A DNA stretch of 36,677 nt from a virus, in IMG/VR virus record IMGVR_UViG_3300019730_000003, positions 1 through 36,677 of that record. One strand, 5' to 3'. Position 1 is the first letter of the stretch; the number at the start of each line of letters is the position of its first letter. The notes below the pieces were generated by a model. It searched no databases, had not been told where the DNA came from, and worked only from the letters and a program-made list of their open reading frames with translations. Shown piece after piece: positions 1 to 36,677 of this stretch. The position numbers and the translations under genes were made by a program.

Positions 1-76
1 ATAGCTATTTCGGCCGCTTTCCATAAGCCTAGTGGTATGAAAATACAGCATAGCACAAAAAGTATTTTAAACCCTG
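1..76. repeat. Left copy of 76-bp exact terminal repeat
   Basis: Bases 1-76 are identical to bases 36602-36677. This is what an assembler leaves when it closes a circular or concatemeric genome, so the non-redundant length is 36,601 bp. A short true terminal repeat cannot be excluded from sequence alone, but a gene reading in frame through the join favours the circular reading. Confidence 0.95.
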
Positions 77-107
77 TTACCAATCCACCTATTCCATAAT
101 CGGTCAT
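1..107 (-). CDS. Small membrane protein, N-terminal part (gene spans the contig ends)
   Basis: The gene starts with ATG at 107, after GGAG (about 9-base spacer), and runs leftward off the window. On the circle it continues at 36601 and stops with TAA at 36565, giving 47 residues. Residues 14-29 form one hydrophobic segment (FKILFVLCCIFIPLGLW), so it is probably a single-pass inner-membrane protein. It sits between the 90-residue protein gene at 401 and another tiny membrane protein at 36543, in the same leftward operon. I do not recognise a family. Small membrane proteins are common in phage early regions, but no function can be assigned. Confidence 0.7.
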   Translation of the reverse strand, partial: MTDYGIGGLVTGFKILFVLCCIFIPLGLWKAAEIA

Positions 108-128
108 GTTGTTTTCTCCAATGTATGT

Positions 129-401
129 TTAATAACCTAGCTCTTTGGCCGCAATAGGCCGGAGCTTTTCAAAAAGTTCAGCTTCAAATTTTTCAAAGTC
201 TTCTTTTTTGTAGCACACGTTTATTGTGGCCCTGAACAGTTCCAAAGCGTCCGGCAACATGTCAGCCTTTTCTAGGCAATCGTCGAAGTCATCATCTAGC
301 ATCTCTTGAATCTTTTCATCTTCAAGCTCTCTTTGCCGCTCGCCTTTTGACTGCTCACCCAGGTATTGGTTTGTTTGCGCTGTTACGTGACAGTATTTCA
401 T
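129..401 (-). CDS. Hypothetical acidic protein, 90 residues
   Basis: Unrecognised. The protein is acidic and probably largely helical: residues 24-50 are rich in Asp and Glu (EDEKIQEMLDDDFDDCLEKAD), followed by a second helical stretch (KKEDFEKFEAELFEKL). It has no membrane segment or signal peptide. It starts with ATG at 401, 15 bases after the Rad52-like gene stops at 417, with only a weak GTGAG upstream, so it is probably translated by coupling within the recombination operon. The tiny membrane protein gene starts 21 bases after its stop. Confidence 0.75.
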   Translation of the reverse strand: MKYCHVTAQTNQYLGEQSKGERQRELEDEKIQEMLDDDFDDCLEKADMLPDALELFRATINVCYKKEDFEKFEAELFEKLRPIAAKELGY

Positions 402-416
402 TTTGAATACTCACTG

Positions 417-1034
417 TTATGATTCTCTGTACTTATCTTTACCCTGTAACCAGTCAACCTGATCATCTGTTAACTTGTATCTTAGATCATTCCAATAGAC
501 TGTTCCGCCTTTATAAATCTTACCATTCCATGATTTATAAAACTCTGGTACTTGTTCTTTTGTCAGTGTTCCACCGTCTTTTGCTTTTGGCTTGCCTTGT
601 TGGTTTTTATCACCAGATGGTGAAATATTGCCCTTGAACATTTCGATACCAATTTCAAGATAAGATGCTGATTTTGACAGGATATCGGTTATTGCAGATT
701 TATAACCATCAGCCAATTCAACACCTGTCCCTTGTGTTTTATGCCCTCCGTATTGCCTGGGAATATGGCAATCATAATCTAGCGTCTCCAACCGCCCGGA
801 CATCAAAACATATCCGTTCTCAGCGATTTCAACTTTGTGGTTCAGTGTCCACCGACCGATTCCAAAAACATCGTTTAAACGCTCCATGACATATGCAGCT
901 TTTAGGGTTGTGAGGTATGTTTTATTTTCATGTGCCTTGTAAGCTTCATCAGGGAATCCAGCCCTTAGTTTTTCCCGCATTTCGAGGCTTACCGGTGGTA
1001 ATTTCACCGGATGATCAAGCATTTCATTTGCCAT
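417..1034 (-). CDS. Rad52-family single-strand annealing protein
   Basis: Probable phage recombinase that anneals complementary single strands (Rad52/Rad22-like, Sak group). The core lies at residues 15-140. It contains the family-type stretch YVMERLNDVFGIGRW, then the strand pair around 'YVLMSGRLETLDYD', and the helix 'GYKSAITDILSKSASYLEIG', matching the Rad52 pattern of a conserved Ala-Ile/Val-Thr-Asp helix after a Gly-rich loop (QYGGHKTQGTG). The C-terminal 50 residues are Lys- and Gly-rich and probably flexible. At 205 residues it is the usual size for phage members. It starts with ATG at 1034, 8 bases after the Gp157-like gene. Pairing of Gp157-like and annealing proteins is common in phage recombination operons. 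Family assignment is from motif recognition, not a search. Confidence 0.85.
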   Translation of the reverse strand: MANEMLDHPVKLPPVSLEMREKLRAGFPDEAYKAHENKTYLTTLKAAYVMERLNDVFGIGRWTLNHKVEIAENGYVLMSGRLETLDYDCHIPRQYGGHKTQGTGVELADGYKSAITDILSKSASYLEIGIEMFKGNISPSGDKNQQGKPKAKDGGTLTKEQVPEFYKSWNGKIYKGGTVYWNDLRYKLTDDQVDWLQGKDKYRES

Positions 1035-1042
1035 TTGTTTGC

Positions 1043-1642
1043 CTATTTTAGTGTGATTGAAAAATCTGGTTCGGATAATTTAGCGTGTTGCAGCTTTTCG
1101 CCTTGACTCAAAAGTTCCTTGATCGCTTTTTTATCCCAGGCTTTCGAAACAACAGTTTTTACCATATCCTTATGTTCAGGATCTTCCAAGTTTGCGTTTT
1201 CTGAAATTATCACAGATTGAGGCTTTTTTCGTAGTGAAACAGTAAGCGAAGGAGTCACAACCTTTTTTAAATTCAGCTCAACCATTTTGTGCTTCAGGTA
1301 ATCGCCCATTGAATCGGCCTTGCGCTTAAACTTATCGGCCCTTTGCTTTGCTTCATCTGCTTTTTGCTTATAGTATTCTTGTTCGATCTTACACAGGTCG
1401 GCAGCCTCTTTGGTTTTTCTAATCATAAGACCCCAAGATGCCACTCTTTGATCAACTGCTGTTTCCAAGCGTTCAACCACCTGCATTTCTTGTTCTGTGA
1501 TATCATCAGCGTTTTCAAGCAATTCATAAGCCTGCTTTAAAAGGTCTGTTCTTTCTGGCAACGTCATTTGGTCAAGGGTTTTATCTGTCAGTTTTTCCTC
1601 TGGTATCAACAATTCTTTTCCTATTGCTGTTATAGCGTCCAT
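1043..1642 (-). CDS. Gp157-like phage protein (siphovirus Gp157 family)
   Basis: 199 residues. The middle (about residues 60-130) is a long charged coiled coil (EYYKQKADEAKQRADKFKRKADSMGDYL), followed by the family-type ending 'ATPSLTVSLRK'-like segment (TPSLTVSLRKKPQSV) and an Ile/Lys-rich tail. This layout is typical of the siphovirus Gp157 family, first described in Streptococcus thermophilus phage and usually next to recombinase genes; its biochemical role is not established. I chose the ATG at 1642 because AGGAG lies 6 bases upstream; the in-frame ATG at 1648 abuts that AGGAG directly. It sits immediately upstream of the Rad52-like gene. Confidence 0.8.
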   Translation of the reverse strand: MDAITAIGKELLIPEEKLTDKTLDQMTLPERTDLLKQAYELLENADDITEQEMQVVERLETAVDQRVASWGLMIRKTKEAADLCKIEQEYYKQKADEAKQRADKFKRKADSMGDYLKHKMVELNLKKVVTPSLTVSLRKKPQSVIISENANLEDPEHKDMVKTVVSKAWDKKAIKELLSQGEKLQHAKLSEPDFSITLK

Positions 1643-1651
1643 CCTCATCTC

Positions 1652-2110
1652 CTAAAATGGTTGTTCAGCGCCACAATCCAGACAAACAAAATTTGTTCTG
1701 TTGTCGAATCTACCGCCGCAATTGAAACAGGTTGAAGTTTGCCGGATCGTTATTGTCTGCTCAAGTTTCCAAGATTGGTGTACTTGATCAAGTGTCTCTG
1801 CGTCTTGAGTGACAGGTTTTGATTTGAATTTGAAAGTTCTGTGCATGTCTTCGTTTTTTGTTCGTGCAATCTTGCCTTCTTTGACATCTCTGACACATTG
1901 CCGCGCATAGATCTCGTTTTGAGCAACGAACATACCGTTTATTCCGTAGTCGGACGGACCGCAAAAGATTTCCATCATTTTACGCCGTGTGAGTTCTTCC
2001 CACATGTGTTTATATATATCCGTTGACCTTGCGCCCACTTCAATTACGCAAGTTCCATCTTTCCGGTTTTTCACGCCCATGATCTTAACTTGCATGTGAT
2101 TGATTTTCAT
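1652..2110 (-). CDS. Hypothetical protein with C-terminal zinc ribbon
   Basis: 152 residues. The C-terminus carries CxxC...CxxC (CFNCGG then CLDCGAEQPF, about residues 129-152), a classic zinc-ribbon pattern. The N-terminal 90 residues are mixed alpha/beta with a basic region (RKDGTCVIEV, ELTRRKMMEIF), and I do not recognise the family. The start codon overlaps the upstream stop as ATGA, with GAGG upstream. Its place in the recombination operon suggests a DNA- or protein-binding accessory role, which is inference. Confidence 0.75.
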   Translation of the reverse strand: MKINHMQVKIMGVKNRKDGTCVIEVGARSTDIYKHMWEELTRRKMMEIFCGPSDYGINGMFVAQNEIYARQCVRDVKEGKIARTKNEDMHRTFKFKSKPVTQDAETLDQVHQSWKLEQTITIRQTSTCFNCGGRFDNRTNFVCLDCGAEQPF

Positions 2111-2394
2111 TTTTTAACCTCATTCTTCATTAAGTGATTTCTGCCGCAATACCCAAGAGCGTCAAGAACGACGAATCCGCTTGAATTGTCTGGACCCCAT
2201 TTTCTGACTTGCTGACCTGTGAGGGTTCCAACTTCTCTCAACATTTTCTCAGCCCCTGAATGATTTTCTCTTTCTAGTTTTTTATGCACTTCAACCCATG
2301 CCATGCAATCATTAACCATGCAAAACTCTGTTGTTCCAGGCATCCAAGGACACCATTTTGACCTTGCTTGTTTTTCTGTAAATAATCCTTTCAT
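2107..2394 (-). CDS. Hypothetical Cys/Trp-rich small protein
   Basis: 95 residues starting MKGLFTEKQARSKWCPW. I chose the ATG at 2394 because it overlaps the stop of the preceding 59-residue gene as ATGA; a longer reading from 2409 would run into that gene. The N-terminal half has spaced cysteines (WCPW...FCMVNDCMAW), a pattern seen in many small phage proteins that begin with a 'KWCP…C…CMAW' motif and probably bind metal. The function is unknown. Its own stop overlaps the next gene's ATG. Confidence 0.75.
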   Translation of the reverse strand: MKGLFTEKQARSKWCPWMPGTTEFCMVNDCMAWVEVHKKLERENHSGAEKMLREVGTLTGQQVRKWGPDNSSGFVVLDALGYCGRNHLMKNEVKK

Positions 2395-2570
2395 TTTTGC
2401 AACCTCCAATTACTGATTCTCAGGTTAGCCAGATAAACCCGCTTTGCAATCGCAAGACTCGGACACATGAATTCACGCGGGTTTTTCAGGTTTTCAAAGT
2501 CTTCAGGCTTGTCAGTTGTGATCTGTGGTTGCCCGTTTTGCCAATGGCAATAATGAGGTATTTGCTTCAT
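2391..2570 (-). CDS. Small hypothetical protein, 59 residues
   Basis: Read directly from the sequence: MKQIPHYCHWQNGQPQITTD… ending …RISNWRLQK. The ATG at 2570 has AAGGA about 6 bases upstream, and the TGA stop overlaps the ATG of the next gene (2394) as ATGA. Both are good signs of a real gene. The protein has two Cys, one His-Trp motif, and no membrane segment. No family recognised. A long frame on the opposite strand here is only its shadow. Confidence 0.75.
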   Translation of the reverse strand: MKQIPHYCHWQNGQPQITTDKPEDFENLKNPREFMCPSLAIAKRVYLANLRISNWRLQK

Positions 2571-2593
2571 AGTGTCCTTTTTGATTCAACAGA

Positions 2594-2636
2594 CCGGGCC
2601 AGGACTAAAAAGCTTATTGTTTTCCGCTATGCCCGG
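2594..2636. repeat. GC-rich patch with CCGGGC/GCCCGG inverted repeat
   Basis: The 88-base gap between the genes ending at 2659 and starting at 2570 holds an unusually GC-rich segment (2630-2651, about 85% G+C by eye) in an otherwise AT-rich neighbourhood. CCGGGC at 2594-2599 is complementary to GCCCGG at 2631-2636. There is no U-tract, so it is not an intrinsic terminator. It could be an mRNA structure or an operator. Confidence 0.35.
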
Positions 2637-2658
2637 CGCGGCCCGCTGGGAGATATTC

Positions 2659-2805
2659 TTAAAATGAGTCGTTCAGTTCTTTCAATGATATTTTACCGCT
2701 TACTAGATCAAAGTAAAGATGATATCTTCTCATTTTTTCTTTATAATCTATCAATGTTTCGTTGTAGTCTCTTTGGATTGCATAGAATATCATTTCTTTT
2801 TTCAT
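2659..2805 (-). CDS. Small hypothetical protein, 48 residues
   Basis: MKKEMIFYAIQRDYNETLID…, helical and charged, with no recognised domain. I chose the ATG at 2805 because GGAGATCAAA precedes it directly. A longer frame opening at a TTG at 2877 would start inside the promoter candidate and is unlikely. It is the first gene after the promoter at 2877-2850. Confidence 0.7.
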   Translation of the reverse strand: MKKEMIFYAIQRDYNETLIDYKEKMRRYHLYFDLVSGKISLKELNDSF

Positions 2806-2849
2806 TTTGATCTCCGTTAGAGTGTTTGATTTGTTGCGTTGATGAAACA

Positions 2850-2877
2850 ACCCTATCAAAACTAAATCTATTGTCAA
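2850..2877 (-). promoter_or_regulatory. Promoter candidate P1 (TTGACA, 16 bp, TAGGGT)
   Basis: Consensus -35 TTGACA at 2877-2872, a 16-bp spacer and a weak -10 TAGGGT at 2855-2850, preceded by an A-tract (AAAAAAAAGA) that could act as an UP element. The block closely matches the promoter candidate at 28578-28551, including the A-tract and the 'TTGACAATA' core. It would drive the recombination operon leftward from 2805. Confidence 0.5.
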
Positions 2878-3083
2878 TCTTTTTTTTGACTTTTAATAAA
2901 TTCGTTGTAGTCCTCTGTAATTTTAATTTCCCACTGAACCCTTGATATGTGGGTCTTTGGTGGGTTTAGCAAGGTTTGTTTTAGAGCGTATCTGTTAGCT
3001 TTGTCCATGTTTTGAGTTAGCGATTTGAACCGGTCCATTCCGGTTTTTGTTTGTAAAAAATCAATAATATTTTTTGATAGCAT
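2874..3083 (-). CDS. Hypothetical protein, 69 residues, first gene after the terminator
   Basis: Unrecognised, basic and probably helical (MLSKNIIDFLQTKTGMDRFK…, NMDKANRYALKQTLL). It begins 28 bases beyond the U-tract of the late terminator, so it needs its own promoter or read-through; I see no clear promoter and only a weak ribosome site (ACGGAAA). It could be an early regulator by position, but no helix-turn-helix is evident. Its last codons overlap the -35 region of promoter candidate P1. Confidence 0.6.
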   Translation of the reverse strand: MLSKNIIDFLQTKTGMDRFKSLTQNMDKANRYALKQTLLNPPKTHISRVQWEIKITEDYNEFIKSQKKD

Positions 3084-3110
3084 TGTAAATTTCCGTTAAA
3101 TTTTAGACAT

Positions 3111-3147
3111 AAAAAAAGGGGTTACTGTTGTTTAGACAATAACCCCT
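3111..3147 (-). terminator. Intrinsic terminator of the late operon
   Basis: On the minus strand a stem with GGGGTTA (3146-3140) pairing with TAACCCC (3124-3118), plus three further pairs beyond one mismatch, is followed directly by seven T residues (3117-3111). It lies 30 bases past the stop of the holin candidate (3177) and before the early genes, so it closes the long leftward late transcript. Confidence 0.9.
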
Positions 3148-3176
3148 CTGGATTAGTCGGTCAAATATTTATTTGA

Positions 3177-3473
3177 TCAGTCTGGATTGTCGGACTTCAA
3201 CCCCGCAATAAAACCCCTGATCCAGGAAAAACAAACCGCGTTTATTGTGTCGATAAAAATCGGCTCAATGATAGAATTCCAAATTTTTGGAATCTTCGCA
3301 TTGAAAAACTTTGTTATTGCTGTTCCCTGTTTTACCCCGGCTTTTTCGGCCCATTTTGCAAGCTTGTCAAAGGGGATCTTTTTTAGAATCCAGCCGCCGA
3401 CAAAAACCGCTAGGGTTGTCCCCGCTGTCATCACACCGTAATCAATTGCCCATGCTGTTATAATTTCAATCAT
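3177..3473 (-). CDS. Holin-like small membrane protein
   Basis: 98 residues. Residues about 10-31 form a hydrophobic segment with small residues (YGVMTAGTTLAVFVGGWILKK), and residues about 68-92 form a second, weaker hydrophobic stretch (IEPIFIDTINAVCFSWIRGFIAG). The middle is basic and helical. AGGATAAAA precedes the ATG at 3473. It directly follows the endolysin gene (2-base gap) and is the last gene before the terminator, the usual place for a lysis cassette. I infer a holin, which would pore the inner membrane at the end of infection; sequence alone does not name a holin family, and it could be another membrane protein. Confidence 0.5.
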   Translation of the reverse strand: MIEIITAWAIDYGVMTAGTTLAVFVGGWILKKIPFDKLAKWAEKAGVKQGTAITKFFNAKIPKIWNSIIEPIFIDTINAVCFSWIRGFIAGLKSDNPD

Positions 3474-3475
3474 TT

Positions 3476-3802
3476 TTATCCTATGTATTCAGTGTTGGGG
3501 TGTACCTGGAGATGAAAATGCAGGTTCGAGTCATGCCCATGCAGAAAGCAACATTTTTTATTTGGCCGCTTTGGGTCATATTTCCAGAATTTGTTTATCA
3601 ACGACTCAACAGAAACACCAACCTCTGAAGACCTACACCTCAAATCAATTCCTCTGACCGGCAATGCCCCATGTACGCCGCTGTCGTTCATTCTAAAAAT
3701 ACTCGTTAGCGTGAATTCTAAGCCGGTTTCTTCTTCGATCCATTCTGCCATTTTTCTAAGCATCGGATCAATGAATTCCATTTGGCCTATATCAGCTTTC
3801 AT
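3476..3802 (-). CDS. Endolysin, M15-type (VanY/D-Ala-D-Ala-like) peptidase
   Basis: 108 residues, short for the family. The zinc-site pattern is visible: His44 in SGVHG, Asp53 in RGIDLR, and the C-terminal HxH at His95/His97 (LHFHLQV). This is the His…Asp…HxH arrangement of M15 peptidases, which in phages cleave peptide cross-links or the L-Ala-D-Glu bond of peptidoglycan. No signal peptide is seen, so release through a holin is expected. It lies between a 70-residue protein gene and the holin candidate. The family fold is inferred from the motif spacing; exact bond specificity is unknown. Confidence 0.75.
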   Translation of the reverse strand: MKADIGQMEFIDPMLRKMAEWIEEETGLEFTLTSIFRMNDSGVHGALPVRGIDLRCRSSEVGVSVESLINKFWKYDPKRPNKKCCFLHGHDSNLHFHLQVHPNTEYIG

Positions 3803-4015
3803 TTATTCCTCCGGTTCAACATACCCGATCCGCGCCGCTGCGATTATCGCCTTTTCTTTTTCCGGCATATCTTCGGGCAGTTCTGTTGTTGGTCCGAAAG
3901 TCGAAATATGATAACCGAGCTCATACTGCCCGGCCTCGTTTTTCCTGCGATGCGTGAATTTAACCGTGAAATTTTCTGATTCATGTTTGAAATATTCTAA
4001 GTTTGTCCAGTCCAT
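3803..4015 (-). CDS. Hypothetical protein, 70 residues, between fibre and endolysin
   Basis: MDWTNLEYFKHESENFTVKF… with an acidic C-terminus (ELPEDMPEKEKAIIAAARIGYVEPEE). It is soluble with no recognised domain. It starts 2 bases after the fibre gene stops, and its stop abuts the endolysin start, so it is tightly packed in the late operon. A fibre chaperone or lysis accessory role is possible from position only. Confidence 0.7.
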   Translation of the reverse strand: MDWTNLEYFKHESENFTVKFTHRRKNEAGQYELGYHISTFGPTTELPEDMPEKEKAIIAAARIGYVEPEE

Positions 4016-4017
4016 TT

Positions 4018-5991
4018 TTACTCCTCTGTTTCATAGGTTACGTTTATTTCTATGATTGCGTCAGTTCCAGTTGCAACTATATCAGTGTCATCTGTGTTAG
4101 ATCCGGCGGCTGTAGATAGTGGCTTTTGAAAGAAATTTATTGTCGTTGTGTTGTCGTCAACCTCGGCAAGTGTAATCTCACCAGCCGCGCCTATCCGTTC
4201 CGCTCTGACAGTGCATTGGTAGTCAATAAGCGTATTGTTTTTTGCTGTGTACGGGAGACCTGCGATGCTCAAAGAACCAGTCGAGGTCCCACCTTTGTCA
4301 AAAACTATATAGGCGAAGGCGTGAACAACCGAGCCTATTTTTTTATACGTGCATTCTTGCGCACCTATGACTATTCCCGTAGACGCACCACCCAACAATA
4401 CGCTAGCCGTCCACGTTCCGCTCTCCTCTACCAACTGCTCCGACTTGTTGACAATCTCGCCGCCAGTGATAGCGCCGTTGTTGTCGTTGCCGCTTGAGTC
4501 TTTCCAGAAACCGTCGATAATGTCTTGGGGTTTGTATCGAGCTGTGCAGCCTTCTGCGTTTATGTTTAGATTCGAAACAGATCCGCTGAATGCGTTTCCA
4601 TCGGTGCTCGTGAACTCCAAAACAGCTGTTGTTGTTTCAGTCGGCGTAAATGAGAAAAAGTTACCCCCGATACTAGAGGTTTGAGCGTTCGCAATTAAAG
4701 TTCCTCCGATTGACCGCTTTAAATTGTAAAAAGGTGCGACGCCTGCTCCAGACAAATCAAAATATACTTGAACTTTTTTCCCTGCAATACATTCTATCTC
4801 ATCAGCGGTACCACAGCGCTGAACCCCAACCCCGTCAGATTCGAAAGTAAACCCAGTTGCACTCGCACCACTAAACGCTGTGTATGAGCTATTAACACAA
4901 CTACTCACATTCTGCGCTACATTACTCCCACCCTCGTCAGCCGGGTCTATTGCCATTAGTGAACTATGCGAATATCTTTCAAGCTCTGCCGTTGTCCTGG
5001 TCCTATTCCAAAACCTAACTAATATCAATGACCCATTATAATAGTCAGCGCCTGCCGCCGTTCGCATAAAATATAGATCTATAGCATTGGACAAAGTTAG
5101 CAGGTCTGAAGATATGTCAACCTCTGTGGTGTCTTTGACTCCATTGATATGCACTGTTGCGTTCCCGCTGCGGTCACAATCAACAGATATTCCATTGACA
5201 ACATTAGGATTTAAAACTGTTGTTGTGTCAAGTGTCAAAACGCCGCTTGAATCATCAAAACCTAACTGAAACGTGCCATCAGCGTTATATTGTGCATAAT
5301 ACCCTGCCCCAGTTGTTCTCTTTGAGAACAAACATTCGTCTGTGCCTGCTGTTGGCGGTATGCAATAGATATCAAAACCAAAATCTTGCGTTCCAACATC
5401 AAAGCTGTCATTGTCTGAAACCTGAACATAAGCGCTTGATCCGTCTCCTTTTAGATATTGAAAAGGAAGCAAGCCAAGCAATGATTGATCTTGATAGGAA
5501 TAATTACCGCCGTTTATTCTGTCGCCCTGATTTAGCAAATAACCTGAATTTGTCAGTAAAACATGTGTGTACTGTAAATCCCAATTTCCTGTGCCTGCCG
5601 CTGATGAGAGATAAACGCCGCCGCTATCAGTTTTTAGCCACCATTCACCGCTTGCCGTTGCTGTCGGTGTTGCGTCTTGAATAAAATCAAACTGTGTGCC
5701 TGTCAGCGCTGCCAATGAATTCTTAACGCCTGCCCGGTCAAGAAATTGCACATCATAAAACCAAACGGTATCAACCCCGCTTTTGACGTGTTTGATATCA
5801 TAGTCTCCATCGTTAGCCTTGAACATATATTGACCGTTTGAATCGGTGGTCAATGGGTTGCTTTTTGTCGTTGTTTCGTCGTCTTCGTAGATCGTCGCAG
5901 CGTTAGTTGTCCCAACATCGTAAACATAGACAGAGGCCCCAACAATAGCGTTTCCTGCGTCATCTTGAAAGTTGTTTTTATATTTTTGCAT
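4018..5991 (-). CDS. Tail fibre protein with LamG/concanavalin-like domain
   Basis: 657 residues from the ATG at 5991, which overlaps the tail hub stop as TGATG (a GTG directly before it is an alternative start). Residues 1-90 match the phage fibre N-terminal pattern 'GxxVYDVGTTxxAxIYEDD…NPLTTDSNGQYMF…DYDI', which normally attaches to the virion. Residues about 185-345 look like a LamG/concanavalin-type beta-sandwich (SSAYVQVSDNDSFD, GSLILVRFWNRTRTTAELE), a fold that often binds sugars. Residues 380-657 are Thr/Ser/Gly-rich beta strands without a named domain. Likely role: receptor binding at the tail tip. It is followed by the 70-residue protein and the lysis genes. Confidence 0.8.
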   Translation of the reverse strand: MQKYKNNFQDDAGNAIVGASVYVYDVGTTNAATIYEDDETTTKSNPLTTDSNGQYMFKANDGDYDIKHVKSGVDTVWFYDVQFLDRAGVKNSLAALTGTQFDFIQDATPTATASGEWWLKTDSGGVYLSSAAGTGNWDLQYTHVLLTNSGYLLNQGDRINGGNYSYQDQSLLGLLPFQYLKGDGSSAYVQVSDNDSFDVGTQDFGFDIYCIPPTAGTDECLFSKRTTGAGYYAQYNADGTFQLGFDDSSGVLTLDTTTVLNPNVVNGISVDCDRSGNATVHINGVKDTTEVDISSDLLTLSNAIDLYFMRTAAGADYYNGSLILVRFWNRTRTTAELERYSHSSLMAIDPADEGGSNVAQNVSSCVNSSYTAFSGASATGFTFESDGVGVQRCGTADEIECIAGKKVQVYFDLSGAGVAPFYNLKRSIGGTLIANAQTSSIGGNFFSFTPTETTTAVLEFTSTDGNAFSGSVSNLNINAEGCTARYKPQDIIDGFWKDSSGNDNNGAITGGEIVNKSEQLVEESGTWTASVLLGGASTGIVIGAQECTYKKIGSVVHAFAYIVFDKGGTSTGSLSIAGLPYTAKNNTLIDYQCTVRAERIGAAGEITLAEVDDNTTTINFFQKPLSTAAGSNTDDTDIVATGTDAIIEINVTYETEE

Positions 5992-8918
5992 CACGATACC
6001 ATTTTAAAAGTGAAATCAATCTTGTTTCCAAGAGGGGCGAAGTTCTTACGTTTTATTTGATATTTTTGCGCTGAAATAGTTGATGGAGCTTGATTAGTTG
6101 TTAGTGTCACCATGTCGCCTACTTCCCAGGCTATTGTCTTCCGGTCAAGTCTTTGCTTTATCTCTTTTGGTTCTGTTGCGTATCTATTTAACAGCCGCTC
6201 TTGTAGCCTGTATTGCTGCAAACTCCCCTGATCAACAGCGCCACACATGAGTTTTTCATTTGTGCCTATTGTGTCCATAGCAACAAATAGTTGACCATCA
6301 GACGCTATAGACCACCATGACTCATCAGCCGCGCTTGCCTTTGTAGCCCAGGTTACGCCGTCAGAAGAAACCATCACCCTGTCGCCTGTCCCTGACTGCC
6401 CGACAGTCACAAAATAGCCGTTTGCAAAAACCATCTTGGCCCAATTATTGTCAGCGGCGCTTGTTCTGCTTGTCCAGGTTATTCCATCAGGGCTTGTCAT
6501 GATGCGGTTTCCGGTGCCTGATGAAGCAGACGCAGCAAACAACGTCAAATCCTCAGACCACGCTAAACCCCTCCAAGCTAAAGATGCCGCGCTTGTTCTG
6601 CTTGTCCATGTGTCACCGTCTGGGCTTGTCATAACTCCGCCAGTGTTAGCCACCGCAACAAACAAACTTGCTCCGTATTTTACAACCGACCACTGTCCGG
6701 TGACTGTTGTTGCTGCCTCTGTCCAGGTTATTCCATCGCTTGAGTACATCGCCTCGTGCGCTCCGACCTCGTTTGATATCGCAACAAATAGCCCGTTTCC
6801 ATATGTGACTGATTGCCATAGAGAATCTACTGTGTTAACGCCAGCGAGCCAGTTAATTCCATCATCTGAGTACATTACAGCGTTAGATTCGCTAACAGCG
6901 ACATACCGGCCATTTCCATAAGCGACGCCGCGCCATGTTTCATCTGCTATGCCTTCGGCAGTCTCCCAATCGTAGCCATTGTATGAATACATGATATTAT
7001 ACAAAGACCCTGAGTCACCAACAGCTACCCATTTGTCACCATATGTTATATCCCACCAGATAACGGTATCATCCGAACTTGGTAACTGTGTCCAAAGATC
7101 AAGTACACTTGATTCTGAATCTGTCCAATAGTCCTCAAATTCCCATGTAAAAACCTCGCTTGTGTCCGTTTGTGACTGCGAATCTATACCAATATAAATC
7201 GCGTCAAAAACTTCTGTTGATGTGTTAAAGTCCAACTCTACATAAGTTTTGTTTATTAGATCATCAAGCTTTGAATCGTAACTTGGTCTGTTAATATTGT
7301 CGTTTAAACTTATTGCTCCTACCGCTGCCTCGTTTGTGTCATAGAGTTTTATTTTGATCTGTCCGTTAGCTTGCGGTATAAAATAAGCGCCTAATAGAAT
7401 CCGAAGCTGGTTTATTAACTCAGAGGCTTTTTCTGCGTTCTCGCCTGCAATCGTTCGCGTAGTTATCCACCCCACGCTTGACGCTTTAACAGACTCAAAA
7501 GACCCAAAATCTATTGTTGAATCTCTGACAGATAAATAGTTTTGAAGTATATCAAGTATAACATCAGCGTGATGATCGTCACTTGCCTGTATATCTGATT
7601 GATAAGTAGGGGATGACTGTTTTCCTGATGTCGATATTTCGCGAGGTACGTCAAAATTCCAGCTTGTTGTGTTGTCCTTGATTGTAACTGAGTAATCTCT
7701 ACCGCTTAGCTGGTAGGTGTCGATAACTCCTGTATAAAAATCGATATAATCTGTTTCTGCAAACCCTGCAACATTGAACCCCATCAGAACTTTGACAGGC
7801 TTGTTTTTTACAACGATTGTGCCAAAATAGTCATCGATGTAATCTGTTTTTCCGATATTAATCGTTAACTGTCCGATTTGGCTCAATTCAAAATCATCAA
7901 TTTCAGTTGTTAATGATGATATTCTCTTGATGCTTGGCTCATATCCAAGCGGTGTTATTTGATCCTGAAAATTAATATAAGACACAAAAGACGCGCCCAT
8001 TCTTTCTAATAACGGCGTTTCGCTTTGGTCCGTCGTCGTAAAATCAGCTTTTAGTTTGTAATATCTGTACCAATCCCCGCTTGTTATTGTGTCCCCGTCA
8101 ACAACAGTTCCTATCGTTACGTTAGAAGTCACAAAATTATCTGTTGACCCATACGCGGTATAAGTCAAAGTTGTCGTGCCGTAGTCTGATGGTGTTTGGT
8201 CTACTATTTTCCATTCTCCGTCAACTGCCGGTGTTTCTCCTAAATCAATTATTTGAGATGTGATAGATCCGCTAGTGTTATAGTATATCCCTGTCAATGT
8301 TATTGTGTGATCTATCGTGCCTGTACCAACACCAGCCGACCTTACTTCTATCGAATTGAAGTCTCCAAAGCTTGTAACTGTTGCAGAGTACATCCTCAAA
8401 TAGATGCTTGCACCACCACTGAAGGATACATTGTCAGCGCTAAAATCGTATACTTCAGCCTTCCAGCTTGAGCCGGATATACTATTGCTTTGTGTGCTGC
8501 TTAACTGTGTTCCTCCTGTCGCGCGATCCCATATTTCACAATAAATAATTGCCGGTGACATTGTACCGATCTCACGACAATATAAAGTCACTGTATCTAT
8601 AGTGACGCTGCCCGAATATGGGTTGACTATCTCCTGTGATAGCGTGGAATAAAAAACAGGAGGACCAACGGCGGTTGAGGCGACCGCTCTTGAGTTTGTA
8701 CCTGTTGTTACTGATATATCTGGTATTGCGGTTTGGCTTATGACAACACTACCAGGAAACAAATCATAATCAACTTGTGTCTCTGCCGTGTTTGCTTTCC
8801 AATCTCCCTGACTACTTTGGATGCTCTCTAGCAGAGAGCTGCCAAGCTTTACTAATACACAAGGCTCACTTTTTGATTTAGCGTTTTCAGCGGCAAATTT
8901 AGGGGGGAGAGTTATCAC
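5991..8918 (-). CDS. Tail hub/tip protein with inserted seven-repeat beta-propeller
   Basis: 975 residues. Residues about 60-310 contain beta-sandwich-like sequence, including a stretch like carbohydrate-binding modules (SIYLRMYSATVTSFGDFNSIEV). Residues about 315-600 resemble tail hub or baseplate proteins (VKVLMGFNVAGFAETDYIDFYTGVID, KASELINQLRILLGAYFIPQANGQIKI). Residues 620-895 are seven WxxVxYGNGxFVAV…MYSxDGxxW-type repeats, and the hub-type strand pattern resumes at about 900-975 (QERLLNRYATEPKEIKQRLDRKTIAWEVGDMVTL). The propeller is therefore an internal insertion. It lies between the distal tail protein and the fibre, the position expected for a protein at the tail tip that meets the host surface. 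Confidence 0.8.
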   Translation of the reverse strand: MITLPPKFAAENAKSKSEPCVLVKLGSSLLESIQSSQGDWKANTAETQVDYDLFPGSVVISQTAIPDISVTTGTNSRAVASTAVGPPVFYSTLSQEIVNPYSGSVTIDTVTLYCREIGTMSPAIIYCEIWDRATGGTQLSSTQSNSISGSSWKAEVYDFSADNVSFSGGASIYLRMYSATVTSFGDFNSIEVRSAGVGTGTIDHTITLTGIYYNTSGSITSQIIDLGETPAVDGEWKIVDQTPSDYGTTTLTYTAYGSTDNFVTSNVTIGTVVDGDTITSGDWYRYYKLKADFTTTDQSETPLLERMGASFVSYINFQDQITPLGYEPSIKRISSLTTEIDDFELSQIGQLTINIGKTDYIDDYFGTIVVKNKPVKVLMGFNVAGFAETDYIDFYTGVIDTYQLSGRDYSVTIKDNTTSWNFDVPREISTSGKQSSPTYQSDIQASDDHHADVILDILQNYLSVRDSTIDFGSFESVKASSVGWITTRTIAGENAEKASELINQLRILLGAYFIPQANGQIKIKLYDTNEAAVGAISLNDNINRPSYDSKLDDLINKTYVELDFNTSTEVFDAIYIGIDSQSQTDTSEVFTWEFEDYWTDSESSVLDLWTQLPSSDDTVIWWDITYGDKWVAVGDSGSLYNIMYSYNGYDWETAEGIADETWRGVAYGNGRYVAVSESNAVMYSDDGINWLAGVNTVDSLWQSVTYGNGLFVAISNEVGAHEAMYSSDGITWTEAATTVTGQWSVVKYGASLFVAVANTGGVMTSPDGDTWTSRTSAASLAWRGLAWSEDLTLFAASASSGTGNRIMTSPDGITWTSRTSAADNNWAKMVFANGYFVTVGQSGTGDRVMVSSDGVTWATKASAADESWWSIASDGQLFVAMDTIGTNEKLMCGAVDQGSLQQYRLQERLLNRYATEPKEIKQRLDRKTIAWEVGDMVTLTTNQAPSTISAQKYQIKRKNFAPLGNKIDFTFKMVS
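6234..7061 (-). repeat. Seven propeller-blade repeats inside the tail hub gene
   Basis: The repeats begin at protein residues about 621, 662, 701, 743, 782, 826 and 868, with a period of 38-44 residues. Each has an aromatic start (W), a 'YGNG-hydrophobic-FVAV' strand pair and an 'MxSxDGxxW' turn, like BNR/sialidase-type motifs. At DNA level two blades share the 20-base string ending TTGTTCTGCTTGTCCA (near 6458-6475 and 6590-6608), so part of the array was duplicated recently. Confidence 0.85.
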
Positions 8919-9703
8919 GCTTTTCTCCCTGTCAAATTCACTGAGCAGTTTCTATATCGCCCATTGAAATCATACGGGCAATCAAAAACGCCGTCTGAGT
9001 ACATTAAATAAACCTCTGTGGGGTGGTCGTCTGAGTCCCATATTGTAAAAAAGTTTTCCCGGCCAACGTTGTTATGCCACGCCTCAAGCTTGTCATAAAT
9101 CGCTAGTTCTGCCTTATTCCACACAAATCTCTGTGTTCTTTCAGTGTATTTTGTATAAACTCCGAGCTGATAGCCTGTTTCCGATCGGTTGACATCATCC
9201 CTAATTCTTTGCGCGTTCGGATCAAATTGGGCGTTTACCCAATCAAGCTCTGTTATGTCTCCCCAATATCCAATGGTGATTTTTGGGGCTACTGTCGCGC
9301 TTTCTATTTTAATCCGCCAATACTCGCTCGATATTGTGGTAAATTCTTTAAAGTAATAGGTGTCTGATGTCGGAGTTTCGCCTGTGAATGCATCGTTTAT
9401 GTCGCTTGAAAAGTTATCATTTGAATATTGCAGAGTAACCGTTGCCCCTGCCGTATACAAATTGTGAAGCCACAAAACAAGGTAATCTGCACTTGTTGAT
9501 GTTCCTGCGCTTCCGGTGTCAGTGATATATTGAGTTGTAGTGATCAAGCTTTGATAGCAGTTACCCTCCAGGCGGTTCAGCATATTTGACACTGGATAGC
9601 TTGAATCTTCACTTGTCGCAGTCAAAGACATGGTTGACGCGTAATCATGAGCAAATTTTACTTTCGCCCATTTCGATTCTACTCCACTCGATACAATTGA
9701 CAT
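8915..9703 (-). CDS. Distal tail / minor tail protein
   Basis: 262 residues, mainly beta. The stretch YLVLWLHNLYTAGATVTLQYSNDNF and the 'EYWRIKIES' strand resemble a discoidin/carbohydrate-binding fold, and the C-terminal part (GVYTKYTERTQRFVWNKAELAIYDKLEAWHN) looks like the region after the fold in phage tail proteins downstream of the tape measure. The stop overlaps the tail hub ATG by 4 bases, and the start overlaps the tape measure stop. Position between tape measure and hub is that of a distal tail protein; the assignment rests mostly on order. Confidence 0.6.
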   Translation of the reverse strand: MSIVSSGVESKWAKVKFAHDYASTMSLTATSEDSSYPVSNMLNRLEGNCYQSLITTTQYITDTGSAGTSTSADYLVLWLHNLYTAGATVTLQYSNDNFSSDINDAFTGETPTSDTYYFKEFTTISSEYWRIKIESATVAPKITIGYWGDITELDWVNAQFDPNAQRIRDDVNRSETGYQLGVYTKYTERTQRFVWNKAELAIYDKLEAWHNNVGRENFFTIWDSDDHPTEVYLMYSDGVFDCPYDFNGRYRNCSVNLTGRKA

Positions 9704-11484
9704 TAGAAAGTTGTTTGAATGTTACGTCTATTTGCCCGTCTAAAAGCCGGGATAATTTCATCTTCTGCTAATTGGTCCCAATCTTCTGTACCCATTGGGT
9801 TGTTTATGATAACTGTCACGGCTTGCTCCCTTGGCTGCTCTGCCGTTGCTGTTTCAATTGGAACTGCTGAGGTAACAGGAGCAGTTGAGCCGCCAGCACC
9901 AGCCCCGATTGAACCAGTTGATCCGCCACCTTCAAAACTCTGGCTTGATATAACCGCTATCTGTGCCAAACCAGCCGCAACAACAAGACCGGCAACTACT
10001 GTTGAATAAGGGAAAGGGTAATCTTTTAAAGCCTTTGTCGCCCCTGTGTAGGTGTTGATCGTAGCCTCTGCTATGCTTGCGACTTTCAAAGCGTCAAAAA
10101 GGCTTTTGTTTTCGCCTAGTGCTAACTGGTTTAGGTTTTGCAACAAAGAAACAGCATTACTTGCCCCTTGCGAAACAGCTTGTAATTTTAATCGCTCGTT
10201 TGTCTGTGTCGCTTTTAAATCGTCTTTCCTGCGCTGCTCTTCTGCCGCTGACCGGTCGAGCATTAATAAGCCGATTCTTTCATTCTGCATCTGAACAGCT
10301 TCGTATTCCATGTCATACGCAAGCATATATTGTTCAATCTCTGCATCAATATCGTTTTGTCTTAGTTCTCTGTTTGCTTCTGCGTTTTGGCGTTCTATGC
10401 TTGTTAGCTGTGCCTGTAGTTCTATTTCTGATTGTAGCAATTGAGCGTCTAAGTCCCTCTTGTCTTGTAACTGTTGTTCTACTAATTGCTCTCTAAGTGC
10501 AACGTCACCCCGCGCGCCTGGAATCCTGAAAGATGGGGCTCTTTCCTCTGCTTCTTGCTTTTCTTTTATCGCTTTGATCTCTTGTTTCAAACTTTCGATC
10601 CGGCTTTTGCTTAGTCCGATAGCTCGCCGGGTTTCGTTTCCGGCAAAGACATTTACAAGCCAGCTTGATCTTGTTTGTGCTTCAAGCTCTTTTAATGCTT
10701 CTGTTTCTTTTTCTAGCTCTTCTGTGAGAGCTGATAGATTAGCTTCTTGCTCGGTGACAACTATTTGTTGATCTTTAAAGATATCAAAAAAAGCATTCGC
10801 GACAGGGATTAATTGATTTCCGATCTCGACCCGCAACCCTTCAGCCGCCGCTTTCATAGCGTTCATATTGTCTTGAAACTCTTTGGCCGCCTTTGCTTGT
10901 TCCTCTGTGACTGCGTTAGAATAAGCGTCTGTCTCTTCTGTCAGTGCTGCAATAGCGTCTTTTTGTTCCAGTAAAACAGGGAGTAATTCTGTTCCTGCAT
11001 CAGAAAACAATTCATCGGCTATTGCTGTTCGTAGCGCTGCATTTTCGAGCTTGTTTAAAGCTGCTGTTACTTCGATGAATACTTGGGTTGTGTCTCTTAG
11101 GTTGCCTTCTGAGTCTTCAAACTGAACGCCTAGATGTTTGACATTCTCAGCAAAAGCCCCGGTTCCGTCTTGGGCCTCTTTCATTTTGACGTTGAGTTCT
11201 TTCAGAACGTCGAACATCTGCTCAATGTTCCCGCCTGCTTCTGCTGTTATCGTTCGAAGTTTGGAAAGTTCACGGACATTTACCCCGGTTATTTGTGACC
11301 ACTTCAAAAGCTCAGCGCTCACCGTTGCCGCTTCATTTGTGAGGGATACCATTGTGGCACCAATGGCAGCGAGTGAACCAGAAACAGCAACGGCGGCTTT
11401 TGCAAAATTGCCCTCCATCTGTGCCAATGTCGAGCTGTAAAGGTCTTCAGCTTTAATCTTAATATTCAGAGTGTCTTCAGACAT
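9703..11484 (-). CDS. Tape measure protein
   Basis: 593 residues. The N-terminus (SSTLAQMEGNFAKAAVAVSGSLAAIGATM), the segment 'ELLKWSQITGVNVRELSKLRTIT', and a long Gln/Glu/Ala coiled coil at about residues 230-430 are typical of siphophage tape measures. A hydrophobic segment at about residues 470-520 (ATINTYTGATKALKDYPFPYSTVVAGLVVAAGLAQIAVI) matches the usual C-terminal membrane-interacting region. It sets tail length inside the tube and is ejected with the DNA. At this size the tail should be short for a siphovirus. AAGGGATA precedes the ATG. It follows the frameshifted chaperone genes, as in lambda gpH. Confidence 0.9.
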   Translation of the reverse strand: MSEDTLNIKIKAEDLYSSTLAQMEGNFAKAAVAVSGSLAAIGATMVSLTNEAATVSAELLKWSQITGVNVRELSKLRTITAEAGGNIEQMFDVLKELNVKMKEAQDGTGAFAENVKHLGVQFEDSEGNLRDTTQVFIEVTAALNKLENAALRTAIADELFSDAGTELLPVLLEQKDAIAALTEETDAYSNAVTEEQAKAAKEFQDNMNAMKAAAEGLRVEIGNQLIPVANAFFDIFKDQQIVVTEQEANLSALTEELEKETEALKELEAQTRSSWLVNVFAGNETRRAIGLSKSRIESLKQEIKAIKEKQEAEERAPSFRIPGARGDVALREQLVEQQLQDKRDLDAQLLQSEIELQAQLTSIERQNAEANRELRQNDIDAEIEQYMLAYDMEYEAVQMQNERIGLLMLDRSAAEEQRRKDDLKATQTNERLKLQAVSQGASNAVSLLQNLNQLALGENKSLFDALKVASIAEATINTYTGATKALKDYPFPYSTVVAGLVVAAGLAQIAVISSQSFEGGGSTGSIGAGAGGSTAPVTSAVPIETATAEQPREQAVTVIINNPMGTEDWDQLAEDEIIPAFRRANRRNIQTTF

Positions 11485-11875
11485 TATCCCTTATATTTGC
11501 AAGTTTTTCATGTTTATAAATTTGTATCGCCTCAAGCCACCATTTCGGCTGATCTAACCAAGTCCCTTGAAAGATCCTTGTCGGGTTTTCTTCTATAAAA
11601 AGCAGTTCCAAGATCTTGTAAGTATCCGCCGTGATCCAGGTCAACGGGCACTCGTAGAGTTTAAGCTCTCCTAGTTTCCAAACGGTTGTCGGGAACTTGC
11701 CGTTTCTTGTTTTAAACTTGTCTTTTATGTCCTGCATTGCCCATTCTGAGATCTCTCCCATATGGGCCGGATCAATTAATCCTTTTTTGTTTTTACAGTT
11801 CCTTTCTTTCCTTTTGTCGCACTCTTCGCAGTTGAAAGGAGGGGGGCTTTTTGATTTTTGGAAAGAGTATCGGAG
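11477..11875 (-). CDS. Tail assembly chaperone, downstream part (gpGT-type extension)
   Basis: This frame is open from the slippery site at 11881-11875 to the stop at 11477. After the -1 shift the first 38 codons read LRYSFQKSKSPPPFNCEECD…GLIDPAH and run without a stop into MGEISEWAMQD…, which could also start alone at the ATG at 11761 (no clear ribosome site). The CxxC…C cluster (FNCEECDKRKERNC) sits in the extension. The fused product has 127 + 38 + 94 = 259 residues. By analogy with lambda gpGT it would bind the tape measure during tail assembly. The stop overlaps the tape measure start by 8 bases. Confidence 0.8.
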   Translation of the reverse strand, partial: LRYSFQKSKSPPPFNCEECDKRKERNCKNKKGLIDPAHMGEISEWAMQDIKDKFKTRNGKFPTTVWKLGELKLYECPLTWITADTYKILELLFIEENPTRIFQGTWLDQPKWWLEAIQIYKHEKLANIRDNV

Positions 11876-12255
11876 CCCCCCAATAAGTTTTTTCTTTGCC
11901 CTTTTGTGAGCAGGCTATGGCTTACCATAACCGTTATAATTTCCTTTCTGAGCGTTATATCTATTGAGTCATAAAAAACACCAACATCATTTATTTGATT
12001 TCCGTCATCATCAAGAAAATTCTCAACTTTCGTCACCTGTCCCAAAAACATCGCTTTGTCATGAGCCGCGCTCGCCTGCGCTTTCTTTTCTTCGCTCGCG
12101 ATGTTTCCGACCTCTATTTGCAGTCTTGAAAAATATTCGTCGTGCAAAACAGCCGGGACATATTTAATCCAGACGGTCAAGGGATCTTCGACACCCCGTT
12201 GTGAAATCGGGACATATGAAACGGGCTTGTCTTTGTTTAGCTGTATAAGTGCCAT
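11776..12255 (-). CDS. Tail assembly chaperone, upstream part (gpG-type)
   Basis: 159 residues when read without frameshift. The N-terminal 120 residues are alpha/beta with a helical middle (FSRLQIEVGNIASEEKKAQASAAHDKAM). The last 32 residues are Lys/Ser/Thr-rich, low complexity, and replaced in the frameshift product. AAAGGTATA precedes the ATG. It lies between the tail tube protein and tape measure genes, the fixed place of lambda G. Its length and position match the unshifted product of a G/GT pair. Confidence 0.8.
   Translation of the reverse strand: MALIQLNKDKPVSYVPISQRGVEDPLTVWIKYVPAVLHDEYFSRLQIEVGNIASEEKKAQASAAHDKAMFLGQVTKVENFLDDDGNQINDVGVFYDSIDITLRKEIITVMVSHSLLTKGQRKNLLGGSDTLSKNQKAPLLSTAKSATKGKKGTVKTKKD
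11875..11881 (-). promoter_or_regulatory. Programmed -1 ribosomal frameshift site (G GGG GGC)
   Basis: In the chaperone frame the codons are TTG GGG GGC at Leu125-Gly126-Gly127, giving a heptamer of the form X XXY YYZ. A -1 slip keeps cognate pairing at all positions but the last. The -1 frame then has no stop for 133 codons and enters the downstream gene in phase (11875 minus 11761 is 114, or 38 codons). An inverted repeat, GGGGGGCT with AGCCCCCC, starts at the slip site and closes about 27 bases later, and could be part of the stimulating structure. Confidence 0.85.
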
Positions 12256-12268
12256 TATACCTTTTTGG

Positions 12269-13360
12269 TTAAACCGCTGATGCGGTGTTTTTCAGCATGA
12301 TTCCGACCAGATACTCAGTAGTAGCTGTGTCGAAATCGGCTTCGTAATTGAGAGTGATTGATGGATCGGTTTCAAGACTGAATTCTGGTGATCCGCCCAT
12401 CCTTTGCATAACAGGGAGATCGATATAGAGCTGATGATTGTCACCTGTTCCCGCTGTTGTGCCTGTGTCGTAGTGAAAGAAAAAGTTAGTCTGACTATTA
12501 GCAGCATACCAAGCGTTCAATTCATCGACTGAAGAGAAACCGCTCGCCGGGTCTGTGTAATCAATCTTAAAGGAAAGGGTTGCTTTGAACTTTCCATAGT
12601 TTGATTTCGTCGGGTAGTCTGCGCCGCACAATTGCAGATTATCAGTTAAGCCGTTTTCAATCGTCAAAGTGTAATTGTCAGGACAAAATGACGTTGCTGA
12701 TCCAAATAAAAAATCTGTATAGTTTGGTGCTGTACCTGTTCTAGTTATCGTTCCGTAATAACAAGTAAGATCAGCATAATCACAGCGTAGGTTTTCAGCC
12801 GGAAAAGTTGGAGTTGCGATTGCTGTCCCTGATGCGACTTTCTTTTGGCCCATGAATTGAGCCGATACTTTTAATAGTTGCCCGACTTCTTGAGTAAAAG
12901 TAAGAGATGATATTCTCCCCCCTTCCCAGGCGTTATTTTTAACTGTGTCGCCTTCAGATGCATTCATGTTGTTGGTCAGCGCCTTAGTGCCTAAGTTTGA
13001 TGCATCATAGGGATTGTAAACCGGGTAAAGCATGTGGTAATACTGTCCGGTTGACCCGTTTTGAGCGCTCGTTGCTTTTCCGAAAAAATGTTTTAACAAT
13101 GTTCCGACCATTCCCGCTGTCGATCCGGCTTCAGTAAAAAAATTAAACTCCATTGGCCAAGACCACTTTTGGGATAAACGCCGCATTGCGATATCTCCAA
13201 GGCTTGACTCCTCGCCTCTGAATTCTCCGCGCCTTTCGTCGCTTGGTTCGTAACTCGGGAAAGCTGAACTTGTCAGAGGGATAAAACCCACGGTTGAACT
13301 TTCTGCCGTCCCTCTAGTGGCTTCTTCGCCTATAGCACAATAAAGTTTATTTGCTGACAT
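12269..13360 (-). CDS. Major tail (tube) protein
   Basis: 363 residues, beta-rich. The opening MSANKLYCAIGEEATRGTAESSTVGFIPLT and 'RRGEFRGEESSLGD' are typical of phage tail tube proteins of this gene order, as is the ending with 'LPVMQRMGGSPEFSLETDPSITLNYEADFDTATTEYLVGIML'. It would form the stacked hexameric tube. AAGGTG lies 5 bases before the ATG, inside the end of the upstream 57-residue gene. It is larger than lambda gpV, and an extra beta domain in the middle (about 180-260) is possible. Confidence 0.85.
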   Translation of the reverse strand: MSANKLYCAIGEEATRGTAESSTVGFIPLTSSAFPSYEPSDERRGEFRGEESSLGDIAMRRLSQKWSWPMEFNFFTEAGSTAGMVGTLLKHFFGKATSAQNGSTGQYYHMLYPVYNPYDASNLGTKALTNNMNASEGDTVKNNAWEGGRISSLTFTQEVGQLLKVSAQFMGQKKVASGTAIATPTFPAENLRCDYADLTCYYGTITRTGTAPNYTDFLFGSATSFCPDNYTLTIENGLTDNLQLCGADYPTKSNYGKFKATLSFKIDYTDPASGFSSVDELNAWYAANSQTNFFFHYDTGTTAGTGDNHQLYIDLPVMQRMGGSPEFSLETDPSITLNYEADFDTATTEYLVGIMLKNTASAV

Positions 13361-13520
13361 CTTTCACCTTTTTCTTAGTTTTCGGGTTAACTTCTTTTGC
13401 AATTCCACGGTCAATCAAATCCTTAGCAACCGCTTCTTTTAAAGAGATTTCTTGGCCTGCCTCGGCTTCACCAAATGAGCCGGATTGGTCAACTTCGAAT
13501 TTAACAAGTAACCGTTTCAT
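13347..13520 (-). CDS. Small hypothetical protein before tail tube, 57 residues
   Basis: Read directly: MKRLLVKFEVDQSGSFGEAE… ending …KTKKKVKDVSK. The ATG at 13520 has GAGGT 6 bases upstream. The gene overlaps the stop of the tail terminator candidate (13501) by 20 bases and the tail tube start (13360) by 14, which indicates coupled translation. The pattern 'V…G…ISLKEAVAKDLIDRGIAKEV' followed by a Lys-rich tail resembles many tiny phage virion-region proteins of unknown function. Confidence 0.75.
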   Translation of the reverse strand: MKRLLVKFEVDQSGSFGEAEAGQEISLKEAVAKDLIDRGIAKEVNPKTKKKVKDVSK

Positions 13521-13947
13521 CTGCGTACCTCGTTACAAGTGCATAATTTACAACGGAGTATGATCCATCATATTCTATCTGTTCACTTCCAAGCGAAGGA
13601 TGCAAAACAACTCTGACTAGTTTGTCAGTATCGTTTATATTTGGGAGTGTAAGGTTTGCCCTCAGTTGCTCCTTCCAATACAATTGCTGATCCCTTGACT
13701 CACCCGCCGTATTTTTTAGAAAGCCCACTTTAATATTAAAAGTAAGCTCTGCAAGGTTTTTACTTTGCCCGGTTACGTCTTCAAATCCAAATCCGGTGAA
13801 AAGCAATTGCACTAAAGCATCATCGCCCCAGTCTATTTGGTCAATCTCTGATAGATCTTCAAGCTTCAGCCCAATTCCAACCAATATATCTTCTATCTTT
13901 TGGATTATGTCTGTTGCTAGTCCTGAGTTTGTTGATACAATGCTCAT
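13501..13947 (-). CDS. Tail terminator / tail completion protein candidate
   Basis: 148 residues, alpha/beta. It has an N-terminal helix (SGLATDIIQKIEDILVG), then 'IDWGDDALVQLLFTGFGFEDVTG' and beta strands 'AELTFNIKVGFLK', ending in 'DGSYSVVNYALVTRYADETV'. I do not see a diagnostic motif. The position between the head-tail joining gene and the tail tube gene is that of lambda gpU/gpZ-type tail completion proteins. The start overlaps the upstream stop by 4 bases. Confidence 0.55.
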   Translation of the reverse strand: MSIVSTNSGLATDIIQKIEDILVGIGLKLEDLSEIDQIDWGDDALVQLLFTGFGFEDVTGQSKNLAELTFNIKVGFLKNTAGESRDQQLYWKEQLRANLTLPNINDTDKLVRVVLHPSLGSEQIEYDGSYSVVNYALVTRYADETVTC

Positions 13948-14261
13948 TGTCGCCTAAGTCCTAATCTTATCATGTTGTTGGATGTCGAGCTTGGGACTAC
14001 TTTAACAACGTACACATCCCCGTTTACCTCGATTGTGTCTTTTTGCCTAACCCCTGAAACGTCTGATAGCGAACAGACAAAAACGGCATCTGTCTGCCCT
14101 TCTGTTGATCCGTCATACGGATTAATTACTAAGTTAACATCGTCAAAAACACCATTTACCGTAGTTGCAGAGCCGCCGCTTGGAGTCCAGGTTGCCACAT
14201 ATCCAAATTCGTCGGTATTTGTAAAGATCGGTAAATCGCTTTCTAAGAAAGATCCTGGCAT
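13944..14261 (-). CDS. Head-tail joining protein (lambda gpFII-like)
   Basis: 105 residues, beta-rich. The pattern 'FGYVATWTPSGGSATTVNGVFDD' near the N-terminus, the middle 'GQTDAVFVCSLSDVSGVRQKDTIEVNGDVYVVKVVPSSTSNNMIRLGLRR' and the small size match the FII/head-tail joining family, whose members carry 'D.v.v.g..Y.V..v.pd..G...l.L'. It would sit at the head-tail interface. GGGAGG lies about 12 bases upstream of the ATG. Only one base is shared with the neighbouring gene at 14261. Confidence 0.7.
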   Translation of the reverse strand: MPGSFLESDLPIFTNTDEFGYVATWTPSGGSATTVNGVFDDVNLVINPYDGSTEGQTDAVFVCSLSDVSGVRQKDTIEVNGDVYVVKVVPSSTSNNMIRLGLRRQ

Positions 14262-14677
14262 TATATATAATACCTCCCGCTTATTTTGCCCCCAAATGTT
14301 GCACCACCGTTTTCCCCGGTAAAATCTGATACTGTATAAATTGTCTTGACGTTCAGTTTAACAACCTGCGACCCTGGCTCTATTTCGCCAAAAAAGTCTA
14401 ACGTGTTTTCAGGAATATCCGAAAATAAAGTAGGAATAAATTCTACTATATATTTTTTGTTTGCTGTTGAGTTGCTAAGAAAAGGGAGCGATAGCTCAAT
14501 TTGGTCGCTTGTAGCTGTCGCTGTTGTTAGCGAAAGTTCTATATAGAAGTCTACCATTGACCCGGTTTTGTCGCTAAATCCTATCTGTGTCGCGTATGTG
14601 ATGCCAGTAAAACCAGATGAGGCAACCGGTGTGTAGGATTCAGAAATTGTCTGTGGTATAAACCCACCTATTCTCAT
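14261..14677 (-). CDS. Hypothetical beta-rich virion-region protein (starts MRIG)
   Basis: 138 residues, rich in Thr, Ser and Gly, with an all-beta look. It begins MRIGGFIPQ and ends GGKISGRYYI. Two nearby proteins (starts at 15548 and 16033) also begin MKIG/MRIG, and the 15548 product ends in a similar way (IEGHYYA), so they may be related by old duplication. GGAGGG precedes the start by about 9 bases. A capsid decoration, head fibre or connector role fits the location between major capsid and head-tail joining genes. Confidence 0.65.
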   Translation of the reverse strand: MRIGGFIPQTISESYTPVASSGFTGITYATQIGFSDKTGSMVDFYIELSLTTATATSDQIELSLPFLSNSTANKKYIVEFIPTLFSDIPENTLDFFGEIEPGSQVVKLNVKTIYTVSDFTGENGGATFGGKISGRYYI

Positions 14678-14679
14678 TT

Positions 14680-15057
14680 TTAATAACCCTCCAAGTCTGA
14701 ATCATTTTGCACAAGTTCGGATTCTTTTTTATTTTTTTTAGAGCATGGCGGTTTTGGGCATAGGCAAGGGGGAAAAGGGCAATTTTCTTTTTCCTCGTAT
14801 ACAAGCCCTTTGTGAGCCAATAGCAAATCAAGTTTACCGTTTATTGTTTCGATTTTCCCATCAAGGACAGCGTATTCTATTTTATTGACGTATTGGTCAG
14901 ATATTTGTCTGCTTGTCAAAAACTCCTTCAAAATCCATTCTTTCTTGACCAATGTTTCATTCCATCCATTAACCGCTGACCCGAAAAACAACATAATTAC
15001 ACCACTGGAAAGCGCAATCAACAAAGCTAATATAGATTTTTTGATAGATTTTTTCAT
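14680..15057 (-). CDS. Membrane-anchored protein with Cys/Pro-rich motif
   Basis: 125 residues. A basic start (MKKSIKKS) and a hydrophobic segment at about residues 8-30 (ILALLIALSSGVIMLFFGSAVNGW) indicate an N-terminal membrane anchor. A helical region follows (about 35-85) and then an unusual CPFPPCLCPKPPC cluster near residue 93, with an acidic tail. It is not an obvious virion protein despite its place among virion genes; a spanin-like or superinfection-exclusion role is conceivable but unsupported. Its start overlaps the previous gene's stop. Confidence 0.65.
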   Translation of the reverse strand: MKKSIKKSILALLIALSSGVIMLFFGSAVNGWNETLVKKEWILKEFLTSRQISDQYVNKIEYAVLDGKIETINGKLDLLLAHKGLVYEEKENCPFPPCLCPKPPCSKKNKKESELVQNDSDLEGY

Positions 15058-15548
15058 GCGTAGTAATGACCCTCAATGCTTACTAAACAAGTTGTCGCGT
15101 TTGTCGTTGATGATGAAACCCTAGCACTTATTCTTTCATTTTTTTCTTGCTGCGGTATTTGGATAGGGTTTGGACCATTTCTTGACTGATTTGTGGACCT
15201 TGTAGCCTTCGTCCCCCCTATTTTTACCTCAGAACCCGCCGCGCCTTTAAATAGATCTATCTTTATCGTGGCAATCTCGCTTATATTACTGATATTTAAC
15301 CAATGAATATCGAAATTAGACACGCTTAAAGCGTTAGCTGGAGCTATTTCAACAATGGTCCCTGTCTGGTTCCATGCCGCCGCGTTTGCTGTTAGTTGTA
15401 TTTCATCTGCGTAATCAGGATATACAAAAGGCTGGCCGTGAACATGGTAGTAAGCCGTGTTTAAGTGGGCCATTATTGTGTTTTTGCCAAACTGATAAGG
15501 GACACCGACAAAATCTAAAAATCCACCTATTACATTGCCTATTTTCAT
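15054..15548 (-). CDS. Hypothetical beta-rich virion-region protein (starts MKIG)
   Basis: 164 residues. It opens MKIGNVIGGFLDFVGVPYQFG, then has strand-rich Thr/Ser/Asn sequence and ends with ATTCLVSIEGHYYA. No family recognised. It shares the MxIG opening and the aromatic '-YY' ending with the 14677 product. The start follows the upstream stop with overlap and no clear ribosome site, so translation is probably coupled. Confidence 0.65.
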   Translation of the reverse strand: MKIGNVIGGFLDFVGVPYQFGKNTIMAHLNTAYYHVHGQPFVYPDYADEIQLTANAAAWNQTGTIVEIAPANALSVSNFDIHWLNISNISEIATIKIDLFKGAAGSEVKIGGTKATRSTNQSRNGPNPIQIPQQEKNERISARVSSSTTNATTCLVSIEGHYYA

Positions 15549-16033
15549 AAAAAATATAGTTTTGCGCCCGGGCTTAGCGGGAGGTATTTAAAAACAACAT
15601 GTATCTTAAAATCAACTGGATTATCTGTTGTTGTAAGATGCAGTCTTATAAAAGTATCCACGCCATAAGGCTGCGTCAGTGTGAACGGTAGCCCTATTTC
15701 TGATTCAGCACTCACTTCTGTCTTCCTCACCTGATCGGCTTTTGAAACTGTGTATACTTCAGAACTGTCTTTGTCTTTTGTGAAAAACGTATTAACAGGA
15801 CATCCAGAAAGAACCGCGCCATCTGCTGTTAGTATTTCTATGTTTGTCCCGTCGTATGCATCTGCATAAACTTCGGTTGCATTATTTAGACTTGTAACAG
15901 ACATTATTGTTGCATACTGATGTATAACTCTAACTGTTCCGATAAACTGCAAAACATTAGCAGTTATGCTCCCCGTCCCGGTTATTCTTAAGCATTTTTG
16001 AATAGTTCTCTCTCTGCCGTTGCCTATTCTCAT
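15545..16033 (-). CDS. Hypothetical virion-region protein (starts MRIG)
   Basis: 162 residues, beta-rich (VLQFIGTVRVIHQYATIMSV, TFIRLHLTTTDNPVDFKIHVVFKYLPL). It opens MRIGNGRERTIQK. Two Cys are present and there is no membrane segment. The family is unknown. It starts 2 bases after the stop of the 94-residue gene and its stop overlaps the next start by 4 bases. A capsid-associated structural role is inferred from position. Confidence 0.65.
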   Translation of the reverse strand: MRIGNGRERTIQKCLRITGTGSITANVLQFIGTVRVIHQYATIMSVTSLNNATEVYADAYDGTNIEILTADGAVLSGCPVNTFFTKDKDSSEVYTVSKADQVRKTEVSAESEIGLPFTLTQPYGVDTFIRLHLTTTDNPVDFKIHVVFKYLPLSPGAKLYFL

Positions 16034-16035
16034 TT

Positions 16036-16320
16036 TTAACCGGGAGATATATATGCGCTTAAACTTGTGCTTGCACCCGCGTTTGAAATAGTGGCCTTTA
16101 CCTTGCCGGTTGCCATTTCAAAAGGTGTAATTACCTCAGATGTAAATGATGAATTTACTGGAGCGGTATAGTTAGCCCCGTCATTCATTGAACCTGTGAT
16201 CGTAACTGTTGCCCCGTCAAAAACCCCAACTATTTGCAAGCTTCCTGGATTACAATTACCATTCCAGTCTATGACCGCGCTGTCTCCATCGTCTGTTTTG
16301 TTTTCGAAAAATGTAGGCAT
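16036..16320 (-). CDS. Hypothetical beta-rich protein, 94 residues
   Basis: MPTFFENKTDDGDSAVIDWN… with beta-sandwich composition (GSLQIVGVFDGATVTITGSMNDGANY, GKVKATISNAGASTSLSAYIS). It resembles the small 'decoration-like' proteins found after phage capsid genes, which often contain 'G.f.GAtV.i..s.D.g.t'. GGGGG precedes the ATG by about 5 bases. Function inferred only from pattern and location. Confidence 0.65.
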   Translation of the reverse strand: MPTFFENKTDDGDSAVIDWNGNCNPGSLQIVGVFDGATVTITGSMNDGANYTAPVNSSFTSEVITPFEMATGKVKATISNAGASTSLSAYISPG

Positions 16321-16332
16321 AAAACCCCCGTT

Positions 16333-16650
16333 TTACTGTTTTGATTTTCTGCCGCGTCTTTTCGGCTTTTCCTGTTCTGCATTATCGTCAGGTTTTTCTT
16401 CTTCGGCCTCTTGACTTTCTTCGACCGCTGGTTTTTCTTCTTCGATAGAATGCGCAAACCGTTTGTCTAGCAATTCTTCGCACCCAAAGCCCTCACCCTT
16501 TTTTAGGTGAAAAGGGTTTATAACTTCGTAAACTCCATTTTCGATTTTTTCTAGCGCAAACTTTCTTTTCTTGGCTTGCTTTTCACTCAGGCTAAGAACT
16601 GCACCGGGGTTGATCTGTATAAATGGAGCGGTTACCGTGTATTCTTTCAT
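16333..16650 (-). CDS. Hypothetical protein with acidic/basic low-complexity tail
   Basis: 105 residues. An N-terminal small domain of about 60 residues (MKEYTVTAPFIQINPGAVLSLSEKQAKKRKFALEKI…YEVINPFHLKKGE) is followed by a Glu/Pro/Lys-rich tail (EEKPAVEESQEAEEEKP) ending in a basic patch (KPKRRGRKSKQ). The domain looks like the short 'V…G..l.L…qa…r…l' proteins near capsid genes in many phages. It follows the hairpin after the major capsid gene and starts after CAGG. Confidence 0.65.
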   Translation of the reverse strand: MKEYTVTAPFIQINPGAVLSLSEKQAKKRKFALEKIENGVYEVINPFHLKKGEGFGCEELLDKRFAHSIEEEKPAVEESQEAEEEKPDDNAEQEKPKRRGRKSKQ

Positions 16651-16669
16651 TTCGACCTGTTTTGAATTA

Positions 16670-16689
16670 AGCGGGGATTAGTCCCCGCT
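16670..16689 (-). terminator. Perfect 8-bp hairpin after the major capsid gene
   Basis: AGCGGGGA and TCCCCGCT enclose a 4-base loop, 6 bases past the capsid stop. On the minus strand it is followed by TTAATTC, only weakly U-rich, so it is more likely a partial terminator or an mRNA 3' end stabiliser that lowers expression of the following genes relative to capsid than a full stop. Confidence 0.5.
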
Positions 16690-16694
16690 ATAAA

Positions 16695-17660
16695 TTAAGT
16701 CATGGTTGCCATACATGCATCTTGCCAAAATCCATAACCCACATTGCGCCTTGCGTCAACTCCAAACTGCCAAGCATCATTGTCAAATTCAAACTCTGAC
16801 CCTTCTGCCTTGGCTTTCAGCTCTACCTCTTTTTCCTGCTGTCGGATTAAAGCCTTGCCGCCGCCTGAGTCTGTTCTAAAAGTTACAATTTGCTCAGTCC
16901 ATGTCAGCCTAGCGTTTGGCGCAAGTCCAATGCTGTAACCCATGTCCTGGGAAAAACCATAAAGCTGGTTTGTGGCACCGCCGCCGAACGTTGGACTTGT
17001 GATCGCCGTTGAAAAAGAAGAAACCAAAGAAATCGGACACATTACCAAAAATTGGCTTGCCTCTTCTCCCATTGGCTCGTTCTCGTTATCCTTAAAACCG
17101 ATAATCGCTTCTATCGTTTTCATAATAACCTGAGCCGCTTCTTGTGGGCTTGGGTTTGTCGTAGAACCGTGTACCGCTGCTGGAAGTGCTGAGATGTCAA
17201 TAGACAAGTCATTACTTTGGCTGGTCGTGTTCTTTCCTTCAACATGGTCAGTATCGAAGAAATATTGGCCGTCATAACAGGTTGTTGACTCGCCAGCGAT
17301 AATCAGGTCAGTCAACAGCTTTGCCCAATGAGAGTTGGTTCGCCTTGCAAGATCAGCAATTCTCATTCTGGTTTGTCCGGTGTCGTCTCTTTGCGCGTCT
17401 GCTCTCAAAACCTCAAGGGTTGCCTCAAAACGTTTATTCGTGATAGAATATTCGTTATCATAAAACCCCTTTGCCTGTCTTGCCCCGATCCATTCCCGCA
17501 TTTGAGGCACCATTCCAAGCCACCGATAAATCTCTGTTAGCTGGTTTGATGTGAAAAGCTGTGAAATTGAATTAATCCAGCCTACACCTGTGTCCTGCTG
17601 TAGCGTTTTGTAAAAAGTTCCGATCAAGCCTCGACTTGACCCTAATGCTGATACACCCAT
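16695..17660 (-). CDS. Major capsid protein, Mu gpT-like
   Basis: 321 residues. Family landmarks are clear: FYKTLQQDTGVGWINSISQLF, 'EIYRWLGMVPQMREWIGAR' (residues about 42-61), 'YDNEYSITNKRFEATLEV' and 'CYDGQYFFDTDHVEG' (about 127-141), followed by 'LVMCPISL'. This is the Mu-like major head subunit gpT pattern. It forms the icosahedral shell. The gene follows the protease/scaffold and cement genes and is flanked by hairpins on both sides. GGAAGG precedes the ATG. Its Mu-like family contrasts with the lambda-like terminase, portal and tail genes. Confidence 0.92.
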   Translation of the reverse strand: MGVSALGSSRGLIGTFYKTLQQDTGVGWINSISQLFTSNQLTEIYRWLGMVPQMREWIGARQAKGFYDNEYSITNKRFEATLEVLRADAQRDDTGQTRMRIADLARRTNSHWAKLLTDLIIAGESTTCYDGQYFFDTDHVEGKNTTSQSNDLSIDISALPAAVHGSTTNPSPQEAAQVIMKTIEAIIGFKDNENEPMGEEASQFLVMCPISLVSSFSTAITSPTFGGGATNQLYGFSQDMGYSIGLAPNARLTWTEQIVTFRTDSGGGKALIRQQEKEVELKAKAEGSEFEFDNDAWQFGVDARRNVGYGFWQDACMATMT

Positions 17661-17681
17661 ATTTACCTTCCGATATTAGAT

Positions 17682-17708
17682 TTTTAACTCCAACACCGGG
17701 AGTCAAAA
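17682..17708 (-). other. Hairpin in the leader of the major capsid gene
   Basis: ACTCC and GGAGT form a 5-bp stem with a 7-base loop, flanked by TTTT/AAAA that extends the pairing past one mismatch. It lies 22 bases upstream of the capsid ATG. It may protect or tune the highly expressed capsid mRNA. There is no U-tract suited to termination. Confidence 0.35.
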
Positions 17709-17718
17709 GATAAGTTTA

Positions 17719-17738
17719 AGCGGGCACAATTACCCGCT
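17719..17738 (-). other. Hairpin directly after the cement protein gene
   Basis: AGCGGG and CCCGCT form a 6-bp stem with an 8-base loop, 5 bases past the cement stop at 17744. The stem is nearly the same as the one after the capsid gene (16670-16689), which suggests a repeated regulatory device bracketing capsid. No U-run follows. Confidence 0.4.
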
Positions 17739-17743
17739 ATTGG

Positions 17744-18445
17744 TTAAGATGCCGCTCTAAAAACCGTGTAGGTAATCACAGCATCGTTTGAAGTGTTTGC
17801 CGCGTCAAGCGTGTAAGTGATCGTGTTTGCCGCTGACACATAAGCACCCTGTAGAATTGTGCCTTCTGTCCCAAGCGTATGGAAGCTTGCGACAACAAGA
17901 TCAGTCTCAAGTGCACCGGTCACGGTTTGGGCCAATGTAGCGCCGCCACCAGTCCACGTTACCTCACCGGCATAAACAACCATGTGACTGTATTTAATGC
18001 CGCTGTCAAGATCAGCAAGCGAAACTGTCCCCGCATTACGTGGAGTGTCAAACTGAACATCACAAAGTCCTGATGAAATCCACCTTTGCACGTTCCCAAT
18101 ATAGGTGTTTGACCCTGCTGTCAGCGTCAAAGTGTTATCGTCTGAGGCATAAACAGGAGCCCCATCATTAGCAGTGACAGCGGTTGCACCCGTTACCGCT
18201 ACTCTTGACAAGATACCTCTTGTTCTGACTCTAACATTGATTGCACCAGCCGCGCCGCTTGAGTTATCGGCTTGTCTTACACAAACCCCTTGAAACGGAT
18301 CACCCGCCTGCAAAGGTCTTGAATATCCGCTTGCGTTCTCACCTACAAAAGCTCCCTCATAAATGATATCCGCAGCAATTACAGGGAGGTCATTCATGTC
18401 ACCTTGACCAAAATTTCTTGGTGTATCTTTGGCTAAAGTAGTCAT
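17744..18445 (-). CDS. Capsid cement/decoration protein candidate
   Basis: 233 residues. The N-terminal half resembles the capsid cement family seen just before capsid genes (PVIAADIIYEGAFVGENASGYSRPLQAGDPFQGVCVRQADN…GAINVRVRTRGI). The C-terminal half is Thr/Ala-rich beta sequence. GGGGAGG precedes the ATG. It shares one base with the protease stop. Likely role: binding to the capsid outer surface for stability. Confidence 0.7.
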   Translation of the reverse strand: MTTLAKDTPRNFGQGDMNDLPVIAADIIYEGAFVGENASGYSRPLQAGDPFQGVCVRQADNSSGAAGAINVRVRTRGILSRVAVTGATAVTANDGAPVYASDDNTLTLTAGSNTYIGNVQRWISSGLCDVQFDTPRNAGTVSLADLDSGIKYSHMVVYAGEVTWTGGGATLAQTVTGALETDLVVASFHTLGTEGTILQGAYVSAANTITYTLDAANTSNDAVITYTVFRAAS

Positions 18446-18927
18446 TATTTATCCTCCCCTTGAAAAATTCGAACATTCCCGGCCTCTAAATTAGTTAGAT
18501 AAGCCTTGTATGTTTCCAAATCACCAAATTCAGCTTGTAGCTCTTTTGAAGCTTCAAATTCCTGTTCTGGAGTTTTTGCCTCTGGCTTTTCCTCTTTTGG
18601 CTTGACTTGCGGTTCATCCTGCATCACAGGTTTCGGCATTTCAGCGGCAATTTTCTTGCCTGCATCTTGCCTTGTTTGCTTTTCTGCCGCGTTGAATCTA
18701 ATAGCGGCCTCTCCAGGAGTTGTTTTGCCGTCTGCGATCATTTCAGCGGCTAGTTCTTCTTGGCCTGGGAAACAAGCCGCGTTAATGCCTGCTATTCTTT
18801 CCCTTTCTTCAGCTCTAGCCTGTGCCTGCACGTCTGCACCAACTGAATCAGCACCGCGCTTATAAGCATCTGTTGATACCGCCTCAAACAACTCAGGATG
18901 TTTTGTTTTTAATTCGTTTTGATCCAT
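18445..18927 (-). CDS. Nested scaffold protein (Nu3-like), in frame in the protease gene
   Basis: An internal ATG at 18927 (Met282 of the protease) begins MDQNELKTKHPELF and would give a 160-residue, Glu/Lys/Ala-rich helical protein. CAGG lies about 6 bases upstream. The position matches the start of the scaffold region, as in lambda where Nu3 is translated from inside C. The start is inferred; the ribosome site is moderate. Confidence 0.5.
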   Translation of the reverse strand: MDQNELKTKHPELFEAVSTDAYKRGADSVGADVQAQARAEERERIAGINAACFPGQEELAAEMIADGKTTPGEAAIRFNAAEKQTRQDAGKKIAAEMPKPVMQDEPQVKPKEEKPEAKTPEQEFEASKELQAEFGDLETYKAYLTNLEAGNVRIFQGEDK

Positions 18928-19770
18928 GATTGCCTGTTGATTTGTGTTAAAATTTGGCACACCGGCCTGATTATTGATTAATTGGTCCATAGTGGCTACA
19001 CCGTCCACCAAACCAACTTCGATTGATTCCGCGCCGATAAAGACGCGGCCTTGCATGTCAATGATTGCTTGTGGATCTAGCCCGCGTCTTGCTGCAATAT
19101 CTGCTATCATCGGGGCATAGCTTTTATCGACCATTGACTGTATTTCAATTGCATCCGTTTCAGATAAAGGCTTGTCTCTTGATAAAACATTTTTATAAAC
19201 ACCTGTCACAAACTCCGTGACTTGCAAACCTTCCATTTCGTTCATTTTGCTTATGTCAACCCTGCGCGCTATCACGCTGATAGACCCGACTTGATTTGAT
19301 TTACCTGTGATATAGATTTTAGAGACACCTGATACAGCAAGGTAAGCAGCGCTTGCAATTGTTCCATCACTGAAAGCGATAATTTCCTTTTTCTTTCCAG
19401 CCGCCTCGATGAAATCTGCAAGCTCAAATGCACCCTCGACCGATCCCCCGCCTGAATTAACATCAATGATTATTTTGTCTATTTCTGCACTGTCTAAAGC
19501 CGCTTGTATGTTTTTTTGCACGTTTTTTGTGCTTGTGCCGTCGAAAAAGAAGGAGAAAAACGAAGCTCCTGGAGTCATAACGCCTTTCAGGGGAATTATC
19601 GCTGTGCTTCCCTGAACTTCGAAAGCTGGCCTCATTCTGCTTTGATCACCCATTAAAGCCTTGAAATCGATCTTTTCACCCTGCATATGGTTGATATATT
19701 CTTGTGTTATCTCAGTCAATGAGCCCTGATCTATCATCCAAGGTGAATTTAACAGACCTAATATTTTCAT
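18445..19770 (-). CDS. S49-family head maturation protease with C-terminal scaffold (gpC-like)
   Basis: 441 residues. Residues about 50-265 form an SppA/ClpP-type serine peptidase: 'IIIDVNSGGGSVEGAFELAD' (100-119), nucleophile candidate Ser140 in DGTIASAAYLAV, and the likely base Lys193 in GVYKN. From about 282 the sequence changes to an Ala/Glu/Lys-rich helical region (MDQNELKTKHPELFEAV…), as in lambda gpC, whose C-terminus equals the scaffold Nu3. It would act inside the prohead, cutting scaffold and possibly other head proteins. GAGGACGACGA precedes the ATG; the start overlaps the portal stop by 4 bases. Confidence 0.88.
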   Translation of the reverse strand: MKILGLLNSPWMIDQGSLTEITQEYINHMQGEKIDFKALMGDQSRMRPAFEVQGSTAIIPLKGVMTPGASFFSFFFDGTSTKNVQKNIQAALDSAEIDKIIIDVNSGGGSVEGAFELADFIEAAGKKKEIIAFSDGTIASAAYLAVSGVSKIYITGKSNQVGSISVIARRVDISKMNEMEGLQVTEFVTGVYKNVLSRDKPLSETDAIEIQSMVDKSYAPMIADIAARRGLDPQAIIDMQGRVFIGAESIEVGLVDGVATMDQLINNQAGVPNFNTNQQAIMDQNELKTKHPELFEAVSTDAYKRGADSVGADVQAQARAEERERIAGINAACFPGQEELAAEMIADGKTTPGEAAIRFNAAEKQTRQDAGKKIAAEMPKPVMQDEPQVKPKEEKPEAKTPEQEFEASKELQAEFGDLETYKAYLTNLEAGNVRIFQGEDK

Positions 19771-21386
19771 TCGTCGTCCTCTTCAAGTAACTTTTCTACT
19801 TCTTCTTGATCAATTTCTGATTCCATGCCGGTTTTGACGTTTAAGCTGTTTTCTCTCATGATTTGGTCTATAACCCTGCGCCAATCCTTTCCTGTTACCT
19901 CTGCCGTTATACCGGTTAATGATTTGACTTTCATGTTGTGGTATTTTTCATTCGCAGCGGCTTCTTTCAGCTCATCAATTGCCGGTCTTGTCGGACCTGT
20001 CCATTGGTTATAGCCAGAACCTTGGAAAGCTCGCCTAATCCGCGAGTCAGAAAAATATCCAGGTGCTTCAAGTATACCTTTTGATATAACTTCGTCCAAA
20101 AACGCTTCATAAGTAGGCTGACAAAGACCTATAGCCATGTCTGTGCGTTTCGCCAAAAAATAAACCCAGGCAAGAAGGACTTCACCCCTCGAAGCTGAGT
20201 ATGACTTATCAAAAGACATCAAAATTAAGCTTTTTGGCACTCCAACCGCCGCGCCAATTTCGGCCACCATCGAAACAAAGAAAGGTTCAAATAGCTTGCT
20301 AGGTCTTTTGGTTTCAAAGGTTTCAAATGTTGTTCCTTCGTCTGCCCTTACAATTGACCCTGATCCAAGCTTCAATTTGTCATTTACCGATTCGTCGCTT
20401 CCTTGAGGCGATATTCTTTGTTGTCTTGTGTTGCTTGGTTCGCCTGTGATTACTAAAGTATAAAAACTACTGATAACAGCGGCTAAAAGTTCAGCGTTTG
20501 AATAGCGGCTGAGTTGTAAAAGCTTATCTGTTACTGTTCCAAGTACCGGTATTCCTCTTGTTTGCCCTGGCCTTATCTGGTTGTAATGCTGGAGTATATT
20601 TCTGCGCCCGTTTGAATCAAATATTTTGCGGTTTACCCATTTAGTTGATTCAAAATTTGTGTAGTCAGTCGGAAAGTTGTTTGATATCTGGTAGTATTCT
20701 GGAGCACCGTATTGATCTTTTATGACGCCTTCAACTCTGTCTTTTTTGATCCCGTTTAAAAATACCTGCCCGTCTTCTTGCCTGTCTTCGTTGCTTACTC
20801 GCTCGCTTTCAATTGTTTGGAGCTTTAAGTCGAAATCTGATCCAGCTCTGACAAGATTAGTGAACAATGTGAAGCAATCGCCGCCTTCAAGCATTGATTG
20901 AAGAGTTAAATATGTTTTTTGTTGGAAATTTTGAGTTCTAACAACGTCACTTTCGGCAGATTCTGACCATGTTCGCCATAGTGATTCAGCTTCATCCTGC
21001 CATTGTGTCGCCCTTTCTGGTGTCCACCCTAGAGCCCTGGAGTCAATTTGTGGGTGCAGAACAAGCCCCCTTGCCCCGATTGCGTGGTCACAGATGCGGT
21101 TTATCAGTCCTCTCGCTACCGGAGTATCTCTTAAAAGCTCTCTTGATCTCTCTACTAAAGTTAATCTTTGACCATAATCAACTGAGCTGTCAGGATCTGT
21201 CGAAGCTGTTATATAGTTCTCAAAAACCGCGCTTGCTTTTTTTGCGTTTGAGTAGCCGCCAGCTATAGCCTCGGTTTTTAATCGCTCCTCATATCTGCCG
21301 CGCTGCCAGCTTGGAAAATAACGTGCAAGCCTGTCTACAAAATTAGGCTTTAGATATGATTCGTCAATCTTTTGAACTTTCGTCAT
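19767..21386 (-). CDS. Portal protein, lambda gpB family
   Basis: 539 residues. Landmarks of lambda-type portals are present: 'RSRELLRDTPVARGLINRICDHAIGARGLVLHPQID' (about 79-114), 'LTLQSMLEGGDCFTLF', 'ESERVSN', 'VNRKIFDSNGRRNILQHYNQIRPGQTRGIPVL' and 'FDKSYSASRGEVLLAWV'. It forms the dodecameric ring at the head vertex through which DNA enters and leaves. TAATG overlap joins it to the gpW-like gene, and its stop overlaps the protease start. The C-terminus is acidic (EEVEKLLEEDDE). Confidence 0.92.
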   Translation of the reverse strand: MTKVQKIDESYLKPNFVDRLARYFPSWQRGRYEERLKTEAIAGGYSNAKKASAVFENYITASTDPDSSVDYGQRLTLVERSRELLRDTPVARGLINRICDHAIGARGLVLHPQIDSRALGWTPERATQWQDEAESLWRTWSESAESDVVRTQNFQQKTYLTLQSMLEGGDCFTLFTNLVRAGSDFDLKLQTIESERVSNEDRQEDGQVFLNGIKKDRVEGVIKDQYGAPEYYQISNNFPTDYTNFESTKWVNRKIFDSNGRRNILQHYNQIRPGQTRGIPVLGTVTDKLLQLSRYSNAELLAAVISSFYTLVITGEPSNTRQQRISPQGSDESVNDKLKLGSGSIVRADEGTTFETFETKRPSKLFEPFFVSMVAEIGAAVGVPKSLILMSFDKSYSASRGEVLLAWVYFLAKRTDMAIGLCQPTYEAFLDEVISKGILEAPGYFSDSRIRRAFQGSGYNQWTGPTRPAIDELKEAAANEKYHNMKVKSLTGITAEVTGKDWRRVIDQIMRENSLNVKTGMESEIDQEEVEKLLEEDDE

Positions 21387-21616
21387 TATGTGTCGATTAT
21401 TGTCATTTGACTTGTGATTAATCCACCTTCAGCGTTTTCTTCAAGCTCCTTTACTTTTTTGTCCCAATAATCCACCGCATCCTGCAAATCACTGATTGAT
21501 TGCCTGGATAAAGACCGACCTTCGATTGAATAGCTTTGATTGGTGTAAGCCGCGTTTAATGCTGCGATAGCATTGTCAAGTTGAGTTTGGGCTTGTTCTT
21601 GGGTGAGTCCTGCCAT
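21386..21616 (-). CDS. gpW-like head completion/joining protein
   Basis: 76 residues: MAGLTQEQAQTQLDNAIAALNAAYTN…RSLSRQSISDLQDAVDYWDKKVKELE. The two helices with 'QSYSIEGRSLSRQSISDLQ' between them match the small gpW-like/DUF6148-type proteins found between terminase and portal. In lambda, gpW plugs the portal and helps attach the tail. The leader is very AT-rich and lacks a clear ribosome binding site. Portal starts at its stop (TAATG). Confidence 0.75.
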   Translation of the reverse strand: MAGLTQEQAQTQLDNAIAALNAAYTNQSYSIEGRSLSRQSISDLQDAVDYWDKKVKELEENAEGGLITSQMTIIDT

Positions 21617-21653
21617 TAATAGATTTTGATATTTATTCTAAAATTTATTTTGG

Positions 21654-21673
21654 AATCTATAAAATAATAGATT
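21654..21673. repeat. AT-rich perfect palindrome between large terminase and gpW-like genes
   Basis: AATCTAT and ATAGATT form a 7-bp inverted repeat with a 6-base centre in the 122-base AT-rich gap 21617-21738. The string AATCTATTA recurs near the gpW-like start. No U-run follows on the minus strand. It may be an mRNA processing or protein-binding site; nothing else is visible in the gap. Confidence 0.4.
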
Positions 21674-21738
21674 TTCAGGCAAAAAAAAGAACTTAAAATA
21701 AGATTAGCATTGTTAAAAATATTACGTCAACAGTTTTT

Positions 21739-23634
21739 TTATACTGTTATTCCCCCGCTGATTATTTGCTTTTTACTGCTGTGTGAAGAAAAAGAACAGC
21801 CGTGTTTATTCCACTCTTTAAAACTGTTCCAGTCAATACCATTAATCCCATAAATCGCCATAGCTGCTAGTGAGTAGTTTGCACAATCCCACGGTTCATT
21901 CCTTGTGTAAGATTTTTCCCATGACTGTTTTAATTCTCCAGCAACGATCTTTTCAACCGGGTATTCTGAACAAAATTGCCTGTAGTATTCTTCTGTAAAA
22001 CATGGCTTTTTAGGCCAGTGCAACATTTTTTCGACGTTTTCATCGTGCGATGTCATCATTAAAACCTGATTGTAGGTCAAGTCTTTTCCTTCATCAACGT
22101 TTATCTCCCTCATTTCTACGCCTGTATCGTTCTTAATCAACCCACAAACAAACATTTTCTTTTTCTTGCCGTGTGCTGTTCCGATTGTACCGCATACTGG
22201 AACGCCTTTTTCTGACATTTTTTTAACAAAATCACCTACAATTGACGGTCTGTAACCCATATCAATGCAAGAATAAAGTATTGGCTGCTCGCTACCTGCC
22301 GTGTTAGTGTATGTTTTAAGCAATAATTCTTCCAGGTCATTAAATGGAGATCCCTCTTTGCCGTATTTAATAATTGTATCGCCGCCAATAATTACATGTT
22401 CAATAAAATACCGTTGTTCAGATGGAGAATGCCCACAAATTGTAGCCTCGATTCTGGTTTTTTGTATGTCTGCACCTAGGGTTAAAATAACAGCATCTTC
22501 AGGGACATTTTTCCACGGCTCCCTTGACTTGTACAAAGCTGAATGAGTAATTTTCTTTAAGCTGTTTTGCTCGATCCAGGGGATTGCCTCTTTTGTGTTT
22601 CGAAAAGTGATTTTCTGTTTTATTCTCCCCCTAGCAGCATCACGGCAAGCGTCTAGCCAGTCGTTAACCATATTGACCCATGTGTAACCAAGGAGGGAAT
22701 AGGCGCTTGAAATATGGAAGCCATGTTTTAAACTATGGCTTGATTCAGCGGTTGCTTTCCACTCTGCAAGATCAGAGTTCATCATATCATACTTCCATGA
22801 TTCAAAGATCTTTCCTTTGCAAGCTTCACATTGTAAAAACGGCTCTGAATCGAGCTTGTAATCTTCTGTACGTTCGTAAATGATATTGGAAAACAAAATT
22901 ACTTGGGTATGGTTGCAGAACGGGCAAGGGATTTCATAATATTGCTGGTCTGTGTCTTGAAAGGCTGACCAGATCAAAGAGGATTGTTCTGATTTTGGCG
23001 ATCCCTGAACAAAGAATTTGAACCTTCCAAGCTGGCCGTTTGTTCTGTCCTTGGCTAGTTTAAAAGGGTTTCCCTCTCCAGCTTTGTTTTTTGAGCCTCC
23101 AACGTCATGCGGTAAGGCGTCTGCATCATCAATGTTTACTATCGCCGCGTCATATGCTCGGAAGTTTTTGCCAGAAACACCACCGACTGACTTGATTGCA
23201 CCACCTTTAAATTTCTTTAGTTTCTTTGTGCTGGTTCCTGACTTCTCGCGTGGATCTCTAATCTTACCTTGGAGAAACTTATTCTCATCAAGTGCCGGTT
23301 CTAATCGAAGCTTTACCCAATCCAGCGCCATGTCGTCGGATCCAAAAATATTCAAAACATGGCGCGGAAAATAGTCAATTGCAGCTTGGTTGACAATATC
23401 CAAGGTTGTGGTAAAAGCAAGTTGGACACCCTTAATTATAAAAATTTCCTGGCAAGGTGAAGTCCAAGATAGAAGTTTTAAGATCTTCCTGAGATAAGGC
23501 ACCCTTGACATTTTAAACTGACCAATGTTTTCTATCTGAAATCTTTTTTCCGCCCACTCGTCAAGGTCTAAAGTTGGGTCAGGGATACAGGCTTCTCTGA
23601 TTGAATCTTCTATTCTTGAGTAGTGTCTAATCAT
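21739..23634 (-). CDS. Terminase large subunit, lambda gpA family
   Basis: 631 residues. The N-terminal ATPase begins at about residue 20 (DLDEWAEKRFQIE), with the Walker A region KGVQLAFTTT at 68-77 and a Walker B-like VNIDDAD at 166-172. A zinc-finger-like CPFCNHTQ…CEACKGK lies near 238-275. The C-terminal RNase-H-like nuclease starts at 'VILTLGADIQKTRIE' and ends near 'EPWDCANYSLAAMAIYGING'. It cuts concatemers and pumps DNA into proheads. The usual Gly of the Walker A loop is Ala (LAFT), and the residue after the Walker B Asp is Asp rather than Glu. TAATG overlaps the upstream 55-residue gene. Confidence 0.9.
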   Translation of the reverse strand: MIRHYSRIEDSIREACIPDPTLDLDEWAEKRFQIENIGQFKMSRVPYLRKILKLLSWTSPCQEIFIIKGVQLAFTTTLDIVNQAAIDYFPRHVLNIFGSDDMALDWVKLRLEPALDENKFLQGKIRDPREKSGTSTKKLKKFKGGAIKSVGGVSGKNFRAYDAAIVNIDDADALPHDVGGSKNKAGEGNPFKLAKDRTNGQLGRFKFFVQGSPKSEQSSLIWSAFQDTDQQYYEIPCPFCNHTQVILFSNIIYERTEDYKLDSEPFLQCEACKGKIFESWKYDMMNSDLAEWKATAESSHSLKHGFHISSAYSLLGYTWVNMVNDWLDACRDAARGRIKQKITFRNTKEAIPWIEQNSLKKITHSALYKSREPWKNVPEDAVILTLGADIQKTRIEATICGHSPSEQRYFIEHVIIGGDTIIKYGKEGSPFNDLEELLLKTYTNTAGSEQPILYSCIDMGYRPSIVGDFVKKMSEKGVPVCGTIGTAHGKKKKMFVCGLIKNDTGVEMREINVDEGKDLTYNQVLMMTSHDENVEKMLHWPKKPCFTEEYYRQFCSEYPVEKIVAGELKQSWEKSYTRNEPWDCANYSLAAMAIYGINGIDWNSFKEWNKHGCSFSSHSSKKQIISGGITV

Positions 23635-23801
23635 TAAAACCTAACCAGTATTAATTCACCTTCTTTTATGTCTCTATTTGCTATAATTAAACCGTCTTTT
23701 ACCTCTGCGTCATACAGACAAACATTATTGAAATTAAACCATAGGAAAGAAGTTGCAAAAAAATAACATACAAAAGACATGATAAAAATAATTATGTGCA
23801 T
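23634..23801 (-). CDS. Small membrane protein between terminase subunits, 55 residues
   Basis: Read directly: MHIIIFIMSFVCYFFATSFL… ending …RDIKEGELILVRF. Residues 1-24 form one hydrophobic segment, so it is membrane-anchored or secreted; the last 30 residues are soluble. AGGA lies 6 bases before the ATG at 23801, one base after the small terminase stop, and the TAA overlaps the large terminase ATG. A membrane protein between terminase genes is unusual; function unknown. Confidence 0.75.
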   Translation of the reverse strand: MHIIIFIMSFVCYFFATSFLWFNFNNVCLYDAEVKDGLIIANRDIKEGELILVRF

Positions 23802-23802
23802 T

Positions 23803-24366
23803 TTAATCCTGTGGTTTAAGTTTAGGCGGTTCTTCTGGCAGGTTAGTTAATACAAACTTCAGCGCGTTGGTATAAATCATTTCAATTTCATGCGCCGTTT
23901 TCCCGGCTGCCTGATCTGATTCTGATTTTGCTACTTTTAGAACTTCGTCTCTGACAATCCGGAAATATTTAAACCAGAGGCTTTCTATTTCGTCAACGTA
24001 GACAAGCTTCCCCTCTTCTTTTTCGTTGTCGATCCTAAGCTTTCTGATTCGTTCTTTTTTTTCTGCGATAATAAGCTCGCCAATGTCGTCCGATTCTCCG
24101 TGATTGTCAAAAGATTGTTCCTGATCCTGTATCGTTGGCGGGTGATTGTTGTTTGCTGGTTTTGCGCGTGCTGGTTTAGTTCCATTAGGTTCCTTTTGTT
24201 TTGGCTCTGCTATTATCTTGCCAAGTTTTTCAAGTTTGGTGATGGATTTTTCAACATGAACAAGATCACCGATCATCACTATTGAATTTTGCTTTTTCCA
24301 ATATGCGACCGTTGACGGCCCCTTGTCGATCATCTTTCCGAACGCTCTTAAACTTGCTGTTGTCAT
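23803..24366 (-). CDS. Terminase small subunit (DNA recognition)
   Basis: 187 residues. The N-terminus looks like a winged-helix/HTH DNA-binding domain (SLRAFGKMIDKGPSTVAYWKKQNSIV), followed by a Pro/Asn/Lys-rich linker (70-90) and helical segments 'GELIIAEKKERIRKLRIDNEKEEGKLV' and 'YVDEIESLWFKYFRIVRDEVLKVAKSESDQAAG'. This resembles lambda Nu1-type small terminases with a C-terminal helix pair that contacts the large subunit. The ATG at 24366 has no obvious ribosome site. It lies directly before the large terminase module. Confidence 0.75.
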   Translation of the reverse strand: MTTASLRAFGKMIDKGPSTVAYWKKQNSIVMIGDLVHVEKSITKLEKLGKIIAEPKQKEPNGTKPARAKPANNNHPPTIQDQEQSFDNHGESDDIGELIIAEKKERIRKLRIDNEKEEGKLVYVDEIESLWFKYFRIVRDEVLKVAKSESDQAAGKTAHEIEMIYTNALKFVLTNLPEEPPKLKPQD

Positions 24367-24496
24367 GTGTTTGCGATTATTTTTGTTCAGTTTTATTGAT
24401 TGGTGTGCAAAATGTGTTCAGTTCAGTTGTGCCCAGAAGTACAGTTTTATCGGACGTTGCCCCGTAATAGGGAATTTTTTCTTTTCACAGTACCTT
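24367..24496. other. Non-coding gap before the small terminase gene; cos site candidate
   Basis: 130 bases without a gene. It contains repeated CTGAAC on the minus strand (revcomp GTTCAG at 24385-24390, 24416-24421 and 24421-24426), and a related ACTGTAC nearby. In lambda the cos site and terminase binding sites lie just upstream of the small terminase gene, and this phage has a lambda-type terminase, so the place is plausible. The nicking site itself is not visible. Confidence 0.35.
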
Positions 24497-24763
24497 TTAT
24501 CCTTTCATATCAGTGGTTTTGCTTTTCTCTTCCTTCAATAGTGCAAGATGATTTACAAAACTTAATGGTATTCTTAGCACTATGTAGCATGGCAGCCAAA
24601 CAGGAAGGGTTAATACTACCCACTTGACAATAAAGAACACTAAATAAAAAAACACCGGGACAAGCCAAGCATACAGCCACGGCTTAGAAAATACATCATA
24701 GTCATACTGAAACGCTGTCCATAATAGAGCTAAATAATTATCTATTAGCTGCTCAATATTCAT
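24497..24763 (-). CDS. Two-segment membrane protein
   Basis: 88 residues. Hydrophobic segments at about residues 27-47 (PWLYAWLVPVFFYLVFFIVKW) and 49-68 (VLTLPVWLPCYIVLRIPLSF) suggest an integral inner-membrane protein with a charged C-terminal tail (LLKEEKSKTTDMKG). AGGGGAGAA precedes the ATG. It is the last gene before the terminase block. It could be an antiholin-like or host-exclusion protein, but neither is supported by motif. Confidence 0.7.
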   Translation of the reverse strand: MNIEQLIDNYLALLWTAFQYDYDVFSKPWLYAWLVPVFFYLVFFIVKWVVLTLPVWLPCYIVLRIPLSFVNHLALLKEEKSKTTDMKG

Positions 24764-24835
24764 TTCTCCCCTTGTTTATAGTGTTTGAGGAAGATAAGGG
24801 AATCTAACCCTTGCTGTCATTAACATGCCATTGGT

Positions 24836-25105
24836 TCATGACCTACATTGTATGCCTTTATAATCAATTAATGAGCGCCCGAATTCCTGATATTCGCTCA
24901 TTATCTCAATATAGTCTCTTGTTATCTCACAGTTTAAGCAGCCTGTTTCATTGAGTACTTCTGCTGTTGCTCTGTCTGCTTTTTTAAAATCTCTTATGTA
25001 AATATTTATTAATGGCAATGATAATACAGTATCGTGTAAGGCAGCATCCCATGCGTTTTCGAAGTTTTCAGTTGTCAGCGGGTTAGGCAAGCTTATTGAT
25101 ATCAT
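24836..25105 (-). CDS. Hypothetical protein, 89 residues
   Basis: MISISLPNPLTTENFENAWD… with two Cys close together (GCLNCEITRD). I chose the ATG at 25105 because it overlaps the upstream stop as ATGA and has AGGGGTG 5 bases before it; a longer reading from 25147 lies inside the upstream gene. Mixed alpha/beta, soluble, no family recognised. Confidence 0.7.
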   Translation of the reverse strand: MISISLPNPLTTENFENAWDAALHDTVLSLPLINIYIRDFKKADRATAEVLNETGCLNCEITRDYIEIMSEYQEFGRSLIDYKGIQCRS

Positions 25106-25371
25106 GAGCACCCCTGAGACGTTCCACAAGTCCGACAAACAAAACAAGTGCCTGTCCTCATGAAATCAGTTGACCCACACACACAAGGCTGATGATCATG
25201 GCATTCAACCGGCTCAGGTTTAACGAAATAGCTGCATAACTCATACGCTGATTTTATCTGATCAACCGCCTCACTGTTTGAAAGTTCTGGCCTGTTCTTC
25301 ATCACCTGGGAGATTAGCCGCTCGTCTTTCATCATTGAATCGAGCGTATGTTTTTTTATATTGTATATCAT
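25102..25371 (-). CDS. Hypothetical protein with C-terminal zinc ribbon
   Basis: 89 residues. The C-terminal 30 residues carry four paired cysteines (CVCGSTDFMRTGTC then CRTCGTSQGCS). The pattern resembles the treble-clef/zinc-ribbon tail of class II ribonucleotide reductases, but here it stands after a short helical domain only, so it is not a reductase. GGGGG lies just before the ATG. The stop overlaps the next start. Confidence 0.7.
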   Translation of the reverse strand: MIYNIKKHTLDSMMKDERLISQVMKNRPELSNSEAVDQIKSAYELCSYFVKPEPVECHDHQPCVCGSTDFMRTGTCFVCRTCGTSQGCS

Positions 25372-25377
25372 GGCCCC

Positions 25378-25638
25378 CTATTCTGGATTTTTGCAAAGCC
25401 TTGGCAAAATCTCCTCTGATACAATCCGATCCCATTCTTCACTGCCCAAGTTTTTGCCGATTTTGATTTTTATTTCATCGTCACAAAACACATTGCCAAA
25501 CCCATCTTGAACTTCTTTTGATAGCTGGCATAGTACCGTGCTTACTTCTTGCCTGGATATTGATTCTTCTTCCGCATATTCAATGATCATATGGATTATT
25601 CTGTGCTTTAAAATGTCTTGTCTTTCTTTGTCTGTCAT
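25378..25638 (-). CDS. Hypothetical helical protein, 86 residues
   Basis: MTDKERQDILKHRIIHMIIEYAEEESISRQEVSTVLCQLSKEVQDGF… looks like two amphipathic helices followed by a short alpha/beta tail. No domain recognised. The start overlaps the upstream GpZ-like stop as ATGA, and the gene is followed 6 bases later by the zinc-ribbon gene. Confidence 0.7.
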   Translation of the reverse strand: MTDKERQDILKHRIIHMIIEYAEEESISRQEVSTVLCQLSKEVQDGFGNVFCDDEIKIKIGKNLGSEEWDRIVSEEILPRLCKNPE

Positions 25639-26216
25639 CTTCTTGACCTCAAAAATTGAAGTTTCTTTTTTTGTTTAGCTCGTTCCTCTGGAATCCATCT
25701 TGTCATTCTTTGTTTTAGTCCAGCTTCGAACGTCTGGTTTCCCTTGTATATTTGCTCGATATACCAAGGTAGAGAATGTCCTGCCAGCGTCTTGACTGAT
25801 CTTTTTGACCCTAGCTGCCTATATACAGCAACTTTCTTGCCTGAATTTTTACCGATTATTACGAAGGGTTTACTGCCTGTTGATATGCGGTCCTTCATAA
25901 CCTTTCTTCTCCCAGGAAATTCAAGATACGAAATACCCCCTTTGATCTTTCTCAGTCCTGGTTTTCCAAGTCTACGGCCTTTTATTTTCCAATCAACCTC
26001 GATCCTTGTTCTTGTTGCTTTTGATACTTTGATCCTCCTTTTTAAGCTGCCCACAGGTAGCCCGGTAACGTCCTTTATTCCTCTGGTAGTCGCCTTAACC
26101 CCTCGATCAGAAACGGCGTTTAGCGTCCTGCGGTTTAGCTCATTTTCCTCTTTTATCGCGTCATCTTTTATGCGCTTGACCTGCTTCTTTATGTCCTTTT
26201 GGTCTATGCTGATCAT
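25635..26216 (-). CDS. Minor tail protein Z-like (GpZ family)
   Basis: 193 residues, strongly basic. The sequence 'IKKQVKRIKDDA…RRTLNAVSDRGVKATTRGIKDVTGLPVGSLKRRIKV' and the later 'SYLEFPGRRKVMKDRISTGSKPFVIIGKNSGKKVAVYRQLGSKR' match prophage minor tail protein Z-type proteins, which in lambda complete the tail at the head-proximal end. I chose ATG 26216 because GAGGGAGAAA precedes it; the frame is open to 26231. It lies outside the main tail cluster, before the terminase genes, which is unusual. Confidence 0.7.
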   Translation of the reverse strand: MISIDQKDIKKQVKRIKDDAIKEENELNRRTLNAVSDRGVKATTRGIKDVTGLPVGSLKRRIKVSKATRTRIEVDWKIKGRRLGKPGLRKIKGGISYLEFPGRRKVMKDRISTGSKPFVIIGKNSGKKVAVYRQLGSKRSVKTLAGHSLPWYIEQIYKGNQTFEAGLKQRMTRWIPEERAKQKKKLQFLRSRR

Positions 26217-26379
26217 TTTCTCCCTCTTCAAATTTGCACTCTACGATCCCATTACCATAATCTATAGTACCACTGCAATCGCATTTTGTACAATTGTTGA
26301 ATGGTTCAAAACTTGTCTTTTTGCGCGGGCAATCTATTATTTTGTTTGTTCCGCATTTGTATAGTCTAAGCTCTATCAT
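26161..26379 (-). CDS. Cys-rich hypothetical protein, 72 residues
   Basis: MIELRLYKCGTNKIIDCPRK… has cysteines at about 9, 17, 30, 33, 35 and 48 (NNCTKCDCSGTI), suggesting metal binding. Its 3' end overlaps the GpZ-like gene by 56 bases, which is long for this genome, so the C-terminus may be less constrained. AGGAGAT lies about 10 bases before the ATG. Confidence 0.6.
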   Translation of the reverse strand: MIELRLYKCGTNKIIDCPRKKTSFEPFNNCTKCDCSGTIDYGNGIVECKFEEGENDQHRPKGHKEAGQAHKR

Positions 26380-26611
26380 CTGTTTTTATCTCCTGTGTTG
26401 TTAGTGCTTTGAATTTGCTGTACATCATAGCGAGCGCCTGCGCTTCTCCAGCATGTTCTTCTGATATAAGCTCACCTTGTCCAGGAAGCCATAAATCTTT
26501 AATTTTTAATGCGCTGTTTATTGCCTGTTCTAGCTCTTTCACGCGTTTTTTTAATCTGATGTTTTCGTTTACTGTTTTGGCGTGTAAGGAAATTGTAGCT
26601 TCCAAGCTCAT
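26366..26611 (-). CDS. Hypothetical coiled-coil protein, 81 residues
   Basis: MSLEATISLHAKTVNENIRLKKRVKELEQAINSALKI… has a clear coiled coil at about residues 8-36, then a short loop and a helical tail. GGGGGATAG precedes the ATG. It shares 14 bases with the next gene. Unknown function; small coiled-coil proteins of this form are frequent in phage accessory regions. Confidence 0.7.
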   Translation of the reverse strand: MSLEATISLHAKTVNENIRLKKRVKELEQAINSALKIKDLWLPGQGELISEEHAGEAQALAMMYSKFKALTTQEIKTDDRA

Positions 26612-26634
26612 CTATCCCCCGTTAACCTGTTGGT

Positions 26635-26910
26635 TTATCTTCTATTATCTGAAAATTCAATACCATCCATAATCAAGAGTCCAAGATTTATCAATGTTTT
26701 GTGACTGATAAAAATTTCTTGTCTATGAATATGGCCTTCGTCATCTTTGTGAAGCGTTTCAATGACCCAATTTTTCTCTTTGCATTCCCTAAGAGTTAAC
26801 ATTGGTGATGCCTTCCTGTTAAAAAGCTTTGTTTGTTCTGGCAGTCTTCCACCCTCGCGCTTCCAATCAAGTAATAATTCAAGCTTTTCTTTTTCTTTTT
26901 TAGTAGCCAT
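26635..26910 (-). CDS. Hypothetical protein, 91 residues
   Basis: A basic N-terminal helix (MATKKEKEKLELLLDWKREG) and a compact alpha/beta domain with 'ECKEKNWVIETLHKDDEGHIHRQEIFISHKTLINLGLLIMDG'. No family recognised. AAGGAG lies before the ATG. Soluble. Confidence 0.7.
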   Translation of the reverse strand: MATKKEKEKLELLLDWKREGGRLPEQTKLFNRKASPMLTLRECKEKNWVIETLHKDDEGHIHRQEIFISHKTLINLGLLIMDGIEFSDNRR

Positions 26911-26936
26911 CTCTCACTCCTTATCTGTTGGTTGTT

Positions 26937-27203
26937 TTAGTGCTCTGCTTCGCTTGAAGTTTCACGCTCGTTGATTAACTTTTCGAACTTTCTGTTGCGC
27001 CTTTCGGTGTTAGCCCCCTGCCATACTTTCTTGCACTCTGGGCATTTTGTGTAATCAAACCCCTTATCACCTAACATCACATCAAACTTACTACAACTCC
27101 CCCAAAGCGGCTCATGGAGATTGGGACATCTCCCACTTTTTGACTCACAAAACTCAGGATCATCCCAGATGTCAACTGTCACTTGTGCTTTTATTGTTGT
27201 CAT
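26937..27203 (-). CDS. Hypothetical protein with CPxC-type metal site
   Basis: 88 residues. Cysteines lie in two groups: FCESKSGRCPNLHEPLWGSC, and KCPECKKVW near residue 54. The pattern suggests a zinc-binding fold. The C-terminus is helical and charged. It starts 3 bases after the 55-residue zinc-ribbon gene, with AAGGAAAT upstream. Confidence 0.7.
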   Translation of the reverse strand: MTTIKAQVTVDIWDDPEFCESKSGRCPNLHEPLWGSCSKFDVMLGDKGFDYTKCPECKKVWQGANTERRNRKFEKLINERETSSEAEH

Positions 27204-27206
27204 GGC

Positions 27207-27374
27207 TTATTTCCTTAGTGAAGTCATGTAATTTGTTAAATCTTCGTTGTTGCTCCATGTGCATTCTGAGCACCATTTGTCGCCTTTTTTGTTAATAAAA
27301 AGATGTTCTCTGCAAATTGGGCATAGCTTTCTTGCTTTCTCACCTATCAGTGATTCTGTTTTTATTTTTGTCAT
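27207..27374 (-). CDS. Small zinc-ribbon protein, 55 residues
   Basis: Read directly: MTKIKTESLIGEKARKLCPI… ending …LTNYMTSLRK. Two cysteine pairs, CPIC at 18-21 and CSEC at 35-38, form a zinc ribbon. AGAGG lies about 7 bases before the ATG at 27374. It belongs to a run of small metal-binding proteins in this region. Confidence 0.7.
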   Translation of the reverse strand: MTKIKTESLIGEKARKLCPICREHLFINKKGDKWCSECTWSNNEDLTNYMTSLRK

Positions 27375-27423
27375 TGGTTGGCCTCTCTGTTGAAGATTTC
27401 AATGGCTTGATCGATTGTTGGTG

Positions 27424-27786
27424 TTAATCGACTAGTTTTTGGATTTCTATCCATGATTCAGATAGCTTTTTATCTTCTGCAATAAGTTCCTTAATTTCCT
27501 TATCACACTCTGCTATTGTTTTGAGAATCTTCATCTTTTTATCAGGGTCTTTTTCAGCGTTGAATTTCCTTGCTGCTTCATCATACCTTTTTGCTGCTGT
27601 TGATCTATTCCATTTTCCAATCATTTCATGTTGCTTCTTGATGTTCTCTTCTGATTTTATACTGTAAAGAAAGAACTTCACATCACTTAAATCTGGCTGA
27701 TTAAAGTAATGATTCGATTTAAGATAGTCAATTATCTGCTGTTTGTTAAGCATCTTTAAATGATCCCAGCTTTTCTCTTCGCTCAT
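27424..27786 (-). CDS. Hypothetical helical protein downstream of the tRNA-like RNA
   Basis: 120 residues from the ATG at 27786 (MSEEKSWDHLKMLNKQQIID), with GAGGAGAT directly upstream. The frame stays open to 27885, but that extension crosses the structured RNA and lacks a ribosome site. The N-terminal half has an SAP-like helix pattern (KMLNKQQIIDYLKSN); the C-terminal half is coiled coil (FNAEKDPDKKMKILKTIAECDKEIKELIAEDKK). Function unknown. Its ribosome site begins 8-15 bases after the encoded CCA of the tRNA-like element, so its expression could depend on that structure. Confidence 0.75.
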   Translation of the reverse strand: MSEEKSWDHLKMLNKQQIIDYLKSNHYFNQPDLSDVKFFLYSIKSEENIKKQHEMIGKWNRSTAAKRYDEAARKFNAEKDPDKKMKILKTIAECDKEIKELIAEDKKLSESWIEIQKLVD

Positions 27787-27809
27787 ATCTCCTCTATTGG
27801 TTATGTTGT

Positions 27810-27924
27810 TGGTGGAGCGGCCACTGGTTCGCACAGTGTGTGACCATTCGGAATTTAACCGCCGTGGATGATCGGTCCACGCCAACCTTGATTTAAATAC
27901 ACAAGGTCTTCAGGCACCGCTCCA
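27810..27924 (-). ncRNA. tRNA-like structured RNA with encoded CCA end
   Basis: 114 nt from GGAGCGG (27923-27917) to CCA (27812-27810). The two ends pair over 7 bp (GGAGCGG with CCGCTCC), plus a G-U pair, followed by discriminator A and CCA. Inside are: an extended arm in the D position (GCC/GGC and ACCTTG/CAAGGT, loop 11); a 5-6 bp arm with a 7-base loop CCGATCA in the anticodon position (GAU); a short CGG/CCG arm; and a T-arm CACTG-TGCGAAC-CAGTG. Deviations from a normal tRNA are length, C instead of U33, and G at T-loop position 55. An alternative pairing (TGGT-CACA with TGTG-ACCA) excludes the T-arm. It could be a degenerate tRNA, an acceptor mimic or a leader switch. Confidence 0.5.
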
Positions 27925-27939
27925 TTTTGTTATGCTGTT

Positions 27940-27960
27940 TTAGTGTTTAGCCCCGTATGG
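27940..27960. repeat. 21-base direct repeat, copy A
   Basis: Matches 28130-28150 with one mismatch (…CCCCGTaTGG against …CCCCGTgTGG). On the minus strand it ends 16 bases before the tRNA-like RNA begins. A degenerate third copy (about 11 of 13 bases of the TAGTGTTTAGCCC part) lies at 28005-28017. Confidence 0.8.
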
Positions 27961-28028
27961 CGTAATACTATAGGTTGATTGTTATCCATCTATGGTTTCT
28001 GTTGTACTGTTTAGCGCTGATGAAATTA

Positions 28029-28070
28029 GAAAAGAAGTTCCTATTATTTAGGAGGTAAACTTCTCTTTTC
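28029..28070. other. Long hairpin in the non-coding region
   Basis: GAAAAGAAGTT (28029-28039) pairs with AACTTCTCTTTTC (28058-28070) with a 2-base bulge, and an inner CCTA/TAGG pair closes a small loop. It lies between the two 21-base repeats. There is no U-tract on either side, so it is not a typical terminator. Confidence 0.6.
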
Positions 28071-28129
28071 GTGTGAAACAAAGAATACTTGATAATGTCT
28101 TCAGAAACGTTTTCCATGTTTATCTACAG

Positions 28130-28150
28130 TTAGTGTTTAGCCCCGTGTGG
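28130..28150. repeat. 21-base direct repeat, copy B
   Basis: Partner of 27940-27960, 190 bases apart. On the minus strand it lies 11 bases after the stop of the 113-residue gene (28162) and 12 bases before the ATG of the uncalled 49-codon frame. The two copies bracket the hairpin. Confidence 0.8.
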
Positions 28151-28161
28151 GACTGAACAAG

Positions 28162-28503
28162 TTAAATATAAATGCTTTCGCCAGTTTGTTGATATCCATC
28201 TGTGTCAAAATTTGGTAGCTCTGCATTTCTTGCAATTACAATGCTTTCGTTGATTTTAATCACAATGTGAAAGCTGTTATCGATGAGTTTCACGTCTGCA
28301 TCGACTGCCTGCGTATCTGTTTTAAAAATAATGCCGCTGAAATCTTCGCCGTTCCAGGTGATCTTGATAGACTCTGTGTAGTCAATTGGCCCATCGTTTG
28401 ACATCCAACCATCAACATCAAGGTGCAAAGTGCCAATTGTGATCAAACCATAAATGTCTTTTTCGATGCCGCCAATTTCTAATTTATGTCCTGTGATTTT
28501 CAT
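28162..28503 (-). CDS. Hypothetical beta-rich protein, 113 residues
   Basis: MKITGHKLEIGGIEKDIYGL… consists mostly of predicted strands (GTLHLDVDGWMSN, SFHIVIKINESIVIARNAEL). Soluble, acidic, no family recognised. It is the first gene after promoter candidate P2, with GGAGATAAGACG before the ATG, so it is likely well expressed. Confidence 0.7.
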   Translation of the reverse strand: MKITGHKLEIGGIEKDIYGLITIGTLHLDVDGWMSNDGPIDYTESIKITWNGEDFSGIIFKTDTQAVDADVKLIDNSFHIVIKINESIVIARNAELPNFDTDGYQQTGESIYI

Positions 28504-28550
28504 CGTCTTATCTCCGGTTTGGGTTAAGTTTGGTTGCTGTGTTAAATACT

Positions 28551-28578
28551 ACTCTACGCTAATTTATTTTATTGTCAA
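28551..28578 (-). promoter_or_regulatory. Promoter candidate P2 (TTGACA, 16 bp, TAGAGT)
   Basis: -35 TTGACA at 28578-28573, a 16-bp spacer and -10 TAGAGT at 28556-28551, with an A-tract just upstream. It overlaps the last codons of the HTH gene and points at the 113-residue gene, whose ATG is 48 bases past the -10. The same A-tract/TTGACAATA block with the same spacer occurs at 2877-2850. Confidence 0.6.
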
Positions 28579-28813
28579 CCTTTTTTTGGCGTACAACAGA
28601 ATAAACTCTACCCATCTTAAACCCTAGATACTCAAGCAATGAGCGCCTGTAGCCATGAACCGAAGCGTCTGATCTTCTGTTTTTTTGCACCGCTTTTGAT
28701 AGCTGCCTTTCGTCAATTCCGATTTGTTTTGAAATTTCCCGAATTGTCAATCCTGATTTTTCCCACTTTTCCCGAGTGAAATCGTGTAGTTCTTCTGTTG
28801 TGTGTAGTATCAT
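28559..28813 (-). CDS. Small helix-turn-helix DNA-binding protein
   Basis: 84 residues. 'SGLTIREISKQIGIDERQLSKAVQKN' (residues about 20-45) is a clear HTH of the XRE/Cro type: helix, Gly-containing turn, recognition helix. A basic C-terminal region follows (GRVYSVVRQKKVDNK). AAGGA lies before the ATG. Its 3' end carries promoter candidate P2, so it could control that promoter; this is inference. It is the only obvious small transcription regulator in the genome, and no divergent partner is present. Confidence 0.75.
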   Translation of the reverse strand: MILHTTEELHDFTREKWEKSGLTIREISKQIGIDERQLSKAVQKNRRSDASVHGYRRSLLEYLGFKMGRVYSVVRQKKVDNKIN

Positions 28814-28844
28814 TGTTTTCCTTCTGTGAATTGGCCTATTGTTC

Positions 28845-29090
28845 TCATCCTATCCCGATCTCCTGTGTTAAATGGTAGTTAAGAAGTATGTCACCAGCAT
28901 GAGCCTTGCACAATGGCATGCCGTTTATGGAGTAAAATGCATGTCTCCTGCATGGTATGACATGAGGTATTTTTGTTGAGTCTTTGGCGTAAACTGTTTT
29001 TCTTTTATGCTGGCATGTTGTGTGAGTCTCGCCATATTCTACGCTCTTGATCTCGCCTATTGTTGTTAAAAGCTGGTCTTTATATGCCAC
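28845..29090 (-). CDS. Hypothetical Cys/His-rich protein, 81 residues
   Basis: Starts with GTG at 29090 after AGGAGATAGGG. Cysteines and histidines are spaced in a metal-binding way (THTTCQHKRKTVYAK, HVIPCRRHAFYSINGMPLCKAHAGD). The 'PLCKAHAGD' motif is common in small phage proteins. Function unknown. Confidence 0.65.
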   Translation of the reverse strand: MAYKDQLLTTIGEIKSVEYGETHTTCQHKRKTVYAKDSTKIPHVIPCRRHAFYSINGMPLCKAHAGDILLNYHLTQEIGIG

Positions 29091-29123
29091 TTTTCCCTAT
29101 CTCCTGTAGTATCTCATCTAGTG

Positions 29124-29468
29124 TTAAGTCAACCCATTAGCTTGCATTTCGTCTTCAAGTTCCTGGATCGTGTGATAAAGAATAAATATCCCGTCAGCCT
29201 CCAACACACTTTGCTTGTATTTCTCCTGGTCAGGATCAAGATTTTTCCCAGGAATTTTAGCCTCAATAGCTGCAAACTTTCCTATTTTGCATATGTGGTG
29301 ATCTGACATGCCTGGATTTCTGGTTTTGATTTTGCGGCCATTTCCGACACGCAAAGCCATATTATCTGTTTTAAGGACATGGCAGCCAGGCAATGACTCA
29401 AGATATTCATTGCCAAGTTTTTTTAGCTCTGTTTCATTCTCTGGTTCTTTTATGGCTGCCCTTCTCAT
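29124..29468 (-). CDS. VRR-NUC domain nuclease
   Basis: 114 residues, a stand-alone VRR-NUC. Catalytic PD-(D/E)XK-type residues are visible: Asp56 in GMSDHH, Glu69 and Lys71 in AAIEAK, and Gln81 in DPDQEKY, followed by the closing 'ADGIFILYHTIQELE'. In phages such nucleases act on branched or flap DNA during replication and recombination. The start overlaps the upstream stop as ATGA. The usual length of stand-alone members is about 90-120 residues, so it looks complete. Confidence 0.85.
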   Translation of the reverse strand: MRRAAIKEPENETELKKLGNEYLESLPGCHVLKTDNMALRVGNGRKIKTRNPGMSDHHICKIGKFAAIEAKIPGKNLDPDQEKYKQSVLEADGIFILYHTIQELEDEMQANGLT

Positions 29469-29719
29469 GGTTTTTGCTCAAAAGCTGTACAGGTTGGATT
29501 TCCATTTTCTGAATAACACCATTCCTCTGGATATTCTTTTTCTTGGGTGTCGTAAACCAATACATTAGTGTGTATTTCGCAAAAATGCCCACTTGGTTCG
29601 TCTTCCTTTGTGCATTCCTGGCAAAGCTCCGCTTCAAACTCCATACCTTCAATACCATTTCCAGGTCTATATTTTGTTCCCGGCTCTTTCTTGAATCCAT
29701 AAACGTTGCATTCTTTCAT
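29465..29719 (-). CDS. Cys-rich hypothetical protein, 84 residues
   Basis: MKECNVYGFKKEPGTKYRPG… with six Cys (LCQEC, HFCEIH, WCYSENGNPTC), probably metal-binding. AGAGGAGAAGATA precedes the ATG. It lies directly before the VRR-NUC gene. A second frame in the same stretch is open but has no ribosome site and is not called. Confidence 0.7.
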   Translation of the reverse strand: MKECNVYGFKKEPGTKYRPGNGIEGMEFEAELCQECTKEDEPSGHFCEIHTNVLVYDTQEKEYPEEWCYSENGNPTCTAFEQKP

Positions 29720-29731
29720 TATCTTCTCCTC

Positions 29732-30121
29732 TTAGCTTATGTTAATTTCTGTTGGATCCAAATGTTTGTTTTCGATTAGCCAGATTAGAGCTGATGCTCT
29801 TGCCTGTGCTTCGGCTTTAAAAAAAGTTTTGTTTCGATTAAACACAAAACAGTCAGTATCATGTTTACCTAAATCTTCGAAATCAAAAACTTGATAATTG
29901 CCATCACAAATTTCATAAGGCAACATCACCCCAAGCTCTGCTACTGTGTATGCTCTCCAATATTTCGTTGAACTCGCGGCAATATGCGTATAATCTCTTG
30001 TCACAATAGGCTGGTTTCTTTCAGTTTCTTGGTTCCACCAAAATATACTATCGCACTCAACCCCAAGCTCTTTAAGCTTCTGAGCTTGTTGTAAAGTGCA
30101 CACTTGATCTTCTAGTTTCAT
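29732..30121 (-). CDS. Hypothetical phage protein, 129 residues
   Basis: The opening 'MKLEDQVCTLQQAQKLKELGVECDSIFWW' and the later 'WRAYTVAELGVMLP…' followed by 'AQARASALIWLIENKHLDP' match a widespread small phage protein of unknown function that seems to carry an N-terminal helix-turn segment and a C-terminal helix. AGAGGAAAAC precedes the ATG. Its start overlaps the upstream stop. Confidence 0.75.
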   Translation of the reverse strand: MKLEDQVCTLQQAQKLKELGVECDSIFWWNQETERNQPIVTRDYTHIAASSTKYWRAYTVAELGVMLPYEICDGNYQVFDFEDLGKHDTDCFVFNRNKTFFKAEAQARASALIWLIENKHLDPTEINIS

Positions 30122-30501
30122 GTTTTCCTCTTAGCTGCCCGCATTTTAGCGCGGGTTTCGGGTTTAGTCTTTTGCAGACGTTTTTTGAAAGTTCTTGATT
30201 TTTCCCAATCTGGACCGGATTGGATTTTTTCTGCCAGTCGTAGAAATTCGTTGATGTTGTAGTCTGTTTGCATTAGTTCTGTAAGCTCAGGAGGGCAGCC
30301 TTTGAAATTGTTCGGGACTGTCTTTTTTACGTATCCGCGAGGCTGTTTTTTAACCGGGTATGATAAGGCATGTTCTAAAGTTTGCCCGTGTGAAAGCCTG
30401 CTGTAAACATTCGCAGCCGGGATTTTTAGTTTGTTCTCTCTCGGATCTTCTATGATCTGTCTTGCGTTAACTGTTTTCCCTTTGTACATATATGTTCTCA
30501 T
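30118..30501 (-). CDS. Basic DNA-binding-like hypothetical protein
   Basis: 127 residues starting MRTYMYKGKTVNARQIIEDP. I chose the ATG at 30501 because it overlaps the upstream stop as ATGA. The segment 'IPAANVYSRLSHGQTLEHALSYPVKK' resembles the small DNA-binding repeat found beside homing and HNH nucleases ('vysRlr.GwsleeAl..P'). The C-terminus is strongly basic (FKKRLQKTKPETRAKMRAAKRKT). A role in DNA binding is likely, but no catalytic motif is visible. Confidence 0.65.
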   Translation of the reverse strand: MRTYMYKGKTVNARQIIEDPRENKLKIPAANVYSRLSHGQTLEHALSYPVKKQPRGYVKKTVPNNFKGCPPELTELMQTDYNINEFLRLAEKIQSGPDWEKSRTFKKRLQKTKPETRAKMRAAKRKT

Positions 30502-31133
30502 ACATACCCCACGGTTACAGGTTTGCCAACGTTCGACTTGCAAAACTTATCAGTCACAGTCTCAACGTTTCCGTTTTTATCTCTGTTCGGAATCTTTCGA
30601 TCTTCTCCGAATTCATACGACACATTAAAAGGCTTTTGCTGAAAATGCACCCAGCATGATTCAAGAAACAGTTTTTTGTCGATATGCTCATAACACATTA
30701 AATATTTTAGCCTTCCTTCTTGGCTGTAATATTCGACGATACCTAAATCAGAGACAGACCTCCTTTTTTCCTTCTGCTCCATCAAAGAAACTTTCTCTTT
30801 TGTGGAGGGGAAAGCCTTTTCAACGTATTCCTTATAATCGATAGCTTTTGTTTGTGGCATCGCTGTTTGTTCAGCTATTTCTTGTTGTAGTCTTTTTTCT
30901 TTCAGTGTCTTCTGAAGTAATTCCCGGCATTCTTTTAGGAATTGATCAGTGGTCGGCATAAACCCCTTGGTGTTGCCGTTCTGGATAAACCATTTTAAAC
31001 CTACGTTAGCGGTTTTATCTGGAACGTTTTCCAGCGCCATTACCCAAACTTCCTCAAGCGTTGCCGTGTATTTTCTCCGGTGATTTTCACAGAGTAGGGT
31101 TAACACCCTTTTTATTGTTTCCTTTGATGCCAT
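30498..31133 (-). CDS. Hypothetical protein, possible replication accessory factor
   Basis: 211 residues. The N-terminal part (TIKRVLTLLCENHRRKYTATLEEVWVMALENVPDKTANVGLKWFIQNGNTKGFMPTTDQFLKECREL) resembles the N-terminal helical domain of phage helicase-loader proteins. The rest is charged helix then a beta-rich tail with three Cys. AAGGATAAA precedes the ATG. It lies just after the IbrA-like gene. The loader idea is tentative; it could also be an unrelated replication-region protein. Confidence 0.6.
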   Translation of the reverse strand: MASKETIKRVLTLLCENHRRKYTATLEEVWVMALENVPDKTANVGLKWFIQNGNTKGFMPTTDQFLKECRELLQKTLKEKRLQQEIAEQTAMPQTKAIDYKEYVEKAFPSTKEKVSLMEQKEKRRSVSDLGIVEYYSQEGRLKYLMCYEHIDKKLFLESCWVHFQQKPFNVSYEFGEDRKIPNRDKNGNVETVTDKFCKSNVGKPVTVGYV

Positions 31134-31134
31134 T

Positions 31135-32340
31135 TTATCCTTTTAATTTTCCTGTTGCTTTAAGTGCTTTAAATTTTTTGTATGCCTCGCTTTTTGGTTG
31201 TGTCTGCCCTAGCCCCTTGCACCAATAATCGTTTCTTAGTAAGCACCTCCCCATCCTTCGCCATGATGGAACCCAACACTTCGACTCTAGTTCGTGTGGT
31301 GCTTGGTCTGGTATTTCTCCAGGATACCCGCGCTGTTTCCATCCCCACAAAAACTTTTTAAACCTATGCCTATAATGTTCTTGTGTCTTTTTTGGCAACG
31401 ACTGAAGAAGTAGGTTTGTAAACGACTTCCAGGTGTGCCCATCTGGCAAGGTTACTTTTCTGTTTCCTGATATATTCCCGCTTTCACGAATATATAGAGC
31501 CCCAGAATTAGCCCCATTTACCCTTGCTATCAACTTAAACCATGTATCAGGTTCAATAATATGGTAAAGCCATAACCCTTGTTTTTGGTCATCGCCATAC
31601 GGTTGGCATAGTCTTTGTTGGCTAAGTTTGACTCCTGCCATTTGCATTTTATCATAAATTTTATTGTAAGGCTTATCTTGGTATTTACCGTGGTATCTCC
31701 AAATATCCTCAGTTCTCCAATCATAGATAGGGTAAATATTGTATACCTGATCAATCACCTTTGTTGACCACCTCCGATTGTTGAACATAAGTCCTTTTTT
31801 CTGCCATGTCGCTATTGCACAATAGCGATGCAATGACTCATCGGCGCGGATTCCGATAAATGCAGCACACGGTTCTCCTTTTGCATACCATTGCCCGAAT
31901 AAAACCATGATCTCTTCAAATTCCATTTTTGGAACATAGAAGTCGTACTGAGATAGGTCACTCGCTCTATCTGGTTTTTCACGTACCCAAATATCTTTAG
32001 CTTCTTCATCCCATGCACACCACTGCGGTTCAAAATTAGTTAATGCGTTTCTCAGTTTTATCTCTCCGCAAAACCAGTGCAAATCGATATTGTCTTTGTA
32101 CATGTCGAACATTAATTCGGAATGGTCAATTGTTTCCTTGTATTGGGCTTCAAGATCAAAAAGAACAACTCCTACAGTTCTGTTTCTTTTTATTGCCTCA
32201 TCCATAATCAAATGGAACATCACAGTTGAATCCTTCCCGCCAGAGTATGATAGGTATATCTTTTTAAAATGGTCAAACGTTTCAGATATTCTATCCCTAG
32301 CAGCCTGTAAAACGCTTGTTTCGTTGTATTGTTTAATCAT
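31135..32340 (-). CDS. PAPS-reductase-family protein (IbrA-like, DUF3440 type)
   Basis: 401 residues. The PP-loop SGGKDS at residues 33-38 marks the adenine-nucleotide alpha-hydrolase fold of PAPS reductases and related sulfur or ATP-pyrophosphatase enzymes. Further family features are 'VVLFDLEAQYKETIDH', 'AAFIGIRADESLHRYCA', 'NIYPIYDWRTEDIWRY', and the C-terminal segment with CWVPSWRRMGRCLLRNDYWCKGLG, which is typical of IbrA/DUF3440 proteins and not of assimilatory reductases. The ATG lies 1 base after the ParB-like gene stop (TAA-T-ATG) without its own ribosome site, so the two are translationally coupled. The pair may modify DNA or a nucleotide; the reaction is unknown. Confidence 0.85.
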   Translation of the reverse strand: MIKQYNETSVLQAARDRISETFDHFKKIYLSYSGGKDSTVMFHLIMDEAIKRNRTVGVVLFDLEAQYKETIDHSELMFDMYKDNIDLHWFCGEIKLRNALTNFEPQWCAWDEEAKDIWVREKPDRASDLSQYDFYVPKMEFEEIMVLFGQWYAKGEPCAAFIGIRADESLHRYCAIATWQKKGLMFNNRRWSTKVIDQVYNIYPIYDWRTEDIWRYHGKYQDKPYNKIYDKMQMAGVKLSQQRLCQPYGDDQKQGLWLYHIIEPDTWFKLIARVNGANSGALYIRESGNISGNRKVTLPDGHTWKSFTNLLLQSLPKKTQEHYRHRFKKFLWGWKQRGYPGEIPDQAPHELESKCWVPSWRRMGRCLLRNDYWCKGLGQTQPKSEAYKKFKALKATGKLKG

Positions 32341-32341
32341 A

Positions 32342-33496
32342 TTAATAAATGGTTGACTGTCTTCCTGGGTTAGCCTGTTCCATCGTTACAGGTTCACGAC
32401 CATTGCGCTCAAGCCACATGTTTAAATACTCAAGCGCTGCGTTGTCGGCTTCTTTTTGCTGATCTTCAGTTAAAAGGTTGTACCCACCGCAAAAAACAGA
32501 AGGTATCCCGCTGTCATAGCACATAGCAGACTGTCCCATCCAAGCAATTCTATTCATAGCTTGGTTGCTTAAATAATGCTCGCATGAGTGTTTCCACTCA
32601 GAAATAACACTTCCCATAGCTGACTTAAACCGTGGTATGTCAGCCAAGAAATCAGCGTATAACTGAATACATTCATCTTTTGTTTTCCCTGGAAAAGTAT
32701 TCGCGTAAAATCCTGCTTTTTGGCACTCCCATTGCTCCCACTTGTGAAATATTCTTGTTTCGTCGCTCGTGTTAACTGTCCTTGATTGCTCTGATTCGTC
32801 AAAATCTGTGAACTCATCCAAAGGAACAAAATCAGGCTGTTCAGCGTTCTCAATATCCCAAGATCTTGAGAATTCTTCATCAGAAAAAACATCGGCAAGA
32901 CCTGTGATCTGGCAAAGTCTCAAGATTTCGTCTTCTTCCATTCCAAGCTCTTTTGCAATCCTTGAGTTTTTCCAATTGCGGTTTTTTAGTTCTAGTATGA
33001 TATCAGACATGGAGTCAACAGTATGCTTACCCCTTGCCCTGTTATGCCTGATAGTCGAAGCAATCCTGTTGTTCCTGCCTTGCCGGTCATCCTTAATCAA
33101 AACAATAGGGAGATACCCTTTGATTCTTTTTTGAACAGCTTCATTCTCTTTACCTACCCTATTCCTGTGGAAACCGTCGATAACTTCCTTCTTTTCGTCA
33201 ACCTGCCATGTCACAATTGGCTGAGTATACCCGTCTTCCATGATTGAATGAGCCAATAGTTTCATTTCTGGAGGTGCTACTTTGTTTGGATTGTAGTCGT
33301 TCGCTTTGATGTTGTCTTGCTTCTCCCAAATGACACAATCAACCGGCTCATCCTTAAAAGGCCCGTTTTGGTGCAGCTCATGCTTAATGTAATTTGTTGA
33401 TTCGATCTTTTCTTCCTCTGGCATACCATCAAGTAATTCTATTAAATCACTGACTTTTTCCCTCAAAGCCATATAATTAATGTATTCCGTATCCAT
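32342..33496 (-). CDS. ParB-like nuclease domain protein fused to C-terminal domain (IbrB-like)
   Basis: 384 residues from the ATG at 33496, with GGAGATTAAA directly before it. Residues about 55-160 form the ParB/sulfiredoxin-type domain (KANDYNPNKV, LLAHSIMEDGYTQPIV, DGFHRNRVGK at 107-116, IRHNRARGKH at 149-158), followed by an HTH-like segment (NWKNSRIAKELGMEEDEILRLCQ). Residues about 245-370 form a separate alpha-helical domain (HKWEQWECQKAGFYANTFPGKTKDE…WKHSCEHYLSNQAMNRIAWMGQSAMC…LNMWLERNG) that I have seen as a recurrent phage domain with IbrA/IbrB-type genes. It pairs with the PAPS-reductase-like gene downstream. Confidence 0.8.
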   Translation of the reverse strand: MDTEYINYMALREKVSDLIELLDGMPEEEKIESTNYIKHELHQNGPFKDEPVDCVIWEKQDNIKANDYNPNKVAPPEMKLLAHSIMEDGYTQPIVTWQVDEKKEVIDGFHRNRVGKENEAVQKRIKGYLPIVLIKDDRQGRNNRIASTIRHNRARGKHTVDSMSDIILELKNRNWKNSRIAKELGMEEDEILRLCQITGLADVFSDEEFSRSWDIENAEQPDFVPLDEFTDFDESEQSRTVNTSDETRIFHKWEQWECQKAGFYANTFPGKTKDECIQLYADFLADIPRFKSAMGSVISEWKHSCEHYLSNQAMNRIAWMGQSAMCYDSGIPSVFCGGYNLLTEDQQKEADNAALEYLNMWLERNGREPVTMEQANPGRQSTIY

Positions 33497-33519
33497 TTTA
33501 ATCTCCAAATTATGATTAA

Positions 33520-34362
33520 TTAAAAAACAGCTTTCAAATCCTCATCGCTCAATTCAAGATTCCTAAACTCTTCCAGTCTATCTTCCATATCAATATCAAC
33601 AGCGTTTGCCCTGATTAGGTCTTTTGACATTTCGCCGTTAGGTATTATCTGGTTTAGGTAGCTTTCAAACTTTGTTCCAAATAATGTTTCTGGTCTTAAA
33701 TACTGAGCGTCATCGGTTCCAAACCAGTGAGAGTGCTTTTTATCAATAACAGTTTTGAAATCTTTGCCTTCGTTTCCTTCTTTGATTCTGGCTTCAATTA
33801 AGGATCTTGTTTTTTGAGTGGTCAGTTTGTAATTGGTTCCGCATTTTTGATTAAGATAATTGATTACCCAATCGATACTATCTTTGTTCTCTTCTTTCTT
33901 CTTCTCTTTCTTTTTATTCTTGTTATTGTCGGGTATACCTTGGTTCTCTGCTGGTTCTTTCGTAGTTCTTTCGATAGTTTTTTCGTTGGTTCTTTCGTAG
34001 TTTTTCGGATCCTGGTAGAAGTCGTAATTTAGTACAGTTATAAGGACACCTCCTAGTGTTTTCATTGTGTCTATCATTCCGGCCTCTCGTAGTGCTTTCA
34101 TTGCCTTCTTCGTGTGGTTTTCGTTGTACATCATTTTCCTGTATCCAATATACCAACATAAATCTTCCCGAATATCTTTGTATTGTCTGAACAACTGACC
34201 TCTCTTGATTACGTTTCCTTTGTGTATTGCTTCATCGTGGTTCGCTTCTCTTAAACAGTAATCCCATATTTCTCTAACATATGGTGGCATTCTGTGGATT
34301 GTCTTTGTTTTGATAACTCTTGCTTTGATGACATACCCACCTGGAATTTTCGGTTCTCCCAT
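33520..34362 (-). CDS. Replication initiator with winged helix and Phg_2220_C-type domain
   Basis: 280 residues. Residues about 20-115 look like a winged-helix DNA-binding domain (VREIWDYCLREANH, GQLFRQYKDIRED, ENHTKKAMKALREAGMIDTMKTLGGVLITVLNYDFYQ). Residues 120-160 are a repetitive then Lys/Glu-rich linker. Residues about 163-238 match the conserved phage C-terminal domain (VINYLNQKCGTNYKL…SLIEARIKEG…FKTVIDKKHSHWFGTDDAQYLRPETLFGTKFESYLNQ). Proteins of this design bind the phage origin and recruit host helicase. The linker DNA carries five iterons. It follows the HNH gene with a 1-base gap. Confidence 0.85.
   Translation of the reverse strand: MGEPKIPGGYVIKARVIKTKTIHRMPPYVREIWDYCLREANHDEAIHKGNVIKRGQLFRQYKDIREDLCWYIGYRKMMYNENHTKKAMKALREAGMIDTMKTLGGVLITVLNYDFYQDPKNYERTNEKTIERTTKEPAENQGIPDNNKNKKKEKKKEENKDSIDWVINYLNQKCGTNYKLTTQKTRSLIEARIKEGNEGKDFKTVIDKKHSHWFGTDDAQYLRPETLFGTKFESYLNQIIPNGEMSKDLIRANAVDIDMEDRLEEFRNLELSDEDLKAVF
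33951..34007 (-). repeat. Five tandem iterons in the initiator gene; replication origin candidate
   Basis: Five contiguous 10-12 bp units of the form CGAAARAACYA(N) on the minus strand: 34007-33998, 33997-33986, 33985-33974, 33973-33963 and 33962-33951. The spacing is about one helical turn. They are followed on the same strand by a purine-rich, AT-rich tract (about 33932-33890, encoding the Lys/Glu linker). This copies the layout of the lambda origin inside gene O. Confidence 0.75.
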
Positions 34363-34363
34363 A

Positions 34364-34813
34364 TCATGCTATCTTAGCCCCCTTTTTTCTGTTGCATTTT
34401 CCGCACAATGGCTGTAAATTCTCTATATTGTTTGAACCGCCTTTTGAAACAGGTATTATATGGTCAACTTGTAAATCCTTTTTAGAACCACAAATAGAAC
34501 ATCTACCAATAGACAAAACCTTTTTCCTGTCTTTTCTGTTTACTGCCTTCCTTCTGCTTTTTCTTTTTTTGAACTCGCTGCAAATAACCGTGTACCTCTT
34601 CCCATTAACTTCATGTAGCACTGGATAATCTTCTTCTTTGAAATATTGAACAGCCAAACTTGCAGCGCATTCTTCGCAGACATTAAACCCACTAGCGTTT
34701 GCCATCACGTAATTTGGTGGATCCTCATGACCGCATATATCGCAAATCCATGAACCGCCTACGTTTGTATAATGATCCCCGTTTGCCCAATATTGATCTT
34801 TACCTCTGCTCAT
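34364..34813 (-). CDS. HNH endonuclease with N-terminal zinc motif
   Basis: 149 residues. The C-terminal HNH domain is clear: CSIC at 105-108, [13 protein letters not shown] with Asp117-His118, [13 protein letters not shown] (Asn129/132 and Cys137/Cys140) and KKG. An N-terminal CDICG…CEECA motif (24-49) suggests a separate zinc-binding module. It could nick DNA for packaging or act as a homing nuclease; next to the replication initiator and far from terminase, a recombination or host-DNA role is equally possible. AAGGAAAAG precedes the ATG. Confidence 0.85.
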
Positions 34814-34824
34814 TTTTCTTTTCC

Positions 34825-34959
34825 TTATTTATCCTTCTGTTTCTTCTCTTCCCGGGGAATATCCCACTTGGGGTTTTTGCAATAAGGGCAAGCTCTAGGC
34901 TTTCCTTCAATCCTTGGCTTCCATGTGTATCCACATCTTAAACATTCTAGCTCTTTCAA
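34825..34959 (-). CDS. Small zinc-ribbon protein with TTG start, 44 residues
   Basis: Read directly: [20 protein letters not shown]… with CLRCG and [14 protein letters not shown], the common phage/archaeal 'CxxCGxxWxPR…CPxCxSxxWdxPr' zinc ribbon. The start is TTG at 34959 with a perfect AAAGGAGG about 5 bases upstream. No ATG in this frame gives the first Cys pair. It is the first gene after promoter P3, 11 bases before the HNH gene. Confidence 0.8.
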
Positions 34960-34985
34960 AATTCCTCCTTTGTTTGTTTACTTTT

Positions 34986-35014
34986 ATGATAATCATTAAA
35001 AAACACCCCGTCAA
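34986..35014 (-). promoter_or_regulatory. Promoter P3 (TTGACG, 17 bp, TATCAT)
   Basis: -35 TTGACG at 35014-35009, a 17-bp spacer and -10 TATCAT at 34991-34986, five of six matches in each box, in the 64-base gap 34960-35023. It points at the zinc-ribbon/HNH/initiator operon. It is the best sigma70-type promoter I see in the genome. Confidence 0.7.
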
Positions 35015-35023
35015 GCAATAATT

Positions 35024-35278
35024 TTAAAAAATCCTCCCACTCTCAGCCGCTTCAATATCCCCGTTTAGCCACTCGTTAGCGTAGTTTTCGCGTATGCCTG
35101 TACCGATTACGATTTCCTGTTCTGGCTCCATGACTTTGATCTTTCCGCCACGGTTAAAGAAATCTTGCTTTGCTAGATCAAGGGCTTCTTTCGTGATTTT
35201 AAAGCCTTTGTCTTTGTCTTTCGGAGTGATAATTTGCCTTGCGTATTTTTGCCATTCGTTACAGTCTTCTGGTTTCAT
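35024..35278 (-). CDS. Hypothetical protein, 84 residues
   Basis: MKPEDCNEWQKYARQIITPK… The ATG at 35278 follows GGAGATTAAA and overlaps the stop of the upstream gene. The same GGAGATTAAAATG start string recurs at 33496. The protein is mixed alpha/beta and charged, with 'RENYANEWLNGDIEAAESGRIF' at the end. No family recognised. Confidence 0.7.
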   Translation of the reverse strand: MKPEDCNEWQKYARQIITPKDKDKGFKITKEALDLAKQDFFNRGGKIKVMEPEQEIVIGTGIRENYANEWLNGDIEAAESGRIF

Positions 35279-35279
35279 T

Positions 35280-35624
35280 TTAATCTCCATGAGAAAGTTT
35301 AATCAACCGCCGCCATTCTTCGGCATGCTTTTCAAGTGCTTCTTGGCTTGCGTCTTTCGGCAGCGGTTGAGATAAAATTTGGTCAGCTCGAAAACTTAGC
35401 CAAGCCGTTTGATCATCTGGAATCTTGGATCCTACTATGCCGCCACCATGTTCCATTTTGATTAGCCTGGATTCTGCATGACACCAGCGTTCTGTGCCTG
35501 TTGTGTATCCTAGGAATCTGCAATGCTTTTCTTTTGGCGGTTTTATCTTTGGCCGCTTGGCCTTCTTTTTCTTTCCAGGCTTTGATAAGTCTGGTTGAAA
35601 AGGTTCGGTTACTAATAGCTCCAT
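35280..35624 (-). CDS. Hypothetical protein with basic N-terminal region, 114 residues
   Basis: Residues 14-33 are Lys/Pro-rich (SKPGKKKKAKRPKIKPPKEK), then comes a small domain with HCRFLGYTTGTERWCHAESRLIKMEHGGGIVGSKIPDDQTAW, ending in charged helix (QEALEKHAEEWRRLIKL). The two Cys and two His in the middle could bind metal. Function unknown; a nucleic-acid binding role fits the basic region and the neighbouring NinB-like gene. Confidence 0.7.
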   Translation of the reverse strand: MELLVTEPFQPDLSKPGKKKKAKRPKIKPPKEKHCRFLGYTTGTERWCHAESRLIKMEHGGGIVGSKIPDDQTAWLSFRADQILSQPLPKDASQEALEKHAEEWRRLIKLSHGD

Positions 35625-35702
35625 ATGCCCTTTATTCGCATTATTTAGGTTTTGGCTGTCTACCTACCTAAAAAGTTTTTTATTAACGTGGCGTGCCCTG
35701 AG

Positions 35703-35954
35703 TCACCCCTGAGCGTCATAAATCTTCTTAGCCGCTTCTTTAATTGAAAAAGGCGTCCAGGTTAAAATATCATCAGCTAGCCTCATTTCTCCAGAATCGT
35801 CAGATGCAAAATAGACTTTTTGGTATGTTGCTCGGTAAACATCGAGATTCAACTCTAGTACCAATTTCCAAAAAATTCCATTGACATCATTAGGATTTTT
35901 CCCTGTGTTCCTGAGCCTTCGTTTGTGTTTTCCAAATTCTTTAATAAGTTTCAT
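35703..35954 (-). CDS. Hypothetical protein, 83 residues
   Basis: MKLIKEFGKHKRRLRNTGKN… has a basic N-terminus, then alpha/beta sequence (GIFWKLVLELNLDVYRATYQKVYFASDDSGEMRLADDIL) and a final helix. GGGGATTAG precedes the ATG, and the start overlaps the NinB-like stop by 4 bases. Unrecognised. Confidence 0.7.
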   Translation of the reverse strand: MKLIKEFGKHKRRLRNTGKNPNDVNGIFWKLVLELNLDVYRATYQKVYFASDDSGEMRLADDILTWTPFSIKEAAKKIYDAQG

Positions 35955-36427
35955 CTAATCCCCATAGCTATGTTATATCGGTCTTCAGGATGTGGTAGTG
36001 CTATGCCTTTGCTCTGCATGTCTCGCTCTATTTCCTGAAGATATTCTGTAAACTGTTTAGTCGTTGCGTTCGTCGTTGATGTTAGTTTGACAATATGGTC
36101 AGCCAGCGCTTGAGCGTCTTCTTTGAACCCCTCTGTGTGCACTTTTCTTACCGCCTGAATCATTGCTGCGTATCCTTCATCGTCTCTTTCATAGATGTAA
36201 ACTAGGATTCTTTTTTTTAGATCATAATGAACATCCTCTTTAAGCAAACCAAACTCGTTAGATATCACTGTAACCCATGTCCAGTATAAAGAGTTTTGCG
36301 CCACACTTCGGTTTTTCTTATGTTCTTTTATCTCCACTTGCAACAATGGATTTTTTGTCTGTGCATCTAAAAAAGCTTTCACCATGTTTATTTCATTTTT
36401 GGAGTGTATAACATAGATTTTTTTCAC
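35951..36427 (-). CDS. ninB: NinB-like recombination protein
   Basis: 158 residues from the GTG at 36427, which overlaps the upstream TGA (GTGA) and has GAGGGG about 5 bases before it; a GTG at 36433 is an alternative. The pattern 'LLQVEIKEHKKNRSVAQNSLYWTWVTVISNEFGL' (residues about 28-62) matches lambda NinB (Orf), an ssDNA-binding recombination mediator, as does the following helical region. NinB helps load the annealing protein, consistent with the Rad52-like gene in the same operon. Confidence 0.8.
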   Translation of the reverse strand: MKKIYVIHSKNEINMVKAFLDAQTKNPLLQVEIKEHKKNRSVAQNSLYWTWVTVISNEFGLLKEDVHYDLKKRILVYIYERDDEGYAAMIQAVRKVHTEGFKEDAQALADHIVKLTSTTNATTKQFTEYLQEIERDMQSKGIALPHPEDRYNIAMGIR

Positions 36428-36543
36428 AGCCACCCCTCAAGCAAAGCGTAGCCCATTATCAGCATAGTGTAGATACAACCGAGAACAAAACAACCGACTA
36501 AGAACATGTCTATTTTGTTTGCTATTAGTTTTATCTTTTGCAT
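36424..36543 (-). CDS. Tiny single-pass membrane protein, 39 residues
   Basis: Read directly: MQKIKLIANKIDMFLVGCFV… ending …ALLEGWL. Residues 12-35 are hydrophobic. The TGA overlaps the NinB-like GTG start, which supports real translation, though the upstream ribosome site (GGAG, further than usual) is weak. Together with the 47-residue membrane protein immediately before it, it forms a tandem of tiny membrane proteins inside the recombination operon. Confidence 0.6.
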   Translation of the reverse strand: MQKIKLIANKIDMFLVGCFVLGCIYTMLIMGYALLEGWL

Positions 36544-36564
36544 TTGGTTAGTAACTCCAATGGT

Positions 36565-36677
36565 TTAGCCGATAGACACCGACACGTTTTGATAAAACCA
36601 AATAGCTATTTCGGCCGCTTTCCATAAGCCTAGTGGTATGAAAATACAGCATAGCACAAAAAGTATTTTAAACCCTG
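36565..36677 (-). CDS. Small membrane protein, C-terminal part (continuation from position 1)
   Basis: This is the 3' part of the 47-residue gene that starts at 107. The overlap with the left end is the 76-base repeat; the new sequence is 36565-36601, which encodes the tail of the protein (…AIWFYQNVSVSIG) and the stop TAA. The next gene downstream starts at 36543, 21 bases after this stop. Confidence 0.7.
   Translation of the reverse strand, partial: GFKILFVLCCIFIPLGLWKAAEIAIWFYQNVSVSIG
36602..36677. repeat. Right copy of 76-bp exact terminal repeat
   Basis: Exact copy of bases 1-76. Dropping one copy gives a 36,601-bp circle in which the minus-strand reading frame starting at 107 continues to a stop at 36565. 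Confidence 0.95.

Follow-up and report, generated by a model that had tools for sequence, protein, structure and literature searches.

A tRNA-like element with an encoded CCA end before a ribosome site in a compact phage genome: a candidate processed tRNA mimic

Genomic setting and repeats

The viral record IMGVR_UViG_3300019730_000003 comprises 36,677 bases, and this whole record is referred to here as the window. The assembly is probably a complete genome, because its two ends (positions 1-76 and 36602-36677) share an identical 76-base direct terminal repeat. The genome encodes a lambda-type portal, a gpA terminase, and a Mu gpT-like capsid protein, and its minus strand carries the recognised genes and the tRNA-like element alike. 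No tRNA gene was found in the genome, and no integrase was recognised among the genes scanned.

The genome is compact, and the element fits on the coding strand within an intergenic gap of 181 nt (Table 1). Following the 3' end of the element there are 15 nt and then the GAGGAG site of the gene at 27786, in keeping with the original prediction, which had placed the element directly before that site. An extension of this gene to TTG 27885 was considered and rejected, as that start has no Shine-Dalgarno (SD) sequence and the added residues are atypical, while ATG 27786 has a good ribosome site; it is unlikely that the tRNA-like stretch is coding. The 49-codon ORF further upstream lacks the ribosome site that is present at most neighbouring genes, and consequently there may be no coding sequence anywhere in the 375 nt between 28161 and 27787, a stretch with a fold z-score of -2.05. 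Neither a convincing promoter nor a terminator was found at the locus. Other long gene-free gaps, in the gene set used, are located at 2571-2873 (303 nt) and 34814-35023 (210 nt).

Table 1. Features of the tRNA-like locus, in window coordinates
Feature	Position	Strand	Basis or remark
GAGGAG ribosome site of gene at 27786	27789..27794	-	sequence
Downstream gene, 120-aa orphan protein (start ATG 27786)	27424..27786	-	no family, no homologue found
Upstream gene, 113-aa orphan protein	28162..28503	-	orphan by searches
49-codon ORF	27968..28117	-	no SD; coding status doubtful
114-nt tRNA-like RNA, GGAGCGG...CCGCUCC-ACCA	27810..27923	-	sequence, fold, chance tests
Acceptor stem, 5' strand GGAGCGG (pairs with 27814-27820)	27917..27923	-	pairing probability at least 0.99
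Acceptor stem, 3' strand CCGCUCC	27814..27820	-	sequence, ensemble pairing
Discriminator A and encoded CCA (RCCA motif)	27810..27813	-	A111 and CCA 112-114 in sequence
D arm: GCC/GGC stem, UGAA bulge, 7-bp extension GACCUUG/CAAGGUU, 11-nt loop	27881..27915	-	fold
Anticodon-type arm GUGGA CCGAUCA UCCAC	27864..27880	-	C33, GAU at 34-36, C37; probability 0.86-0.95
25-nt variable region, short V arm with two competing weak pairings	27839..27863	-	ensemble
T arm CACUG UGCGAAC CAGUG	27822..27838	-	probability about 0.55
21-nt direct repeat, proximal copy CCATACGGGGCTAAACACTAA	27940..27960	-	sequence
21-nt direct repeat, distal copy CCACACGGGGCTAAACACTAA	28130..28150	-	lies in hairpin, z -3.2
Upstream part of duplicated unit, proximal (CATAGATGGATAACAATCAAC)	27974..27994	-	similarity tests
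Upstream part of duplicated unit, distal (CACAGATGGATATCAACAAAC)	28184..28204	-	similarity tests
Third copy of core motif GCTAAACANTA	28005..28015	-	exact match

The region had also been described as holding 21-base repeats and a long hairpin. The repeats are present as two copies, 190 nt apart and identical at 20 of 21 positions, and the hairpin at the distal copy is significant. The long hairpin, near 28020-28067, was dropped since it is not significant (z -1.5); it lies in the 49-codon ORF. The 21-nt repeats are part of a longer degenerate duplication, in which 28204-28079 aligns with 27994-27896 at a score of 66, a value that 300 shuffles approach to at most 43. The stretch before the 21-mer is similar between the copies (1 of 1000 shuffles is as good), while the stretch after it is marginal, with 3 or 20 of 1000 shuffles as good, depending on window size. 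In one copy the marginal stretch would reach 27 nt into the 5' end of the tRNA-like RNA, in the other it would take in the start of the 49-codon ORF, and by this similarity the two may share ancestry. If they do, the tRNA form arose in place and not from a captured tRNA. Furthermore, the motif GCTAAACANTA has exactly three copies in the genome (27941-27951, 28005-28015, 28131-28141), all of them in this region and on the coding strand, suggesting a candidate binding site or promoter element.

Two other ideas about the repeat were set aside. A resemblance to a piece of 23S rRNA was considered; an exact 17-mer genome scan gave two matches, neither ribosomal-looking. The repeat was also considered as antisense to the terminase of another phage, as the identical 21-mer (CCATACGGGGCTAAACACTAA) occurs in viral contig L004 (8407-8427), antisense within a terminase-like gene, and the position at which the two copies in the window differ would be synonymous in that gene. 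This single match was judged to be probably a coincidence.

Predicted fold and departure from chance

In the numbering used here, RNA position p corresponds to window position 27924-p on the minus strand, and the strand reads GGAGCGGUGCC...CCGCUCCACCA from 27923 to 27810. The predicted fold is a multi-arm junction that includes every inner arm read from the sequence originally, at the D, anticodon (loop CCGATCA), variable, and T positions. The ends had been described as pairing over 7-8 bp and finishing in ACCA, and the acceptor stem indeed joins RNA positions 1-7 to 104-110 by seven of seven Watson-Crick pairs, with U8.G103 as a possible eighth pair, followed by A-CCA. The D stem (9-11/41-43) carries a second, inserted helix of 7 bp, giving an arm of 35 nt, and the anticodon-type arm has a 5-bp stem and a 7-nt loop. 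The T arm (5 bp) retains T54, C56, A58, and the closing pair G53-C61, as noticed before, with G55 in place of U55. The stated misfits to a working tRNA, C33 and G55, were likewise found, and neither the D bulge nor the D loop contains a GG that could serve as G18-G19. The acceptor and T stems make a stack of 13 bp, or of 12 bp with a one-base offset, whereas the usual stack is a continuous 12.

The computed ensemble gives probabilities of at least 0.99 for the acceptor, 0.91-1.00 for the D extension, and about 0.6 for the D stem. The T arm has a probability of about 0.55, its rival being a hairpin of the GGUCAC/GUGCGAACC region; the alternative pairing that had been said to exclude the T arm is thus real, and it makes up much of the ensemble that lacks this arm. 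The minimum free energy of the 114-nt element is -42.9 (z -2.6), and only 1 of 3850 windows of 114 nt, taken from both strands, folds as stably.

The two near-equal pairings of the T-arm region, and the position of the element directly before the SD, would suit a cis-acting leader: the gene at 27786 would be controlled, in translation or in mRNA decay, by the fold or by switching between T arm and hairpin. However, the SD is not sequestered by any part of the element in the minimum-energy fold. In the computed ensemble the SD is mostly unpaired, two of its G residues taking part in local pairs, and no terminator was found at the locus. The leader switch, one of three readings offered in the original prediction, is thus quite unlikely.

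The departure of the element from chance was assessed with a descriptor comprising a 7-bp acceptor (at most one G-U), NCCA, a 5-bp T arm with T54/C56/A58/G53-C61, and an anticodon-type arm with a 5-bp stem and a 7-nt loop. In the window it matches this one element, against 0.00019 matches expected per genome from 5215 dinucleotide shuffles of the genome. A second null, made by shuffling the 181-nt gap itself, allows for its high G+C: among 1,421,281 such shuffles, the acceptor, T arm, and NCCA occurred together in 180, with the anticodon-type arm as well in 10, and with the T-loop letters added in none. Across 173 other loci (2.1 Mb, nearly all phage) the descriptor matched only canonical tRNAs, all of which ARAGORN also called. 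The descriptor was composed post hoc, after the element had been seen, so these figures overstate significance; chance remains a poor explanation even so. The tRNA-like element is real and lies far beyond chance; this departure, like its sequence, predicted fold, coding strand, and intergenic position, is shown. A reading in which spacer or pseudogene DNA folds this way by accident, its true content being a repeat or operator array, draws on the confinement of the three GCTAAACANTA copies to this gap and on the degenerate duplication that extends into it, but both shuffle-based estimates, with the post hoc descriptor allowed for, make this very improbable.

Comparison with tRNAs and other RNAs

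Neither ARAGORN nor Rfam, with Rfam E-values up to 10, gave a tRNA, tRNA-Sec, tmRNA, or other credible call. The curated cut-off of the tRNA family (RF00005) was not reached, the tRNA-Sec covariance model (RF01852) had no match, and ARAGORN at default settings found 0 tmRNA genes. The element nevertheless has the layout of a tRNA, with a 7-bp acceptor, 5-bp anticodon and T stems, 7-nt loops, and NCCA, and with T stem and acceptor offset by one base. Measured against the tRNA consensus at anticodon- and T-loop positions 33, 37, and 55, the letters C33, C37, and G55, together with the lack of a recognisable G18G19, argue against decoding.

These lost consensus letters (U33, R37, U55) could reflect a tRNA gene that the phage acquired and that is now functionless. 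The long, class II-like variable region and the failure of every tRNA model to recognise the element would fit such a history, and related phages hold stray tRNA pieces (see below). However, stem pairs and loop letters of a dead tRNA gene are expected to erode at about the same rate. Here the acceptor, D, anticodon, and T arms retain all 20 of their pairs as intact Watson-Crick pairs, yet of eight consensus positions in the anticodon and T loops, three (33, 37, 55) have changed. The 7-bp helix inserted in the D arm is clean as well. Decay is disfavoured because the stems are intact while loop letters have changed, an argument weakened by the fact that the arms were recognised by their pairing. 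Degenerate tRNA, the second of the earlier readings, is therefore unlikely.

It is very improbable that the element is a functional irregular tRNA, charged and used like allo-tRNAs or tRNA-Sec. A possible 8-bp acceptor and a long variable region are seen in both of these groups (PMC7609411), but C33, G55, the absence of G18G19, the 35-nt D arm, and the lack of any Rfam tRNA or tRNA-Sec match point the other way. In allo-tRNAs the acceptor branch has 12 bp arranged as 8/4 or 9/3 (PMC7609411), whereas the element is 8/5, or 7/5 with an offset. Irregular allo-tRNA-like sequences (Mukai et al. 2017; reviewed in PMC7609411) resemble the element, by description and not by sequence, in their extended acceptor, long variable arm, and extra helices. 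Some of them are unusable in translation or uncharged, and the review does not describe them as phage elements (PMC7609411). Bacterial tRNA-Sec has an acceptor/T stack of 8+5 bp, which is possible in the element, and long D and variable arms are common to both; in contrast, the element has an anticodon-like GAU and a three-pair D stem with an inserted helix.

It had been stated that no phage element of this form is described, which is nearly right, as relatives in kind exist. In kind, though not in sequence, the element appears most like the stable RNAs C and D of phage T4 (species 1 and 2; rnaC, rnaD), the roles of which are still unknown (PMC3014915, PMC9697503). These are phage-encoded RNAs of 139 and 119 nt that, like the element, neither ARAGORN nor Rfam calls as tRNA. 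Like the element, T4 rnaC combines a T arm of tRNA type with arms that are oversized, and an A directly after rnaD gives ...CACCA, comparable to the ACCA end here. However, RNAs C and D sit in a tRNA cluster while the element stands alone before a protein gene, its cloverleaf is much more regular, and no sequence match to them was found in 50,697 phage records. The second relative is the C4 antisense RNA of phages P1 and P7, a non-coding RNA processed by RNase P from a longer transcript (PMC11143913). Processing by RNase P is demonstrated for C4 and is proposed for the element, which, in contrast to C4 and other non-tRNA substrates of RNase P, has no Rfam match or identified antisense target. 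These likenesses do not establish membership in the T4 RNA C/D or allo-tRNA classes.

Searches for homologues of the element found none via the neighbour proteins, terminase, or capsid protein, none by RNA patterns, and none among the matches listed in alignment-guided scans. In phages, plasmids, and E. coli, blastn returned nothing in phages or E. coli and one insignificant plasmid match. A single-sequence covariance model, which cannot reach distant relatives, found no homologue in 64 loci and 50 records. A search with the capsid protein reached phages whose own capsid proteins are 50-58% identical to it, and none of the 50 records gathered as terminase and capsid relatives holds the tRNA-like RNA or the 120-aa neighbour. 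The missing homologue is not proof of absence, since the covariance model misses distant relatives and the alignment-guided scans cover the matches listed only.

Three related phage contigs (L181, L183, L184) carry tRNA 3' halves with canonical T loops near position 1501, followed in L181 and L183 by a terminator-like hairpin; these halves are likely attachment sites. By analogy with these attP-like fragments, the element could be a DNA-level feature, namely a site of phage attachment that overlaps the 3' end of a tRNA. This is hardly credible, as the T loop (UGCGAAC) is non-canonical, a complete 5' acceptor strand is present, the position is mid-operon with no terminator found, and no integrase was recognised in the genes scanned.

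Proposed processing and possible roles

The tRNA mimic, the third of the earlier readings, is best supported. It is tentatively proposed that a tRNA-mimicking non-coding RNA, with RNase P substrate features, is encoded in the gap that precedes the gene at 27786 and is released from the operon transcript. The features in sequence and predicted fold are the acceptor/T-arm stack and the 3' RCCA. First, the element would be co-transcribed with the leftward operon, and the stack and R-CCA end would be recognised by host tRNA-maturation enzymes. Next, RNase P would cut before G1 (27923), and host 3' nucleases would trim back to the CCA (27810); we infer both steps because RNase P-type features occur on the coding strand, within what appears to be an operon. 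The outcome would be an RNA of about 114 nt and a new mRNA 5' end just before the ribosome site of the downstream gene. The released RNA would either be stable and bind tRNA-handling host factors, or the element would serve for processing only.

We infer transcription, cleavage, and function from several observations: the cloverleaf with its encoded ACCA is far beyond chance, all pairs of the four arms are Watson-Crick, and the element fits the gap before GAGGAG on the coding strand. The precedent of oversized stable phage RNAs beside tRNAs (T4 rnaC, rnaD) supports a mimic as well. Against it stand, above all, the lack of a homologue in the searches above, and further the T arm at about 0.55, the stack of 13 or offset 12 bp, the missing U55, U33, and G18G19, the lack of a convincing promoter and of a terminator, and the possible 5' ancestry with the neighbouring ORF, by which the fold would not be tRNA-derived.

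A more specific version, that the phage makes a CCA-ended tRNA mimic, kept for its structure rather than for decoding, that binds or occupies a host tRNA-handling factor, is doubtful. The factor may be a synthetase, the CCA enzyme, EF-Tu, RNase P, or a tRNA-cleaving defence nuclease. The genome is 36.6 kb long and has no recognised tRNA gene, and a tRNA mimic in it that is independent of the T4 RNAs and much more regular would offer a simpler setting for asking what RNAs of the T4 C/D type do. The element was missed entirely by standard annotation (ARAGORN, Rfam), and such RNAs could go unnoticed in phage genomes.

Elsewhere in the window, at 31135-33508, a PAPS-reductase-like gene (DUF3440, IbrA-like) adjoins a ParB-like gene; the PAPS-reductase-like one has a 63% identical counterpart in Microcystis phage Mwe-JY13.
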